From Ferruginibacter paludis (GTDB taxonomy: Bacteria; Bacteroidota; Bacteroidia; Chitinophagales; Chitinophagaceae), in assembly GCF_030409685.1 (NCBI RefSeq), contig NZ_JAUFQJ010000014.1, positions 186,001 to 250,000 on the forward strand: a stretch of DNA of 64,000 bases. The letters are read 5' to 3'. A program made the translations under genes and the position numbers. The notes beneath the pieces are model-generated. The model saw only the letters and a program-made list of their open reading frames with translations, did not search any database and was not told where the DNA came from. Positions 1 to 64,000 of this stretch are shown piece after piece (the first letter of the stretch is position 1; every line of letters starts with the position of its first letter).

Positions 1-105
1 GAGAATAAAAAATAAGTACCTAATTTCATAGCATATTCAGGAGGGACCATTTTACGATCTCTTCTTTTTGAAGAACGTTATTATCAAAAACGAATTAGCT
101 CCATA

Positions 106-2088
106 TTGTTAAACACTCAGGTATTGAAAATAATATTGACTTGCAACCGGGGAGTATACCTGACTGACAAAATTTGCTTTGCTATTTTTTGCCTGCTTTT
201 TGTCCCATTTGGTTTACAAGCGCAACTTTGCAACGGTAACCTGGGTGACCCCATTGTAAATGTTACATTTGGTGTAAAGAGCTCAAAATTGCCTGCTTCA
301 GCCACATCCTTTGATTATTCCGGCGGTTGCCCTGGTAAAGGAACGTACAGTGTTACCAATTTTTTGCTGGGCTGTGGTGACCATACATGGTTTTTATTAG
401 CAGGCGACCACACCCAGGATGAGGGGGGTGCCTATATGGTAGTAAATGCAGAAAGTACACCAGGAGTAATTTACACCGATACTGTTCATGAATTGTGTGG
501 TAATACCAATTATCAATTTGCCGCATGGATTACAAACGTAATGCAGCCAATTACCTGCGGGGGTACCGCAGTATTGCCTAATATAAATTTTACCGTTGAA
601 ACGCTGTCGGGAACTATTTTAGCCAGTAGCAGTACCGGTAATATACCCGTTACAGCCGATAAAGTATGGAAACAATATGGGGTATCCTTTGTAATGCCGG
701 CCAATATCAACGATGTAAAAATTATCATGCAAACAACTCCCGCATATGGCTGTGGAAGCGCCTTTGCAATAGATGACATAACATTTGCAATGTGTGGTCC
801 GGCGATAAGGGCTACACTGGATACCAGTGCTGAGCCTGTAAATGTATGTGCAGGCTATTCAAATCCATTTATATTAGGTGCGTCTTTTGAGCCCGGATTT
901 ACTGACCCTGTAACGCAATGGCAAAATAGTATTGATAGCGGTAAAACATGGAAAAATATCACCGGGGCTACCTATTCAGCTTATTCGATTCCAAGAAGGG
1001 ATTCAGGTATGGTGCTGTACAGGATATTGCTGGCAGAAAGATCCAATATGGGTTCTGCAAAATGTTGGATAACTTCTAACTTTATCGTGACCAATGTTCA
1101 TCCCCTGCCTGCGCATTTAGCTCCAAAAAGTATTCGTGGATGCCTTGGAAAAGATGTGGTCCTCCCCTATCGGTCAGACATTGCCACCTCGGCTTTATGG
1201 ACCGGGCCAAATGGATACCTGTCTGATAACAGTTTATCCATTGTTCCAAATGTGCAATTTGCCGACACTGGTTTATACCAGCTGGCACAATCCTATAATT
1301 CTGGCTGCAGCACATTAGATAGTTTCTACCTGGGGGTTTTTCCGGGAGTTACCATTTCCATCAACAAGCCCGAAGCATCAATTTGCCAGGGAAAGTCTGT
1401 GGTTCTTTCCGCTGCAGGTGGCGAACAATATCAATGGACACCGTCCAACGGCTTATCCAGCTCCACTATTGCAAATCCAATAGCATCCCCCAATAACACC
1501 ACTATATATAACGTTGCCATCAGCAATGCTTTTGGGTGCAGGGATTCTGCCTGGGTTAAAGTAACGGTGCTCCAAAACCTGTATGTTAATGCAGGGCCCG
1601 ATCATAACATAAACCTGGGCGATTCTGTAATATTGAATGCCACCGTTACAGGAACGCTGGTTGATTTTTTTTGGTCACCAGCTACATTCATTAATGACAG
1701 TCATTTGGTAACTCCCACAGTGTACCCTACAGAAGATGCCGTATACACATTGAACGCAAATTCAACGGTTGGATGTGGTTCTGGTACCTCATCTGCCAAA
1801 ATAAAAGTATTTAGAGATATTTTTATACCCAGCGCGTTCACCCCTAATGATGACGGCAGAAATGATAAGTTCCAGGTAACAGCTGCAAATAATTACAAAC
1901 AATTTAAGTTACTCATCTTTAATAAATGGGGTACATTACTTTACTCAAGTACCAATATCAACAGCTACTGGGATGGCAGATACAAATCTGAGCTTCAGGC
2001 CACGGGAGCTTATGTTTACTATGTTGAAATACGTACTGCATCCAATAAAAAAATAATCCGCAAAGGAACTGTTATGTTGTTAAGATAA
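106..2088 (+). CDS. Secreted multi-domain surface protein with type-B T9SS (gliding-motility-associated) C-terminal domain
   Basis: The last 85 or so residues begin FIPSAFTPNDDGRND and continue through the FNKWG and YWDG motifs. This is the gliding-motility-associated C-terminal (type-B sorting) domain that directs export by the type IX system. The N-terminus has a hydrophobic signal segment ending at LQAQ. The middle holds a jelly-roll-like region (about 50-230) with many cysteines, then Ig/PKD-like modules, one containing NAGPDHNINLGDSV. The protein should be secreted or anchored at the cell surface, perhaps as an adhesin; the ligand is unknown. There is no ATG near the N-terminus, so a TTG at 106, 124 or 136 must serve. 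An AGGAGGG at 39-45 sits just before an in-frame ATT at 49, so the start is uncertain. The nearest upstream in-frame stop is at 13-15. Confidence 0.8.
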   Translation: MLNTQVLKIILTCNRGVYLTDKICFAIFCLLFVPFGLQAQLCNGNLGDPIVNVTFGVKSSKLPASATSFDYSGGCPGKGTYSVTNFLLGCGDHTWFLLAGDHTQDEGGAYMVVNAESTPGVIYTDTVHELCGNTNYQFAAWITNVMQPITCGGTAVLPNINFTVETLSGTILASSSTGNIPVTADKVWKQYGVSFVMPANINDVKIIMQTTPAYGCGSAFAIDDITFAMCGPAIRATLDTSAEPVNVCAGYSNPFILGASFEPGFTDPVTQWQNSIDSGKTWKNITGATYSAYSIPRRDSGMVLYRILLAERSNMGSAKCWITSNFIVTNVHPLPAHLAPKSIRGCLGKDVVLPYRSDIATSALWTGPNGYLSDNSLSIVPNVQFADTGLYQLAQSYNSGCSTLDSFYLGVFPGVTISINKPEASICQGKSVVLSAAGGEQYQWTPSNGLSSSTIANPIASPNNTTIYNVAISNAFGCRDSAWVKVTVLQNLYVNAGPDHNINLGDSVILNATVTGTLVDFFWSPATFINDSHLVTPTVYPTEDAVYTLNANSTVGCGSGTSSAKIKVFRDIFIPSAFTPNDDGRNDKFQVTAANNYKQFKLLIFNKWGTLLYSSTNINSYWDGRYKSELQATGAYVYYVEIRTASNKKIIRKGTVMLLR

Positions 2089-2162
2089 AAAACGCATATA
2101 GTGAAAACGATGTTCTGCAGAATAGTTTTCATGCAACAATATTTACAATCCTTTATCCGCGT

Positions 2163-2196
2163 AAAAAAAGGGCCTGAATTACGTTGATACAGACCC
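2163..2196 (-). terminator. Rho-independent terminator of the haloperoxidase / SusCD locus
   Basis: On the minus strand a stem GGGTCTG/CAGGCCC (2190-2196 with 2170-2176, one G-T pair) closes a 13-base loop and is followed directly by seven T. It lies 19 bases past the end of the haloperoxidase-like gene, the last gene of the minus-strand locus. Confidence 0.75.
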
Positions 2197-2214
2197 TGTA
2201 AAAAACACTGCTCT

Positions 2215-3537
2215 TTATTTTATAATTTTCTCCACTATATATTCTCCTACTTTTCTTCCGGCATTAGCACCTTCATCCACACTATTACGGTAATGGATGC
2301 CCCCATACACACGGCTGATGGAAGCTTCATCCGCTGCCTGTACAAATGAATTAAAGTGACGTTGCATGCCGATATAACGAAGATCACTGGTATCCTGGAA
2401 AGCAAAATTATCGCCGAATAATTTTGTTAACACAACTGCAGCCGAACGGGTGATGGTACTATGCCCGCTGGTGTATTCAGGAAAAGGGGGTGTTTGCAGA
2501 TAAGGTGTCCATCCCTGGTCTATTGATTCATTTATTACAGTGACTGGCCGGATAACATTGCTGCGATATTTCTCATCCCAGCAGGATATGAAGGCATCGT
2601 ACATGGCAATGGCAGTAAGCGCATAGGCCTGTGCCGTTTTTACCGGATCCGCGTGTGTTTGTTTACAGGCAATTGCAGTAATCCCCATCCAGTGGCCGCC
2701 CGGTGTAATTTTTTTATTACCAAACATCATGTGTCCGGAGTGTTCAATTACAAACGGATTGTCATCCCAGTAACGGGCCGTTGCCTTCTGCTCTTCCGTT
2801 AAATTTATTGCGATATTGTAAACCTCCCGGGTATTTTTATAAAAAACGCTGTTGGTATCGGTGCTAAATGCAGGCGGCCTTGGCGGCATAAACTGAGAAG
2901 CAGAATCTAACACCATGGGCTTCATTGTATTCCAGCACCACTCTATTCCATCTGAATAATCCGGCGGTGTGGGTCTCCATTTGCCGGCCTCTTCGCTGCC
3001 AAGATGTTTAGGCTTTCCCCTCGACTGCAAATAGCCATCAGTTTTTGCCCTGGCCAGTATTACTTTGCCAATCGTATCCCCCAGTGCAACAGAACGTTCA
3101 TAAACTGAATCATCCAGGCTTTCTTTAAAATTCGTGTATACGTTTTCTTCATAGCTTTTTAGCGAATCCACCGAAAAGACTTTTACATTTCTAACCACCG
3201 TAAAAAAGGCCTTGGTAGCAGCAAGCGTAAAGTCGTACTTTTTACCTTTTTCAGGTGCAGGTATTTTACCAAAACCCTTTAATTTTTCCGCTATTGAAGG
3301 AGTTCCTTCCTTACTGTATTTTATGGCCTCATAGGAAGCAAGTGAAGAATACACATATATCCTGCTGGCTACCGGTGGCGTAAATACATCGTAGATTATA
3401 ATCTGCGTAAGGAGATCCTCGTTCTGATGCAGTATTTCAGCATCGGAAATTTTTGGTACCGCTTTCTTTTGATGGCAACCGGTAATCAAAATAAGGAGAA
3501 ATATATAGCAACCGGATTTTTTGAATAAGCTTTTCAT
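2215..3537 (-). CDS. Vanadium-dependent haloperoxidase / PAP2-superfamily lipoprotein
   Basis: A 440-residue protein with a lipoprotein signal (LITGC, Cys21), so probably anchored in the outer or inner membrane facing the periplasm. The C-terminal third has the vanadate/phosphate-binding set: K323 and R330 in KYRSNVIRP, S357-G358-H359 in EYTSGHST, and R409 and H415 in SRVYGGIHYRN. The spacing matches the seven contact residues of vanadium chloroperoxidase. The family includes haloperoxidases and acid phosphatases, and sequence alone does not separate them. The Asp that often follows the last His at +4 is Ser here. The gene lies 41 bases after the FG-GAP/heme gene and ends at a terminator, so it is probably the last gene of that transcript. 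The substrate is unknown. Confidence 0.82.
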   Translation of the reverse strand: MKSLFKKSGCYIFLLILITGCHQKKAVPKISDAEILHQNEDLLTQIIIYDVFTPPVASRIYVYSSLASYEAIKYSKEGTPSIAEKLKGFGKIPAPEKGKKYDFTLAATKAFFTVVRNVKVFSVDSLKSYEENVYTNFKESLDDSVYERSVALGDTIGKVILARAKTDGYLQSRGKPKHLGSEEAGKWRPTPPDYSDGIEWCWNTMKPMVLDSASQFMPPRPPAFSTDTNSVFYKNTREVYNIAINLTEEQKATARYWDDNPFVIEHSGHMMFGNKKITPGGHWMGITAIACKQTHADPVKTAQAYALTAIAMYDAFISCWDEKYRSNVIRPVTVINESIDQGWTPYLQTPPFPEYTSGHSTITRSAAVVLTKLFGDNFAFQDTSDLRYIGMQRHFNSFVQAADEASISRVYGGIHYRNSVDEGANAGRKVGEYIVEKIIK

Positions 3538-3578
3538 TTAATTGTATATTTTGGACAAAATGTAATTGGTATATGCTG

Positions 3579-5156
3579 TTATTTTTTAATCGTATTTTTT
3601 AGTACAACGAATGGGGGGCCCTCCTTCCAATTGGCAGCTGACCTAATTGAAGTTGGTGCAATGGAAAAATTTCCCAACACCAGGTCTGTTTTTCCGTCAC
3701 CGTCTAAATCTCCTGCATCCATCGTTAGCCATCTTCCGGCAGATGTGCCGGGTATTTTGTATGGTTGAAAATCGAGGTTACCTTTATTTGCAAGGTAAAT
3801 AAAAGTTTCTTCCGGTTGCTTTACATAATCGGCAAAAAAAGAAATTGCTGCAATATCCAGATTTCCATCTCCGTCAAAATCTCTCGCAATGGCTTTAAAA
3901 CACCCATGCATTGGGTAAAACCAGGTTTGTTTAAAGTGATTGGTGCCATCATTTAAAAAAATATAGATTCCGTGATATGGCTTTAATACGATGGAGTAAT
4001 CCGCGTTGTCCCCACAGGTGTAAACAATATCTGGTTTACCATCCTTATTAAAGTCTGCCATTTCAAAATAAGACGAACCATATATGGGCGGAAAGCGCAA
4101 TACCTGCTCCTGATCAAATTTGCCCTTACCTTTATTGGTAAACAGAAAAACGCCTTCATCACCCTGTGCAAACAATGCCCAAATATCAGGCAATCCATCC
4201 TGGTTTACATCCCGTACATACGCTTTTATGGCTCCGGGAACTTCCCTTATTACATGCCTTTCAAATTTACCACCTCCCTTATTTTCCATCCATGATAAAG
4301 CGCCAACCAAATTTCCATATTCGCAAACCAGGTAATCTTTGTGGCCATCGTTGTTAAAATCAGCAGTGGTAACTTGTACAGGTCTTGCCAGGTTGCTAAA
4401 GCTGATGCTGGTGTCGGTTTTCAACTTTCCTTTTACATCGGTAACTATAAATGCAGCGCTTCCAAACTTACCATTATTTGGATTCATTATACCTATGTTA
4501 CACGTTATAAAACCTTTTTCATTTCTTTCTAAATCAACAACCGGGCTTAAGGCCGGTATGGAATCAGTAAGCTGCAATTGATTATTGAAACTATACACTT
4601 TTTTTGTGGCCATATCCGCCATCATTATCCGATGTGGGTTAAATACAGTATCTATCTGAACGAAAGTGGTAGTGGGTATGTACCGCCTGTATTCAGGCAT
4701 TGCAACCGTAAATAGCTGAGCTCCATCTTTTACAACAGCATTGCTTTTTTGCTGAGTTAACGTATCGGGTGCCAATGCAGTATAATAGTCAATAATATAC
4801 TGCCATTCCTGTGTGCTGATTAATGGCTTTTCGGGATAAAAATTTTTCGGTAACGCGGGATCATTTTTGCTGGAAGGGTATGTTTTATTTCCATAATAAA
4901 AAATTCCCAGCCGGGGCCCCATTTGCGGTAACACCCCGTTTGCCCAACTATTGGAATTAAGCAATGAAGGATCTGGTAACAGATGGCATGATTTACAATA
5001 GGTGCCGGCTAAAACTTTTCCTCTGGCGATATCAGCATCCGGTGTGTTTTTGTGTGCGTGATTCTTTTTAAAATCAGTACAGGAAAGCATAACAAGGAAA
5101 GTTAACACCCATAAAAAACACCTGATTTTAAAAATATCCTGATATAATGAAATCAT
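3579..5156 (-). CDS. FG-GAP/VCBS repeat lipoprotein with N-terminal c-type heme motif
   Basis: I place the start at the ATG at 5156; a TTG three codons upstream is the alternative. The signal peptide ends in a lipobox-like MLSC (Cys26). A single heme-attachment motif CKSCH lies at residues 54-58 in a short cytochrome-like segment. The rest is a chain of FG-GAP repeats with calcium-loop motifs such as DFNNDGHKD, DVNQDGLPD, DFNKDGKPD, DFDGDGNLD and DLDGDGKTD, which predict a beta-propeller. A heme domain joined to a propeller suggests a periplasmic or surface redox protein; the reaction is unknown. It lies between the first large FG-GAP lipoprotein (gap 123 bases) and the haloperoxidase-like gene (gap 41) on the same strand. 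Confidence 0.8.
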   Translation of the reverse strand: MISLYQDIFKIRCFLWVLTFLVMLSCTDFKKNHAHKNTPDADIARGKVLAGTYCKSCHLLPDPSLLNSNSWANGVLPQMGPRLGIFYYGNKTYPSSKNDPALPKNFYPEKPLISTQEWQYIIDYYTALAPDTLTQQKSNAVVKDGAQLFTVAMPEYRRYIPTTTFVQIDTVFNPHRIMMADMATKKVYSFNNQLQLTDSIPALSPVVDLERNEKGFITCNIGIMNPNNGKFGSAAFIVTDVKGKLKTDTSISFSNLARPVQVTTADFNNDGHKDYLVCEYGNLVGALSWMENKGGGKFERHVIREVPGAIKAYVRDVNQDGLPDIWALFAQGDEGVFLFTNKGKGKFDQEQVLRFPPIYGSSYFEMADFNKDGKPDIVYTCGDNADYSIVLKPYHGIYIFLNDGTNHFKQTWFYPMHGCFKAIARDFDGDGNLDIAAISFFADYVKQPEETFIYLANKGNLDFQPYKIPGTSAGRWLTMDAGDLDGDGKTDLVLGNFSIAPTSIRSAANWKEGPPFVVLKNTIKK

Positions 5157-5279
5157 TTTCGACAATTAAAATTCTTAAATTACCAGCTTTTAAATACCAG
5201 CAAATGTCCACGCCGTATTGGTGGTCCGTCTATAGTATCAGGTGATTATCAAAACGGCAACGGGTGTACATAAGATTGT

Positions 5280-8200
5280 TCATGGCATGGTGGCTACCAC
5301 CCTCGTTTTTCCGTTTCTGCCTGTAATTGTTACATTGGTCATATTGGCATTCACTTTTAAAAACCTTGCAGATTGAGAAAGAAAAGACGAGCCATAATAC
5401 AATTCTTTTTTCTGTTTCTTACCATTCTTAAATAAGATCGCTGCACTTTCATCGCCCGGCTCCAAAGAAATAAAGCGAGCATCTTTCTTTAGTTCAAATA
5501 CTTTTAGCGGGCCCCGGTTTTGGCCAGCAGCAAGCAGGTATTTTCCATTTACACTTCTCAATTCTACCAATGCCTTTCCATTGCCCGGAATATATATACC
5601 ACTTTCCAGAATAGACTGTGGTTTAAAATTTCCCTGGCCATCACCCTTCAGGAGTAATCCATTCAATGCATCATAACGGCCAACAGTTACATCAGTTGAG
5701 TAATCATTGGTATTAATAACCAGGTCAAGGTTTCCATCATCATCAAAATCTTCTGCTACCATGCCATTTAAGGCTGATAGCTGCGCCTGAACTGGCAATG
5801 GCACAAGTGTAAATTTGCCTCCGCCATCATTCCGTACAAAGGAAGAATTAAAATTATTTGCCCTTAAAATTAAAGCATCTTTCAATTGGTCTTTCGAAAA
5901 CAGTTGTTGCATGGTGGCAACAGCATATGATTTATAATTTTGAAATTTGGATCGCATCCCTATCATTTGCTTTACAGCGTCATCCCTGGTTTGTGCCGGA
6001 AACTCTTTTTTGGTGGTATCTTGCTGGCTTACCGGAAGGTATATCGATGGAAATGCGTCATAACTATTATTATTATCAAAGTCTTTGGCATAAATTGAAA
6101 CGGGTGTTTGGTCCGTTGCTTTATAAAATGAGTTCTTTCCTAAGTTTCCAATTACATAATCTATATCACCGTCATTGTCAAAATCACCCGCAACGATGCT
6201 GTTCCACCACCCTATTTGGTTTGCAATACCAGTAGTTGTCGTTATGTTTTTAAAAGTTCCTTTGTCATTTTTTAAAAAAGTTACCGGCATCCATTCTCCT
6301 GCCAGTATTAAATCAAACCACCCATCATTGTCAAAATCCGTAAAAACTGCATCGCATACAAGGCCGATATTATTTAAATCTTTAGCCACCAGCGAAGTCA
6401 CATCGGTAAATTTTACGTGCCCGTCTTTGGAATCATTTCTGTAAATAAAACTAGAGACCGGTTTGGGATAATTCCACGGGTCAACTCTTCCTGCAATGAA
6501 AAGGTCCAGATCACCATCTTTATCATAATCAATTGCCCTTACACAGGATTTGCTGGTGAAGTTTTGAGGCAATGCAAGAGATTCAAGAGTGAAGCCCGCT
6601 TTACCGTTATTGATATACAATTTATCCTGGTAGGCTGCTGTATTAGCTTTGCTTTCAAAACCACCATGAGATAAATAAAGGTCCAGGTCGCCGTCGCCGT
6701 CCACGTCAAACAATGTAGTTCCCATGTCCTGAAACTGCATAGCTATATCTTGAAGGGGTTTGGGCAAAGTATCTCGCGAAAATGCGCCATTGCTTTTTTG
6801 CAGTAAAATAGTTGCACCAGCCATAGAATTACCGCCAACAACAATATCATCCAGGCCATCGCCATTTAAATCTCCGGCAGCGAGTGAGGGGCCATACTCT
6901 GAAAGTTTATGAGGCAATAATTTCTGAATATTAAAATCAACATAATCTTTTTGCTGATGAACGAAATGAATACCCAGGTTATCAGTTATGTCTTTAAATA
7001 AATTGTTCCGTGCAAATATGTCTTGAGTCCACGAGTAGGTATCTGTTGCGTTTTTTATGTCTATTGTAATTGTTTGATCGGTCTTTACATTTTTCAATAC
7101 TTGTTTTTTGTTACCCGGCCATTTAATAACAATTGAATCAATGGCCATGTAATTACCCAGGCCGAAATGAGCATTTGTTTGTACAGATGATAAATATCCA
7201 CGGTACGGTGTTTCTTCATAAACCTGCTGCATACCACCTCCATAATAAACTTCTATCCACGCCCCTAATCCGTTTTTGTTCAACGAATCACCTGTGAGTT
7301 GTACACCTAAATAGTGGCTTTCTGTTGGTCTTAAATCCCTGAATGTATTCTCATAAACAGAAGCCTCATCATTGATATTGTTAATAACCATATCTAAATC
7401 GCCATCATTATCCAGGTCTGCGTATGCAGCCCCATTTGAAAAAGATACGTTAGTAAGACCCCAGCTGGATGACACATTATTGAAAGTGAGATTTCCGCTA
7501 TTTTGAAATGCATATTTATGCAGTTTAACCTGGGGAATTTGCTGCAGGGTAAATTCCTTGGAAGCTATTGCAGATGACTGTTGACGAAAAGCGATGAAAT
7601 CATGATCTGTAATGTCTTTGGGATATCCATTGGTAACTACCAGGTCACGATAGCCATCATTGTTAAAATCGGCCACCAACGGGCACCAGCTCCAATCTGT
7701 TTCTGCTATGCCGGCAAAATAGCCAACGTCACTAAAAACAGGGTCGCCAATAGAATCGTTTCTGTTTATCCTTGGGCCCTGGTTCACCTGCAGGGTATTT
7801 CTTACGTATTGATACTGATAATTAAAATAATCGCTATTCTGGTAATTTTGATAACCGCCGGCGCTCAACATCATTTTTTTTCGATAATTATCTTCAGGAT
7901 TCATGTCCAGTTCTACCAGATCAGATAAACCATCATTATTGATGTCGATAATATCCTGTCCCATACCATTTGCCGAGGTATGTTTAAAATAGGATGATGC
8001 TTTATCTGTAAAAGTTCCGTCATGATTGTTTATATACAACAGGTCATTAGAATTAAAATCGTTTGTTACAAAAATATCTTTCCACCCATCCCTGTTGATG
8101 TCAGCGATGGAAACCCCATGCCCGTATCCTTCAATAGTAAGCCCGGCTTCTTTGGTCACATTTGTAAATACAGGATGTTTTAAGGTAGCATTCATGTCAT

Positions 8201-8870
8201 TTCTATACAGCCTGCCGGTACTGGCGAATGTACCATCTGTTATCTTAGGCCTGTAAATAGCAGGATTGACTGTTTTTAAAATCTGGTTAACTGCCAGGTA
8301 CATATCCAGGTCGCCGTCGTTATCATAATCAAAAAAAGCTGCCATGGTAGAATGGGTAGTGTCATCTAAGCCATATGCTGCAGCCATTTCTTTAAATGCC
8401 GGGATCCCATTTTTATCCGGTCCCTGGTTTATGTAAAGCAGATTTTTTCGTTTTTCCGGATCTCTATCCATGGAGGCACATATATACATGTCTTGCAGGC
8501 CATCATTATTAATATCTATTACGGACACTCCCCTGCACCATTTACCCTTTCCATTTACGCCAGCTGCATTTGTAACATCTTCAAAATGCATTTTGCCTTT
8601 GTTCAGGTACAATTTATTTGATACCAGGTTTCCTGTAAAATAAATATCCTGCAAACCATCATTATTAAAGTCTCCTATTCCCACGCCACCACCGTTATAA
8701 ATATTGGTTATGTCAATTGGGTTTATGGAATCGTTTTCAACTATTTTGTTATTAAAGTATATCCCCGATTTATCTGCTGAAACTAAATGAAAAAGGGTAG
8801 TTTTTTGTTTGCAGGAAAAACAGAAAGAGGCGACAGATAATAAAAAAGCAATTCCACAGTTCGGTTTCAT
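5280..8870 (-). CDS. Giant FG-GAP / ASPIC-UnbV (CRTAC1-like) lipoprotein, copy 1
   Basis: The ATG at 8870 gives 1196 residues; a TTG six codons upstream is less likely. The signal peptide ends at Cys20 (CFSC), probably a lipoprotein. Two blocks of FG-GAP/VCBS calcium-loop repeats (for example DFNNDGLQD, DYDNDGDLD, DVDGDGDLD) flank an ASPIC/UnbV domain at about residues 515-600, recognised by GAWIEVYYGG, YRGYLSS and HFGLG. These CRTAC1-type proteins often sit beside SusC/SusD in Bacteroidota, so a surface-exposed binding or processing partner of the transporter is likely, though the ligand is not known. It is clearly homologous along its whole length to the gene at 14576-18160. It has no type IX sorting domain. 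A hairpin separates it from susD upstream. Confidence 0.85.
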   Translation of the reverse strand: MKPNCGIAFLLSVASFCFSCKQKTTLFHLVSADKSGIYFNNKIVENDSINPIDITNIYNGGGVGIGDFNNDGLQDIYFTGNLVSNKLYLNKGKMHFEDVTNAAGVNGKGKWCRGVSVIDINNDGLQDMYICASMDRDPEKRKNLLYINQGPDKNGIPAFKEMAAAYGLDDTTHSTMAAFFDYDNDGDLDMYLAVNQILKTVNPAIYRPKITDGTFASTGRLYRNDMNATLKHPVFTNVTKEAGLTIEGYGHGVSIADINRDGWKDIFVTNDFNSNDLLYINNHDGTFTDKASSYFKHTSANGMGQDIIDINNDGLSDLVELDMNPEDNYRKKMMLSAGGYQNYQNSDYFNYQYQYVRNTLQVNQGPRINRNDSIGDPVFSDVGYFAGIAETDWSWCPLVADFNNDGYRDLVVTNGYPKDITDHDFIAFRQQSSAIASKEFTLQQIPQVKLHKYAFQNSGNLTFNNVSSSWGLTNVSFSNGAAYADLDNDGDLDMVINNINDEASVYENTFRDLRPTESHYLGVQLTGDSLNKNGLGAWIEVYYGGGMQQVYEETPYRGYLSSVQTNAHFGLGNYMAIDSIVIKWPGNKKQVLKNVKTDQTITIDIKNATDTYSWTQDIFARNNLFKDITDNLGIHFVHQQKDYVDFNIQKLLPHKLSEYGPSLAAGDLNGDGLDDIVVGGNSMAGATILLQKSNGAFSRDTLPKPLQDIAMQFQDMGTTLFDVDGDGDLDLYLSHGGFESKANTAAYQDKLYINNGKAGFTLESLALPQNFTSKSCVRAIDYDKDGDLDLFIAGRVDPWNYPKPVSSFIYRNDSKDGHVKFTDVTSLVAKDLNNIGLVCDAVFTDFDNDGWFDLILAGEWMPVTFLKNDKGTFKNITTTTGIANQIGWWNSIVAGDFDNDGDIDYVIGNLGKNSFYKATDQTPVSIYAKDFDNNNSYDAFPSIYLPVSQQDTTKKEFPAQTRDDAVKQMIGMRSKFQNYKSYAVATMQQLFSKDQLKDALILRANNFNSSFVRNDGGGKFTLVPLPVQAQLSALNGMVAEDFDDDGNLDLVINTNDYSTDVTVGRYDALNGLLLKGDGQGNFKPQSILESGIYIPGNGKALVELRSVNGKYLLAAGQNRGPLKVFELKKDARFISLEPGDESAAILFKNGKKQKKELYYGSSFLSQSARFLKVNANMTNVTITGRNGKTRVVATMP

Positions 8871-8913
8871 ACAATTACTTTTCAGCAAGGTTAATATAAG
8901 TTGTTAAAATTAC

Positions 8914-8946
8914 AAAAAAAGAGACAGGGGTTGGCCTGTCTCTTTT
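8914..8946 (-). terminator. Intra-operon hairpin between susD copy 1 and the FG-GAP gene
   Basis: A perfect 12-base stem (8917-8928 with 8935-8946; AAAAGAGACAGG/CCTGTCTCTTTT) with a 6-base loop is followed on the minus strand by a T run down to 8914. Its form is that of an intrinsic terminator. Because an FG-GAP gene follows on the same strand in both cassettes, it may act as an attenuator that sets susCD expression above that of the downstream genes. Confidence 0.75.
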
Positions 8947-8972
8947 CTATTATTTAAAATGCACAATAAGTA

Positions 8973-10781
8973 TTAATAACCAGGATTTTGTTTAACCCTG
9001 ATTTTGCCGTCTGAATTTAAGTTGTCAATCGTGCCCAACGGTATTGGAAAGTATTCATTTTTACCTGCAACAAAATTCGCATCCTGTTTTAACGGTCTGG
9101 CATCTTTTTCTCTTGCGATATAAGTATTAATTGTCGGCGCTGCAATTCCCCATCTTACCAGGTCAAAGAAACGATGACCTTCCATTGCCAGTTCCAGACG
9201 TCTTTCAAACTGGATGGCTTTAATTGCATTCTCCGACGTGAATGTCGCTGCAGTGTACAAACCAATCTTATAATTAGAAGCTGGAGTAGTCTGATCTTTA
9301 AAAGTAGCAGTAGGAGCATCATAGGAGGTAACATCAGCAACGCCATTCACTACAGGATATTTGTACACCCATCCAGTTGGGTTTGCTGCCCTTGATCTAA
9401 CCTGGTTTACATATCCCATCGCAGTAGGAATATCGCCGGCAGTCACGGCACATTCGGCAGCCCACAACAATATGTCTGCATATCGTATCAGGTTAACATT
9501 ATTGGCTACCAATTCGGTTGGTCCCCAATAAGAACTTCCCACGTCTGTGAATGCACCTTTCTGAGAGGCCGCATAAACATTTTTCATAGGACTAAAATGC
9601 CCGTCATTCAAAACGTTTCTTATCCATGCGTCTCCCGGATGGTTGCCCCAATCCAGGTAAGGAATACCTTTCCTGCCGATTGTCCAGTCAATACGGGGAT
9701 CTAATGTACCTGTGTAAGGAGCAGTAGGGTCTCCTACTTTTGCACCAGTTGCGTATGACTCATCAAGTAGCGGAAGTCCGTTAGCATCTGTCTTGAATGC
9801 ATTAGCAAGATCCTGTGAAGGGTTATAAAAACCGCAGCATGCACCCGGACCACCATTGTAAGGAAAGTTTAAGATATCACCGTAGTTACCATTAGGAGAA
9901 CCGCCCCAATCAACTGAAGAGCCATCCTGAACAGAGGTTTGCGCAGCAAACACCGATTCTGAACTATTCTTCTGGGCAGGATTAAAATTCGAATAGAAAT
10001 GTGGAAGTAAAGCATATTTCGTTCCGCCAGAAGTTTTTCCATTAGCTATAAGATCCTGCAAAATAGGATAAGCATCTGTAAATTTCTTCTGGAACATGTA
10101 TGCTTTCGCTAAAAACGCCTTCGCTGCAGATTTATTAACTCTTCCAACCTCACTCCATGTTTCAGGCAAATTTGTTATCGCATATTTTAAATCCTCTTCA
10201 ATCCTTGGCCAAACATCAGTTTCATTGGTAACATCAGTGTTGGCGGGAGACACCGTTTCATCAGCATAGATAATGTTGTTGAACACCTTCTTTAACTCCA
10301 TGTGAAAGAAGGCTCTTAAAAAACGGGCCTGTGCTGTGATAGTGGTTTGGGTAGCTGCTGATATACCCGGGGCAATTGCCAATGTATTAATCACATCATT
10401 GCAACGCTGTGCACCATTGTAACACAGGTTCCATTTTTGTGGAACAGCTCCATTGGTTGGTGTTAATGAGATGAATTTTTCGAAGGGTGCAAAGTCGTTT
10501 ACATCCGTCGGATCAGAACCTTTGTATGCGTCGTCACTTGCTACGCCACCATACCCCCAGTTAGACGCAGCCGACCCATAGTTACCATCACCAGAGGATC
10601 CATTTCCATCCACCAACGAATACGCACCGATCAGCAGGCCTTGAACACCAGCTTCTGTGGCTACAATCGAAGGGTTGAGCGTTCCTAACGGAGGCTTATT
10701 TAAAAACTCCTTACTACACGCCACCAGTACTATTACAACGATAGCCGTGGAAATTAAAAATTTATATTTGATACTTTTCAT
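8973..10781 (-). CDS. SusD/RagB-family outer-membrane lipoprotein, copy 1
   Basis: 602 residues with a lipoprotein signal (LVAC, Cys22), followed by the SusD fold. It has the helical FLRAFFHMELKKVF segment and the conserved late segment FERRLELAMEGHRFFDLVRWG. It ends in the usual NEYFPIP and a short tail NPGY. SusD proteins form the lid of the SusC pore and bind the nutrient at the cell surface. It lies 21 bases after susC and is certainly co-transcribed. No carbohydrate-active enzyme is nearby, so the ligand need not be a glycan. It is homologous to the second SusD at 18268-19974. Confidence 0.95.
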   Translation of the reverse strand: MKSIKYKFLISTAIVVIVLVACSKEFLNKPPLGTLNPSIVATEAGVQGLLIGAYSLVDGNGSSGDGNYGSAASNWGYGGVASDDAYKGSDPTDVNDFAPFEKFISLTPTNGAVPQKWNLCYNGAQRCNDVINTLAIAPGISAATQTTITAQARFLRAFFHMELKKVFNNIIYADETVSPANTDVTNETDVWPRIEEDLKYAITNLPETWSEVGRVNKSAAKAFLAKAYMFQKKFTDAYPILQDLIANGKTSGGTKYALLPHFYSNFNPAQKNSSESVFAAQTSVQDGSSVDWGGSPNGNYGDILNFPYNGGPGACCGFYNPSQDLANAFKTDANGLPLLDESYATGAKVGDPTAPYTGTLDPRIDWTIGRKGIPYLDWGNHPGDAWIRNVLNDGHFSPMKNVYAASQKGAFTDVGSSYWGPTELVANNVNLIRYADILLWAAECAVTAGDIPTAMGYVNQVRSRAANPTGWVYKYPVVNGVADVTSYDAPTATFKDQTTPASNYKIGLYTAATFTSENAIKAIQFERRLELAMEGHRFFDLVRWGIAAPTINTYIAREKDARPLKQDANFVAGKNEYFPIPLGTIDNLNSDGKIRVKQNPGY

Positions 10782-10802
10782 AAAAAAATAATTGAGTCAA
10801 TT

Positions 10803-13800
10803 TTAGAAATTAAGATTTATACCAATCAGGTAAGATGGCGTATGTGGATAGTTCCCCTGATCGATACCAAACTGAGTTGTATTATCGATTGTTTTTCCAT
10901 TATTTGAAGAAGTACTTTGTAATTCCGGATCCAGTCCTTTGTACTTGGTAATGGTGAACATATTAGCAGATTGGATATAAATCCTCAGACGCTCAACTCC
11001 AAATTTTGACAGCAACCTGCCAGGCAATACATAGCCGATCTGCATTTGCTTATTACGCAGGTAAGACCCCTTACTGATAAAATAGCTGTTTGCAACTGCG
11101 TCAGAACTGAATCCACCTGTAGTACGCAATTTAGGCACAGTGGCACCGGGGTTGGTAGGTGTCCATGAATTGACAGCTGCTTCTCTTCTCATACCGCCTT
11201 TAAAGAAATCAGGAAAATCCGTAAAGGTTTTTGTATTATCAAAAATATCATTTCCTTTCATTCCGAAAAAGAAGGTAGAAAAATCAAAATTCTTATAATT
11301 GAAGCCAATATTCAGACCATACGTAAAATCAGGATTTGGATTACCTATGAAAGTGCGGTCGTTATCATCGATTTTGCCGTTTCCATCAACGTCTTTATAT
11401 CTAAACAAACCAGGAGCTGCATCAATTTGCGTTGGTGCCTTTGCAACCTCATCTGCGCTCTGGAATAATCCCAGCACCTGGTATCCATAAAATGCACCTA
11501 CGGGATGACCTTCCTGGTTACGTGTTGGTGTTATATTTCTAATGCCAGGGCCGTTAAAGTAAGGTAAACCCGGTATGTCTACAATCTTATTGTTATAAGA
11601 TGTAAATGTAGCCGTGATATCAAAATGGAAATCTTTGGCCACCGCACCATGGTAAGTTAAACTACCGTCGATACCCGTATTTTGCATATCGCCGATATTT
11701 ACTTTTGGAAGATCTGCATCACCCACAAATACCCTGTCGTAAGGAATACCTGACGCAGTAAATAACAAGCCACTCACTTTCTTTTTATAGTAGTCGACCG
11801 TTAAATCAAATTTATTATTCAGGAATACCGCATCAAATCCAATGTTAGAGATGATATCGCCTTCCCAGGTTGTTGCGGGGTTACCAATATTACTTCTGTA
11901 AAAACCACCATTTGGTGAAGTACTGCTACCATTTACAGAATAGAAAGAACGGCCAAACCTTGTTCCATACAAATTAAACGGATTGGTACCATTTACGTTA
12001 CTGATAGACCCCAGTTTACCCCAACTATACCTGATTTTAAGGTCATTAATAAAAGTAATGCCTTTGAAAAAATTCTCTTCGGAAATTCTCCAGGCTGCTG
12101 ATACTGCAGGGAAATATCCTGTTCTAACACTGTCTACAAATACTGACGATGCATCTCTTCTAAGACTTCCGTTGATGAGGTATTTGCCTTTATAACCATA
12201 CTCAAGGCGTGCAAATTGCGACCAAAGAGAACTTTGATAGGCATAACCAGAGTTTGACTGTGCTCCTGTTCCTGTTCCGATTGTCCAATAATTAGGATTT
12301 TCTGAAAAATAATTACTTCTCCCGGCACCTACCCCGCGTCCAAAATAACTAACCGCTTCAGTGCCTAACAGCACTTTAACACTATGATCTCCGAAGGTGT
12401 TGTTATACGCCAACGTATTGGTAAAAGTCCATTGGTTATCGTAATTAGCTCCTTCACTAAAAGAATTAGATCCGGTATTTCCTTCGGCATTTTCATACCC
12501 TACATAACCAAAGCTATAGTTGTACCCGTTAGACAGCGTGCCTCCAAAGCTGCTACGTGCTGTAAAATGTTTTAAGATGTCCGCTTCTGCATAAACATTT
12601 CCTTGTATGGATACCTCTGAACCTTTATTGTCTTTCGTTCTATAGATATCTGCGTATGGGTTACGGGCGTTACCGAAATCATTGGATTTGGTACCGGCGA
12701 AATTACCCATGATGTCATACACCGGGATAACAGCAGACTCACGATAGACCGTAGTAAACGGACTTCCTTCTCCCTGGTTGCCGTAAGTGGGATTTTGTTT
12801 ATAGAAAATGTACGCGTTTTCACCAATGCGAACCTTATCCTTTATATTAAATTGTGTATTCGCTCTTAAAGAATATCGTTTATTGTATTGAAACTTGGCA
12901 ATACCTTGTTGGTCAAGATAACCCAGTGAAAAGAAGTAAGAACTCCTTTCTGAACCAGAACTGACAGAGATATTGTGGTTTTGAACAGGAGCATTCCTGG
13001 TTATTTCATTATACCAGTTGGTCCCTATTTTATTTGCCTTTGTAATTTGATTGGAATTGATGTTGTAGGTCGCCGGATCAGTTTTGGGATCACCGGTCAT
13101 TCCTGCAGTAGGCGTTATATAATCCGGAATAACTGGATTGGGGCCCTTACCGAACTGGTTACTGCTGGGATTGGCAATACCTGAATTACGCTGCTGCAGC
13201 CAGATAGCGTTTGCTTCTTCCTGGCTGTTTGCCATCTCGTATCCTTTACCTTGCGTTGTACGACCGTAGTATGCATCGTAACTAACTTTTGCCTTTCCTG
13301 ATTTACCACGCTTTGTAGTAATAATAATAACACCATTTGAACCGGCAACACCATAAATCGCTGCAGAAGCATCTTTTAGCACCTGCATTGACTCAATGTC
13401 AGGTATATTAATATTATGCAAATCACCGCGTACGCCATCTACAATAACCAAAGGAGAGTTATTACCGAAAGCGGTAATACCCCTGATCCGGATATCACTT
13501 GCTGCACCAGGCTGGCCAGAGGAAATGATTGTAACACCAGAAGCTCTTCCCTGCAACGCTTCTTCGCCAGTACCCACAGGTGTTTGTTTCAGGTCTTTAA
13601 TATTAACTACTGATACGGCTCCTGTAATTTCTTTCTTTTTTTGAGCAGTATAACCTGTTACTACTATTTCATTGAGGGATGATGTATTTTCCTTCAATGT
13701 GACAAGCACATTAGATTTACCGGAAATACTCACTTCCTCGGTGCCATAACCTACTGAAGAAATAACCAGGGTTGATTTACCGTCTGGCACACTGATAGAA

Positions 13801-13991
13801 AATTGCCCGTTGGCGTCAGAACTCACGGCAACTTTAGATCCTTTTACACTTACAGTAGCCAGCGCAACAGGAGTATTATCCTTTGAATTGGTGACCGTCC
13901 CTGTAATTGTTTTTTGCTGTGCACTAATTTGTGAGGAGAGAAATATAAGGCACATCAGCGCATATATTCCCGGGAGAAGTCTTTTTAACAT
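10803..13991 (-). CDS. SusC/RagA-family TonB-dependent outer-membrane transporter, copy 1
   Basis: I choose the ATG at 13991 (1062 residues) because it begins the signal peptide MLKRLLPGIYALMC...ISAQ; the upstream in-frame codons form the conserved leader. After the signal come a carboxypeptidase-D-like regulatory domain (TVTNSKDNTPVALATVSVKG), the motif LNEIVVTGYTAQKKKEITGAV, the plug (RIRGITAFGNNSPLVIVDGVRG, DASAAIYGVAGSNGVIIITT) and the 22-strand barrel ending in a terminal Phe. There is no N-terminal STN domain, so direct FecR/ECF sigma signalling through this protein is unlikely. It pairs with the SusD 21 bases downstream for TonB-driven import. Confidence 0.95.
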   Translation of the reverse strand: MLKRLLPGIYALMCLIFLSSQISAQQKTITGTVTNSKDNTPVALATVSVKGSKVAVSSDANGQFSISVPDGKSTLVISSVGYGTEEVSISGKSNVLVTLKENTSSLNEIVVTGYTAQKKKEITGAVSVVNIKDLKQTPVGTGEEALQGRASGVTIISSGQPGAASDIRIRGITAFGNNSPLVIVDGVRGDLHNINIPDIESMQVLKDASAAIYGVAGSNGVIIITTKRGKSGKAKVSYDAYYGRTTQGKGYEMANSQEEANAIWLQQRNSGIANPSSNQFGKGPNPVIPDYITPTAGMTGDPKTDPATYNINSNQITKANKIGTNWYNEITRNAPVQNHNISVSSGSERSSYFFSLGYLDQQGIAKFQYNKRYSLRANTQFNIKDKVRIGENAYIFYKQNPTYGNQGEGSPFTTVYRESAVIPVYDIMGNFAGTKSNDFGNARNPYADIYRTKDNKGSEVSIQGNVYAEADILKHFTARSSFGGTLSNGYNYSFGYVGYENAEGNTGSNSFSEGANYDNQWTFTNTLAYNNTFGDHSVKVLLGTEAVSYFGRGVGAGRSNYFSENPNYWTIGTGTGAQSNSGYAYQSSLWSQFARLEYGYKGKYLINGSLRRDASSVFVDSVRTGYFPAVSAAWRISEENFFKGITFINDLKIRYSWGKLGSISNVNGTNPFNLYGTRFGRSFYSVNGSSTSPNGGFYRSNIGNPATTWEGDIISNIGFDAVFLNNKFDLTVDYYKKKVSGLLFTASGIPYDRVFVGDADLPKVNIGDMQNTGIDGSLTYHGAVAKDFHFDITATFTSYNNKIVDIPGLPYFNGPGIRNITPTRNQEGHPVGAFYGYQVLGLFQSADEVAKAPTQIDAAPGLFRYKDVDGNGKIDDNDRTFIGNPNPDFTYGLNIGFNYKNFDFSTFFFGMKGNDIFDNTKTFTDFPDFFKGGMRREAAVNSWTPTNPGATVPKLRTTGGFSSDAVANSYFISKGSYLRNKQMQIGYVLPGRLLSKFGVERLRIYIQSANMFTITKYKGLDPELQSTSSNNGKTIDNTTQFGIDQGNYPHTPSYLIGINLNF

Positions 13992-14050
13992 ATAGCAGCG
14001 TATTTGGTTAATGATGAGGCAAATGTGGGTGTTTTTTTTAACAATTTCAA
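13992..14050 (-). promoter_or_regulatory. Promoter and leader of susC copy 1
   Basis: On the minus strand CACATTTG (14020-14027) resembles the Bacteroidota -7 box TAnnTTTG with one mismatch, and a TTG lies 20 bases upstream (14048-14050). The stretch next to the ATG is shared with the second susC: CATATAGCAGCGT on the plus strand is identical at 13989-14001 and 23252-23264. Confidence 0.5.
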
Positions 14051-14575
14051 AAATAAAAATGCACATTACTGGTATTATTTTATCCGATTATTGCAAAATT
14101 CGGGTTGATATATTATAATACTGATTACAATCAGCCTAACTGCCCGTTTAAAAATTTTTATTAAATCTTTTGATGGCTTATTTCAAGCAAAATGCCGCCA
14201 ATTCTGGATAGTGCTTTTTTAAACCTGTAAAATTTAAAAGATATAAGAAGTTTGTATTATTACATGGACGAAGTCTTTTTCATTAATACGTAGTAAATAC
14301 AACTAGCACTATTTTACCATCGAATGGTATAGATTTCCTTAATCCCGAGTTCTTTCCAACTTATACATTGAAAGGTATTTCATTTAGGGATTGTTGGTAA
14401 TAATACAAAATTCGAATACATATAATTAATGGAAGCCTGATATTGCTTCGGTTTAAAATTTATATTACATGAGTGATGCTTCAATGATATCTATGAGTGA
14501 GGATAGCTTCAATTTTAGGTGCTCAATAAAGCAGTCAAAATTCCATATTAGCCTTAGTTATTGACTTTGTGTTAT
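14051..14575. other. AT-rich gap between the two cassettes; no gene seen
   Basis: This stretch lies between the end of FG-GAP copy 2 and the promoter of susC copy 1. It has no open frame of meaningful length, no tRNA-like fold and no strong hairpin followed by T. It is AT-rich and may carry regulatory sites for the downstream cassette, but I cannot name one. Confidence 0.5.
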
Positions 14576-17500
14576 TCACAAGGATTGCAAATTGGCAGTA
14601 TAAACCTTCCCCCTGGAATCTGTAATTTGAACAGACAGGACATCATCGCCGATATTCAGGAACCTTGCGGACTGGGATAAAAAGGAAGCTCCATAATTGG
14701 TTTCCATCTTTTGCTTTTTTCCATTTTTATACGTGATAAGAGCACTTACATCCAGCGGTTTCAGGGCGATCACTTTTTGGTTTGACTTCCACTCAAAAAC
14801 TTTCAACTTACCCTTATTCTGGCTGGCAGCTATGATAGTTTTACCTGAAGCGGTTTTTAATTTTACAAGTGCTTTACCATTGCCGGGAATGAACCAGCCA
14901 CTTTTTAAAATGGATACCGGGAAAAAATCTCCTTTACCATCACCCGTTAATAAAAGCCCGTTACCGGCATCGTACCTGCCAACCGAAACTTCGGTACTGT
15001 AATCATTTTGATTCATCAGCACGTCCAGATTACCATCTCCGTTAAAATCATCCACAAGCATTCCATTAATGCACGAATACTGGGCTTGGGCTGGCAATGG
15101 AATTAATTGAAACCTGCCATTACCCATATTTTTTAAATAGCTGCTGGCAAAATAATCAGCAGTTAATATTAATGCGTTTTTGAGCTCTGCTTTTGAAAAC
15201 ATCGAATCAATAGTTGCTGTTGCATATGATTTATAATTTTGAAATTTCGATCTGAACATAATCATTTGCTTTACCATATCGTCCCTGGTGTGTGCCGGAA
15301 ATTCCCGTTTAATAGTATCCAGTTGGGAAGATGGTAAAAACAAGGTCGGTACTGCATCAAAACTTCCATTGTTATCAAAGTCTTTTGCATAAATTTTTAC
15401 GGGATAATTTTCAGTGGCACGATAAAAGGAATTTAATCCCAGGTTACCTACTATATAATCCATCTTGCCGTCATTATCAAAATCCCCCGGCACGATACTC
15501 GTCCACCAGCCTTTTTTATTTTGAACCCCGGAGAAGGAAGTAACATCTGTGAATATCCCCCTGGTATTTTTTAAAAATGTCACTGGCATCCACTCTCCGG
15601 TCAATATCAGATCCTGCCAGCCATCATTATCAAAATCGGTCCAAACTGCATCGCAAATAAGTCCCGCTTTAATTAAAGATTTCGCAACAGTGGAGGTTAC
15701 ATCAGTAAATTTCACAACACCTTTTTCAGAGTCATTGCGGTAAATAAAACTGGATACCGGCATCGGGTACTTCCAGGGTTCAACCCTGCCGGCAATAAAT
15801 AAATCAAGGTCGCCGTCGTTGTCATAATCAGCAACCCTTACACACGACTTGCTTGTAAAGTTCCTTGGAATAGCCATTGAGTCGGCAGTGAATTTGCCTT
15901 TGCCATTATTAATGAAAAATTTATCCTGGTAGGGATAGGTTTCGGCCTGGTCTGCGTAACCGCCGCTGGCTGCAAATAAATCCAGATCACCATCACCATC
16001 TGCATCAAATAAAACAATCCCCATATCCATTGATCGTGTACCGGTACTGTCGGCTTTATCAGATAATTTATTTTGTAAAAAGGAGCCGTTCCGCTGTTGC
16101 AGTAACAGCGTGGTCGCTTGTTTGTCAGAACCCCCGATTACAATATCGTCCAATCCGTCCCCGTTCACATCGCCACATGCAAGTGCAGGTCCATATTCAC
16201 TGAACTTATGAGGTAATAATTTTTGCACATTAAAATCGATAAAATCATTTTGCTTATGCTGGTAATGTACATTGACAGCATCTGAAATTTCCGTAAAAAA
16301 AGTATGCTGGGCAATAACAGGTTGGGCCCAATCAAATTTTTCAATGGCGTCTTTTTTATTAATGGTGATGGTTTTGTCGACCGCTACATTTTTTAAAACC
16401 TGCATTGTGCCATTCTGCCATTTAACAATCACTGAATCAATCTTGGCAATATTGCCTAAGCCAAAGTGAGCCTCCAACTGGTGAGAAGATAAATACCCTC
16501 TGTAAGGAGTTTGCTCAACAACCTGTTGTTTACCACCGTAGTGCAACTCAATCCAGGCGCCTATTCCATTGCGGTTAAGTGAATCTCCCACAAGCTTTAC
16601 AGCCAGGTAATGATTGTTGTTTTCCTTCCTGTTCATTGATGTATTTTCATACACAAGTGCCTCATCATCGATATTGTTTATAACCATATCCATGTCACCA
16701 TCATTATCAAGATCTGCGCAGGCGGCTCCGTTGGAAAAAGTTGGCTTTTCAAGACCCCAGTTACTGGTTTCATCGGTAAAGTTGGTGTTACCATTATTGT
16801 GATAGGCATAATTGTGAATTTTAACCATGGGGACCTGGGATAATGTGTACTCGGTACTGGCAATTTTAAATGACCGTTGCCGGAAGGCAATGAAATCATG
16901 ATCGGTAACATCCCTTGGAAAACCATTTGTAATAACAATATCCCGGAGGCCATCATTGTCAAAATCCTGCACCAGCGGCGTCCAGCTCCAGTCTGTTTCG
17001 GCTATGCCTGCAAAAAAACCAATATCGCTAAAAACAGGGTCTCCTATTGAATCTTGTTGATTAATCCTTGGCCCCTGGTTAAGTTGTAACGTATTGCGTA
17101 CATATTGATATTCGTAACCGTAACGATCACTGTTTTGATAGTTTTGATAACTGTTGGCAGACATCATCATTTTCTTCCGGAGATTGTCCTGGGGATTCAT
17201 ATCCAACTCTACCACATCTGAAAGTCCGTCGTTATTGATATCAATCACATCCTGTCCCATTCCATTGGCAGATGTATGTTTAAAATAAACACTGGCTTTA
17301 TCACTGAACGTTCCATCATGGTTATTGATGTATAAAATATCACTGGAATTAAAATCGTTTGTGACGAAAATATCCTTCCATCCGTCTTTGTTAAAATCAG
17401 CAATATTTACGCTGTGGCCATAGCCTTCAATGGTTATTCCTGCCTGTTTTGACACATTTGTAAACACCGGATGTTTCAGGTTTGGATCCCAGTCATTTCG

Positions 17501-18160
17501 ATATAATCTACCTGTGCTTGGATGGGACCCATCGGTAATGATTGGACGAAAGGAACCCGGGTTATCATTTTTTAAAATTTCATTCACCACCAGGTACATG
17601 TCGAGGTCGCCATCGTTATCGTAGTCAAAAAAACTGGCCATAGTGGAATGCGTAGTATCATTGAGGCCATATGCTTCCGCCATGTCAGTAAAGTGAGGAA
17701 CCCCGTCTTTATCAATACCTTTATTTATATACAATATGTTTTGTCTTTTAGACGGATCTTTTTCCATAGACACACAGACATACATATCAAGCAGCCCGTC
17801 ATTATTTATGTCAATCGTCGCAACGCCCCGACACCAGCGACCTTCACCGGTAACATTCGCCTTTTTTGTAACGTCCTCAAACTTTAAATTTCCTTGGTTA
17901 ACGTAGAGTTTATTTGAAACAAGATTGCCACTAAAGTAAATGTCCTGCAAACCATCGTTATTAAAGTCGCCTATCGCCACACCGCCGCCGTTGTAAATGT
18001 TAGTAACATCTATCGGATTAATAGAATCATTTTCTTGTATTAAATTATTGAAGTGAATATTCGAATGCCCCGGGGATACTTCCACGAAAAGAGTCCTGTT
18101 ATGGCATGAAAGAAGCATACAAATACCGCAAAAGACAAGTAAAAAAGTAAGCGATCGCAT
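14576..18160 (-). CDS. Giant FG-GAP / ASPIC-UnbV (CRTAC1-like) lipoprotein, copy 2
   Basis: 1194 residues with a clean lipoprotein signal (MLLSC, Cys19). The architecture is the same as the gene at 5280-8870: FG-GAP calcium-loop repeats (DFNNDGLQD, DINNDGLLD, DYDNDGDLD), an ASPIC/UnbV domain at about 515-600 (GAWIELHYGG, YRGYLSS, HFGLGN), then a second propeller-like block. Long stretches match copy 1 nearly word for word, such as NPIDVTNIYNGGGVAIGDFN and the QKLLPHK segment. The two therefore arose by duplication and have since diverged moderately. It lies 107 bases after susD copy 2, beyond a hairpin. Its role as a surface partner of the SusCD pair is inferred from position. Confidence 0.85.
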   Translation of the reverse strand: MRSLTFLLVFCGICMLLSCHNRTLFVEVSPGHSNIHFNNLIQENDSINPIDVTNIYNGGGVAIGDFNNDGLQDIYFSGNLVSNKLYVNQGNLKFEDVTKKANVTGEGRWCRGVATIDINNDGLLDMYVCVSMEKDPSKRQNILYINKGIDKDGVPHFTDMAEAYGLNDTTHSTMASFFDYDNDGDLDMYLVVNEILKNDNPGSFRPIITDGSHPSTGRLYRNDWDPNLKHPVFTNVSKQAGITIEGYGHSVNIADFNKDGWKDIFVTNDFNSSDILYINNHDGTFSDKASVYFKHTSANGMGQDVIDINNDGLSDVVELDMNPQDNLRKKMMMSANSYQNYQNSDRYGYEYQYVRNTLQLNQGPRINQQDSIGDPVFSDIGFFAGIAETDWSWTPLVQDFDNDGLRDIVITNGFPRDVTDHDFIAFRQRSFKIASTEYTLSQVPMVKIHNYAYHNNGNTNFTDETSNWGLEKPTFSNGAACADLDNDGDMDMVINNIDDEALVYENTSMNRKENNNHYLAVKLVGDSLNRNGIGAWIELHYGGKQQVVEQTPYRGYLSSHQLEAHFGLGNIAKIDSVIVKWQNGTMQVLKNVAVDKTITINKKDAIEKFDWAQPVIAQHTFFTEISDAVNVHYQHKQNDFIDFNVQKLLPHKFSEYGPALACGDVNGDGLDDIVIGGSDKQATTLLLQQRNGSFLQNKLSDKADSTGTRSMDMGIVLFDADGDGDLDLFAASGGYADQAETYPYQDKFFINNGKGKFTADSMAIPRNFTSKSCVRVADYDNDGDLDLFIAGRVEPWKYPMPVSSFIYRNDSEKGVVKFTDVTSTVAKSLIKAGLICDAVWTDFDNDGWQDLILTGEWMPVTFLKNTRGIFTDVTSFSGVQNKKGWWTSIVPGDFDNDGKMDYIVGNLGLNSFYRATENYPVKIYAKDFDNNGSFDAVPTLFLPSSQLDTIKREFPAHTRDDMVKQMIMFRSKFQNYKSYATATIDSMFSKAELKNALILTADYFASSYLKNMGNGRFQLIPLPAQAQYSCINGMLVDDFNGDGNLDVLMNQNDYSTEVSVGRYDAGNGLLLTGDGKGDFFPVSILKSGWFIPGNGKALVKLKTASGKTIIAASQNKGKLKVFEWKSNQKVIALKPLDVSALITYKNGKKQKMETNYGASFLSQSARFLNIGDDVLSVQITDSRGKVYTANLQSL

Positions 18161-18198
18161 ATGGCAATTTTATGGAAATGTAGTAAATTCTGGTATAT

Positions 18199-18229
18199 AA
18201 AAAAGGCAGAGAATTAACTCTGCCTTTTT
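18199..18229 (-). terminator. Intra-operon hairpin between susD copy 2 and the FG-GAP gene
   Basis: A perfect 12-base stem (18200-18211 with 18218-18229; AAAAAGGCAGAG/CTCTGCCTTTTT) with a 6-base AT loop ends in T on the minus strand. It occupies the same place as the hairpin at 8914-8946, yet its stem sequence is different, so the structure has been kept rather than the sequence. Confidence 0.75.
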
Positions 18230-18267
18230 AGTCTAAATATTCTTTAATAATTCCAGATCACGATCGG

Positions 18268-19974
18268 TTAATAGCCGGGATTCTGTGTAAGCGTATTACC
18301 ATACTTGGCAGCTACATCAATGATACTTGCCGGAATAGGGAAATATTCATTTTTTCCAGCAGTGAAACTGGCTGTTGACTTGTAAGTTCTTTTCAGTTTT
18401 TCCTTTGCTAAATAAGCGTTCAATGTTTCCGCTGCAATACCCCAGCGCACCAGGTCAAAGAAACGATGGCCTTCCTCAGCCAATTCCAATCTTCTTTCAA
18501 AACGCACAGCTGTTCTCGCTTCAGCCTGTGAAGCAAACGGAGTACTATATTCATTAATTACATAGTTAGCAGGCGCTCCTTGTACCCAGCTTGCAGGGTT
18601 TTTAGCCCTTGCACGTACCTGGTTGATATAAGTCTGCGCTTTTGCCAAAGAACCTACTTCAATTTCAGCCTCTGCAGCCATTAGTAATACGTCTGCATAA
18701 CGAATGAGGTATATGTCTTTTGCTGTAATGTTTTTCCAGCCGGAAGATGTAAGTGTATTTTCATCTTTTTTAGAAAAAACGTGCTTTTTAGGGCTGAAAG
18801 GACCTGCATAGTTCTGATCCCTTATCCAGGAATAACCGGGGTGAGGACCCCAATCCCAATAAGGAACACCTCTTCTACCAACTGACCAGTCTAACCTTGG
18901 ATCGAGCGGAGTTGTAATGTCGTTTGTATAAGGATCTGCATCTTTAAGGCCTTGGTCATTTTTAAGATCAGCATCGTTAAATGTTGTAAATAAAGGTAAA
19001 CCGGCAGGGCTTGTTTTATAAGCATTTACTAAATTTTGAGACGGCTGAAAAAAACCGCAACATCCAAAGTCGCCGCCATAGGGAAATGCAAGCCCTAAGG
19101 AGCTTTCACCACTCTGATCTACTGAACCGGAAGCTGCCATGGCTACTCCAAATACTTCTTCTTCATTGTTATCATAATTGGCATCAAAACATTTCCAGTA
19201 TGCATCCTGTAAACCATAAGTTTTGCCATTTGATGTTTTGCCACTTACAGTAATCACATCGTACAAAGCCTTTGCTTCAGTAAATTTCTTTTCGTACATG
19301 TAAGTTTTGGCGAGATAACATGCTGCTGCCCATTTGTTAGCTTTTGCAGCTGCATCCTGTACTTCAGGAAGATTATCGTATGCAGACTTAAAATCGTCTT
19401 CAATTTTTGACCATATTTGATCGGCATTGGTATAACTAGTAGTGGTTTCGTCAATATACGGAACCTTATTCCACATCTTTTTGGCTTCAAAATGGTAGTG
19501 CCCTCTTAAAAAACGAGCCTGCGCAACGATGTTCTTTTTATCAGCATCAGCCAAAACCAGGTTGGGGTCATTCGCATCTTTGATAACAACGTTTGCCCTT
19601 GCAATACCCTCGTATACTGCAATCCATTTATCATAAAAATAAGGGTTTGCCGGCTGAGACTTATATTGCTCAACTTCCGTCATCTGCGGTTGGTCATTGG
19701 CATCTGTACCTTTATACGCATCATCTGCGCATACTCCGGCTGTCGCCCAGTTACTTGCGGATGGCGCCCACGTACTGGTTACCCCCTGGCCATCTAAAAC
19801 GCCATATACACCCACCAGTTTAGCTTCCAATCCCTTTTTGTTATTTACCAGGTCGGAGCTATACTGTCCGTACGGTTGGGCATCCAAAAAACTTTTTTTA
19901 CATGCCTGTAGTATTAGTGTGCCCGCTATTACGGTACAGCCTAACACCAGCACACGCATTTTACTTCTTTTCAT
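18268..19974 (-). CDS. SusD/RagB-family outer-membrane lipoprotein, copy 2
   Basis: 568 residues. The lipoprotein signal ends at LILQAC (Cys25). SusD landmarks include FLRGHYHFEAKKMW, FERRLELAEEGHRFFDLVRWG, and NEYFPIP near the end, followed by the tail TQNPGY. The closest relative in the window is the SusD at 8973-10781; both share an unusual CCGFYNPSQ/CCGFFQPSQ segment with adjacent cysteines. That suggests the two paralogues bind related ligands. It starts 25 bases after susC copy 2 and is co-transcribed with it. Confidence 0.95.
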   Translation of the reverse strand: MKRSKMRVLVLGCTVIAGTLILQACKKSFLDAQPYGQYSSDLVNNKKGLEAKLVGVYGVLDGQGVTSTWAPSASNWATAGVCADDAYKGTDANDQPQMTEVEQYKSQPANPYFYDKWIAVYEGIARANVVIKDANDPNLVLADADKKNIVAQARFLRGHYHFEAKKMWNKVPYIDETTTSYTNADQIWSKIEDDFKSAYDNLPEVQDAAAKANKWAAACYLAKTYMYEKKFTEAKALYDVITVSGKTSNGKTYGLQDAYWKCFDANYDNNEEEVFGVAMAASGSVDQSGESSLGLAFPYGGDFGCCGFFQPSQNLVNAYKTSPAGLPLFTTFNDADLKNDQGLKDADPYTNDITTPLDPRLDWSVGRRGVPYWDWGPHPGYSWIRDQNYAGPFSPKKHVFSKKDENTLTSSGWKNITAKDIYLIRYADVLLMAAEAEIEVGSLAKAQTYINQVRARAKNPASWVQGAPANYVINEYSTPFASQAEARTAVRFERRLELAEEGHRFFDLVRWGIAAETLNAYLAKEKLKRTYKSTASFTAGKNEYFPIPASIIDVAAKYGNTLTQNPGY

Positions 19975-19999
19975 ATACTTAATGATTTAAATCTTTTAA

Positions 20000-22900
20000 T
20001 TAAAATGTCAGGTTTAAGCCAAGAGATACAATTCTTGGGGTTGGAAAGTTACCATAATCAACACCTAAACTGTTGGCGTCAGACTTGGCTTGTCTATAAT
20101 CAGCCTTTCCCACCTGCTGAGTTGTAAGTTCAGGGTCCAATCCAGTGTACTTTGTAACTGTAAAGAGATTTTGAGCCTGTAGATAAAAACGCAATTTGTC
20201 GACGCCAATTTTCCGCAATAATTCTGCAGGTAATGTATACCCTATTGATAAATTCTTAAGTCTTAAATAGCCTCCTGGTTCAACATAATAACTCACCGGA
20301 ACCTGTCCACTACTTCCGTCAGCACCGTCCAACACTGGTAGTTTGGCATCTCTGTGCTCCGGTGTCCAGCTGTCGTATAATACTCTCCTATCTCTGTTAC
20401 CCTGGAAAGTATTAAAATCAGTCCAGTAGCGAACATAATTTATTAACTGTCCACCGTTTTTCCAGTAAAGGAATGTAGCGATATCAAAGTTTTTATAAGA
20501 AGCATTCAGGTTAATTCCTGCTGTAAAATTTGGATGCGGACTACCCATGAAAGTTCTGTCATCTGGAGTAATCAACCCGTCTGGTTTACCACCCGGACCG
20601 CTGAGGTCCTTGTATCTCCATTTGCCAATACCTTTATCTGATTGTTGAGATGCATCCACCTCTGCCTGGTTTTGGAAGAATCCATCAATGATATAGCCAA
20701 AGAAGCTAGACATTGGTCTGCCTGTAACAGATCGGTTGAAGGGATCAATACGGGATCTGTTACCTTCCAGGAATGGATCCCCTATGGATCCTACTTTGTT
20801 TCTATACAAAGAAAAACTCAATCCCGCATCAATCTTAAATTCTCTTCCTAAAGTAGTGCGATAGTTAACAGCAAGATCAATTCCTTTATTGGTCATTTCA
20901 CCAATATTGGTTGGCTGACGATCAACGCTACCAAATAAAATCGGATCTAGTTGCTTCTCATACAATAAATCAGTTGTTTTGCGGGTATATAAATCGAGAA
21001 CAATATTTAGTTTGTTGTTAAACATCGTTGCATCTATACCAACGTTGGTAGTAGCAGACTGCTCCCATTTAATGCTCGGATTTCCTATCGCAAATAACCT
21101 TAAGCCCTGCGTAAAACCAGTATTGCTTCCGTCTATAGGGTAACCTGCATTATTGTCAAATTTATAAGCCGTGATAAAACCGAAATCCTTGGTATTATCG
21201 TTTCCAAGAATACCATAACCAACCCGTAACTTAAGATCATTCAACCAGTTGAATTTATTGTGAAGAAATGCCTCTTCAGAAATACGCCAGCCCGCACTCA
21301 ACGAACTAAAGTTACCATACTTATTGTTTGGACCAAAAACGTTTGAAGATCCATCTCTTCTGAAACTTCCGCTCAAAAGATATTTATCCTGGTAGTTATA
21401 ATCCAGTTTAGCAATTACAGGGGAGGACTTCCTGTAACGATATTCGTAACTATGTCCCGCAGGAGTCGTACTTAACCCTGAATTGATCTGCCAGAAATTT
21501 CTGTCAAAAGAAAAATAGGTGTTATTGGAATTATCCAGCACGCGACCTGCACCTTCAACCATTTCAGTACCTACCAGGGCTTTGATATCGTGTTTACCAA
21601 ACGACTTTTTAAAACTTACTGTATTAAACCAGGTCATCTGGTAGCCGAAGTTTTGACCTTCGTTAAACGTACCAACACCACCGCGACCCTCAGCGTTTTC
21701 GTAGGAAGGAACGCCAAAGTTATAATAGTAACTTGTTCCGTAATCCATACCAATTACTGATCTAGCGGTGAAATATTTTAAGAAATCGAACTCAGCATAA
21801 GCAGATCCTATAATACCGACTTTTCTATCCTTATTATTTTGGCCGCGGTAAAGACTTGCGTAGGGATTTTCAGCATTACCGAGGTTTGATCCACGTGTAC
21901 CTGCAAAATTTCCCTTGATATCGAATACAGGTACAATTGGTTGCATGCGATAGGCCATTGAGATCGCATTGCCTTCATCCTGATTATTAAAGCCATGCTT
22001 GTCTATGTAACTAACCTGGAGATTTTCCCCTACACGAACTTTATTTTTTATAATAAAATTGGTATTAGCCCTAACCGAATATCTTTTGTACCCTGTGAAA
22101 TCAACAATACCATCCTGATTGTAATAGTTTAGGCCTAAAAGGTAATTACCCGTTTCACTGCCGCCGGAAACAGACACGTTGTGACTTTGCATGGGAGCGG
22201 CCTGCGTAACGGCACCCAACCAGTCCGTACCTGTTTTATTAGCTGCTACAATTAAATAAGTACCGTCTCCATTTACATCATTCAAATCTAATTTGTATTT
22301 AGATGGATCGGCAGCAGGATCCCCAGCCTGTACACCACTTGCTGTTCCTGCTAAAATATATTCGGGAATTACTGGAGTGGATGTTGTTGTTTGCCCGCCG
22401 TTATATTGGCCAAGATTAAATGTAGTAGCAGTTTGACCTGGGATTCCCTGTTGCAGTTTCAACAGATACTGACCATATTCCTGCGTATTTAAAAGATCAA
22501 ATTTCTTAATCAGAGACTGTGATCCATAATAGGCATCATAGGTAACTTTAGATTTTCCTTTACCTTTTTTTGTGGTAACAATAATTACACCATTGGCGGC
22601 AGCTGCACCATAAGCAGCAGCCGAAGAACCGTCTTTTAACACCTGCAAAGATTCGATGTCATTGGGGTTAAGATCACTGATAGAACCTACCCTGGCACCA
22701 TCCACCACATACAATGGTTCATTTTGATTAAAGGTAGTAAACCCCCTGATCCTGATAGACGCGCCAGCGCCCGGAACACCGGATGTACCAACAGTTACAC
22801 CAGATGCTTTACCCTGAAGCAAACTTTCAACGTTTGATCCTGGATTAGCAACCAGTTCTTTAGCATTTACCACAGTTACAGATCCTGTAATGTCCTTTTT

Positions 22901-23254
22901 TCTTTGGGCACTATAGCCGGTTACAACTACCTCATTCAGGGCACTTGTTCTTTCTTTCAATGAAAGTTTTACAGATGAAGTGTTAGCGATGCTTACTTCA
23001 TCTTCTTCATATCCTACTGAAGAGACAACCAGTAGATTTTTACCTGAAGGCACGGTGATGGAAAATTCTCCATTAGCACCTGTTACAGCAGCAACCTTGG
23101 TTCCTTTTACACTTACTGTCGCCATTACAATTGGAGAATTGTCTTTAGCATTGGTAATTACACCAGTTACTGTTTTTTGTTGTGCATAAATTTGAGAAGA
23201 GAGGAGTATACAGCATATAAATGCGTATATCCCCAATAAGAGTTTTTTTGACAT
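20000..23254 (-). CDS. SusC/RagA-family TonB-dependent outer-membrane transporter, copy 2
   Basis: Start ATG at 23254 (1084 residues), which opens the signal peptide MSKKLLLGIYAFICC...IYAQ. The order of parts is the same as in copy 1: carboxypeptidase-D-like domain (GVITNAKDNSPIVMATVSVKG), the LNEVVVTGYSAQRKKDITGSV motif, plug (RIRGFTTFNQNEPLYVVDGAR, AAAYGAAAANGVIIVTT), then barrel ending in NLTF. No STN domain. Signal peptide and leader DNA are very like copy 1, but the extracellular parts differ more, as expected if the two pores take different members of a ligand class. It is the first gene of the minus-strand locus. Confidence 0.95.
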   Translation of the reverse strand: MSKKLLLGIYAFICCILLSSQIYAQQKTVTGVITNAKDNSPIVMATVSVKGTKVAAVTGANGEFSITVPSGKNLLVVSSVGYEEDEVSIANTSSVKLSLKERTSALNEVVVTGYSAQRKKDITGSVTVVNAKELVANPGSNVESLLQGKASGVTVGTSGVPGAGASIRIRGFTTFNQNEPLYVVDGARVGSISDLNPNDIESLQVLKDGSSAAAYGAAAANGVIIVTTKKGKGKSKVTYDAYYGSQSLIKKFDLLNTQEYGQYLLKLQQGIPGQTATTFNLGQYNGGQTTTSTPVIPEYILAGTASGVQAGDPAADPSKYKLDLNDVNGDGTYLIVAANKTGTDWLGAVTQAAPMQSHNVSVSGGSETGNYLLGLNYYNQDGIVDFTGYKRYSVRANTNFIIKNKVRVGENLQVSYIDKHGFNNQDEGNAISMAYRMQPIVPVFDIKGNFAGTRGSNLGNAENPYASLYRGQNNKDRKVGIIGSAYAEFDFLKYFTARSVIGMDYGTSYYYNFGVPSYENAEGRGGVGTFNEGQNFGYQMTWFNTVSFKKSFGKHDIKALVGTEMVEGAGRVLDNSNNTYFSFDRNFWQINSGLSTTPAGHSYEYRYRKSSPVIAKLDYNYQDKYLLSGSFRRDGSSNVFGPNNKYGNFSSLSAGWRISEEAFLHNKFNWLNDLKLRVGYGILGNDNTKDFGFITAYKFDNNAGYPIDGSNTGFTQGLRLFAIGNPSIKWEQSATTNVGIDATMFNNKLNIVLDLYTRKTTDLLYEKQLDPILFGSVDRQPTNIGEMTNKGIDLAVNYRTTLGREFKIDAGLSFSLYRNKVGSIGDPFLEGNRSRIDPFNRSVTGRPMSSFFGYIIDGFFQNQAEVDASQQSDKGIGKWRYKDLSGPGGKPDGLITPDDRTFMGSPHPNFTAGINLNASYKNFDIATFLYWKNGGQLINYVRYWTDFNTFQGNRDRRVLYDSWTPEHRDAKLPVLDGADGSSGQVPVSYYVEPGGYLRLKNLSIGYTLPAELLRKIGVDKLRFYLQAQNLFTVTKYTGLDPELTTQQVGKADYRQAKSDANSLGVDYGNFPTPRIVSLGLNLTF

Positions 23255-23309
23255 ATAGCAGCGTCGTTTTGTGAATAATGAGCCGAAGATAAAAGTTTTT
23301 ACAATACAA
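23255..23309 (-). promoter_or_regulatory. Promoter and leader of susC copy 2
   Basis: The bases next to the ATG are the same 13-mer as before susC copy 1, and the alignment extends some 15 bases further with few differences. TATCTTCG on the minus strand (23284-23291) matches TAnnTTTG with one mismatch. No well-spaced TTG is seen, so the promoter call is tentative. Confidence 0.4.
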
Positions 23310-23692
23310 ATGTTAAAACATTGCAAAAAAAACACTGCTATATTTTGATTTTATTTTGGTTGTTAAAACCTACAGAAATATTAATTGTCCGCCTAAACCA
23401 ATTTATAATTACAAAAAATTAGAAATACTTTACAAAACGGTTATATTTTTAAACATCTACTAAAATAGACCTTTATATACTGCCTTCAAATTGACATTAC
23501 TTAAAATCATTACAAAAGTTAAGATGACAATTAAAACAACCGTTTTATGTTTTTTAGGCTGAAAAAAATATAAAAAACGGCAAAAGTGGGCCTAAGGTCC
23601 TTGAATTAATATTTGTAACCCATTTGCTGAGAGTGAATAATGATTGATAAGCATACTTTCACAACTGATGTATTTTAAATACTATGTTGGTG
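23310..23692. other. AT-rich gap between susC copy 2 and hppD; no gene seen
   Basis: Very AT-rich with several A and T runs. It holds AAAACGGTT-type motifs in both orientations (near 23435 and 23537) and a weak small hairpin GGGCC/GGTCC near 23594. There is no open frame of meaningful length. It probably contains the upstream control region of the SusCD locus. Confidence 0.45.
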
Positions 23693-24823
23693 TTATAAAT
23701 TTCCTCTTGCCTCCTGCTCCCTTTCCAACGCCTCAAACAGCGCTTTAAAATTGCCTTTTCCAAAACTCCTGGCGCCTTTTCTCTGGATGATTTCAAAAAA
23801 TAAGGTTGGCCGGTCCTGAATTGGTTTGGTGAATATTTGCAACAAGTACCCTTCTTCATCCCGGTCTATCAATATTCCAAGTTTGCTTATCGGTTCCAGG
23901 TCTTCATCAATCGTACCTACCCTATCGAGTATATTGGAGTAGTAGCTTTGAGGTATGGATAAAAATTCGATGCCCCGGCTTTTTAATTGGGTCACAGTGT
24001 GTATAATATTGTCTGTTGCAATGGCTACATGCTGAACGCCTTCACCATTATAAAAATCAAGGTATTCTTCCACCTGGCTTTTTTTCTTTCCTTGTGCAGG
24101 CTCATTGATTGGAAACTTCACATAGCCATTACCATTACTCATCACTTTACTCATCAAAGCAGAGTATTCCGTGGAAATATCTTTATCATCAAAACTGAGA
24201 ATATTTTTAAAACCCATTACTGCCTCATAAAATTTCACCCAGGTGTTCATCTGGTTCCACCCAACATTGCCCACACAATGATCTACATGTAAAAGCCCCG
24301 TTGGGGCCGGGTTATAATCCGTTTTCCATTCCCTGAAACCGGGCATGAAAATTCCATTGTATTGTTCTCTTTCAACAAATACATGTACGGTTTCGCCATA
24401 AGTGTGAATACCACTCATCGTAACTTCACCTGAACTATCTTTAAGGATAACGGGTGCCTGAAATGGTTTAGCCCCCCGGTTAATGGTTTCACTATATGCC
24501 GCCGTGGCATTCTCCACTTTTAGTGCGAGTACTTTTACACCATCGCCATGTTTATAAATATGATCTGCGATGGCGTTGCCCGGCCGCAGCGGTGTTGTCA
24601 ATACAAATGTTATCTTGTTTTGCCTTACCACGTAACTGACTTTGTCCATCGTGCCCGTTTCCGGACCTGCATATGCCAGCGACTGAAAACCAAAAGCAGT
24701 TTTATAAAAATGGGCTGCCTGCTTTGCATTTCCCGTGTAAAATTCTATGTAATCGGTGCCGAGTAATGGCAAAAAATCTGTTGTGGAATCTATAACTGTG
24801 GCGGATTGAATAGTAGTGTCCAT
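23693..24823 (-). CDS. hppD: 4-hydroxyphenylpyruvate dioxygenase
   Basis: 376 residues, the usual length. It converts 4-hydroxyphenylpyruvate to homogentisate in tyrosine breakdown, in the cytoplasm. The two-domain vicinal-oxygen-chelate fold is clear, and the three iron ligands are in place: H182 in HVDHCVGNV, H265 in GVQHVAIAT and E344 in LFFEIIQR. The C-terminal RKGARSFGKGNFKALFEA is also characteristic. It stands alone here, with no homogentisate dioxygenase or other tyrosine-pathway gene in the window. It is transcribed divergently from purK. Confidence 0.97.
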   Translation of the reverse strand: MDTTIQSATVIDSTTDFLPLLGTDYIEFYTGNAKQAAHFYKTAFGFQSLAYAGPETGTMDKVSYVVRQNKITFVLTTPLRPGNAIADHIYKHGDGVKVLALKVENATAAYSETINRGAKPFQAPVILKDSSGEVTMSGIHTYGETVHVFVEREQYNGIFMPGFREWKTDYNPAPTGLLHVDHCVGNVGWNQMNTWVKFYEAVMGFKNILSFDDKDISTEYSALMSKVMSNGNGYVKFPINEPAQGKKKSQVEEYLDFYNGEGVQHVAIATDNIIHTVTQLKSRGIEFLSIPQSYYSNILDRVGTIDEDLEPISKLGILIDRDEEGYLLQIFTKPIQDRPTLFFEIIQRKGARSFGKGNFKALFEALEREQEARGNL

Positions 24824-25104
24824 CTTGCTATTTTACTGATAAAAAATTACTGTTATAAAAAAATTATAAACAGCAACACGAACCCATAGCAAGAGCGTCC
24901 ATCAGCAATGTATAACTGATGCGTTTGTCAGAAAATATTTTATGTGGATAATCCGGCTGCATAATCGCTTTATAAAGTTAACTATTTTGATTGAAATTAT
25001 CACATGCCTGCACCGGAACTGTTCCCTGAAAAATTAAACGCCATAGGATATTTCCTTAAAAATATCAACTAATAAAAATGACAGGAATGATTTATTTTGC
25101 AGCC

Positions 25105-26244
25105 ATGAGTACAAAAAAAATTGGCATCTTAGGCGGCGGACAATTGGGACGAATGTTATTACAGGCTGCAGCCAATTACCCTGTAGATACTTTTGTAATG
25201 GAAAATGATGCTGCATGCCCCGCAGCGCACCTTTGCCACCAGTTTACCAAGGGCGACATCACCAATTTTGATGACGTGTACAATTTTGGAAAAGGGATGG
25301 ATGCCATTACCATTGAAATTGAAAACGTAAATGAAGATGCACTTGAAGTGCTGCAAAAGGAAGGTGTTAAAATATATCCTTCACCCGCTGCATTAAAAAT
25401 CATCAAAAATAAAATACTGCAAAAGCAATTTTATAAAGCACACCAGATACCCAGCAGCGAATTTATCATTACCACAAATGCAGCGGAACTGCAACAACAT
25501 GCCGGCTATTTGCCTGCCGTGCATAAACTGGCAATGGGCGGCTATGATGGAAGGGGCGTGCAGGTAATTAAAACTGCTGCAGACCTTGATAAAGGTTTTG
25601 ATGCTCCTTCGGTGCTGGAAAAAATGGTGCCGATCAAGAAGGAAATTGCCGTAATCATTGCGGTGGATGATAAGGGTGAGCATGCCATGTATCCTGCTGT
25701 GGATATGGTTTTTGACCAGCGTTTAAATCTGCTGGAGTACCAGCTAAGTCCCGCGGAACTGACAGAGAAAGTATTGTGGAAAATTGAAGCAATTGCTACC
25801 AAGCTGGTACAAAATTTAAACAGTGCCGGCATTTTTGCCGTTGAATTATTTATAGACAAGGATGACAATGTACTGGTAAACGAAACTGCCCCAAGGGTAC
25901 ACAACAGCGGGCATCACACCATTGAAGGCAACTATTCTTCGCAGTTTGATATGTTGTGGAGAGTAATGTTAGGCTACCCGCTGGGTTGTGCAGAAGCCAT
26001 TTTGCCCGCAGCTATTGTAAACCTGCTTGGTGCAGAAGGCCATAGTGGTGAAGCAAGTTATGAAGGATTAAATGATATTCTTAAACTGGAAAATGTGTTT
26101 GTACATATTTATGGAAAAAAACAAACCAAACCCGGCCGTAAAATGGGGCATGTCACAATACTGAGTAAAGAAAAACAGGAACTGGTGCACCAGGCAAACA
26201 GGATAAAAAATACATTGAAAGTAGTAACTGCCCCTGTCACCTAA
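25105..26244 (+). CDS. purK: N5-carboxyaminoimidazole ribonucleotide synthase
   Basis: Start ATG at 25105 (379 residues), because family members begin just before the dinucleotide-like motif GILGGGQLGRML; an in-frame ATG nine codons upstream is less likely. It uses ATP and bicarbonate to carboxylate AIR in purine synthesis. ATP-grasp features are present: ALKIIKNKILQKQF, GGYDGRGV, and the late NETAPRVHNSGHHTIE. TTATTTTG at 25092-25099, close to a -7 box, lies just before the start and suggests a very short leader. Its partner purE lies 5.9 kb further on, beyond an efflux operon. Confidence 0.96.
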   Translation: MSTKKIGILGGGQLGRMLLQAAANYPVDTFVMENDAACPAAHLCHQFTKGDITNFDDVYNFGKGMDAITIEIENVNEDALEVLQKEGVKIYPSPAALKIIKNKILQKQFYKAHQIPSSEFIITTNAAELQQHAGYLPAVHKLAMGGYDGRGVQVIKTAADLDKGFDAPSVLEKMVPIKKEIAVIIAVDDKGEHAMYPAVDMVFDQRLNLLEYQLSPAELTEKVLWKIEAIATKLVQNLNSAGIFAVELFIDKDDNVLVNETAPRVHNSGHHTIEGNYSSQFDMLWRVMLGYPLGCAEAILPAAIVNLLGAEGHSGEASYEGLNDILKLENVFVHIYGKKQTKPGRKMGHVTILSKEKQELVHQANRIKNTLKVVTAPVT

Positions 26245-26332
26245 AGCGGGATTATTTTAAAGTTCACAATTTTTGGTGATGTATTATGTAAGAAGAATAC
26301 CAGGTTGAAACTAATAAAATGCGTTTCAGCAA

Positions 26333-27640
26333 TTATTGTATTTGTAAATTCAATTCATTAGCCAGGCGCTTCAATTCAATCTCGGCAGTTTTTGCTGCAT
26401 AATTCAGATTTACCAGGCGATAGCCGGAGGCTTCAAAACTTTGTTGTGCATTTTTTACATCAACAATGGTGGCCTGCTTAAATTGAAAACGCTGTAAAGC
26501 CAGCTCCAGCAATTGATTGGATAAATTGTAATTCTGCTGTTCTGTTTCCAACTGTTTTAATGTAGATGTGTACGATTGAAAAGATTTAACTACTTGCGCA
26601 CTGTAATCCCGCATCAATATTTGCTTATCCAGTACAGCATTATTTACATTTATTTCCGCTACCTTTTGCTGGCGTTTGTAAATTGATCCGTTGTAAATAG
26701 GTATACCAATGCTAACACCAACTGATGGACCATAATTCTGATTCAATAATATCTGGCCGGCAGCAGCCTTATTCCTGGAGAAATTGTAGCCTGTTGTTGC
26801 CCTGATGGATGGATAGCGCAAAGCCGCAGTTTCCTTCACCAGCAGTTCGTTTATTTGTACCTGGTCCTGTGCTGCGATAATGTCTGCATTTTTATTCAGC
26901 TTATTCAACACATTATCCAATTGTATATTTCTGTCGACTATAATAGTATCCTGTATTGCAATGGAAGAATCCGAATTAACAGTAAGTTGCCTGAGTAATT
27001 CTGTTTTAGCCTGGTCGATAATTAATTGCTGCGATTGCTGCGCCTGCACCAGGGCGTTGAGATCAATCTGCGCCTGGAAAAGATCTGCATTATTCGCCAG
27101 CCCTACTGATTGCCTGGCTTGCACAATTTGCAATTGCTGATTGGATGCATCAATTGATTTTTCGATCGTCTTCATGTAACTCTGCTGGCGCACGATATCA
27201 TAATACCCAACCATAACATCCGCCAGGATATTTTGTACCTGTGCATTCAATTGCTGTTCACTTTGTTTTACCAATGTTGCCAGCCGGGCCTTTGTTGCAA
27301 TCACCCTATTGCCGTTGTATAATAAAATGCTGCCCGTAACACCCAATGCAAAGTTATTGGTAGCAGCTGCATCGCGTTGAATAGACACGCCGGTATTTAA
27401 CTTTTGATTGATGCTGGCAATTTGCTCATTGTCTGTCAATGATCCGGTAACCAGCGGAAGGCCGCCCGCCACGCCGTAATTGTTGAGTACGGTATTGGCT
27501 TCTACCAGGTTTTTATTTAACTGTATATCCAGGCTATTTTTAAGGGCAATATTTACAGCATCGGGTAAGCGCAATATATTTTGTGCTTTTACACAAAGCA
27601 TGCTGAAAAATAAAAAAATAGATACAACTGTTTGCTTCAT
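26333..27640 (-). CDS. TolC-family outer-membrane efflux protein
   Basis: 435 residues with a signal peptide ending at VKAQ. Repeated long helical segments rich in Gln and Asn carry the outer-membrane efflux protein signature (SLDIQLNKNLVEANTVLNNYG; later VGLANNADLFQAQIDLNALVQAQQS). It should form the trimeric outer-membrane tunnel of the pump whose other parts are the two genes upstream. It starts 11 bases after the permease gene, so the three form one operon. It converges with purK. Confidence 0.93.
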   Translation of the reverse strand: MKQTVVSIFLFFSMLCVKAQNILRLPDAVNIALKNSLDIQLNKNLVEANTVLNNYGVAGGLPLVTGSLTDNEQIASINQKLNTGVSIQRDAAATNNFALGVTGSILLYNGNRVIATKARLATLVKQSEQQLNAQVQNILADVMVGYYDIVRQQSYMKTIEKSIDASNQQLQIVQARQSVGLANNADLFQAQIDLNALVQAQQSQQLIIDQAKTELLRQLTVNSDSSIAIQDTIIVDRNIQLDNVLNKLNKNADIIAAQDQVQINELLVKETAALRYPSIRATTGYNFSRNKAAAGQILLNQNYGPSVGVSIGIPIYNGSIYKRQQKVAEINVNNAVLDKQILMRDYSAQVVKSFQSYTSTLKQLETEQQNYNLSNQLLELALQRFQFKQATIVDVKNAQQSFEASGYRLVNLNYAAKTAEIELKRLANELNLQIQ

Positions 27641-27651
27641 TCTTTTGTGGT

Positions 27652-30600
27652 TTATCCAATTTCGGGTTTTGTATCACTTTCATTTTTTCCGGTTTCTTCA
27701 GCAAGTACAGCCGTTGTTGAATACGCTTTGTCCGTGCCTTTGTGTTTGCCGGATAGATAAGTATAAATGGCGGGTATAACAAATAAGGTAAGAATCAGAG
27801 AAAAGATAATTCCTCCTACCACCGCAATACCAAGCGGCACCCGACTAGTGGATGAAGCGCCCAGACCCAATGCAATCGGCAATGCTCCCAATGAAGTGGC
27901 AAGGCTTGTCATTAAAATGGGTCGCAACCTTTGCTGGGCAGCATGCAGTATCGCCTCCATTTTATCGTGCCCGTCTTCCCTTTTCTTATTGGCAAATTCT
28001 ACAATCAATATCCCGTTTTTAGTCACCAGCCCTATCAGCATAATCATTCCTATCTCAGAAAAAATATTTAAGGTTTGATTAAATATAAATAAGCTTAGCA
28101 AAGCACCGGCCAACGCCAATGGTACAGTAATCATAATGGTAAGCGGATCTACAAAACTTTCAAACTGGGCAGCCAGAATAAGGTAGATAAGCATCAATGC
28201 AAGGCTAAAAGCAAATGCAATATTGGAGGAACTTTCGGCATAATCCCTTGATGGCCCGGTCAGCGAAGTCTGGTAACTTTCATCCAGCAATTTCTTTGCA
28301 ATGGCATCCATTGCCTTTACACCGTCACCTACGGTTTTACCATCCGCAAGCGAAGCTGATATGGTAGCAGATTTATACCTGTTGAAATGGAACAAGGTAG
28401 CAGGGCTGCTGCTGGCCTCCAATTTCACCACTGCGCTAATGGGTATCTGCTGACCCTTATTGTTACGTACGTACAATTTTGAGATGTCGTCCGGTGCACT
28501 TCTGTCACCTCTATCCACCTGGGCAATTACGGAATATTGAAATCCATTCATTATAAAGTAAGCCAGGCGGCCCCCACTGAAGGCAGCTTGCAAAGCAGCA
28601 ATCACATCCTGGGATGATAAGCCAAGATCTTTCACTTTCATCCTGTCGAGCGTTAGCTGAATCTCCGGTTTATTGAATTTCAGATTTACATCCACGTTGG
28701 CAAAAGTTTTATCTTTTCTTGCTTCTTCTAAAAACTTCGGAATCACCGTTTTTAACTTATCCAAGTTTTGATTCTGTAATACAAACTGAACAGGTAATCC
28801 GCCCTTACTGCCAGCGCCTACTGCGATTGTTTGCTCCTGTACAGCAAAAATTCTTGCATCGTTAAAGCGCACTAATTTTTTTTGAAGGTCACTTGCTATC
28901 TGTGCCTGGCTCCTGCTTCGCTGATCCGGATCAACCAATCCCAACCTTGGCTGGCTGCTGTTGATTGGGCCAGCGGGTGTACGTGCAAAAACAAAGTCCC
29001 TTTCAGGTATAGAATCGTACAGGTAATTGGCGATATTATCTGCAATATTCACCATGCTTCCATAGCTGGCACCTTCTGCTCCGGTCACAGTAAAACGAAT
29101 ACTGTTTCTGTCTTCAAGAGGCGCCAGCTCACTTTTTAAATTAGTGATAACGAGACCAATTATCACGCCGCAGATTGCTATCAATACCCAGGCCATCCAT
29201 CTAACTCTTAAAAATGCGTGTAACCATCGTTCATAGCCATCTTCCATTGCCGTAAAAAACGGTTCCGTCTTATTGTAAAACTTGCCATGACCTGCCTTTT
29301 TTCTGCTCAACACTACGTTCAAAACCGGTGTAATGGTTAATGAAACCAGTGCAGAGATCAATACGGCTGCCGCCAGCGTAACGCCAAACTCCCTGAAGAG
29401 CCGGCCGATAAATCCTTCTAAAAATATTACAGGTAAAAAAACTATGGCGAGTGTAATTGAGGTGGAGATTACGGCAAAAAATATTTCTTTACTGCCTTCC
29501 AATGCTGCCTGTTTAATGGGCATCCCTTTTTCAAATTTACTAAAAATATTTTCTGTTACTACTATCCCATCGTCCACCACCAAACCGGTTGCCAGCACGA
29601 TGCCCAGCAAGGTTAAAATGTTGATAGAAAATCCGGAAAAATACATGATGAAGAAAGTGGCAATTAACGAAATCGGAATGTCTATCAATGGACGGATCGC
29701 AATCAGCCAGTCTCTGAAAAAGAAAAATATTACCAACACCACCAGGGCAAAAGAAATACCCAACGTTTCTTCCACTTCTTTTATCGACTTGCGGATATTG
29801 GTAGTGTTGTCCAGCAACACATTCATTTCAATATCCGACTTGTTTGATTTTTTGATGGACTCCAGCTTCTTATTAAAATCGTCTGCGATCTGGATATTGT
29901 TGGCGCCGGGCTGTGGTATCAATACAATACCAACAGCATTTACGCCATTGTATTTCCAGCTTTGTTCCAAATTCTCCGGACCTAATTCTATTCTGGCAAC
30001 ATTGCTCAATCTTACAATACCTGTGCTGTCTTCTTTAATGATGAGGTTTTGAAAATCTTTTTCACTCGTTAACCTGCCCAGCGTTTTAATGGTTAATTCC
30101 GTATTGTTGCCATAAATTTTTCCGGGCGGTAAATCCACATTCTCATTGTTCAGCGATGTTCTGATATCACTGAATGAAACACCCTGGGCGTTCATTTTAT
30201 CAGGATCAATCCAGATACGCATGGCATATCTTTTTTGACCAAAAATATTTACCGCACTAACCTGGTTGATGGTTTGAAACTGTTGCTGCAACACGTTTTC
30301 AGCGTAATCACTTAATTCCAGCAGACCTTTGGTTTTACTTTGTACAGCCAGTATTAAAATAAAATCACTGTTGGCATCTGATTTTGTAACCACCGGCGGT
30401 GCATCAATATCCTGCGGCAAACTCCGGCTTGCCTGGCCTACTTTATCACGTACGTCACTTGCCGCAGCTTCCAGGTCAACACCCAGTTCAAATTCAACCG
30501 TAATATTGCTGTTACCCAGGGTACTCGATGAAGTAATGGTTTTAATACCTGGTATCCCATTGATCTGTTTTTCCAATGGTTCTGTAACCTGGCTCTCCAT

Positions 30601-30774
30601 AATATCCGGGTTGGCTCCGGTATAAGAAGTGGTTACAGTAATAATAGCCGGGTCAATGGCGGGATAATCCCTGATGGCCAGAAAGGTATAGCCTACTACA
30701 CCAAAAAGGATGATCATCAGGTTTAATACCGTGGCAAAAACAGGCCGCTTTAAAGAAAATTCAGAAATATTCAT
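27652..30774 (-). CDS. RND-family efflux permease (AcrB/MexB type)
   Basis: 1040 residues, the standard length. It opens with SEFSLKRPVFATVLNLMIILFG, the usual first membrane segment. The proton-relay pair DD in TM4 (GLVVDDGIVVTEN) and the Lys in TM10 (GLVTKNGILIVEFANK) are both present. Two large periplasmic loops and twelve membrane segments fit the hydrophobe/amphiphile efflux group. It works with the adaptor upstream and the TolC protein downstream. The cargo cannot be read from the sequence. No repressor gene lies next to the operon. Confidence 0.97.
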   Translation of the reverse strand: MNISEFSLKRPVFATVLNLMIILFGVVGYTFLAIRDYPAIDPAIITVTTSYTGANPDIMESQVTEPLEKQINGIPGIKTITSSSTLGNSNITVEFELGVDLEAAASDVRDKVGQASRSLPQDIDAPPVVTKSDANSDFILILAVQSKTKGLLELSDYAENVLQQQFQTINQVSAVNIFGQKRYAMRIWIDPDKMNAQGVSFSDIRTSLNNENVDLPPGKIYGNNTELTIKTLGRLTSEKDFQNLIIKEDSTGIVRLSNVARIELGPENLEQSWKYNGVNAVGIVLIPQPGANNIQIADDFNKKLESIKKSNKSDIEMNVLLDNTTNIRKSIKEVEETLGISFALVVLVIFFFFRDWLIAIRPLIDIPISLIATFFIMYFSGFSINILTLLGIVLATGLVVDDGIVVTENIFSKFEKGMPIKQAALEGSKEIFFAVISTSITLAIVFLPVIFLEGFIGRLFREFGVTLAAAVLISALVSLTITPVLNVVLSRKKAGHGKFYNKTEPFFTAMEDGYERWLHAFLRVRWMAWVLIAICGVIIGLVITNLKSELAPLEDRNSIRFTVTGAEGASYGSMVNIADNIANYLYDSIPERDFVFARTPAGPINSSQPRLGLVDPDQRSRSQAQIASDLQKKLVRFNDARIFAVQEQTIAVGAGSKGGLPVQFVLQNQNLDKLKTVIPKFLEEARKDKTFANVDVNLKFNKPEIQLTLDRMKVKDLGLSSQDVIAALQAAFSGGRLAYFIMNGFQYSVIAQVDRGDRSAPDDISKLYVRNNKGQQIPISAVVKLEASSSPATLFHFNRYKSATISASLADGKTVGDGVKAMDAIAKKLLDESYQTSLTGPSRDYAESSSNIAFAFSLALMLIYLILAAQFESFVDPLTIMITVPLALAGALLSLFIFNQTLNIFSEIGMIMLIGLVTKNGILIVEFANKKREDGHDKMEAILHAAQQRLRPILMTSLATSLGALPIALGLGASSTSRVPLGIAVVGGIIFSLILTLFVIPAIYTYLSGKHKGTDKAYSTTAVLAEETGKNESDTKPEIG

Positions 30775-30830
30775 GCAGTAAAACGGGGTAAATTATTTTA
30801 AAATTCGTTGCTATACATTAAACAGATTAT

Positions 30831-31919
30831 CTATTTCGCCGCACTGGTATCACTCACATCATGCAGGGTTTTAACACTTCTTACCTGAACGGGATTTTTT
30901 GGCCTGGCAAATAAAACGCCCGTTACCACAACAGAATCTCCTGCTTTAATACCTTGTACCACTTCAACCATACTTGCTTCGCGTATACCCGTTTTTATAT
31001 TTACAAAACTGGCCATTCCATTTTTTACCAATACCACCTGGTTGTTTTTATCATCAGGAATAATACAATTGGTTGGCACTTTAATAGACGTACGGCTTTG
31101 ACCGGCATCAATATGCACTTTTACAAAAGCACCCGGATTGGCAGTACCGCCCTGCAGCAATGCCCGTACTTTTAAATTGCGGGTGTCTGTATTGGCACCC
31201 GGTTCGGTGGCCACAACAATAGCTTTGCGAATGTCTTTGGATGCAGCATCTACTTCAACTGTAACCAACATTCCTTTTTTTATGATATTGCCATACATAT
31301 CCGGCAACGTAAAATCAATCTTTACCTTGTTTGTTTGCTGAAGCGTGGCGATTACTGTGCTGGGTGATACAAAGGCCCCAGGACTAATTCCCCTTAAGCC
31401 CGCCACCCCGCTAAAGGGAGCCCGTATAACGGTCTTGTCAACCAGCGCCTGTGAATAAACAATGTCTGCTCTTAAACTGTTTACCTGGTTTACAGCCGCA
31501 TCATAGTCCGCCTGGTTAAGACCATTGATATCCAGTAATTTTTTGTACCGGTCTACGGTTGTTTGTGCCAGATCAAGCTGCACCTTGCTTTTGGCAATCT
31601 GTGCCTTCAGGTCTGCATCGTTTACCCTTGCTATAACGGTTCCTTTGGCAATGTTTTTACCTTCCGGTACATTCAAGTAAGTAAGCCGGCCGCTTATTTC
31701 TGGTCTTAACTCTACATACTCTTCTGCTATCACTGTTCCATTGGCCTCCACCACATTACTGATAGTTTCCGGCGCTGCTATAATAATATCCACAATTGGA
31801 ATTGTTTTTTCACTTTTGGCGGGGGAGGGTGCTGTAGATTTATTTTTACAACCGGAGAAAATTAATACATAAAGGGAAAAGGTAACACAATAGCAAATCC
31901 TGGTAAACGAGTTTAGCAT
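30831..31919 (-). CDS. RND efflux periplasmic adaptor (membrane-fusion protein)
   Basis: 362 residues, with a lipoprotein signal (LIFSGC). The order is that of HlyD/AcrA adaptors: a first lipoyl half (GTVIAEEYVELRPEISGRL), a helical hairpin (QLDLAQTTVDRYKKLLDING), a second lipoyl half (VIRAPFSGVAGL), then beta-barrel and membrane-proximal domains. It is the first gene of the operon and joins the permease to the TolC tunnel. The gap to the permease is 56 bases. Confidence 0.95.
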   Translation of the reverse strand: MLNSFTRICYCVTFSLYVLIFSGCKNKSTAPSPAKSEKTIPIVDIIIAAPETISNVVEANGTVIAEEYVELRPEISGRLTYLNVPEGKNIAKGTVIARVNDADLKAQIAKSKVQLDLAQTTVDRYKKLLDINGLNQADYDAAVNQVNSLRADIVYSQALVDKTVIRAPFSGVAGLRGISPGAFVSPSTVIATLQQTNKVKIDFTLPDMYGNIIKKGMLVTVEVDAASKDIRKAIVVATEPGANTDTRNLKVRALLQGGTANPGAFVKVHIDAGQSRTSIKVPTNCIIPDDKNNQVVLVKNGMASFVNIKTGIREASMVEVVQGIKAGDSVVVTGVLFARPKNPVQVRSVKTLHDVSDTSAAK

Positions 31920-32135
31920 TATATATTAAGTATTAATAAAGAAAACAAATATAAGTGGTTTAGCCTGTGCATAAAAGTACAATACATGGCTGGTAATAAT
32001 ATATTGCATTGATCTGTAATTGTTATCAGCATGTGATTGTTTCAAACATCAATCCAATGTTTCAACAGCGATTTTTTTAAAATATCAATGGCGCTATTTA
32101 TAATTTTACCTTTTCTTTGCGTAAAATTATAAAAC

Positions 32136-32660
32136 ATGACTCCTCTTGTTGGTATTATCATGGGCAGCGAAAGCGATCTTGAAATTATGAAAGGTGCAGC
32201 GGAAATGCTTCGCCAGTTTGAAGTTGAACCCGAGCTAACCATTGTATCTGCCCATCGCACACCCGAACGGTTGCGTGAATATGCCAGCAAGGCAAAGTCA
32301 AGAGGATTGAAGGTAATCATTGCAGGAGCCGGGGGCGCCGCACATTTAGCAGGCATGGTAGCCGCCCAAACTATTTTGCCAGTAATAGGTGTTCCTGTTA
32401 AATCTTCCAATTCACTCGATGGCTGGGATTCTATCTTATCTATCTTGCAAATGCCTTATGGTGTACCGGTAGCTACAGTGGCTTTAAATGGCGCTAAAAA
32501 TGCCGGCATTCTGGCCGCACAAATTCTCGCCCTGCACGATCCATCCATTGCAGGGAAACTGGAAGCATACAAAGAATACCAGGACGATATCGTAATGGAA
32601 AGCGTAAAAAATGTAAAGTACCTCGGCTTTACAAATGAGTTTGATACCTTCGAAAAATAA
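32136..32660 (+). CDS. purE: N5-carboxyaminoimidazole ribonucleotide mutase
   Basis: 174 residues. It moves the carboxyl group of N5-CAIR to C4 in purine synthesis, directly after PurK. Family motifs are complete: [30 protein letters not shown] and [26 protein letters not shown] (32111-32118) is one base off the -7 consensus and suggests its own promoter. It is separated from purK by the RND operon on the other strand, so the two pur genes cannot share a transcript. Confidence 0.97.
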
Positions 32661-32696
32661 TTTTTTATTTTTTGTACCAGGCAGGGAAACACGCAT

Positions 32697-32763
32697 CAAC
32701 TTCAGTGGCGTCGCACGCTTGTACCTGACAGCTTTGCTGAACTTTTACAGAAGCGACTGGAGG
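32697..32763 (+). repeat. Dispersed intergenic repeat, copy A
   Basis: It holds the core CTTCAGTGGCGTCGCAC, then CTTGTAC and CTTTGCTGAACTT. These parts recur in the same order in copy D (read on the minus strand). It lies in the convergent gap between purE and bshC. Confidence 0.6.
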
Positions 32764-32770
32764 AACACCA

Positions 32771-34366
32771 TTATTCGAGTATCACGCCGAACTCCTGCTG
32801 CAATCCTTTTGAATGGCTGTAAATCATTTTGATAAACTCTTTGCCATGGCTGGCGTAAAAAGGCATCAGGTTATCCACACGTTCCTGCAGGCTGTTGTTG
32901 GGGAACAATTCTTTTTTTAATTTTTCCAGCTGTCTTTGCTGCGCCTCAAATTTTCTTTTTTGTGCACGGAACATTTTCTTTTCCAGTGCCGTAATTTTTT
33001 TCAACGCCTGAGTTTGTAACGCATTGGTATGTGTTTTTAAAGAGGTATCAATATCGCCGGCGATTTTTTTTATCTGATCATATAGAGCGATCATATTTTC
33101 TTTTTCTTCTTCCAGGCTTAACTGTATAGTGCTGTCCCGTTTCACCAAATGATTCACCAGCTCCAGTTCTGTCGCAAATAAGCCCGCATATTCTAACTGT
33201 AATTTTTTTGTAGCGGCCTGCATAACAGTATTCACAATCATAAACGAGTTGCGAACAATCAGCATGGGGTAAGGAACCTGCACCGCTTCAAATACTTTTT
33301 TCAATTCAAGCCAGTAGGCAATCTCGCCACCACCGCCGATAAAAGCGATGTCGGGTAAAATTGTTTCCTGTAACACCGGCCTTAAAATTACATTGGGACT
33401 AAAGCGTTCAGGATGTTCCTGCAGTTCTTGCAGCATAGCAGCTTTACTAAATTTCAGCTGCATATTCACAATCAAAAAATCATCGCCTGCTTGTTCAATT
33501 CTTTCCCTTTTACCATCCACCAGGTAAAATAAATTAATGGCCCTGCCACTAGCCTGCGCCTTGTATTCTTCCGGAAACTGTGATACGGTCTGCTGTACTG
33601 CAGGATGAGAAAATCCTTCCATCAGTTCCTTCTCTATAACTGGCGCGAAACGCCTTTTTACTTCGGCACTATCCGGCAATAAAATCAATACGCCGTATTC
33701 TGCAAACAGTGCATTTACCAGTTTAAAAGTAGCCTGCTCAATGGTTACTCCAGGCTGGTAACAATCTTTCATCAAGCCGGTTATTTCAGCACCAAATGGA
33801 AGGACCAGTAACTGGCCGCTGATGGCTTCTATCAATTGCACCAGCGTCTTATCAACTATCATCCGGCCTACCGCACCAGTCTGCTTGGTGGCCCACTCAT
33901 ACTTTTCGCCGTTTATAAAAACATGCCCCAGTTCATCAAGGTCAGCATCTTCGCTACCCATGTAATAAACAGGCACAAAATTATTTTCGGGTATTACTGC
34001 CTGTAATTCCTCCGCAAGTTTAACGGCGTGCAGTATCTTATAAATAAAATATAAAGGCCCTGTAAAAATATTAGGTTGATGGGCAGTGCAAATAGTAAAT
34101 GTATTGTCGCTGCTTAACTGATGGATATATTTTTTTTGCTTTTCTGTAAGCGGAGTTGTTTCATATTGTTCGTTCAGAATGTCAACCAGCAATGCCCTAT
34201 CGGTAGCGAATGATTTGCGTTGCTCAATTGATGCTTTAATGCCATCCAATGAAACAGGGTGCATGTAAAATGGCTGCAGCCGTGGTGCTTCACTTATATA
34301 ATCAGCAACCATTGAAGAAAAAAAACCAGTTTGCCGGTAAGGAATAAACTGCGCTGTTGTATTCAT
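32771..34366 (-). CDS. bshC: Bacillithiol biosynthesis cysteine-adding enzyme BshC
   Basis: 531 residues, normal for the family. It adds cysteine to glucosaminyl-malate in the last step of bacillithiol synthesis, in the cytoplasm. Recognised by TAHQPNIFTGPLYFIYKILHA, VPVYYMGSEDADLDELGH, LPDIAFIGGGGEIAYWLELK and a basic coiled-coil region (about 440-500) before the C-terminus ERVDNLMPFY. The neighbours are unrelated. Its presence fits a low-molecular-weight thiol economy based on bacillithiol, known in many Bacteroidota. Confidence 0.95.
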   Translation of the reverse strand: MNTTAQFIPYRQTGFFSSMVADYISEAPRLQPFYMHPVSLDGIKASIEQRKSFATDRALLVDILNEQYETTPLTEKQKKYIHQLSSDNTFTICTAHQPNIFTGPLYFIYKILHAVKLAEELQAVIPENNFVPVYYMGSEDADLDELGHVFINGEKYEWATKQTGAVGRMIVDKTLVQLIEAISGQLLVLPFGAEITGLMKDCYQPGVTIEQATFKLVNALFAEYGVLILLPDSAEVKRRFAPVIEKELMEGFSHPAVQQTVSQFPEEYKAQASGRAINLFYLVDGKRERIEQAGDDFLIVNMQLKFSKAAMLQELQEHPERFSPNVILRPVLQETILPDIAFIGGGGEIAYWLELKKVFEAVQVPYPMLIVRNSFMIVNTVMQAATKKLQLEYAGLFATELELVNHLVKRDSTIQLSLEEEKENMIALYDQIKKIAGDIDTSLKTHTNALQTQALKKITALEKKMFRAQKRKFEAQQRQLEKLKKELFPNNSLQERVDNLMPFYASHGKEFIKMIYSHSKGLQQEFGVILE

Positions 34367-34430
34367 TTAAAAATAAAATTACTGCTGTAATAACAAATTT
34401 TAAAGCGTGTAAAAAATCGTTCGAAAATTA

Positions 34431-35744
34431 TTAAGCAACCACTACTTCTCCCTCAATGTCATAATCGTATGCTTTGGTAATTTTTACGTTTACAAATTCA
34501 CCAATAGTTAATTTCTTTTTACTCTCAATAATCACTTCATTGTCTACTTCCACACTGTCAAATTCGGTACGGCCCAAATATCGTCCGGCTTCTTTTTTAT
34601 CAATCAGCACTTTAAAAACCTTCCCCACTTTTTCCTGGTTTTTTTCAAGGCTTATTTCCTGCTGCACTTCCATTATTTCCTGCGCACGTTCTTCCTTTTC
34701 TTCTGCGGGTATATTGTCAATCATGCTGTGGGCGCTGGTTCCCTCCTCGTGGCTGTAGGTAAATATGCCCATCCTGTCGAACCGCATCTTCTGCAAAAAT
34801 ATTTTTAATTCTTCCACATCATCCCTTGTTTCGCCGGGAAAGCCCGCTATCAACGTAGTGCGTAAACATATGTCCGGAATACGGTTGCGTATCTCGCCAA
34901 TCAAATCTTCCATCTCCTCCCTTGTTATCTGCCGCTTCATTAGTTGCAGCATGTTATTGGCTGCATGCTGCAAAGGCATATCCAGGTAATTGCAAATATT
35001 TTCCCTTTCTTTAATGGCATCAATAATTTCTATCGGAAATTTAGACGGGTAAGCATAATGCAAGCGTATCCATTCCAAACCTTTTACATCCGCGAGCGCA
35101 TGCAACAGTTTTGGCAATTCTCTTTTTTTATAAATATCCAGCCCGTAATAGGTTAATTCCTGGGCAATCAGCATTACCTCTTTTACGCCTCTGTCCACCA
35201 AACGTTTGGCCTCATCTACCAGCGATTCTATTGTTCGGCTAACATGCTGACCACGCATTAACGGAATGGCGCAAAACGAACAGGTGCGGTTACAGCCCTC
35301 ACTGATTTTCATGTACGCATAATGCTGCGGCGTATACAGTAACCGCTCGCCTATCAGGTCAGCTTTGTAATCAGCATTAAATTGTTTCAGCATGCCGGGC
35401 AATTCCATTGTACCAAAATAGGCATCCACTTCCGGTATCTCCGTCTCTAAATTATTTTTATATCGTTCGCTGAGGCACCCGGTTACATAGACTTTATCTA
35501 TCTTTCCGCGGCGCTTTAATTCCACCTGGTCTAAAATGGTATTGATGCTTTCTTCCTTTGCTTTTTCAATAAAACCGCACGTGTTTATTATTACGATGTT
35601 GTGGTCCTTTTTACCGCTTTCATGCACCACATCAATTTCATTGGCAATGAGCTGACCACTCAGCACTTCACTATCCACCATGTTTTTACTGCACCCCAGC
35701 GTAATGATGTTTACCTTATCCTTATGTAACGATTTTGTCTTCAT
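34431..35744 (-). CDS. rimO: Ribosomal protein S12 methylthiotransferase
   Basis: 437 residues. A radical-SAM enzyme that adds a methylthio group to an aspartate of ribosomal protein S12. The N-terminal MTTase domain has its three cysteines (TLGCSKNMVDSE, INTCGF, VTGCLSERY). The radical-SAM site is GCNRTCSFCAIP with the CxxxCxxC triad. A C-terminal TRAM domain closes the protein. In many Bacteroidota rimO follows ftsY directly; here ftsY lies about 7.5 kb away with other genes between. Confidence 0.96.
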   Translation of the reverse strand: MKTKSLHKDKVNIITLGCSKNMVDSEVLSGQLIANEIDVVHESGKKDHNIVIINTCGFIEKAKEESINTILDQVELKRRGKIDKVYVTGCLSERYKNNLETEIPEVDAYFGTMELPGMLKQFNADYKADLIGERLLYTPQHYAYMKISEGCNRTCSFCAIPLMRGQHVSRTIESLVDEAKRLVDRGVKEVMLIAQELTYYGLDIYKKRELPKLLHALADVKGLEWIRLHYAYPSKFPIEIIDAIKERENICNYLDMPLQHAANNMLQLMKRQITREEMEDLIGEIRNRIPDICLRTTLIAGFPGETRDDVEELKIFLQKMRFDRMGIFTYSHEEGTSAHSMIDNIPAEEKEERAQEIMEVQQEISLEKNQEKVGKVFKVLIDKKEAGRYLGRTEFDSVEVDNEVIIESKKKLTIGEFVNVKITKAYDYDIEGEVVVA

Positions 35745-35847
35745 ATAAATGTTGGCAAAGGTAAGCAGTTTAGGCGGAGTACTTTTAACGGCCTATTGTA
35801 AAAACCTTGTAAATTAATGGACCCAACCATATAACCGGCGTGTAATG

Positions 35848-38800
35848 TTAAGACTTTGAATTGCTGTTGTCAAAAATAGAAAACAATTTAACAAGGGCAG
35901 GAATACCAGCGCCCAGCGTGGCTATATAGGTAATTAGTTTGGAATAAGCTTCTTCCTGGGAGATCAGCAGGAAAACAAGAATGGCTACGATAACCATCAT
36001 CAGCGGTTTTTTTAACCTGCTCCAGTTGCCATTGTCCTTGATGAGCCTCTTAATTTTCATGGCTTCTGAATTGCCTATAGCCGTTAAAATGAAATTGCGG
36101 AAGCCTTTATTGAAAAGCTTTAATGTGCCGTCTGTTCTGATGATGACACCCTTTGCCAATAACATGGTAAGGTTGTAATCATCAAAAGAATTGACGAGGT
36201 TGTCTTCAGCAAGATCATAGAGTAAAAACTTTTCTTCCTTGGTTAACGATTGCCAGATATACATATAAAAATAATGCGACATCACCTGCAGTTTAAAAAC
36301 CATTTCATCTGCTTTTTGGGCTCTTTCATTTTCTGGCAACGAGCGGGCAACAGTCATTGCACATTCTCTCATTTTATTTAAGAAATGCGTATGCGCTGTT
36401 TCTTTCAGGATCACTTTATATTCTTCCGTAGCTTCTGCTACCGAGCTTTGCAGTGGAAAAACTACAATGCGGTAATGCCCCAGCAACACATGCCATCTTT
36501 CCAAATCCTGGCCCGGTATACCTTTTTCAGCAACAGACTGATCCAGTACCGAATCAAGAAATGCAACGGGGTGAATGGTAGAAAGGATGATTACCTTGCT
36601 GGTGTTTTGCAGCATGATTTGTTCCAGCAAATTCAGTTTAATACGGTTGGTTACGGCGTCCTGGATATTGTATTCAAAATGATTTACTATAATGAGCTTG
36701 TTTTTCGCATCCGTTAGTTTAGCAGTGAAGAGTTTCCATGCATCATCTTTTTCCCTGTCGTTTCCTATATCAGGAATATTGATCAGGTCTGCTATAACCA
36801 CATTGTTTTGAGGATCACTTTCTTTATAAACAAAGGGTGTGTTGCCATTGGCTAATGTTCCGTCGGCTATTTTCTCCAGCACCTGCGACAATTTGCCTGA
36901 GCCTGGCAGCCCAATAACAAACAACAGGTTATTTACTTTTTCATTGTTCAAAATTGAGTCATCTATTGTTCCCCACAAACTGAGATCGGGAAGATCAAGG
37001 CAAAATAATTTTTTCAGCACATTGTAAATAATAAAGTAAAACATCACCAGCAGCAGCAACAGGCAAATCCAAAATAGCCAGCCATTGTAAAATTTTTCGC
37101 CGTACAGTTTTGGCAGCCTGTAATTAAGGTTGGCTGCTGTTATTGAAAGACTGCTATCGCCACGATTTGCTGCAAGCGTGGTAACGGTAACGCTGTCATC
37201 TTTTCCTGCCCTTTTTAAAAGCGGACTGTAAAAAAAGGAGCTATCGGCCGCACCAGTCATATACATTTTATCTTCCAGCACTGCTTTGTCGCTGATGTCG
37301 ATTCTGAACATGGATAACAGGGTCGCTGTAAATTTTTCCTCTTTTGTATAGCCTGCTTCCAAAGGCAATTTTCTATACGCAATGTTTTTAATCCATGCGT
37401 CGTCATAATAATAACAAACGCCCCCAACATTGTTGTGTTGATTTACTTTTACCAACTGGTCATTTGTAAGTGTGGCAGGCAAACGCTTTGCGTATTGTAA
37501 CTGGCCGTAACGTGTGCCGATATGCTGCTCAAAATTGTAAGCCGTAACATAAAAAAACAGTATCGGCAAACCGCTGGTAAGCAGCAGCCTTGTTAAAGCC
37601 ATTAAGGTAAAACTATGCGCATAATTACCAGCGAAAATCCTACGCATAGACCGGCTGTATAAAAAGTATACCGCCGTCCTGCCGCACCGCAGCAAGAGCC
37701 AGCCAACGAAAAATATCAATAATTCATAGAGCGTAAATACCATCATATTCTTGCCATCCAGCACCCGGAGAGCGCCAAGATTTAACAACGTGATAAACAG
37801 GTAAAGCCAGCGGATGGTAGTTATTTTAAAACGGTAGTTTTCACGTTGCCCTGATTTTTTATACCTGTATGCAAACAATGAATTTAAAAAAAGAGAAGTA
37901 AATATCACAGAGAAAAAAAGTATAAAAAAATAGGTTAAAACGGAACTGAAATTGAAAAAAATAACCATCAGGACAAGTACAATGCAATTGGTAAGCGCTG
38001 CAACATTGTACTGGTTTACAGAAGATATTTTTGGGCCAACCCAACTGGTATCAAATAATTGCCTTTTGAAAAATGAGCGCTGCGAAGACACAAGGAACAC
38101 GCTAAAAAGCTGGAACACCAAAAATAAAAACAACAGCAGCATCATTGAAAAAGTAAAACTGTAAATTTCAACATCCCTGGTTTCTTTAAAACTGTTATCA
38201 CTAAAAATTACAATAAAATAGGGTAGGTTATTTACAGGTTGCACACTAACTGAATAGTCCCTGCTAAAATAACTGCTGGTAAAAGCATCGCTGGTCCTGG
38301 CTTCTATGCAGCTGCGCAATTTTTCATTTTCGGATAATTCACTTAGTAAATTTTCATTCAGGTTCCTGGCAGAGTCGGAATGGTATAAAACTTTGCCTGC
38401 TTCATCAATCATGGCAAATGTATAGCCAACCGGTGTCACAGGCTGGCGAAGGCTTTGCATGTTAAAAGACATAGCCGCAACCGTTGTGCCAGGCACTGTT
38501 GAGGGAATGGAAATGACCGAGGTAAAAGTACCGGTGGTCCAGGAAATAATCTGGTCAAGATAAAACGGCTGAGTAGCCGCGTGCTGGAGATGATAAGGCT
38601 TATTTTGGGAAATGTTTTTAAAATAAGCCCGCTGGCTGAAATTCCCATGTGGCGCATTTTTATCGCTGCTAATCCAGTTTATTTTTTCATCACCATTTTT
38701 GCCTAACCAATAAACCTGGTTAATACTGCCGGTTTGGGCAATAATGGCCAGCTTTTTCAGCGCTTCATTTTTGTTGCCTGACGCGTCTGCAATAGTTTCT

Positions 38801-39885
38801 GCATTGCTTAAGTTAACAATGTCCTTTTTGTACCGGGCCGTATCCGACGACACAAGGCTGTCGTACGATGTAATTTTTTCATATACGCTGTCAATTTCAT
38901 CTTTTAACGCACCGGTAATTTGCGTGGCCAGCACTGCCTTGGAATCAGGGCTGTTATCGGGCTTGAAAAAAAGATTGTATTTAACCAGCATAAAAAATAA
39001 CAGCGACATCAGCAGCATGGAAACAACAATCGTGGCAATACCATCCGTTACAGTAAGCCTGTCTGTGTTGCCCATCTGGTACAGCTTTATCCAGGGATAG
39101 GCAACTATGGTAATGAGTACAACTGTCAGCAGCAGCAATACGCCCTGTGAGGGTAATTGATTTTTTTCCTGCTGGTAATGTTTGTTGGATAACAGACCGG
39201 TTACCACCAACTGCCTGTCGGCAGTAAAACTTACCGGCTGAAAAAACAGCTTGTAATCTTTGCCACTTACGTTCAGGCTTTTGACGGCCGAACTGGTGAT
39301 GCCTCCTTTTTTGCCGGATAAGCTATCATTCAAAAAACCGATACCGGAAGAAAAATTTTCATACACCACCTGCCCGTCGCTGAAAACGATGTATTGATCA
39401 AACACATTGGCCGGTAACAGGTTTTTTATGAACTGTTCAAAAGTAAATTTCATCTGCATGCTGTAATGCAGGCTGTCATCTTTTTTATTACCGGATTGCA
39501 CCGTTGCCAGCAATGTAATTTGGCGGCTGTTGTTGTTTACAATGATGTTGAAATTACTGTCCGGATTATCTTTTGTATACTGACTATCGGGCACAGACAA
39601 GGTAAAATTGCTGGAGTTGTATCCTTTGATATATGCAAGCAGTGCAGGTCTTTTAGCAATACTGTCTTTGTATGCTACCAGGAGGTTATGCATCAGCGCA
39701 ATACTGTTGTCTATCTTGGCATGAATATTTTTATCAATATTCTGCAACGACCTGAAACGTTGTTCCTGTACACCTTTTTCATTTTGCGGCACATACAAAT
39801 AAAAATAACCAGCGCCCAGAAAAATCAGGAACAACAGGGTGACCAACACATCATTGTAATTTTTTGTAAAAGAGAAATACCGCAT
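35848..39885 (-). CDS. Large multi-pass sensor with Cache-like domains and a C-terminal P-loop NTPase-like region
   Basis: 1345 residues, not matched to any characterised protein. Visible order: TM1 (about 13-32); an extracytoplasmic region (to about 243); two TMs (about 247-307); a second extracytoplasmic region resembling a double Cache sensor (INQVYWLGKNGDEKINW, HGNFSQRAYFKN); a block of several TMs (about 593-790); a third outer region; a TM near 955-985; then a cytoplasmic part. That part has a Walker-A-like GLPGSGKLS (992-1000) in which the usual Ser/Thr after Lys is Leu, a Walker-B-like KLIIVNHFE (1063-1071), KVIILSTIHP (about 1097) and a winged-helix-like segment. One or two TMs close the chain. 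This suggests a STAND-like signalling ATPase worked by an outer ligand, but that is inference. Confidence 0.6.
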   Translation of the reverse strand: MRYFSFTKNYNDVLVTLLFLIFLGAGYFYLYVPQNEKGVQEQRFRSLQNIDKNIHAKIDNSIALMHNLLVAYKDSIAKRPALLAYIKGYNSSNFTLSVPDSQYTKDNPDSNFNIIVNNNSRQITLLATVQSGNKKDDSLHYSMQMKFTFEQFIKNLLPANVFDQYIVFSDGQVVYENFSSGIGFLNDSLSGKKGGITSSAVKSLNVSGKDYKLFFQPVSFTADRQLVVTGLLSNKHYQQEKNQLPSQGVLLLLTVVLITIVAYPWIKLYQMGNTDRLTVTDGIATIVVSMLLMSLLFFMLVKYNLFFKPDNSPDSKAVLATQITGALKDEIDSVYEKITSYDSLVSSDTARYKKDIVNLSNAETIADASGNKNEALKKLAIIAQTGSINQVYWLGKNGDEKINWISSDKNAPHGNFSQRAYFKNISQNKPYHLQHAATQPFYLDQIISWTTGTFTSVISIPSTVPGTTVAAMSFNMQSLRQPVTPVGYTFAMIDEAGKVLYHSDSARNLNENLLSELSENEKLRSCIEARTSDAFTSSYFSRDYSVSVQPVNNLPYFIVIFSDNSFKETRDVEIYSFTFSMMLLLFLFLVFQLFSVFLVSSQRSFFKRQLFDTSWVGPKISSVNQYNVAALTNCIVLVLMVIFFNFSSVLTYFFILFFSVIFTSLFLNSLFAYRYKKSGQRENYRFKITTIRWLYLFITLLNLGALRVLDGKNMMVFTLYELLIFFVGWLLLRCGRTAVYFLYSRSMRRIFAGNYAHSFTLMALTRLLLTSGLPILFFYVTAYNFEQHIGTRYGQLQYAKRLPATLTNDQLVKVNQHNNVGGVCYYYDDAWIKNIAYRKLPLEAGYTKEEKFTATLLSMFRIDISDKAVLEDKMYMTGAADSSFFYSPLLKRAGKDDSVTVTTLAANRGDSSLSITAANLNYRLPKLYGEKFYNGWLFWICLLLLLVMFYFIIYNVLKKLFCLDLPDLSLWGTIDDSILNNEKVNNLLFVIGLPGSGKLSQVLEKIADGTLANGNTPFVYKESDPQNNVVIADLINIPDIGNDREKDDAWKLFTAKLTDAKNKLIIVNHFEYNIQDAVTNRIKLNLLEQIMLQNTSKVIILSTIHPVAFLDSVLDQSVAEKGIPGQDLERWHVLLGHYRIVVFPLQSSVAEATEEYKVILKETAHTHFLNKMRECAMTVARSLPENERAQKADEMVFKLQVMSHYFYMYIWQSLTKEEKFLLYDLAEDNLVNSFDDYNLTMLLAKGVIIRTDGTLKLFNKGFRNFILTAIGNSEAMKIKRLIKDNGNWSRLKKPLMMVIVAILVFLLISQEEAYSKLITYIATLGAGIPALVKLFSIFDNSNSKS

Positions 39886-40149
39886 GGAGTATAGTTTACA
39901 GAGGTATTACAGCAGCATGAAATTTAAAAACCATCATGAGTTGGTACCCATTTAAAAAAACATTGCAGTAAAGAGGAGGGGATTTCGCAGGTTGAATTAT
40001 CAGCCTTTAAAACTATAGAGATTAATTGGCATTCGCAATAGCCTGTTTGCGTAATTTTTAACCGGTGGAATTAGCTCACCTTCTCAAAAATAACAAAAGG
40101 ATAATATGGAACGCTTTTTTAAAAGTTCAATTTTACAATTCATGTAAGA

Positions 40150-41511
40150 ATGATGACAGACAATAGCAACCATATAATTACAGCCAAAGACTTCGGCAAA
40201 AATTTTAGCTGGGGTGTTGCCATTGCAGCGGCTCAAAACGAAGGTGCCACCAACATTAATGGAAAAGGCAAAACCATTTGGGACACTTTTTCGCGGAGCG
40301 GCAGTAATATAAAAGGCGGCGCCAAACTTACCACGGCCTGCGATTTTTATTACCGGTACAAAGATGATCTGTTGCTGGTGAAAGCCCTTGGATTTTCCGT
40401 ATTCCGCTTTTCCATTTCGTGGGCGAGAATACTGCCGGACGGCACCGGTAAAATCAATAAAGAAGGCATACTTTTTTATCACCGGGTAATTGATGAGTGC
40501 ATCAAACTCGGACTTACACCCTATATAACCCTTTACCACTGGGATCTTCCGCAGGAGCTTGAAAACAGGGGCGGCTGGACGAATTATTTAATCATCAAAT
40601 GGTTCAGCCGTTTTGTATCTGTTTGCGCAGAGGCTTATGGCAATAAGGTTAAGCACTGGATCATTTTAAATGAACCGTTTGGATTTACGTCCCTCGGCTA
40701 TATGCTGGGCAAGCATGCGCCGGGTAAAAAAGGGCTCAGTAATTTTATACCCGCCATTCATCATGCAGCTATGGCGCAGGCAGAAGGAGGAAGAATCATT
40801 CGCCGAATGGTGGAGGCTGCCCATATTGGAACTACCTTTTCCTGCTCACAGATCATTCCTTATTCCGACAGAAAAGAAGACCTGGCCGCTGCTAACCGCA
40901 TTGATATTTTAATGAACCGTTTGTTTATTGAACCTGCACTGGGAAAGGGTTATCCCGTAGATGATTCATTTAAATTTTTAGAAAAATTACAACTGCATAA
41001 TAAAACCTGGAAGTATACAGAGCGGCTGCATTTTGATTTTGATTTTATCGGGCTGCAATATTATTTTCCGGTAATGGTTAAGCACAATAGTTATGTACCG
41101 ATAGTACAGGCAACCCAGGTAAAACCAACTTCCAGAAAATTACCGGTTACTGCCATGGGCTGGGAAATTAACGCCGATAGTTTTTACCGCACTATAAAAA
41201 AAATATGGTTGTATGGAGGCGTAAAAGAAATCATCATAACAGAAAATGGTGCCGCGTTTAAAGATGAAATTAAACATGGGGTTATTGATGATGCGGAACG
41301 GATTGCCTATTTTAAACAACACCTGCAGGCGGTATTAAAAGCAAAAAAAGAAGGTGTCAATATCAGGGGCTATTTTGCCTGGACGCTGATGGATAATTTT
41401 GAATGGAGTGAAGGCTACCATCCCCGCTTTGGTTTGGTACATGTGGACCTGAAGACACAATTACGTACTATCAAAAACTCAGGTTACTGGTGGCGGGATT
41501 TTTTACAGTAA
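40150..41511 (+). CDS. Glycoside hydrolase family 1 beta-glucosidase-like enzyme
   Basis: 453 residues, full length. GH1 retaining glycosidases split beta-linked glucosides or galactosides. The acid/base Glu175 lies in LNEPFGF and the nucleophile Glu365 in IITENGAAF. Other landmarks are FSWGVAIAAAQNEGA, FRFSISWARILPDG, TLYHWDLPQ and WTLMDNFEWSEGY. No signal peptide, so it is cytoplasmic and would act on small imported sugars. No sugar transporter or regulator lies beside it. The exact substrate is not readable from sequence. Confidence 0.93.
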   Translation: MMTDNSNHIITAKDFGKNFSWGVAIAAAQNEGATNINGKGKTIWDTFSRSGSNIKGGAKLTTACDFYYRYKDDLLLVKALGFSVFRFSISWARILPDGTGKINKEGILFYHRVIDECIKLGLTPYITLYHWDLPQELENRGGWTNYLIIKWFSRFVSVCAEAYGNKVKHWIILNEPFGFTSLGYMLGKHAPGKKGLSNFIPAIHHAAMAQAEGGRIIRRMVEAAHIGTTFSCSQIIPYSDRKEDLAAANRIDILMNRLFIEPALGKGYPVDDSFKFLEKLQLHNKTWKYTERLHFDFDFIGLQYYFPVMVKHNSYVPIVQATQVKPTSRKLPVTAMGWEINADSFYRTIKKIWLYGGVKEIIITENGAAFKDEIKHGVIDDAERIAYFKQHLQAVLKAKKEGVNIRGYFAWTLMDNFEWSEGYHPRFGLVHVDLKTQLRTIKNSGYWWRDFLQ

Positions 41512-41571
41512 TCATTGAACAAATTCATTTGCTGCGTGCAACAAAGGCCTGAAAAATCTGTTGTGACAAGC

Positions 41572-42192
41572 ATGAATACGGTATTGATAAACGACACAAG
41601 CTTTACCCTTAAGGAACTGGAACAGGAGGTGTGGAAACGGTTGGAAAAAGGAGCACTTAGTTATAAAGATGCGCTGCACAATCCTGTTGTGGCCAATGTC
41701 AATACAGATGGCGTAAACATGCGCACGGTGGTATTGCGAAAAGTGTGGCCACCTCAAAAACAACTCGCCTTTTATACCGATAAAAGGAGTGGCAAATGGA
41801 AAGAACTTGCCCTGCAAAATAACATCAGCTGGTTGTTTTACGATGCCGCAAAATGCATACAAATACGACTCAGCGGGGATGTAACATTGCACCATGATGA
41901 TGGCATTGCAGCTGAAAGCTGGGATGGCACTACCATGAACAACAGAAAAAATTATTCAGGAAGAGAACGGCCTTCCTCCGTGGTTGAATTCCCTCTAAGT
42001 GGTCTGCCTGCTGTATTTGAAACAAATGATCCAACGCCTGAAGAAAGTACTGATGGCAGAAAAAATTTTGGCGTTGTAATCACGAGGGTGCGATGGATGG
42101 AATGGTTGTGGCTTAACAGCAGCGGCCACCGCAGGGCCACATTTACTTATCTGGAAGATGGGAGTTTTACTGCAAACTGGCTTATTCCTTAA
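41572..42192 (+). CDS. Pyridoxamine 5'-phosphate oxidase-family FMN-binding protein
   Basis: Start ATG at 41572 (206 residues); a TTG 19 codons upstream would add a tail that does not fit the family. A split-barrel flavin domain is visible: VANVNTDGVNMRTVVLRKVW, FYTDKRSGKWKEL and a C-terminal segment with VRWMEWLWL and GHRRATF. The sequence departs from true PdxH, so an Alr4036-like FMN-binding or flavin-reductase role is as likely as vitamin B6 synthesis. It follows GH1 by 60 bases on the same strand and converges with the CvfB-like gene. Confidence 0.8.
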   Translation: MNTVLINDTSFTLKELEQEVWKRLEKGALSYKDALHNPVVANVNTDGVNMRTVVLRKVWPPQKQLAFYTDKRSGKWKELALQNNISWLFYDAAKCIQIRLSGDVTLHHDDGIAAESWDGTTMNNRKNYSGRERPSSVVEFPLSGLPAVFETNDPTPEESTDGRKNFGVVITRVRWMEWLWLNSSGHRRATFTYLEDGSFTANWLIP

Positions 42193-42206
42193 CCGGCATA
42201 ATATCC

Positions 42207-42234
42207 GGGTGAGCCACCCTTTTTGGGGTGACCC
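42207..42234. terminator. Shared terminator between convergent genes
   Basis: An outer stem GGGT/ACCC (42207-42210 with 42231-42234) and an inner stem CACCC/GGGTG (42215-42219 with 42226-42230) enclose a T-rich loop. It lies in the 48-base gap between the PPOx-like gene and the CvfB-like gene, which face each other, so it may serve both. There is no long T run after it. Confidence 0.5.
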
Positions 42235-42240
42235 ATCAAG

Positions 42241-43095
42241 CTACTCTTCCAGGAGCTTGATGCCCGTTTTTTCGAAAGCTATTTTTCTTTCTTTATACAA
42301 ATTTCCGGTTGTCATTTTAAAGGTCTTCTTGCTCATACCGAAAAAATCATAAATATCTTCCGGCTTGCTTTTGTCATTGTAAGGCAGGTAGCCATCGTTT
42401 TCCCTCAACAGGCGCAACAATTTTCCAGCTTCATCTTCTACCCTGTTATAGCCTGGTTTGCCTGCAGCCACATCAATGCGAAAACGATCATCTTTGTCAT
42501 TGCTTACGGGATATATTTTTTTGATGAACCCTTTAAATTTATCTCCTACACCTATGTTACGGTAAATTTCATTAAAATGCAATACACCTGTGTGCTGGTT
42601 GTTGATGATACACACATAACCAATATCAGTACGGCGGTATACAATCAGGTCTACTACTTCAAGCTCCTTTACGGTTAATTCTTCATTGCTTAAATACGGC
42701 TCCAGCTTTTCTGTAGCTGCAATGCGTCCGGTTTGTTCGTCCAGGTAAATCTTCACCAGGTATTCACCGTTTACCCGCATCTCGAATATTTGTTTGCTTT
42801 TGGGAACGAAAATATCTTTCATCAAACCCATATCTAAAAATGCACCGTGGGGAGTAACTGTCACTGTCCTTAACTTTACAATGTCACCCAATATGCCTTT
42901 CGGTTCCTGCGTAGTTGCAATCAACCTGTCTTCACCATCATGGTACAAAAAAACTTTCAATTCATCTCCAATTGCGGTTGCAGTTGGCACAAATCTTTTA
43001 GGCAATAAAATACCTTCTGCCCCGTCATCCAGGTACACCCCAAAATCTACCGCCCGTATAACTTTTAATGTATTGTATTTACCTACTTCTACCAT
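42241..43095 (-). CDS. CvfB-like S1 RNA-binding protein
   Basis: 284 residues. The CvfB order is clear: several S1-type OB folds (VIRAVDFGVYLDDGAEGILLPKR; TVTPHGAFLDMGLMKDIFVPKSK; YVCIINNQHTGVLHFNEIYR) and a winged-helix C-terminus (YNDKSKPEDIYDFFGMSKKTFK). CvfB proteins bind RNA and were first known as virulence-factor regulators in staphylococci. In this lineage the role is probably a general RNA-binding one. It lies 130 bases downstream of ftsY on the same strand. Confidence 0.88.
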   Translation of the reverse strand: MVEVGKYNTLKVIRAVDFGVYLDDGAEGILLPKRFVPTATAIGDELKVFLYHDGEDRLIATTQEPKGILGDIVKLRTVTVTPHGAFLDMGLMKDIFVPKSKQIFEMRVNGEYLVKIYLDEQTGRIAATEKLEPYLSNEELTVKELEVVDLIVYRRTDIGYVCIINNQHTGVLHFNEIYRNIGVGDKFKGFIKKIYPVSNDKDDRFRIDVAAGKPGYNRVEDEAGKLLRLLRENDGYLPYNDKSKPEDIYDFFGMSKKTFKMTTGNLYKERKIAFEKTGIKLLEE

Positions 43096-43225
43096 GGGAG
43101 AGAATTAAAAAATAAAAAGTGAAAATTAAAAACTGGCCCTTTTACCGGAACCACTTTTTAACTTATGTTACCCGCAATGAAATATTCTTAACAATAATCC
43201 CTTTGGGAAACGGGGAAATAGTTCT

Positions 43226-44194
43226 TTAGGCAACAGGTGCAAACAATCCTTCTACAAACTGGTGTTTATCAAAAACCAGCAGATCTGTTGCCTTTTCGCC
43301 TACGCCGATAAATTTAACCGGTATCTTAAACTGGTGGGCAATTGCCAGCACTACACCACCCTTCGCCGTGCCGTCTAATTTAGTAATTGTTAAGGCAGTC
43401 ACATCCGTTGCGGCGGTAAAATGTTTAGCCTGTTCCAGTGCGTTTTGCCCGGTACTTCCATCCAGCACCAGCATCACTTCGTGGGGCGCTTCGGGTATTA
43501 CTTTTTGAACCACCCTTTTTATCTTGGTCAGCTCATCCATCAGGTAAGCCTTGTTGTGCAAACGGCCTGCCGTATCAATGATGATCACATCCACGTCCTT
43601 GGCTACGCCGCTAATCACCGTATCGTAAGCTACTGATGCCGGATCACTACCCATTTCTTTTTTTACAATCGGCACGCCGGTTCGCTCACTCCATATTGTT
43701 AACTGGTCTACCGCAGCCGCCCTGAAAGTATCTGCGGCACCCAGCAACACCGATTTACCCGCCTTTGAAAAATTATGCGCCAGCTTACCAATGGTAGTTG
43801 TTTTTCCTACACCGTTTACACCTACTACCAAAATCACATGTGGTTTATGGCCTGCAGGTAATTCGTAATTTTCGTAACTGGTATCCGATGGCGAAGCCAC
43901 CAGTATATCTTCTACTTCCTGTTTAAGGATGGAGTTTAATTCGTTTGTGTTAAGATATTTGTCTTTTGCTACCCGCTTTTCTATGCGATTGATAATTTCT
44001 ACTGTCGTTTCAATACCTACATCTGCACTTACCAATGCTTCTTCCAGGTTATCCAACACCTCTTCATCCACAGTGCTTTTGCCGGCAATAGCTTTGGTTA
44101 TTTTGCTGAAAAAACCTTCCCTGGTTTTTTGCAATCCCTGATCCAGCGTTTCCTGCTGTTGCTTTTTACCGAAGAGTTTATCAAAAAGTCCCAT
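43226..44194 (-). CDS. ftsY: Signal recognition particle receptor FtsY
   Basis: 322 residues with a short N-terminal region, as is common in Bacteroidota. The NG domain holds GVNGVGKTTTIGKLAHNF (P-loop), the RAAAVDQL segment, DTAGRLHNKAYLMDEL and TKLDGTAKGG. It receives SRP-bound ribosomes at the inner membrane. It lies downstream of rpmB-rpmG-DUF4295, the usual order in the phylum, but two hairpins stand in the 144-base gap, so it may have its own promoter. Confidence 0.97.
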   Translation of the reverse strand: MGLFDKLFGKKQQQETLDQGLQKTREGFFSKITKAIAGKSTVDEEVLDNLEEALVSADVGIETTVEIINRIEKRVAKDKYLNTNELNSILKQEVEDILVASPSDTSYENYELPAGHKPHVILVVGVNGVGKTTTIGKLAHNFSKAGKSVLLGAADTFRAAAVDQLTIWSERTGVPIVKKEMGSDPASVAYDTVISGVAKDVDVIIIDTAGRLHNKAYLMDELTKIKRVVQKVIPEAPHEVMLVLDGSTGQNALEQAKHFTAATDVTALTITKLDGTAKGGVVLAIAHQFKIPVKFIGVGEKATDLLVFDKHQFVEGLFAPVA

Positions 44195-44246
44195 ACCTGT
44201 AATCCCTTTAGGGATATTGATTTGTGATTATTATAAAAATAAAACT

Positions 44247-44270
44247 ACCCGAATCCAATTGGATTTGGGT
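44247..44270 (-). terminator. Hairpin between DUF4295 and ftsY (second)
   Basis: A near-perfect palindrome, ACCCGAATCCA with TGGATTTGGGT (one G-T pair), followed on the minus strand by AGTTTTATTTTT. It probably ends or weakens the ribosomal-protein transcript before ftsY. Confidence 0.6.
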
Positions 44271-44280
44271 AAAATTAAGA

Positions 44281-44310
44281 AAGCTGTTCCGATATTAACC
44301 AGAACAGCTT
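44281..44310 (-). terminator. Hairpin between DUF4295 and ftsY (first)
   Basis: A 9-base perfect stem, AAGCTGTTC (44281-44289) with GAACAGCTT (44302-44310), with a 12-base loop. A T-containing stretch follows on the minus strand. It stands 29 bases past the DUF4295 stop, in tandem with the hairpin at 44247-44270. Confidence 0.6.
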
Positions 44311-44338
44311 GAATATAGTAAATCCAGGTGCATTTAAA

Positions 44339-44509
44339 CTATTGAGCTAAATATTCCTTGATCTTGTCTTTGTGGACGATTGACTCTTTAAAAGTATAAG
44401 CACCGCTTTTAGGGCTACGAACCGCACGAATCACTTTTGTCCAGTTTTTTGCATCTGCTGCGGCCTTGGTATCCTTAATTTTCGCGTTCTTTGAAGCTGC
44501 TTTTGCCAT
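44339..44509 (-). CDS. DUF4295 small basic protein
   Basis: A 56-residue gene read directly from the sequence; it is short enough to be missed by length cut-offs. The product starts MAKAASKNAKIKDTKAA, is lysine-rich, and ends KDKIKEYLAQ. This matches the DUF4295 family, a Bacteroidota protein encoded between rpmG and ftsY. Size, charge and constant position beside L28 and L33 suggest a ribosome-associated protein, but that is inference. The ATG at 44509 starts 100 bases after the rpmG stop on the same strand. Confidence 0.93.
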   Translation of the reverse strand: MAKAASKNAKIKDTKAAADAKNWTKVIRAVRSPKSGAYTFKESIVHKDKIKEYLAQ

Positions 44510-44608
44510 GACTATTTAATTTGAAAATTTGAAAATTTAAAAATCTGAAAATGATAAGTACTTTTTGCACAGCCCATTTTCACATTTCGTATTTGCACAA
44601 GAAGAAAT

Positions 44609-44791
44609 TTACTTGATTTCTTTGTGTACAGTTACTTTCTTTAAAATCGGGTTGAATTTTTTCAACTCCAAACGCTCAGGCGTATTCTTTTTGTTCTTTT
44701 TTGTGATGTAGCGGCTGGTACCTGGTTTGCCACTGGTTTTATGCTCAGTACATTCCAAAATAACCTGAACCCTGTTACCTTTCTTTGCCAT
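44609..44791 (-). CDS. rpmG: Large ribosomal subunit protein bL33
   Basis: 60 residues beginning [21 protein letters not shown] and including [23 protein letters not shown], the bL33 signature. Only one cysteine is present, so this is the zinc-free form. It follows rpmB by 47 bases, as in most Bacteroidota. Confidence 0.97.
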
Positions 44792-44838
44792 TGTTATTTA
44801 TTTTGTTACCCGTCTCCTTCAAAAGAGAATGGGTGGGT

Positions 44839-45075
44839 TTAAATTTTTTCGCCTGCTGCTCTTAGTTCTTTAACAACTGAAAACAGACCATTTTTGTTGA
44901 TCGTTCTGATAGCTTCTGAAGAAACTTTCAGCACCACCCATTTATCTTCTTCAGCTAAAAAGTAACGCTTGGTTTGCAAATTGGGCAAAAACCTGCGCTT
45001 GGTTTTTATGTTTGAATGCGATACTTTATTACCTGTGATAGGCTTCTTACCTGTAACCTGACATACTCTAGCCAT
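44839..45075 (-). CDS. rpmB: Large ribosomal subunit protein bL28
   Basis: 78 residues beginning [20 protein letters not shown], with [16 protein letters not shown], the bL28 pattern. It lacks the full set of zinc cysteines. It is the first gene of the rpmB-rpmG-DUF4295 unit, and its promoter should lie in the 45076-45190 gap. Confidence 0.97.
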
Positions 45076-45190
45076 TGTACTAATTTTTTGGACGGCGAAG
45101 GTAAGGAAGAAATTTGATTTTTAGCAGATAAGAATTGATTTTTTTTAAACGTACACTGCAATCAGTGCATTTACCTTCAAAAAATATTTT

Positions 45191-46075
45191 TTACCTCCGC
45201 AAAATCCGGCTGCTATTATACCAAAGTCTCCACATTTGTAAAATAACTGCCAGCAAAATTAACCCAACACCTGCATAAAAGTGCCTGGAAAGCGATTTAT
45301 TTTCATGAAAAAAAAGAAAGGCCAGAATGATGCCGTACACAGGCTCCAGGTTATAAGTGAGGTTGGCGGTAAAGGGAGATATTTTTTTTAATGCGTTTAG
45401 CTGAAGATCGAAACAAAGTACGGTACAAAGCCAGGCCAGTACCAGCAGCCACACCCAGTCTGACGGCGTAGGCAGGTAATAGTCCGCCGGAAAACGGATT
45501 AGATACACCGGCACAAACAGGCATAGAAACAGAAACCCGCCTCCCAGTTCGTACAGCGTAAGGGTGGCCGGACTAAACCTTACCAGCAATTTTTTATTAA
45601 AAATGGGAAACAGTGAACTGCCAATGGCTGATAAAACGCCGAAAATAATACCGGTTTTAAACTGGGGATAAAAATCGAAGATGATATAAATACCTGCGAT
45701 GGCAAGCAGGCCAAGCAATACCTCCCGGGGGTTAATGCTTCTTTTAAAAATAAGGGGTTCAAAAAAAGAAGTGAAAAAGCCAGAGCCCGAAAAACAGACA
45801 AGGGCCACGGAAACATTGGCATATTTAATACTGCCATAAAATGTTACCCAATGCAGGGCCACTATTAAGCCGACGCCGCCTATTTTAAGGGCGTCTTTAA
45901 ACGCAATGCGTTGCAGCTGTTTTCTCAAAAATAAGATCACGCCCAATGTGAGCACCGTCAGCAGCATGCGGTACCAAACGAGCAAGCCTTCATTTAAACC
46001 AATCAGTTTGCCCAATATGCCGGTAAACCCGGCTAAAAAAACGGCTGCATGCAACTGGAACAAGGCTTTTTTCAT
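45191..46075 (-). CDS. EamA/DMT-superfamily membrane transporter
   Basis: Start ATG at 46075 (294 residues); a TTG three codons upstream is the alternative. About ten hydrophobic segments in two halves make the EamA drug/metabolite transporter fold. Landmarks are ALHWVTFYGSIKYANVSVAL in the first half and a second half with NLEPVYGIILAFLFFHE. It would export or import a small metabolite across the inner membrane; the substrate is unknown. It is transcribed divergently from guaA. Confidence 0.9.
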   Translation of the reverse strand: MKKALFQLHAAVFLAGFTGILGKLIGLNEGLLVWYRMLLTVLTLGVILFLRKQLQRIAFKDALKIGGVGLIVALHWVTFYGSIKYANVSVALVCFSGSGFFTSFFEPLIFKRSINPREVLLGLLAIAGIYIIFDFYPQFKTGIIFGVLSAIGSSLFPIFNKKLLVRFSPATLTLYELGGGFLFLCLFVPVYLIRFPADYYLPTPSDWVWLLVLAWLCTVLCFDLQLNALKKISPFTANLTYNLEPVYGIILAFLFFHENKSLSRHFYAGVGLILLAVILQMWRLWYNSSRILRR

Positions 46076-46245
46076 CGGCGACAAAGATAGGATTTGGATT
46101 GTAGGAACAGTAGTGGCTTGTTTTTACCTGTATAATGGGGAAAGAACCAAAAAGGTATGCCGTAAAAGAGGGCGATGCAACGATGTTCATCAGCGTATCC
46201 CCGGCACGGACCAAAATAATTTACCCCGGGCCGGCCGTAATTATA

Positions 46246-46275
46246 TTGGGCAGATAATGGAATTATTTACCTTCG
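46246..46275 (+). promoter_or_regulatory. guaA promoter, Bacteroidota type
   Basis: TTG at 46246-46248, then exactly 19 bases, then TACCTTCG at 46268-46275 (one mismatch to TAnnTTTG). Transcription would begin about six bases later, that is, within a few bases of the guaA ATG at 46283. The mRNA may therefore be leaderless or nearly so. Confidence 0.7.
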
Positions 46276-46282
46276 CACGCAA

Positions 46283-47815
46283 ATGACGGAAAAAATTTTA
46301 ATACTAGATTTTGGTTCTCAATACACCCAGTTAATTGCAAGAGCCGTAAGGGAAGCCAGTGTTTATTGCGAAATCACCCCTTTCAATAAACCAATTGTGT
46401 TTGGTCCCGAATTGAAAGGGGTGATTTTATCAGGCTCGCCTTTTTCGGTAAACGAAGAAAATGCGCCGGTAGTAAATATCGCTGCCATCGCATCAAGGGT
46501 ACCTGTATTGGGCGTATGCTACGGAGCACAGCTTACGGCCAAACTATTTGGAGGAAAAGTGGAAAAGAGCGACAAAAGAGAATACGGCCGGGCCAAACTG
46601 GAAAAAGTAAAAGATAATATTTTATTGCAAAACGTATCGCCGCACAGCCAGGTTTGGATGAGCCATAGTGATACGGTAAAAGAATTACCGGACGGTTTTG
46701 ATATACTGGGTACAACAGAAAGTATTCCGGTGGCTGCGTTTGTTCGTACCACTGAAGGGTTTCCCTTGTACGGGCTCCAGTTTCACCCCGAAGTGTACCA
46801 TAGTACCGAGGGTAAAATCATTTTGAAGAATTTCCTGGTAGATATTTGTGGCTGTTCCCAGGACTGGACACCGGCACATTTTATCAGCGATACCGTGGCC
46901 GCATTAAAAGAAAAGATTGGCGATAAAAGGGTAATCATGGCGATGAGTGGCGGTGTTGACAGTACGGTAGCCGCCACCCTCATTCACAAAGCCATCGGCA
47001 CCAACTTATTTGGCATTTTTGTAGACAATGGCGTACTGCGTAAAAACGAATTTGAAGACGTACTCAAAATGTATGAGCAACTGGGCCTGAATGTAAAAGG
47101 CGTGGATGCAAAAGAACATTTTTATACCAAGCTGGCCGGCAAAACCGACCCGGAAGAGAAAAGAAAAATCATCGGCGGCGGCTTTATTGAAATATTTGAC
47201 AAAGAAGCCAAACGCATTGAAAATATTGATTTTTTAGGCCAGGGTACCATCTACCCGGATGTAATTGAATCTGCCTCCGTGCATGGTCCCTCGGTAACTA
47301 TTAAGAGTCACCACAATGTAGGCGGGTTGCCTGCCACCATGAAGCTTTCGCTGGTAGAACCTTTAAGAGCTTTGTTTAAGGATGAAGTAAGGAAAGTGGG
47401 AGTAGAACTGGGTTTACCACATGATATGTTGTTTCGCCATCCTTTTCCCGGACCGGGTTTGGGCATCCGGATATTGGGCGATATTACCGAGGAAAAGGTA
47501 CGGTTATTGCAAGATGCAGATGCGATCTATACCAATGGATTGAAAAAAGCAAACCTTTATGCGAGTGTATGGCAGGCCGGTACCATTTTACTACCCGTAA
47601 AAAGTGTTGGGGTAATGGGCGATGAAAGAACTTATGAATTTACGATTGCTTTAAGGGCAGTAACTTCTGTAGATGGGATGACGGCCGACTGGGCGCATTT
47701 ACCGTATGAATTTTTAGCCGATATTTCTAACGAGATTATCAATAACGTAAAGGGAATTAACCGGGTGGTATATGATATCAGCAGTAAGCCACCGGCTACG
47801 ATTGAGTGGGAATAA
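46283..47815 (+). CDS. guaA: GMP synthase (glutamine-hydrolysing)
   Basis: 510 residues, full length. It makes GMP from XMP with ATP and glutamine. The class I glutaminase domain has its Cys in [15 protein letters not shown] and the His-Glu pair in LQFHPEV. The ATP-pyrophosphatase domain has the SGGVDST loop, and the C-terminal dimer domain ends in the usual KPPATIEWE. With purK and purE it is one of three purine genes in the window, none of them adjacent to another. Confidence 0.98.
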
Positions 47816-47980
47816 AATTTGGATGCCTGATTTTTTTAATTCGGGATAGGCAGCGGATTAGCTATAGAATTAGGATCGTTAGTTTGCAGACTTTAGAAAT
47901 CAGAACGAATAAAAATACTTTTTCATCCAGCGTTGTAAAACAACAAGTAACAACCCTAAAGAAATCAGACATATAATATT

Positions 47981-49195
47981 ATGAAAGAAGAAAAGGTAAA
48001 AAAAACGTGGACAACACTTGTTGTTTTGTCTGTTGTTTTCAGCTGTTTTATTTTACCTGCAACCGCACAAAATACAGTGCAGCCCGTTACCAGAATTTAC
48101 CGCGTTGGCATTTTTGCCCCGCTTTACCTGGATACGATTTTCACCAATACCGGTACCATCCGCTTTACAGACGCCATCCCCAAATTTATTACGCCCGGGC
48201 TTGAATTTGTGCATGGTGCACAGATTGCACTGGACTCAATGAAGCTGCCGAATGAGAATGTAGAAGCCTTTATTTACGATACCAAATCGTACACTAAAAC
48301 AATTCCCCGCTTAATTTCAGATAAAAAATTAGATACGCTGGACATCATCATTGGCTCGGTAAAAGATGTGGATTTCAGGCAACTGGCAGATTTTGCGTTG
48401 AGCAAAAACATTCCTTTTATTTCGGCCACCTATCCAAACGATGGCGGCGTTACTGCCAACCCTTCTTTAGTGATTGTAAACTCTACACTAAAAGCACATT
48501 GTGAAGCTATATTCAGTTACCTGGTACAAAGCCATGGTACGGACAGAATATTTTTATGCCGTCAGAAAGGACCGCAGGAAGATAAAGTAGCGGCTTATTT
48601 CAAAATGATCAATGCGCAGGATGGCAAGCCCCTGCTGGATATTCAGACCCTGAATTTTGACAGCATCGTTTCACCTGGTTTATTAAAAAACAGGCTGGAC
48701 AGTAACCGCCAAACAGTCATCATCGGCGGCTCACTGGATGAAACTTTCGCCACCAAATTAACCATGGCCTGTTACGAACTGCACGAATCTTACCCCATCA
48801 CGTTGCTGGGCATGCCCAACTGGGACAGCTTTAAAGCCCTGATGAATAAAGATGCCCTGGTAGATTTCCCGGTGTTTTTTACCAGTCCTTATTTTAATAC
48901 CAAATGGGATGACTACAGCAAAATGGTAAATAACGTGTATGCAAAAAAATACAAAGCCCGGGCTACCGACATGGTTTTTAAAGGCTTTGAGTGCACCTGG
49001 CTTTTTACCAAATTGCTCACCAAATTTCCGGGCAATGTTATCAGCCATTTAAACGACAAATCTTTTAAGTTGATCACGGATTATAATTTCCGCCCGGTGA
49101 TGTTGAAAAAAGATTCACCTGTTACTGACTACTACGAAAACAAGCACCTGTATTTTGTACGTATCATGAACGGCACCATTTCCAAAGCCTGGTAA
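47981..49195 (+). CDS. Type I periplasmic-binding-fold protein (ABC substrate-binding-like)
   Basis: 404 residues with a signal peptide ending at ATAQ. The rest has the two-lobe Leu/Ile/Val-binding fold: VGIFAPLYLD, a GAQIALDSM helix, DIIIGSVKDVDFRQLADFALSKNIPFIS, and a second-lobe TVIIGGSLDETF. No transporter permease or ATPase is near. Related Bacteroidota proteins beside guaA often carry LysM domains; none is visible here. The function is unclear: a stand-alone binding protein or a cell-wall-linked sensor are both possible. The gap from guaA is 165 bases. Confidence 0.75.
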   Translation: MKEEKVKKTWTTLVVLSVVFSCFILPATAQNTVQPVTRIYRVGIFAPLYLDTIFTNTGTIRFTDAIPKFITPGLEFVHGAQIALDSMKLPNENVEAFIYDTKSYTKTIPRLISDKKLDTLDIIIGSVKDVDFRQLADFALSKNIPFISATYPNDGGVTANPSLVIVNSTLKAHCEAIFSYLVQSHGTDRIFLCRQKGPQEDKVAAYFKMINAQDGKPLLDIQTLNFDSIVSPGLLKNRLDSNRQTVIIGGSLDETFATKLTMACYELHESYPITLLGMPNWDSFKALMNKDALVDFPVFFTSPYFNTKWDDYSKMVNNVYAKKYKARATDMVFKGFECTWLFTKLLTKFPGNVISHLNDKSFKLITDYNFRPVMLKKDSPVTDYYENKHLYFVRIMNGTISKAW

Positions 49196-49218
49196 CAGGC
49201 ATCAATAAATAAATTAGT

Positions 49219-49243
49219 AAAAGCCTGTATTAACAGGCTTTTT
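49219..49243 (+). terminator. Rho-independent terminator after the binding-protein gene
   Basis: A perfect 10-base stem AAAAGCCTGT/ACAGGCTTTT with a 4-base ATTA loop, running into five T. It lies 23 bases past the stop. Confidence 0.85.
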
Positions 49244-49280
49244 GCATATCCGGCCATCGTCAGCCAAACATATATCCGCT

Positions 49281-49309
49281 TTGTTTGTAATTAGTATTGA
49301 ATGTATTTG
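49281..49309 (+). promoter_or_regulatory. Candidate promoter of the DUF2256 gene
   Basis: TTG at 49281-49283, an 18-base spacer, then TGTATTTG at 49302-49309 (one mismatch to TAnnTTTG), ending 8 bases before the ATG. It lies right after the terminator at 49219-49243, as expected for a separate transcription unit. Confidence 0.5.
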
Positions 49310-49317
49310 TATATGTG

Positions 49318-49461
49318 ATGGCGCATAAAAAAGGGAATCTTCCTGCTAAAATTTGTGTTGTTTGCAAACTCCCTTTTACCTGGCGAAAAAAGTGGCAGAA
49401 AAATTGGGATGAGGTAAAGTATTGCAGTGAAAGGTGCAGAAGTAACAAGGCATCTAAGTAA
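49318..49461 (+). CDS. DUF2256 small zinc-ribbon-like protein
   Basis: A 47-residue gene read from the sequence; it is short enough to be missed by length cut-offs. The product starts MAHKKGNLPAKICVVCKLPF, continues with the tryptophan-rich TWRKKWQKNWDEVKYC and ends SERCRSNKASK. The two cysteine pairs, CVVC and CSERC, suggest a small metal-binding knuckle. This is the DUF2256 family, often encoded next to cryptochrome/photolyase and TIGR03643 genes. Here those two genes are 12-14 kb away. The role is unknown; a link to light or DNA repair is inference from neighbourhoods in other genomes. It has its own promoter-like sequence. Confidence 0.92.
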   Translation: MAHKKGNLPAKICVVCKLPFTWRKKWQKNWDEVKYCSERCRSNKASK

Positions 49462-49510
49462 AACAGGTCGTTGTTATAAGAAAGAAATATTGCCCGGGCG
49501 AGCAAGCAAT

Positions 49511-49577
49511 GTGGAACCATATTGGCGACGCTCCGTTCAGCAAAATACCCTTGTGGATCTTCAGCCTCCGGATTGAA
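49511..49577 (+). repeat. Dispersed intergenic repeat, copy B
   Basis: It carries the core ATTGGCGACGCTCCGTTCAGC, then CTTCAGCCTCCGGATTG, which parallels CTTCAGCTTCCTGGTTG of copy E read on the minus strand. It lies between the DUF2256 gene and the exonuclease gene. Confidence 0.55.
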
Positions 49578-49654
49578 GTAAACAAGATAAATGGTTGCAT
49601 TCTTGAATTGGAATGAAGAGCCAAAAAGCAGCAAACGCTGCATTTCATTATCAA

Positions 49655-49686
49655 TTATCCATTAAAAAAATTATCCATTAAAAAAA
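49655..49686 (+). repeat. 16-base tandem duplication at the exonuclease start
   Basis: TTATCCATTAAAAAAA occurs twice in direct succession (49655-49670 and 49671-49686). The last A of the second unit is the A of the exonuclease ATG. A change in unit number would move the promoter relative to the start codon. Confidence 0.8.
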
Positions 49687-50717
49687 TGCCGTTAATCGAA
49701 TTCTCCGACAAAGGCCTTTACTGCAGACAGGGCAATTTTTACATTGATCCCTGGAAGCCTGTGGATAAGGCCATCATCACCCATGCGCACAGCGACCATG
49801 CTCGTTGGGGAAGCAAGTATTATCTGTGCCACCATCTTACCAAACCATTGCTGCAGCTGCGATTGGGAGATAACTTGTATGAATCGGTAGATTGGAATGA
49901 ACCGGTTTTTATGAACGGCGTGAAAGTCTCACTGCATCCTGCAGGACATATCATTGGCTCAGCACAAATACGTGTTGAATATGAAGGTGAAGTATGGGTT
50001 GCAAGTGGCGATTACAAGACAGAAGATGACGGCATCAGCGGTGCCTTTGAGCCGGTACAATGCAACACGTTTATAACGGAATCAACCTTTGGCTTGCCCA
50101 TTTACAAATGGAAAAAGCAACCGGATATTTTTGAAGATATTAAAAACTGGGTAGCACAGAATAAAGAAAATAAAAAAACCAGTGTACTGATTGCCTATAG
50201 CCTTGGTAAGGCACAAAGAGTACTAATGCCGCTCTCCGAAATGGGCTTGCCGGTGTACGTGCACGGCGCCGTTTGGAACGTACACCAGGCTCTGGTAAAC
50301 AGCGGTTGGAAATTACCTGAAGTAAAACGGGTTCAACCCGACACGCCCAAAGAAGACCTGGTTGGTAATATTGTAATAGCGCCACCCAGCGCAGATGGTA
50401 CGCCCTGGATGAAAAATTTTTATCCCTACAGCGTAGGCACTTGCAGCGGCTGGATGCAGGTAAGGGGCAATGCAAGAAGACGCAATACCGACGCAGGTTT
50501 TGCCCTGAGCGATCATGCTGATTGGGATGGGTTGTTACAGGCAGTAAAAGCAACCGGCGCACAAAAAGTATATGCCACACATGGCTTTCAATCTGCCTTC
50601 AGCAGGTTTTTAAATGAACAGGGCATAGAAGCCGGCGAAGTAAAAACAGAGTATGGTGGTGAGGAGGAAGAGAGTAAAACGGTCGGGGAGAATGAGGAAT
50701 TAATAATTAAAAATTAA
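49686..50717 (+). CDS. Ligase-associated DNA exonuclease (MBL / beta-CASP)
   Basis: 343 residues. The metallo-beta-lactamase core carries HAHSDHARWG (HxHxDH), GHIIGSAQIRVE, SGDYKTE and ALSDHADWDGL, with a final YATHG. This is the exonuclease that accompanies an ATP-dependent DNA ligase, an Lhr-Core helicase and PdeM in a bacterial repair cluster. The C-terminal 20 or so residues are acidic and low in complexity (EEEESKTVGENEE), beyond the usual fold. It lies 71 bases before the ligase gene. Confidence 0.93.
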   Translation: MPLIEFSDKGLYCRQGNFYIDPWKPVDKAIITHAHSDHARWGSKYYLCHHLTKPLLQLRLGDNLYESVDWNEPVFMNGVKVSLHPAGHIIGSAQIRVEYEGEVWVASGDYKTEDDGISGAFEPVQCNTFITESTFGLPIYKWKKQPDIFEDIKNWVAQNKENKKTSVLIAYSLGKAQRVLMPLSEMGLPVYVHGAVWNVHQALVNSGWKLPEVKRVQPDTPKEDLVGNIVIAPPSADGTPWMKNFYPYSVGTCSGWMQVRGNARRRNTDAGFALSDHADWDGLLQAVKATGAQKVYATHGFQSAFSRFLNEQGIEAGEVKTEYGGEEEESKTVGENEELIIKN

Positions 50718-50788
50718 TAATTAATAATAACCGGCTGCCAGCGTAAACATTAACAAATTACCCCCTTTTAGGGAATACGGGAACAACC

Positions 50789-52438
50789 ATGAAACAATTC
50801 GCAAAACTTGTAAACATACTCGGTACCAGCACCAAAACAAATGATAAGCTGCAGGCTTTGCAGGATTATTTTGAAGTGGCTTCAGACCAGGATAAGGTAT
50901 GGGTAATTGCCATCTTTAGCGGCAGGCGTCCCAAGCGCATTATCAACTCCACCATTCTTGCGGGCTGGTGCCTGGAAATTGCCGCCATTGAACCCTGGTT
51001 GTTTGATGAATGTTACCATACCGTTGGTGATCTGGGTGAAACCATTGCACTCTTATTACCCGAACAGGAAACACAGAATGAAACCGGCAATGAACATACT
51101 TTGTCTTATTACTTACAAACATTTATCCGCATTGAAAAAGAAGCCGAGCAGGTAAAAAAAGATTTTATTACCAGCAGCTGGCAACAAATGGACCGCAATG
51201 AAAAATTTGTTTTTAACAAGCTCATCACCGGCGGCTTCAGAATTGGTGTGTCACAGACAATGATGGTAAATGCGCTCGCAAAAACGGTGAAAGTTTCGTC
51301 TTCCATCATAGCGCACCGCATATCTGGTAACTGGGATCCTGCCACCACCTCGTTCGATGATTTGCTCAGTGAAACCGTTGCTGCAACGGACTTTTCAAAG
51401 CCCTACCCTTTTTATCTTGCTTATGCCGTTGATGAAGATTTAGATAAGCTGGGCGAAGAAGATCAATGGCAGGCAGAGTGGAAATGGGATGGCATCCGCG
51501 GGCAGATCATCAAGCGCAACAAAGATTTTTTTGTATGGAGCCGGGGCGAAGAATTGATGACAGAAAAGTTTCCGGAGTACAATCATTTTAAAGACCAGCT
51601 GCCGGATGGCACAGTGATAGATGGTGAAATTATCAGTCTTGCTGCACCGGCAGACGAAAGTGTTTTTAAGCCCTTGCCTTTTGCCGCCCTTCAAACCAGG
51701 ATTGGCAGAAAGACAATTACCAAAAAACAATTAACCGAAGCACCCGTTGGTTTTATAGCCTACGATTTACTGGAGTTTGAAGGTGAAGATATCCGCTATA
51801 AATCCATGGAAGAACGCAGGCAATTGCTGGAGCGGGTGATCGCCAAAACCAATTATCCGGCACTGCATATTTCTCCTGTTATTTCATTTAACACCTGGGC
51901 AGAATTGGGCGTTACCCGGACAAAATCCAGGGATATGGGCAGCGAAGGCATCATGATCAAAAGAAAAAGTTCACCCTACCAGTCGGGCCGCAAAAGAGGT
52001 GACTGGTGGAAATGGAAAATTGATCCGCTCACCATTGATGCCGTAATGATCTATGCGCAAAAAGGCCACGGCCGCAGAAGCAACCTGTACACCGATTATA
52101 CATTCGCCGTAAAAGACGGCGACAAACTGGTGCCGTTTACAAAAGCCTACAGCGGATTGACTGATAAGGAATTTGCACAGGTAGATTCATTTGTAAAAAG
52201 AAATTCCATTGAAAAGTTTGGCCCGGTACGTACCGTAAAACCAGAGCTGGTTTTCGAAATTGCCTTTGAAGGCATTGCAGCCAGCAACCGTCACAAAAGC
52301 GGTGTAGCATTGCGTTTCCCCCGCATGAGCCGTTGGCGAACCGATAAAAAAGCAGACGAAATTAATACGCTGGAAGACCTGAAAGAAATGCTGAAAATAT
52401 ACAATCAGCAGGGCGTTGTGGAAGCGACTGACCTTTAA
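50789..52438 (+). CDS. ATP-dependent DNA ligase (repair-cluster type)
   Basis: 549 residues. The N-terminal DNA-binding domain has NKLITGGFRIGVS. The adenylation domain has the nucleotidyl lysine K232 in EWKWDGIRGQ, motif III around FVWSRGEELMTEKFPE, motif IV VIDGEII and motif V EGIMIKRKSSPYQSGRKRGDWWKWK. The OB domain holds FPRMSRWRTDK near the end. It seals DNA nicks in the same cluster as the exonuclease, Lhr-Core helicase and PdeM. No polymerase or primase domain is fused. Confidence 0.95.
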   Translation: MKQFAKLVNILGTSTKTNDKLQALQDYFEVASDQDKVWVIAIFSGRRPKRIINSTILAGWCLEIAAIEPWLFDECYHTVGDLGETIALLLPEQETQNETGNEHTLSYYLQTFIRIEKEAEQVKKDFITSSWQQMDRNEKFVFNKLITGGFRIGVSQTMMVNALAKTVKVSSSIIAHRISGNWDPATTSFDDLLSETVAATDFSKPYPFYLAYAVDEDLDKLGEEDQWQAEWKWDGIRGQIIKRNKDFFVWSRGEELMTEKFPEYNHFKDQLPDGTVIDGEIISLAAPADESVFKPLPFAALQTRIGRKTITKKQLTEAPVGFIAYDLLEFEGEDIRYKSMEERRQLLERVIAKTNYPALHISPVISFNTWAELGVTRTKSRDMGSEGIMIKRKSSPYQSGRKRGDWWKWKIDPLTIDAVMIYAQKGHGRRSNLYTDYTFAVKDGDKLVPFTKAYSGLTDKEFAQVDSFVKRNSIEKFGPVRTVKPELVFEIAFEGIAASNRHKSGVALRFPRMSRWRTDKKADEINTLEDLKEMLKIYNQQGVVEATDL

Positions 52439-52490
52439 AATTTTTATATGCACGCACCAATAATTGCATAAATTAGATAAGGAAAACACT

Positions 52491-53870
52491 ATGAAAAAGT
52501 TAAGCATTTTATTGGCGATGGTTATCACCGGTTTTGCATTTGCAAGCCTTACCAATCGCCTGAATGAAAACCCGGAATTTATTGCACCAAGCAAACAAAG
52601 AACAGGCGATGTTGCAAAAGGCTATCAATATTTAATTACCGGCGATTATCTGAAAAGTGGCATTCCTTTTAATTTATTTATGCTGGGCACCGGCAAAGAC
52701 ACTACCAATTTTTTACAAAGGGATGGCTACAATAAGAATCTGAACTACAGTTTTACCGCAGTTAAGGCGCCCAATGGTGTGCTGGTAGCAGCACCCAATT
52801 GCCTGCAATGTCATGGGCAGGTGTTCGATGGCAGACTGATTGTTGGCCTCGGTAACTCGCTGAGTGATTTTACCCAGAACCGGCAAGGCACAGCGTTGTT
52901 TGCCGAAAAGTTTTTGCAGAACCTGAAAGGCGAAGAAGCCAAAAAATACGATGCCGCTAAAAATTTTATTCAGGCCATCAAAGCAGTCTCCCCGGAATTG
53001 ATTACTACTACAAAAGGGGTTAACCTGGCCGATGCATTGGCAGCATTGCTTGTGTCGCACAGGGATCCGCAAACCCTGCGATGGAGCGATAAAAACTCTT
53101 TTACATTACCTACAGAAATGATACCCACCGATGTACCCGCCTGGTGGTTGCTGAAAAAAAAGAACGCCATGTTTTACAATGGTTTTGGTCGGGGTGATTT
53201 TGGAAGATTTTTAATGGGCAGTAATTTATTAACCGTTTCGGATACAGCCGAAGCCGCTGAGGTAGACAGCCATTTCAATGATGTGCTGGCCTTTATCAAT
53301 TCCATCGAAGCACCTAAATATCCAAAGCCCATTGATGCCGCGATGGCTGCGCAGGGCAAAGCTGTTTTTTCGGCCACCTGTAAAAAATGCCATGGCAGTT
53401 ATGGCGATAGTGCAAGCTATCCCAACCTGTTAATTCCCGAGTCGATCATTAAAACGGATTCTGCTTTGTATACCGCTAATTACAGCAACCCGCAAATGGT
53501 CAACTGGTTTAACAACAGCTGGTTCAGCAGCGGCGATCATCCTGCAAAGCTGGTGCCTTACCGTGGCTATATTGCCCCTCCGCTGGATGGCGTCTGGATC
53601 ACCGCACCTTACCTGCACAATGGTTCTGTGCCCGATCTGGAAACATTGTTAAACAGTAAAAAACGACCTAAATACTGGCAGAGGGATTTTGCGAAAATAG
53701 ATTACAACTATGAAATACCCGGTTATAAATACCAGGTAAAAGATGCCCCCGGCAACAGCGAAGTCTACAACACAACGCAAAAAGGATACAGCAACCAGGG
53801 CCACTATTTTGGCGATAAATTATCCGACACAGAACGTCGCTCGGTGATTGAATATTTAAAAACTTTGTAA
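52491..53870 (+). CDS. Diheme c-type cytochrome (cytochrome c peroxidase-like)
   Basis: Start ATG at 52491 (459 residues). The signal segment is MKKLSILLAMVITGFAFA. Two heme motifs, CLQCH (104-108) and CKKCH (297-301), lie in two cytochrome domains. The C-terminal region has APPLDGVWITAPYLHNGSVPDLETLL, typical of the cytochrome c peroxidase/MauG-like and di-heme family in Bacteroidota. It is periplasmic; the reaction is unproven. It begins 52 bases after the DNA ligase stop but has no evident tie to DNA repair, so it looks like a passenger within the repair cluster. Confidence 0.85.
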   Translation: MKKLSILLAMVITGFAFASLTNRLNENPEFIAPSKQRTGDVAKGYQYLITGDYLKSGIPFNLFMLGTGKDTTNFLQRDGYNKNLNYSFTAVKAPNGVLVAAPNCLQCHGQVFDGRLIVGLGNSLSDFTQNRQGTALFAEKFLQNLKGEEAKKYDAAKNFIQAIKAVSPELITTTKGVNLADALAALLVSHRDPQTLRWSDKNSFTLPTEMIPTDVPAWWLLKKKNAMFYNGFGRGDFGRFLMGSNLLTVSDTAEAAEVDSHFNDVLAFINSIEAPKYPKPIDAAMAAQGKAVFSATCKKCHGSYGDSASYPNLLIPESIIKTDSALYTANYSNPQMVNWFNNSWFSSGDHPAKLVPYRGYIAPPLDGVWITAPYLHNGSVPDLETLLNSKKRPKYWQRDFAKIDYNYEIPGYKYQVKDAPGNSEVYNTTQKGYSNQGHYFGDKLSDTERRSVIEYLKTL

Positions 53871-53896
53871 AATAATTTTGTCACCAGCCACTACCC

Positions 53897-53956
53897 CTGG
53901 TTGAACTTCAGTGGCGATGCTCCGTTGAACATTTGTATTTCAATTAAGCTTTTACC
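53897..53956 (+). repeat. Dispersed intergenic repeat, copy C
   Basis: It opens CTGGTTGAACTTCAGTGGCG, then ATGCTCCGTTGAAC, close to the core of copies A, B and E. It lies between the cytochrome and Uma2 genes. Confidence 0.55.
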
Positions 53957-54030
53957 AAAGCGAAGCAGATGCAAAATTTGCCAGCATTGATCCGGCAGTC
54001 AGGTTCAAATTAGTACACACTTCAACAACC

Positions 54031-54056
54031 CCGACGGCGGCTATAAGCCCCGTCGG
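54031..54056. terminator. GC-rich hairpin after the cytochrome gene
   Basis: A 7-base stem CCGACGG/CCGTCGG (54031-54037 with 54050-54056) with a 12-base loop, far richer in GC than the DNA around it. No T run follows, so its action as a terminator is uncertain; it may be another repeat. Confidence 0.4.
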
Positions 54057-54138
54057 CGGTTAAAGCATAAGCAACCAATTTTGTAATAGCAAGGGTATAA
54101 TAAAATGTAAAAATCCTGTTGTAACTTACAATAAATAA

Positions 54139-54672
54139 ATGATCATGAATACCATCCTCCATCCGCCAAAGACTATTTATGATGTTTGGGAAAGTTTGCC
54201 GGAAGGAACACTTTGCCAGTTAATCAATAATAATCTAATCATGAGCCCATCACCACTGGATGTTCACCAGGCAGTATTGAACGACATCAATATTGCACTC
54301 GCTGTGTATGTTAAGAAAAACAAATTGGGGAAGGTCAGGATTGCGCCTTACGACGTGCATTTTTCCAAAAGCAATATTTTTCAGCCAGACTTAATTTTTA
54401 TTTCCAACGATAACCTGCATTTAATTGAAGCCAATGGTTTAAAAGGCGCACCGGATATTGCCATTGAAGTATTGTCACCTGGAAACAAACATATTGATTT
54501 AGGCGAAAAAAAAGATGTGTACGAACAATACGGAGTGAAGGAATATTTCATTGTGCATCCCGATACGAAACTGGTACAAAGCTTTATTTTAAAGAATAAA
54601 AAATTTGAAGAAAAACAAACAGCAACAGGATCGATTGTATCAGATTTGTTACAAACAACCATTACATTTTAG
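54139..54672 (+). CDS. Uma2-family (DUF820) restriction-endonuclease-fold protein
   Basis: 177 residues; ATG at 54139, or 54145 two codons on. The PD-(D/E)xK-like core is visible: FQPDLIFIS, then GAPDIAIEVLSPGNKHIDLGEKKDVYEQYGVKEYFIVHPD with the acidic and lysine residues in place. Uma2 proteins are very numerous in some bacteria and mostly uncharacterised; some may be nucleases, others mobile-element remnants. The gene is bracketed by repeat copies C and D, inside an otherwise conserved repair cluster, which hints that it was inserted. Confidence 0.88.
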   Translation: MIMNTILHPPKTIYDVWESLPEGTLCQLINNNLIMSPSPLDVHQAVLNDINIALAVYVKKNKLGKVRIAPYDVHFSKSNIFQPDLIFISNDNLHLIEANGLKGAPDIAIEVLSPGNKHIDLGEKKDVYEQYGVKEYFIVHPDTKLVQSFILKNKKFEEKQTATGSIVSDLLQTTITF

Positions 54673-54780
54673 GTTTACAAATAGTATTCTATTCGCTTAA
54701 ATTTTCTCTAAAATAAATCCAGTGAATAACATGTTTAAAGCTGGCGATTTTATCAGAGCATCGTTTTTATATAATTGATT

Positions 54781-54860
54781 CAACCAGTAAGCTGAAGTTC
54801 AGCAAAGTTTTAAAAGTACAAGGTGTGACGCCATCCGATAGCTATCGGATGCAGTTCCAC
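54781..54860 (-). repeat. Dispersed intergenic repeat, copy D
   Basis: Read on the minus strand it contains TGGCGTCACACCTTGTAC, then CTTTGCTGAACTTCAGCTT and ACTGGTTG. It matches copy A over most of its length and copy E at its end. Within it GCTGAAGTTCAGC is itself an inverted repeat. Confidence 0.6.
54832..54851. repeat. Perfect 20-base palindrome
   Basis: CATCCGATAGCTATCGGATG reads the same on both strands. It is embedded in repeat copy D, where other copies have TTCAKTGGCG-type sequence, so it looks like an insertion into or replacement of part of the repeat. It may be a transcription stop or a short mobile palindrome. Confidence 0.8.
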
Positions 54861-54929
54861 AAAGCTTCTTAGCCGGGACAATAATTTTCACCACTCCAAC
54901 CACACAAATAACAAAAAGGAGACTATTTT

Positions 54930-57539
54930 TTGAAACTACTATCCACCAAAGGTTATAATATTATCAGCGACTGGCTGGCTGCAAAAGGCCATCATCCGTT
55001 TCTTTTCCAGGAGCAAACCTGGCAGGAAATTATTGAGGGTAAAAGCGGGCTGGTGAATGCGCCGACGGGTTGCGGTAAAACTTTTTCTGTGTTTTTAGGC
55101 GCAGTGATTGACTTCATCAATCATCATCCGGATAACTATCAAACGAAAATAAAAAACGGGCTTCAACTGATTTGGATAACGCCCCTGCGTGCGCTGGCAA
55201 AAGACATTGGCCGTGCCATGGAAGAAGTTATTATGGAGCTCGGCATGGGCTGGAAAGTAGGCATCCGCAATGGCGACACTACCATGAGCGATCGGCAAAA
55301 ACAAAAAAGGCAGATGCCCGAAGTGCTCATTATAACACCCGAAAGTCTGCATTTGTTACTTGCACAAAAAGGTTACGCAGAAGTTTTTGCCACCTTAAAA
55401 ATATTGGCCATAGATGAGTGGCACGAATTGCTCGGCAGCAAACGTGGTGTGCAGGTAGAGCTGGCAGTATCAAGGATATTAGCCTGTCACCGGCAAAAAC
55501 AGTCCAAAAAAATTGAAGTGCCGGAAGCGGTTCTTGAAAATACAAATGAAGGCGCAGTAATGGTAAAAGCAAAGAAGCTCAACAAACCAACAACTGAAGA
55601 CAGAAAACTTTCCATCTGGGGCATCTCTGCAACCATCGGTAATCTGGAACAGGCAAAAGAAGTGCTTCTGGCTTCTTTAAAATCCAAAGAGGGAGCTGCA
55701 GGAAAAATTATCAAAGCCGTAGTCAACAAAAAGATAGAGATAGAATCCATCATTCCGGATGAAATAGAAAAATATCCCTGGGCTGGTCACCTTGGGTTGA
55801 AGCTGGTAGACAAAGTGGTACCGATTATCAAAAACAATAAAACAACCCTCATCTTCATCAACACCCGCGGCATGACGGAACGTTGGTACCAGGCTTTGCT
55901 GAATGTAGCACCCGAATTAGCAGGCGCCATCGCATTGCACCACGGCAGTATTGAACAGGATCTGCGTTTATGGGTAGAAGATAATTTACATACCGGCAGA
56001 TTAAAAGCAGTGGTATGCACCGCCAGCCTTGATTTGGGCGTTGATTTTCGTCCCGTGGACACGGTGATACAGGTCGGCTCGCCAAAAGGGGTGGCCCGAT
56101 TTTTACAAAGAGCAGGTCGCAGTGGTCACCAGCCGGATGCCACCAGTAAAATTTATTTTTTGCCCACGCACTCGCTGGAGCTGGTAGAAGCCGCTGCCTT
56201 AAAACAAGCCATCAGCGAAACCTTTATTGAAAGCCGGGAACCCATGCTGTTGTGCTTCGATGTGCTGGCCCAGTACCTGTGCACGCTGGCAGTGTCAGAC
56301 GGTTTTGCACCTGCTGAAATTTTTGAAGAAATAAAAAAGACGCATTGCTATAATCAAATTACTGAAGATGAATGGCAGGAATTGTTGTTCTTTTTAACCG
56401 CAGGTGGTGCGGCCTTGCAGCAATATGATGAGTACAAAAAAATAGAAGTGGAAGAGGGCGTTTACCGTATCACCAACCGGCGCATGGCCATGCGGCACCG
56501 CATGCACATCGGTACCATTGTAAGTGACTCCATGCTAAAAGTAAAATTCATGAGCGGCGGTTATGTGGGTGTAATCGAAGAGTATTTTATTTCGAGGTTG
56601 CAACCGGGTGATGTGTTTACATTAGCCGGCAGAAACCTGGAATATGTGATGATAAAAGATATGACGGCGATTGTAAAAAAATCGACCTCCAAAAAATCAA
56701 TTGTCCCCAGTTGGAATGGTGGTCGTATGCCACTAAGCGCCAACCTTGGACTGATGCTGCGCAGAACATTTGACAAAGCTTTTGAGATGAATGGCCGCAC
56801 GCTTGTAAAAAAAGAAAGACAGGATAACCCGGAGTTATCGGTGCTGAAACCCCTATTCGATTTGCAGGAAAGTTTGTCGCATATTCCAAAAGAAAATGAA
56901 CTGCTGGTAGAACACATAGAAACAAAAGACGGCTTTCATTTATTTGTATATCCTTTTGAAGGCCGGCTTGTACATGAAGCCATGGCGGCAATACTGGCCT
57001 ATCGCATCAGCCGGATAACGCCCATCACTTTTAGCTTTGCTATGAATGACTATGGCTTTGAATTATTAAGCGATCAGCCGATACCGGTGGATGATACCAA
57101 CGTGTATGAACTGTTTAGTCTTGATAATTTGTTTGCAGACATTCAGCGTTCTGTAAACAGTGTTGAAATGGCCAAAAGAAAATTCAGGGATGTTGCCGTT
57201 ATCGGCGGCCTGATTTTCCAGGGAACGCCGGGCGAGTATGTAAAAACAAAACACCTGCAAAACAGTGCCAGTCTGCTGTTCAATGTGTTTACCGAATATG
57301 ATCCGAAGAATATTTTATTAAGACAAGCCTACCAGGAAGTGCTGGATCAGCAGATGGAAGAAGTGCGTTTGCGCAATATGCTGGAACGCATACAAAAAGG
57401 CAATATTAAAATACAATTTCCGGCCAGGCTTACTCCTTTTTGTTTCCCTTTAAAAGTAGACAGCATGAGAGAAAATCTTTCATCTGAGCAACTCGAAGAC
57501 AGGATAAAAAGAATGCAGGTCCAGCTGGAAAAAATATAA
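54930..57539 (+). CDS. Ligase-associated DEXH helicase (Lhr-Core type)
   Basis: 869 residues. A superfamily 2 helicase of the Lhr-Core group, from the exonuclease/ligase/PdeM cluster. Motifs: Walker A NAPTGCGKT (43-51), the DEWH box (162-165), GISATIG, and QRAGRSGHQ (motif VI), then the winged-helix and Lhr-specific regions. The start must be TTG at 54930, because the next ATG lies past the Walker A motif. AGGAG at 54917-54921 with an 8-base spacer supports it. A Shine-Dalgarno sequence this clear is uncommon in this phylum and probably makes up for the weak start codon. Known partners act in repair of damaged or nicked DNA. Confidence 0.94.
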   Translation: MKLLSTKGYNIISDWLAAKGHHPFLFQEQTWQEIIEGKSGLVNAPTGCGKTFSVFLGAVIDFINHHPDNYQTKIKNGLQLIWITPLRALAKDIGRAMEEVIMELGMGWKVGIRNGDTTMSDRQKQKRQMPEVLIITPESLHLLLAQKGYAEVFATLKILAIDEWHELLGSKRGVQVELAVSRILACHRQKQSKKIEVPEAVLENTNEGAVMVKAKKLNKPTTEDRKLSIWGISATIGNLEQAKEVLLASLKSKEGAAGKIIKAVVNKKIEIESIIPDEIEKYPWAGHLGLKLVDKVVPIIKNNKTTLIFINTRGMTERWYQALLNVAPELAGAIALHHGSIEQDLRLWVEDNLHTGRLKAVVCTASLDLGVDFRPVDTVIQVGSPKGVARFLQRAGRSGHQPDATSKIYFLPTHSLELVEAAALKQAISETFIESREPMLLCFDVLAQYLCTLAVSDGFAPAEIFEEIKKTHCYNQITEDEWQELLFFLTAGGAALQQYDEYKKIEVEEGVYRITNRRMAMRHRMHIGTIVSDSMLKVKFMSGGYVGVIEEYFISRLQPGDVFTLAGRNLEYVMIKDMTAIVKKSTSKKSIVPSWNGGRMPLSANLGLMLRRTFDKAFEMNGRTLVKKERQDNPELSVLKPLFDLQESLSHIPKENELLVEHIETKDGFHLFVYPFEGRLVHEAMAAILAYRISRITPITFSFAMNDYGFELLSDQPIPVDDTNVYELFSLDNLFADIQRSVNSVEMAKRKFRDVAVIGGLIFQGTPGEYVKTKHLQNSASLLFNVFTEYDPKNILLRQAYQEVLDQQMEEVRLRNMLERIQKGNIKIQFPARLTPFCFPLKVDSMRENLSSEQLEDRIKRMQVQLEKI

Positions 57540-57563
57540 CTTTAGCAGGTCATCTTCTGGCGA

Positions 57564-58073
57564 TTATACCACAAGATATTTTCTTTGCCTTGCATATAGT
57601 ATAATAAACAATATGGGAACACCAACGCCCAGGATTACGCTGGTTACACCCGTGAACTGTTTGGTTCCTAACAAAATAAAATTTCCAATCACTGGTAAAA
57701 TTTCTCCGGCCGAATAAATCCAAAATCCGTCCTTTTTCAATTTGCGCATCCATAATGCACCAACAAAACAAAGCACCAATGAGACAATGCTTATCACCAA
57801 AATAGGAACGAGATTGTTCTGCATTAGCTCTATGGCAGCCCTGCCTTTTTGCATATCTTCCAACTGTTTGGCAGTCATTTCCTGACCGGAGCTAGCCGCC
57901 TTATCCATAATGCCAAGTAAAAATTTGTTGAGCATTGGCGCTAACAGTGTATAAAGTAAGAGGAGACCGCAGCCAATAAAAGTTAAAATGGTTAGTGTCT
58001 TTAAGCCTGAAGGAAGTTCCCGCTTTTCGCCGGCAAAATCCAAAACATCAGAAGTTGAGTTAGTTTCATTCAT
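57564..58073 (-). CDS. Small multi-pass membrane protein of unknown function
   Basis: 169 residues; I do not recognise the family. A soluble start of about 20 residues is followed by a membrane segment (LTILTFIGCGLLLLYTLLA), a polar loop (about 55-85, DKAASSGQEMTAKQLEDMQK), then three more hydrophobic segments (ILVISIVSLVLCFVGALWM; YSAGEILPVIGNFILLG; VILGVGVPILFIILYA). It is probably an inner-membrane protein. It lies on the minus strand between the Lhr-Core helicase and PdeM, splitting the repair cluster. Confidence 0.75.
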   Translation of the reverse strand: MNETNSTSDVLDFAGEKRELPSGLKTLTILTFIGCGLLLLYTLLAPMLNKFLLGIMDKAASSGQEMTAKQLEDMQKGRAAIELMQNNLVPILVISIVSLVLCFVGALWMRKLKKDGFWIYSAGEILPVIGNFILLGTKQFTGVTSVILGVGVPILFIILYARQRKYLVV

Positions 58074-58151
58074 ACTATAAATTTTTACCCAAAGTATACA
58101 CTTATTCTTTCATTTCAAAACCATTCTTTTTTCAGAAACCTGTTATCGGGT

Positions 58152-58159
58152 TAACTTTG
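58152..58159 (+). promoter_or_regulatory. Candidate -7 box of the pdeM promoter
   Basis: TAACTTTG is an exact match to TAnnTTTG and ends five bases before the ATG at 58165. The position 19 bases upstream has TTT in place of TTG. It implies a leader of almost no length and a pdeM transcript separate from the helicase. Confidence 0.55.
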
Positions 58160-58164
58160 CAGCA

Positions 58165-58818
58165 ATGTCATTTGTAATTCCACACCGTATATACAACAAT
58201 ACCTTTTTGCTGTCGGCTGACCGATGTATTTTTTGGGAAGAAGAAAAAATATTGATTTTATCTGATCTCCATTTAGGCAAGACCGGTCACTTCCGAAAAG
58301 CTGGTATTGCCATTCCGCAGGCAGTTTTTAAAGAGGATATGCAACGGCTCGTATCACAATTGCAATCTTTCAAACCGCGACAGGTTATCATCATCGGGGA
58401 TATGTTTCACAGCGAAAGCAATAAGGAACATGAGTTCTTTTTAAAATGGAGGCAGGACTTTGCATCTTTACCCATTCACCTGGTAAAAGGCAATCATGAT
58501 ATTTTAAAAAAGGAATGGTATGCACTGGCAGACATTACCATACATACCTGCGAATTACTAATCGGCGATTTTGTTTTTGTACATGATGTGGTGGATTGTA
58601 CCGTGCCGGATCACGGCTATATTTTCAGTGGCCATATACATCCTGCTGTAACTATCCGTGGCTTGGGTAAGCAATCGTTAAGTTTTCCCTGCTTTTATTT
58701 TGGCATGCGATACGCCGTGTTGCCCGCCTTCAGCAAATTTACCGGCACATTTACCATTGAACCAAAAGCGGGTGAAAACGTTTTTGCATTGGTGAAGCAA
58801 ACCATCATCTCATTTTAA
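58165..58818 (+). CDS. pdeM: Ligase-associated DNA repair endonuclease PdeM
   Basis: 217 residues. A binuclear metallophosphoesterase with all motifs: LSDLHLGKTGHFRKAG, GDMFHSE, KGNHD, HDV and GHIHPAV. It is the fourth member of the exonuclease/ligase/Lhr-Core set. Its stop overlaps the next start (TAATG at 58816-58820), so the deacetylase-like gene is probably translated by coupling. It lies beyond a gene on the opposite strand from the helicase and has its own -7 box. Confidence 0.95.
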   Translation: MSFVIPHRIYNNTFLLSADRCIFWEEEKILILSDLHLGKTGHFRKAGIAIPQAVFKEDMQRLVSQLQSFKPRQVIIIGDMFHSESNKEHEFFLKWRQDFASLPIHLVKGNHDILKKEWYALADITIHTCELLIGDFVFVHDVVDCTVPDHGYIFSGHIHPAVTIRGLGKQSLSFPCFYFGMRYAVLPAFSKFTGTFTIEPKAGENVFALVKQTIISF

Positions 58819-59735
58819 TGCAGGATAAAATTTTAAAAATCGCATACGACCCAATTTATGCGCATCCTTTACCTGAAGGTCACCGTTTCCCGATGCTGAA
58901 ATATGAATTGATACCAGCCCAGTTAATACATGAAGGAACAATCACATCAGCAAATATTTTTTCACCTTCTATTTGCCCGGATGAAGTTGTACTATGGACG
59001 CATGAGAAAGATTACCTGGATCGGTTGCATAACCAAAACTTATCACCTAAAGAGCAGCGTCATATTGGTTTTCCGCAATCACCTGCATTAACCACCAGGG
59101 AATTGATGATTGCGCAGGGAACGATTGAATGTTGTTATTACGCCATGCAAAATGGAGTGGCGTTAAATGTAGCCGGCGGCACCCACCATGCCTTTGCAGA
59201 TCATGGCGAAGGATTTTGCATGCTGAATGATATCGCAATTGCAGCCAATTATTTGTTGCATAAAAAGCTGGCGAAACAAGTTTTAATTATTGACCTGGAT
59301 GTGCACCAGGGCAATGGTACGGCAAAATTATTTGAAGCCGAAAACAGGGTATTTACTTTCAGCATGCATGGTGAACACAATTATCCTTTTCACAAAGAAA
59401 AAAGTAATTTGGACCTGCCTTTAAAAGATGGTATGGATGATGCAACCTATCTTACCTTATTAAAAGAAACCCTGCCTGCACTCATCGATAAAACAGAGCC
59501 AGACTTTGCTTTTTATTTATCCGGTGTTGATATTTTGAATACAGATCGCTATGGTAAATTACAGGTAACTCCGGATGGGTGTAAGCAACGGGATGAATTT
59601 ATATTTACCAGCTTGCTGCAGCACAATATTCCATGTGCCGTTTCTATGGGCGGCGGTTATAGTGCGGATGTAAAAATAATTGTGGATGCCCATTGCAATA
59701 CATTCAGAACTGCAAAAGATTTATATGCTCTGTAA
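58818..59735 (+). CDS. Histone-deacetylase-family (acetoin utilisation / acetylpolyamine) hydrolase
   Basis: 305 residues. Arginase-like deacetylase fold. The active-site His pair lies in GGTHHAF (H123, H124), and the zinc ligands are D161 and H163 in DLDVHQGNG and D238 in SGVDILNTDRYG. Bacterial members remove acetyl groups from small amines or proteins; the substrate here is not known. The start overlaps the pdeM stop by one base, so the two are co-expressed. Whether it helps repair, for example by deacetylating a repair protein, is an open inference. Confidence 0.92.
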   Translation: MQDKILKIAYDPIYAHPLPEGHRFPMLKYELIPAQLIHEGTITSANIFSPSICPDEVVLWTHEKDYLDRLHNQNLSPKEQRHIGFPQSPALTTRELMIAQGTIECCYYAMQNGVALNVAGGTHHAFADHGEGFCMLNDIAIAANYLLHKKLAKQVLIIDLDVHQGNGTAKLFEAENRVFTFSMHGEHNYPFHKEKSNLDLPLKDGMDDATYLTLLKETLPALIDKTEPDFAFYLSGVDILNTDRYGKLQVTPDGCKQRDEFIFTSLLQHNIPCAVSMGGGYSADVKIIVDAHCNTFRTAKDLYAL

Positions 59736-59813
59736 TTTTTTTTGCCGATGATTTGTTATGCAAAACCACAGAATACTTCGTGGCCTTAATTTCATTGTTG
59801 CAAAGCAATACAA

Positions 59814-61049
59814 TTACAAGGCCTTCCTCCTTGCTACTTCTTTCTTTATCAACCCCAACTCACGGCCTGTTTGGCCGCCCACGGATGAGTTTTCTTCTGC
59901 TCTCCGCATCAGGTATGGTATAACATCTTTGATGGGGCCAAATGGTAAATATTTACTAACCGAACAGCCCGCTTTTGCCAGGTTAAAAGTAATGTTGTCA
60001 CTCATGCCAAACAGTTGGGAAAAATGCACATGCGGATGATTAAGCGGAATATTTTTTTGTTGCAGCAGCTGTGTGGTCAACAAATTACTTAGCTCATTGT
60101 GCGACGCCACAATTACGGCAATGATATCGAGGTGTTCGATACAAAATTGTACGGCCGCGTCATAATCCCGGTCAGTACTTTGTTTATCTGGTTGGATGGG
60201 AGAAGGATAATTCATTTCCGCCGCCCGCAATCTTTCTTTTTCCATATAAGCTCCTCTTACAAGCTTTGCACCGAGGATAAAATTTCTTTCGGCAGCGGCT
60301 TCATAACTATCCTGTAAAAATTTGAGCCGGTCGTGGCGGTATAGTTGCAAGGTATTGTACACCACCACCCTGTTTTTATTAAAGGCGTCCATCATCAAAA
60401 TGGTAAGGGCATCTACCGGATCCTGTATCCAGGTTTCTTCTGCATCTATCAATACGCCAATTTTTTTTTCCGCCGCCACTTCACAAAGCCGCATCAGTCT
60501 AACCCTAACCCGGTGCCACTCTTCCTTTTCGTTGGCGGGTAAATTTTCTATTACAGATAAATAACGTCGCATCAGTGTACCGGATGCTTCCGACATCAGC
60601 TGATCCATTTTTTCGAGTAATCCAAACCGGGCCAGCCCTGTTACCTTAACACTCATAAAAGGAATGTTAGCCTGCGTTGCAGCATATTCTATCACCCGTA
60701 TAAATTCTTCAGTGGAATGATCAAATCCATGCTCTCCATCATCCCCACCTTCAACACCATAATCTAAAATTACTTGCACGTCATACTCGCCTAATTTTTT
60801 TGCAACGGCAGAAGTTTCTGCCAGCGTTTCGCCACCTACAAACTGTTTAAAAATAGTATTGCGGATTACCGGCGTTGTAAAAGGCAATTTCCATTTAATT
60901 GCGAGTGGAGTGAATTTCAGGCCAAGGTTTACGAGCCATGGCTTGCCCATAGCGCTGAAAAGAAAATGGGCATTTGTTAGTTCGCTGTTTTTTTTGTACG
61001 CAAAAGCATACTCAGTATTATCGAAAGAAATAAAGTGATTGCCGTTCAT
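59814..61049 (-). CDS. Proline dehydrogenase
   Basis: 411 residues, the stand-alone form. It oxidises proline to pyrroline-5-carboxylate with FAD and passes electrons to the respiratory chain. A beta/alpha barrel is seen, with VILDYGVEGG, SVKVTGLARF, VLIDAEETWIQ, KLVRGAYMEKERLRA and a late YLMRRAEENSS that places the substrate-binding Arg pair. The second enzyme of the pathway, P5C dehydrogenase, is not in the window. It converges with the deacetylase-like gene. Confidence 0.95.
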   Translation of the reverse strand: MNGNHFISFDNTEYAFAYKKNSELTNAHFLFSAMGKPWLVNLGLKFTPLAIKWKLPFTTPVIRNTIFKQFVGGETLAETSAVAKKLGEYDVQVILDYGVEGGDDGEHGFDHSTEEFIRVIEYAATQANIPFMSVKVTGLARFGLLEKMDQLMSEASGTLMRRYLSVIENLPANEKEEWHRVRVRLMRLCEVAAEKKIGVLIDAEETWIQDPVDALTILMMDAFNKNRVVVYNTLQLYRHDRLKFLQDSYEAAAERNFILGAKLVRGAYMEKERLRAAEMNYPSPIQPDKQSTDRDYDAAVQFCIEHLDIIAVIVASHNELSNLLTTQLLQQKNIPLNHPHVHFSQLFGMSDNITFNLAKAGCSVSKYLPFGPIKDVIPYLMRRAEENSSVGGQTGRELGLIKKEVARRKAL

Positions 61050-61174
61050 AAAAATGGAAAAAATTTACCAAATATACAGCATACTGTTTCACCGTTTACC
61101 TGACCTGGTTCAGTGCGCCGTATGTTTAACGGCATATTATTTTAATTGCAGAGTTTTTAAACAGTTATCGGTAA

Positions 61175-61894
61175 TTATATAACCTGGTGATTAAAAGGCT
61201 GCAAAACCATTTCATTGATAACGCCACTCGCAGGCTGCTGGCATAAAAACCAGATGGCTTTTGCCGCTTCGTGTGCCTGTACCATTTTTTCCCTTTGAAC
61301 TTTTAAATCAATGGTATCCCAAAATGGAGAGTCCACGCCGCCCAGGAATAAATTGGTGATGCGGATATCTGTTCTTTTTACTTCTTCCCTTACACTTTGC
61401 ATCATGCCAACCAGGCCGTATTTACTGGCGCAATAAGCGGCAGCACCGGCCATGGGCACCTTGCCCAATATTCCTGGTATGTTGATGATGAGTCCCTTTT
61501 TTACTTCTTTCATAGCAGGCAAAAAAGCTTTTACCAACAGGAAGGATGCAACTAAATTGGTGTTGAGTGATTGCAGAAAATCATGTTCTGTTAATACATC
61601 CATTGGCTTTATAATACCGATGCCCGCTGCATTGATGAGGATATCGATGGAAATCATCTGTGAAAAATATTTTTCCCTTAAATCATTTACAGCACCAGCA
61701 TTTGATATGTCCAGTGCCGCGATCCTTTCCGGTGAAATATTATTCGCTGCAGCAAGTTGTTGCAACTTTTCCTGACTACGTGCCGCAAGAAATAAATTGG
61801 CACCACTGCCTGCTAACAGCTTCACCAGTTTTGATCCAATGCCGCCGGTGGCCCCGGCCAGTAATATATTTTTCCCATTTAAAGTTTCCATCAT
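61175..61894 (-). CDS. Short-chain dehydrogenase/reductase-like protein lacking the catalytic serine
   Basis: 239 residues (or 238 from the next ATG). Rossmann fold with GATGGIG (14-20), the NAAG motif (INAAGIG) and YCASK (Y154, K158). The position 13 residues before the Tyr, normally Ser, is Gly141, in INIPGILGK where INISS-type sequence is usual. It may therefore be a weak or changed enzyme, or a binding protein. It is divergent from the photolyase, with 57 bases between the two chosen starts. SDR genes are also found beside such photolyases in other genomes, so a shared role is possible. Confidence 0.88.
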   Translation of the reverse strand: MMETLNGKNILLAGATGGIGSKLVKLLAGSGANLFLAARSQEKLQQLAAANNISPERIAALDISNAGAVNDLREKYFSQMISIDILINAAGIGIIKPMDVLTEHDFLQSLNTNLVASFLLVKAFLPAMKEVKKGLIINIPGILGKVPMAGAAAYCASKYGLVGMMQSVREEVKRTDIRITNLFLGGVDSPFWDTIDLKVQREKMVQAHEAAKAIWFLCQQPASGVINEMVLQPFNHQVI

Positions 61895-61951
61895 AAAATG
61901 TTTGCTTCCTCAAACAATGTGGCAACCATTTTGTTTGAAAGCTACTGCAAT

Positions 61952-63430
61952 ATGCAATCAGTCACCATCATATTTCCGCACCAGCTTTTTAAACAGCATC
62001 CTGCTGTTAATGCCGGCCGCAAGGTTGTACTGGTTGAAGAAACCTTGTTTTTTAAACAGTATAATTTTCATCAGCAAAAGATAATATTGCACCGGGCGAG
62101 TATGAAATGTTATGCTGATTTTTTGCAGCAGCAGGAAATTAAAGTGGAATACATCGAAGCTGATTCCCCTTTATCAGACATAAGACAGTTACTGGCGCAG
62201 CTTCATCACCAGGCAATTACCAGCATCCATGTGGCCGATGTTACAGATGACTGGTTGTGCAAACGACTGGCATCAGCCTGTAAAAAATATGCCATCCAAA
62301 TTGTAAATTATCCAACACCCTGTTTCATCAATACAATGGATGAGGTGAAAGATTATTTTGATAAAAGCAAAACCTATTTTCTAACAGCATTTTATATAGC
62401 TCAGCGTAAAAAACGCAATATTTTACTGGATGCCAACAGGCAACCCGAAGGCGGTCAATGGAGTTTTGATGCAGACAACCGCAAGCGATTTCCGAAAACA
62501 GAAAAGGCGCCCATTGTCAATCCGGCAAAGGAAGATGGCTATGTGCAGGAAGCAAAAAAATATGTATCCGTTCATTTTTTATCCAACTATGGTGATGGAA
62601 AAAATTTTATTTATCCCGTCAATTTTAAGGATGCTGAAAAATGGCTGGATGAATTTTTAGCACAGCGTTTTGAAAAATTTGGCGTGTATGAAGATGCGAT
62701 TGTTGCGGATGAACATTACCTGCACCATGGCGTACTAACGCCCATGCTGAACATAGGTTTATTATTGCCACAGCAAATTATAAACAAGGTAATCAAGGCC
62801 GCAGCCCAATATAACATTCCACTGAATTCGCTGGAAGGATTCATACGCCAAATCCTTGGCTGGCGTGAGTTTGTACGCATTGTGTACGAGCGGAAAGGCA
62901 GCCACCAGCGTACCAACAACTACTGGGGATTTACCAGGAAAATTCCCGCCAGTTTTTGGTCAGGTGAAACGGGTATTGTACCCGTGGACAACGTAATAAA
63001 AAAGGTATTGCAGACAGGCTACAGCCACCATATTGAAAGGCTGATGGTGATGGGCAATTTTATGTTGCTCTGCGAATTTGATCCGGATGAAGTATACCGC
63101 TGGTTTATGGAAATGTATGTGGATGCCTATGATTGGGTGATGGTGCCAAACGTGTATGGGATGACACAGTTTGCTGATGGTGGGCTGATGACAACCAAGC
63201 CTTACATCAGTGGCAGCAATTATTTATTAAAGATGGGCGATTATAAAAAAGGTGAATGGACGGAAACCTGGGATGGATTGTTCTGGCGTTTTATGCAAGT
63301 GCACCGGGGCTTCTTTTTACAAAACCCCCGCCTTGGCCTGCTGATAAAAACCCTGGATAAAATGCCGGCAGAAAAAAGAAACAGGCATATTGAAACAGCG
63401 GAAAACTTTTTAAAAAAACTGGATGAATAA
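61952..63430 (+). CDS. Cryptochrome/photolyase, bacterial (6-4) / FeS-BCP type, without iron-sulfur ligands
   Basis: The ATG at 61952 (492 residues) opens MQSVTIIFPHQLF, the normal N-terminus; an ATG 18 codons upstream is less likely. TTTGTTTG at 61930-61937 could be its -7 box. The His-His pair of the (6-4) active site (H359-H360 in SHHIERLM) and the YGMTQFADGG motif are kept. The four cysteines that hold a 4Fe-4S cluster in PhrB/CryB are absent: the first aligns with Pro344, and the loop with the other three is shortened to MGDYKKGEWTETWDG (428-442). It probably binds FAD and repairs (6-4) photoproducts by light, or acts as a light sensor. It overlaps the TIGR03643 gene by 8 bases. Confidence 0.92.
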   Translation: MQSVTIIFPHQLFKQHPAVNAGRKVVLVEETLFFKQYNFHQQKIILHRASMKCYADFLQQQEIKVEYIEADSPLSDIRQLLAQLHHQAITSIHVADVTDDWLCKRLASACKKYAIQIVNYPTPCFINTMDEVKDYFDKSKTYFLTAFYIAQRKKRNILLDANRQPEGGQWSFDADNRKRFPKTEKAPIVNPAKEDGYVQEAKKYVSVHFLSNYGDGKNFIYPVNFKDAEKWLDEFLAQRFEKFGVYEDAIVADEHYLHHGVLTPMLNIGLLLPQQIINKVIKAAAQYNIPLNSLEGFIRQILGWREFVRIVYERKGSHQRTNNYWGFTRKIPASFWSGETGIVPVDNVIKKVLQTGYSHHIERLMVMGNFMLLCEFDPDEVYRWFMEMYVDAYDWVMVPNVYGMTQFADGGLMTTKPYISGSNYLLKMGDYKKGEWTETWDGLFWRFMQVHRGFFLQNPRLGLLIKTLDKMPAEKRNRHIETAENFLKKLDE

Positions 63431-63761
63431 CATACATGAATTAGCGCAAAATAATCACCGGCCCGGCATCAATGAAAAAGCACCGGCGACAATATTTACC
63501 GTTATTGAAACAGACCGCATTATTGAAATGGCATGGGAAGACCGCACCAGTTTTGAAGCCATTGAAGTACAATTTGGGTTAAAAGAGAAAGATGTGATTG
63601 AGCTGATGCGCAAAGAAATGAAGGCATCGAGTTTCAGAATGTGGCGCAAACGTCATCACGGAAGAAGCACTAAACATGCGGCTTTGCGGGGCAATTCAGT
63701 CAATCGCTTTAAATGCAAAAGCCAGCGGGCGATAACACTAAATAAGATCAGTAAAAGATAG
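63423..63761 (+). CDS. TIGR03643 family protein
   Basis: 112 residues. The core DRIIEMAWEDRTSFEAIEVQFGLKEKDVIELMRKEMKASSFRMWRKR is the TIGR03643 family, a short helix-rich domain that looks like a helix-turn-helix; it is often encoded next to cryptochrome/photolyase genes. The tail after the core is basic and ends NKISKR, so nucleic-acid binding is plausible. Its ATG lies inside the end of the photolyase gene (ATGAATAA overlap), so translation is coupled. The function is unknown. Confidence 0.9.
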   Translation: MNNIHELAQNNHRPGINEKAPATIFTVIETDRIIEMAWEDRTSFEAIEVQFGLKEKDVIELMRKEMKASSFRMWRKRHHGRSTKHAALRGNSVNRFKCKSQRAITLNKISKR

Positions 63762-63857
63762 CTGCTTTCGTTCGCTGTTTATTTTACTGGTCAGCAGCGT
63801 GCTATTTTTTACTTACATAACAAATTTACAAAGCCGCTGAATTCAGTGCATAGTTTT

Positions 63858-63922
63858 CAACCAGGAAGCTGAAGCCAAATAGCAGCAACCAGTTAAAGGG
63901 TGCGACGCCAATGAAGCCCAAC
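63858..63922 (-). repeat. Dispersed intergenic repeat, copy E
   Basis: Read on the minus strand it opens GTTGGGCTTCATTGGCGTCG, then CACCC, and ends GGCTTCAGCTTCCTGGTTG. It shares its first part with copies A, B and C and its end with copy D. It lies in the gene-free stretch after the TIGR03643 gene. Confidence 0.6.
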
Positions 63923-64000
63923 CATGGTTCAATGCCCGGATCAAAAAACCTTTTAACAATGTATGCTGCAACATCCTATATCCGACATCAGCCATTCCAA

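Follow-up and report, generated by a model that had tools for sequence, protein, structure and literature searches.

What does a 1345-residue membrane protein do in a variable slot beside rimO, and does the P-loop-like motif in its cytoplasmic part still make it a nucleotide-driven switch? The window, that is, the whole 64,000-nucleotide stretch of DNA analysed here, places the gene and its neighbours as follows.

35848..39885, stop codon included, minus strand: whole gene, 1345-aa membrane protein (open reading frame, full-length relatives and dN/dS)
34431..35744, minus strand: rimO, next gene downstream at a distance of 103 bp, same strand (context)
40150..41511, plus strand: GH1 gene, divergent upstream neighbour (context)

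An intact gene in a variable slot

The reading frame starts with ATG, contains no internal stops and encodes 1345 residues. Compared with a 95% identical copy, dN/dS was 0.12 overall, 0.09 in the NTPase region and 0.06 in the winged helix; this is a genuine, undamaged gene on which purifying selection acts. It lies between rimO and the GH1 gene, as described in the first-pass annotation, which had also remarked that ftsY is often next to rimO in this stretch in Bacteroidota. Among six genus relatives that lack the gene, this arrangement was seen in one (L154, 470 bp), and in the other five ftsY was not found within the stretch covered, which on that side reached about 10 kb in four of them and 3 kb in L155.

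Three other loci (L001, L002 and L007) carry copies in the same slot. The wider receptor family has so far been seen solely in Bacteroidota genomes, with a patchy distribution, and the window's genome holds one copy and no paralogue. Five short, weak matches (G012, G475, G694, G175 and G197) were left out of the family counts, and tree placements within the family are shaky. An origin from a mobile element was rejected, with no matches in plasmids or phages; 31 stretches of viral contigs fitted a pattern, none of which was confirmed.

Scans of the protein against Pfam, NCBIfam and PADLOC gave no significant matches, and sequence searches of the PDB with profiles of the full protein, the NTPase-to-end part and the C-terminal part gave chance-level matches only (best E 0.07). 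Literature searches, judged by titles and the opening text of abstracts, turned up no paper describing such a protein. Hydropathy places about 10 transmembrane (TM) segments, in stretches at residues ~10-33, 242-270, 277-308, 571-603, 623-673 (long enough for two segments), 691-709, 713-740, 759-780 and 931-963, followed by a C-terminal hairpin at 1288-1339. With membrane sides assigned by alternation along this profile, residues 34-241, 309-570 and 781-930 are outer regions and residues 964-1287 the single cytoplasmic region, which bears out the uncharacterised protein with three outer regions and many TM segments that had been proposed at first pass.

39163..39786, minus strand: outer region 1, residues 34-241, a long helix followed by a beta-rich part (hydropathy and model)
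38176..38958, minus strand: outer region 2, dCache sensor domain, residues ~310-570 (fold and sequence)
37546..38175, minus strand: TM bundle, residues 571-780 (hydropathy)
37096..37545, minus strand: outer region 3, residues 781-930 (hydropathy; no fold assigned)

The first-pass annotation had spoken of Cache-like sensors, a label that holds for region 2, is plausible for region 1 and finds no support in region 3. Residues 310-568 match a dCache fold (Z 16.4, rmsd 3.3, 219 residues aligned), and a Foldseek search with the whole N-terminal model returned 77 matches at E<=1e-3, the 50 listed being mostly dCache. Pfam dCache_1 (PF02743) matches 7 of 15 close members (best E 4.7e-13) and does not match the window protein itself; L046 scores 46.2 bits against a cut-off of 45. 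Within this region R419 is invariant in a 25-row alignment and Y421 is kept in at least 90% of rows. The fold-search matches listed concern the dCache of region 2 and none assigns region 1, which may possibly be a single Cache domain. When seven regions were compared for conservation, region 3 came last in 13 of 14 comparisons.

Hydrolase operons of relatives

Of 33 loci, 14, several of them close kin, have a same-strand gene upstream of the receptor gene at a distance of <=65 bp, and 13 of these tight runs contain a hydrolase, recognised either from a Pfam match or because it clusters with such an enzyme. Hydrolases in the runs include patatin, Tle1-like, a/b-hydrolase-like, M19 dipeptidase, trypsin, GH19 and Amidase_2 proteins, among others, and caspase, papain and subtilase partners also occur at loci of the family or of an unnamed membrane protein, c2. 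In one locus (L012) a Tle1-like gene additionally overlaps the receptor gene downstream. PADLOC phospholipase effector models match the patatins of L010 (E 1.9e-26) and L005 (1.4e-47), and the caspase partner of L047 also matches a PADLOC effector model; the a/b-hydrolase of L056 scores below its Pfam cut-off. Ten family-bearing genomes have 2-6 patatin matches each (2-5 above cut-off), and a patatin abuts the receptor gene in 6 loci. Partners occur beside receptors with a canonical P-loop (L047), with a degenerate one (L005, L010) and without the domain (L055, L056). These operons are new relative to the first-pass annotation, which could not see the relatives' loci.

A tight upstream same-strand gene is absent from 19 of the 33 loci, the window included, and the window copy has no same-strand hydrolase partner beside it. 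A partner operon elsewhere in the same genome was considered and rejected: c2 was not found there with either the c2 protein or its profile, which matches in 36 other genomes, and the six patatin matches (five above cut-off) all lie on other contigs. Near the receptor gene, c2 is encoded in 7 of 33 loci. At 13 of 19 loci elsewhere, a hydrolase labelled as such is fused to c2 or encoded on the same strand no more than two genes away, and 31 genomes encode c2 without the receptor family. Co-occurrence by genome at first looked significant, with c2 in 5 of the 14 genomes that carry the family against 36 of 396 (P 0.005, assuming that both profile scans drew on the same 396 genomes). It was rejected as circular, three of those five having seeded the c2 profile; with the seeding genomes removed, the counts were 2 of 11 against 33 of 393 (P 0.23).

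Because of this gene order in relatives, we suggest a role in controlling hydrolases. Our preferred reading, held tentatively and at a little under an even chance, is a ligand-sensing membrane receptor with a pseudo-NTPase scaffold that gates co-encoded hydrolases in relatives and is orphaned in the window. The periplasmic dCache domain would sense a small molecule, as its fold suggests, and the signal would pass via the TM bundle to the cytoplasmic P-loop-NTPase-like domain, with a winged-helix-like segment and a TM hairpin as the putative conserved output. The swappable hydrolases encoded in many relatives' operons would probably be tethered, restrained or released upon ligand binding. The window copy may have been orphaned from such a system, with selection maintaining it in the variable ftsY-rimO slot. 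It is somewhat unlikely that the family forms a modular Bacteroidota effector system, in which interchangeable lethal hydrolases are gated by an outward-facing dCache receptor and not by a cytoplasmic sensor of invaders, with the ATPase being discarded and the output retained; in that case an immune-like receptor would have moved from NTP-driven to ligand-driven scaffolding.

The same partners can be read in terms of envelope homeostasis, with a periplasmic metabolite adjusting enzymes that remodel lipid or peptidoglycan and without any part in conflict or cell death. Amidase_2, GH19, patatin and M19 dipeptidase would suit such a sensor, and dCache domains often sense small nutrients. However, the caspase, papain, trypsin, subtilase and Tle1-like partners make the set widely varied and more like effector exchange, and the family's patchiness also argues against this reading, which we consider unlikely.

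The degenerate NTPase-like domain and its proposed output

36391..36933, minus strand: degenerate P-loop NTPase-like domain, residues 985-1165 (fold of a low-confidence model, and motifs)
36886..36912, minus strand: degenerate Walker A GLPGSGKLS, residues 992-1000, Leu999 replacing Ser/Thr (motif alignment)
36670..36696, minus strand: Walker-B-like strand LIIVNHFEY, residues 1064-1072, Asn1068 replacing Asp (motif alignment)
36031..36303, minus strand: winged-helix-like segment, residues 1195-1285 (conservation, and a model with pLDDT mostly under 50)
35851..36030, minus strand: C-terminal TM hairpin, residues 1286-1345 (hydropathy)

The first-pass annotation had proposed a STAND-type switch driven by an outer ligand and a fold check of the cytoplasmic part. 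That check yielded a P-loop/AAA+ resemblance from a low-confidence model (mean pLDDT 56): the 50 VIA matches listed carry titles of AAA+ or other P-loop proteins, with Z 5.9-7.1 over 113-171 residues, a Z of about 7 being the level at which the fold tool warns of a possibly common arrangement. Foldseek with the same model gave a best E of 5.9e-3 and no matches at 1e-3. A sensor-like strand, KVIILSTIHP, begins at residue 1097. Judged by alignment, the GxPGxxK motif is not a chance occurrence, because it is present in 14 of 15 close members (L008 has SLPGAGK) and P994, G995 and K998 are invariant across all 15. Conservation of the P-loop in orthologues had been set beforehand as a refuting test, and its outcome is divided: the close clade retains the Lys, whereas the remainder decays.

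An active STAND-type switch, driven by an outer ligand and still cycling nucleotide with the Leu after the Lys tolerated, would fit these invariant residues, the Glu of the HFE motif (15/15), the low dN/dS of the NTPase region and the canonical GKT or GKS of two distant members. Against this, none of the 15 close members has Ser or Thr after the Lys, where Leu, Met or Lys stands instead, so the residue flagged as unusual at first pass is a clade trait; all 15, the window included, have Asn in place of the Walker B Asp. The second P-loop Gly is also missing in L006 and L046. Of 31 wider members aligned, 2 have a canonical P-loop, 18 a degenerate one and 11 no GK; three members have clearly lost the domain. 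By sequence, then, the window clade has neither the GK[ST] nor the Walker B Asp of an active P-loop NTPase. Because both usual Mg-coordinating positions are substituted, GK is absent in 11 of 31 members and the domain is gone in three, an NTP-driven STAND switch is unsupported, and we rate it quite unlikely; a domain lacking both ligands probably no longer hydrolyses NTP. An ATP-driven switch is thus unlikely in the window protein and a pseudo-NTPase likelier, which may act as a conformational or oligomerising scaffold.

Matches to STAND-family profiles do not establish membership. One of 15 members matches nSTAND3 (E 0.0016), and NB-ARC (0.0099) and nSTAND1 (0.014) each match one of 25. The nSTAND3 match was rejected as proof of membership, being non-discriminating because the model gives matches at E <= 0.001 in 14 of 14 control genomes (above cut-off in 7). 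The canonical L047 receptor matches ten AAA-type or NB-ARC models (E 0.005-0.2), every one below cut-off, and the PADLOC models MkoA (1.5e-5) and mad8 (3.9e-4), each across <40 residues at the P-loop; the window protein matches no defence model in PADLOC-DB 2.0.0.

Conservation is highest in the winged-helix-like segment, which shows 70-99% identity to 14 relatives and, together with the hairpin, is kept while the NTPase-like domain decays or disappears across the family. This conservation could point to a membrane-tethered transcription regulator that binds DNA and controls neighbouring genes. We find that very unlikely: the TM hairpin follows directly, the fold (helices and two short strands) is modelled at pLDDT mostly under 50, and AAA+ and STAND modules usually carry a winged helix behind their P-loop core. 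A decaying or domesticated remnant without present function, to which the decayed motifs and the missing partner operon might point, is likewise very unlikely given 1345 intact codons, dN/dS values down to 0.06 and the copies in the same slot.

Relation to known systems

KAP proteins are membrane-associated P-loop NTPases whose TM segments interrupt the stretch from Walker A to Walker B. The receptor resembles them in its membrane association, but in the window protein the part from residue 1000 to 1068 is free of TM stretches, and the Pfam families listed for 25 members do not include KAP.

In organisation there is a likeness to iSTAND and iSTAND2, STAND proteins that are described as inactive and as belonging to MoxR-vWA ternary conflict systems (Kaur 2020, PMC7159879; Kaur 2021, PMC8195603). 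These combine a catalytically inactive NTPase domain, a multi-gene setting and interchangeable peptidase or other effectors. The likeness is one of description, with no sequence relation established, and the receptor family differs in being a polytopic membrane protein with a dCache sensor. The word "cache" does not occur in either paper, and the annotated partners, a part of the neighbours in the 33 loci, belong to families other than MoxR AAA+ and vWA. Antiviral STAND (Avs) and other NLR-type proteins, as described in PMC10907252, share the idea of a sensor-NTPase-effector chain; their effector is N-terminal and their repeat sensor C-terminal, whereas in the receptor family the sensor is N-terminal and extracytoplasmic and no fused enzyme was found.

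In the receptor an extracellular small-molecule sensor is linked directly to a degenerate NTPase, with exchangeable hydrolases added to the link in relatives. If the proposed receptor function is correct, it would represent a membrane-receptor route into effector control that is not described in the accessible portions of the conflict-system literature (PMC8195603, PMC7159879, PMC10907252). The series of canonical, degenerate and deleted NTPase domains within one family offers a natural test of what the ATPase core contributes to such receptors. At the sensory end, the closest comparison is with dCache chemoreceptors and sensor kinases (PctA/B/C, DctB and Mlp24), in which a dCache fold likewise sits in the periplasm, flanked by two TM segments (Z up to 16.4). 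Pfam scans found no kinase, GGDEF or MCP output in the family, and the window protein adds a TM bundle, a third outer region and a P-loop-like and winged-helix-like output.

Architecture and constraint of the putative receptor

The window encodes a large membrane protein, a putative receptor, that the first-pass annotation had described from its membrane segments and outer regions, and that description is borne out: the ORF is intact and the hydropathy layout agrees.

35848-39885, minus strand: receptor gene (1345 residues)
39886-43226: S1-domain, pdxH-like and GH1 genes, which lie together with the receptor gene between ftsY and rimO

By hydropathy, the order is TM1, an outer region (residues 34-241), TM2-3, a second outer region (309-570), a TM bundle (571-780), outer region 3 (781-930), the last TM, a cytoplasmic part (964-1287) and a C-terminal TM hairpin. 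The N-terminal part was modelled with AF2 (mean pLDDT 70), and the fold of residues 310-568 corresponds to that of dCache domains from sensor kinases and chemoreceptors (Z 16.4, rmsd 3.3, 219 aligned). With the whole N-terminal model as query, Foldseek gave 77 matches at E <= 1e-3, and most of the 50 listed are dCache domains. Pfam dCache_1 was detected in 7 of 15 close members of the family (best 4.7e-13) and in 9 of 25 wide members, and R419 is invariant and Y421 at least 90% conserved in a 25-row alignment.

The copy in the same slot of locus L007 is 47% identical to the window protein over the best segment, compared with 93% for ftsY, 90% for rimO, 88% for S1, 78% for GH1 and 73% for EamA. 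In L002, the protein (70%) lies near bshC (72%) and below rimO (94%) and S1 (95%). Compared with L001, a 95% identical copy, the whole gene has a dN/dS of 0.12; the value is 0.09 for the NTPase-like region and 0.06 for the winged helix. Together, these identities and dN/dS values show that the protein evolves faster than most of its neighbours and does so under constraint. The ftsY-rimO distance is 470 bp in L154, one of six genus relatives without the gene; for the other five, no ftsY was detected in the sequence retrieved.

Identity between the window protein and 14 relatives is 70-99% in the winged-helix-like segment and 18-95% in outer region 3. The C-terminal module alone matched 7 of 340 Bacteroidota genomes; six matches lie in frames of 1191-1561 aa, all in genomes already holding the family. 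The seventh match, in a frame of 70 aa containing a stop, was not counted. No other architecture carrying the module was seen among these genomes.

Probable repeated decay of the nucleotide-binding core

For the NTPase-like domain, motif evidence is clearer than the fold model, which is weak (mean pLDDT 56) and places the P-loop between the first strand and helix of an alternating series. Foldseek found no match to this model at E <= 1e-3; with VIA, all of the 50 rows listed are AAA+ or other P-loop proteins by title (Z 5.9-7.1). A STAND assignment was set aside because the profile matches are weak and non-discriminating, and the domain is therefore named P-loop/AAA+-like.

Three P-loop residues, P994, G995 and K998, do not vary among the 15 close members, the window protein among them. 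The P-loop Lys is followed by Leu (11), Lys (2) or Met (2), with no case of Ser or Thr, and Asn replaces the Walker B Asp in all 15. The lost residues are presumably Mg ligands, judging from P-loop enzymes in general. In a 31-row alignment, the P-loop is canonical in 2 members (GPPGSGKT in L047; GLPGSGKS with IDHFEY in L048) and degenerate in 18, and 11 are without a GK P-loop, one of which (L054) retains a GPYYSGRT remnant.

From the last TM to the winged helix there are 207-269 residues in 23 of 31 rows and more in L007, L008, L052 and L060; a short value for L016 is an artefact of a spurious hydrophobic stretch. With just 138, 97 and 83 residues there, L055, L056 and L057 have lost the domain altogether. 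By alignment, L053 also appears to be without it, a loss that its hydropathy value of 261 does not show. A 28-row tree built with the NTPase columns left out, unrooted and with long branches that make placements unsure, puts the two canonical members in different clades and needs at least 6 state changes. We read the motif states, domain losses and tree as repeated decay of the nucleotide-binding core.

In two Ferruginibacter members (L007:7956-12341 and L008:8001-12338), a carboxypeptidase-regulatory-like domain separates the NTPase-like core from the winged helix. Such domains are usually extracytoplasmic, which makes this position unusual.

Hydrolase genes beside the putative receptor gene

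In 14 of 33 loci (window counted), the receptor gene starts no more than 65 bp after a same-strand gene; the other 19, among them the window's, lack such a tight upstream gene. Among the 14 tight runs, only that of L013 is without a recognised hydrolase.

Hydrolase partners, counted as immediate neighbours or members of the same run
Patatin: L005 and L010 (Pfam); L006, L014, L016 and L062 (clustering; L062 by Pfam too)
Tle1-like: L012 (overlapping downstream); L060 (53 bp upstream)
a/b-hydrolase-like (below cut-off) and subtilase: L056
Trypsin: L055 (two genes up)
M19 and amidohydrolase: L047 (further M19, papain and caspase downstream)
Amidase_2: L005, L010
GH19: L002 (Pfam); L003 (clustering)

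In PADLOC, the patatins of L005 and L010 are labelled phospholipase effectors. Ten family-bearing genomes hold 2-6 patatin matches each, and chance is thus an unlikely cause of the adjacency seen in two separate patatin clusters, although several of these loci are close kin. Partners adjoin canonical, degenerate and NTPase-less members alike, and thus the association does not depend on the NTPase.

The run in L010 that holds the patatin and receptor genes also encodes a protein with eCIS_core (DUF4157) and OmpA domains (L010:2649-4055), whose cluster is found again in L014 and L016 and which may point to a connection with contractile injection systems.

Near the receptor gene in 7 of 33 loci lies a membrane protein, c2 (L010:4258-5487; also L116-L135), the L010 copy of which received no Pfam or NCBIfam name. 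It was found in 36 of 396 Bacteroidia genomes, and its genome-level co-occurrence with the family is not established (P 0.23, seeding genomes left out). The c2 ORF was kept in 19 of 20 stretches around matches outside family loci, and in 13 of these 19 a same-strand hydrolase, labelled by BLAST match to proteins from family loci, lies within two genes of c2 or is fused to it. Possibly, c2 and hydrolases form an undescribed effector operon of their own. The hydrolases there are swappable (trypsin, subtilase, amidohydrolase, M19), with a trypsin-like part fused to c2 in L119 and L127, and a second protein, c52, with a signal-peptide-like start, often accompanies c2 loci.

Relation to known systems and distribution

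MoxR-vWA conflict systems, in which the effectors vary, are described as having inactive STAND components (Kaur 2020, PMC7159879; Kaur 2021, PMC8195603), and the word 'Cache' is absent from both texts, as far as these were available. No description of the window protein was found in the literature, judged mostly from titles and the starts of abstracts. We regard it as a new variation on the sensor/pseudo-NTPase/effector theme that falls outside iSTAND and Avs.

The family is patchily distributed. When the GTDB genome collection was scanned with a pattern that reaches close relatives only, 16 loci were found, every title a Bacteroidota organism (Ferruginibacter, Taibaiella, Hufsiella, Mucilaginibacter, Pedobacter and a Sphingobacteriaceae bacterium). 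Searches of plasmid and phage collections gave 0 matches, and none was confirmed in viral contigs. Only 3 of 59 genomes near the window matched: its own, the one with the 95% identical copy and one with a short weak match left out of the family. A single query matched 7 of 392 genomes in a phylum sample; in a class sample of Bacteroidota genomes, an NTPase-to-end profile matched 14 of 396 and a wide profile 17, three of these being short weak fragments.

One genome, G268, carries two paralogues, G268:C5:205130-208333 and G268:C4:184571-186664 (L060 and L145), their frames being 1561 and 1191 aa long. Another member (L050:7424-11761) is split into two adjacent ORFs of 729 and 714 aa, 3 bp apart, and is either a genuine two-gene form or a copy that has been inactivated.
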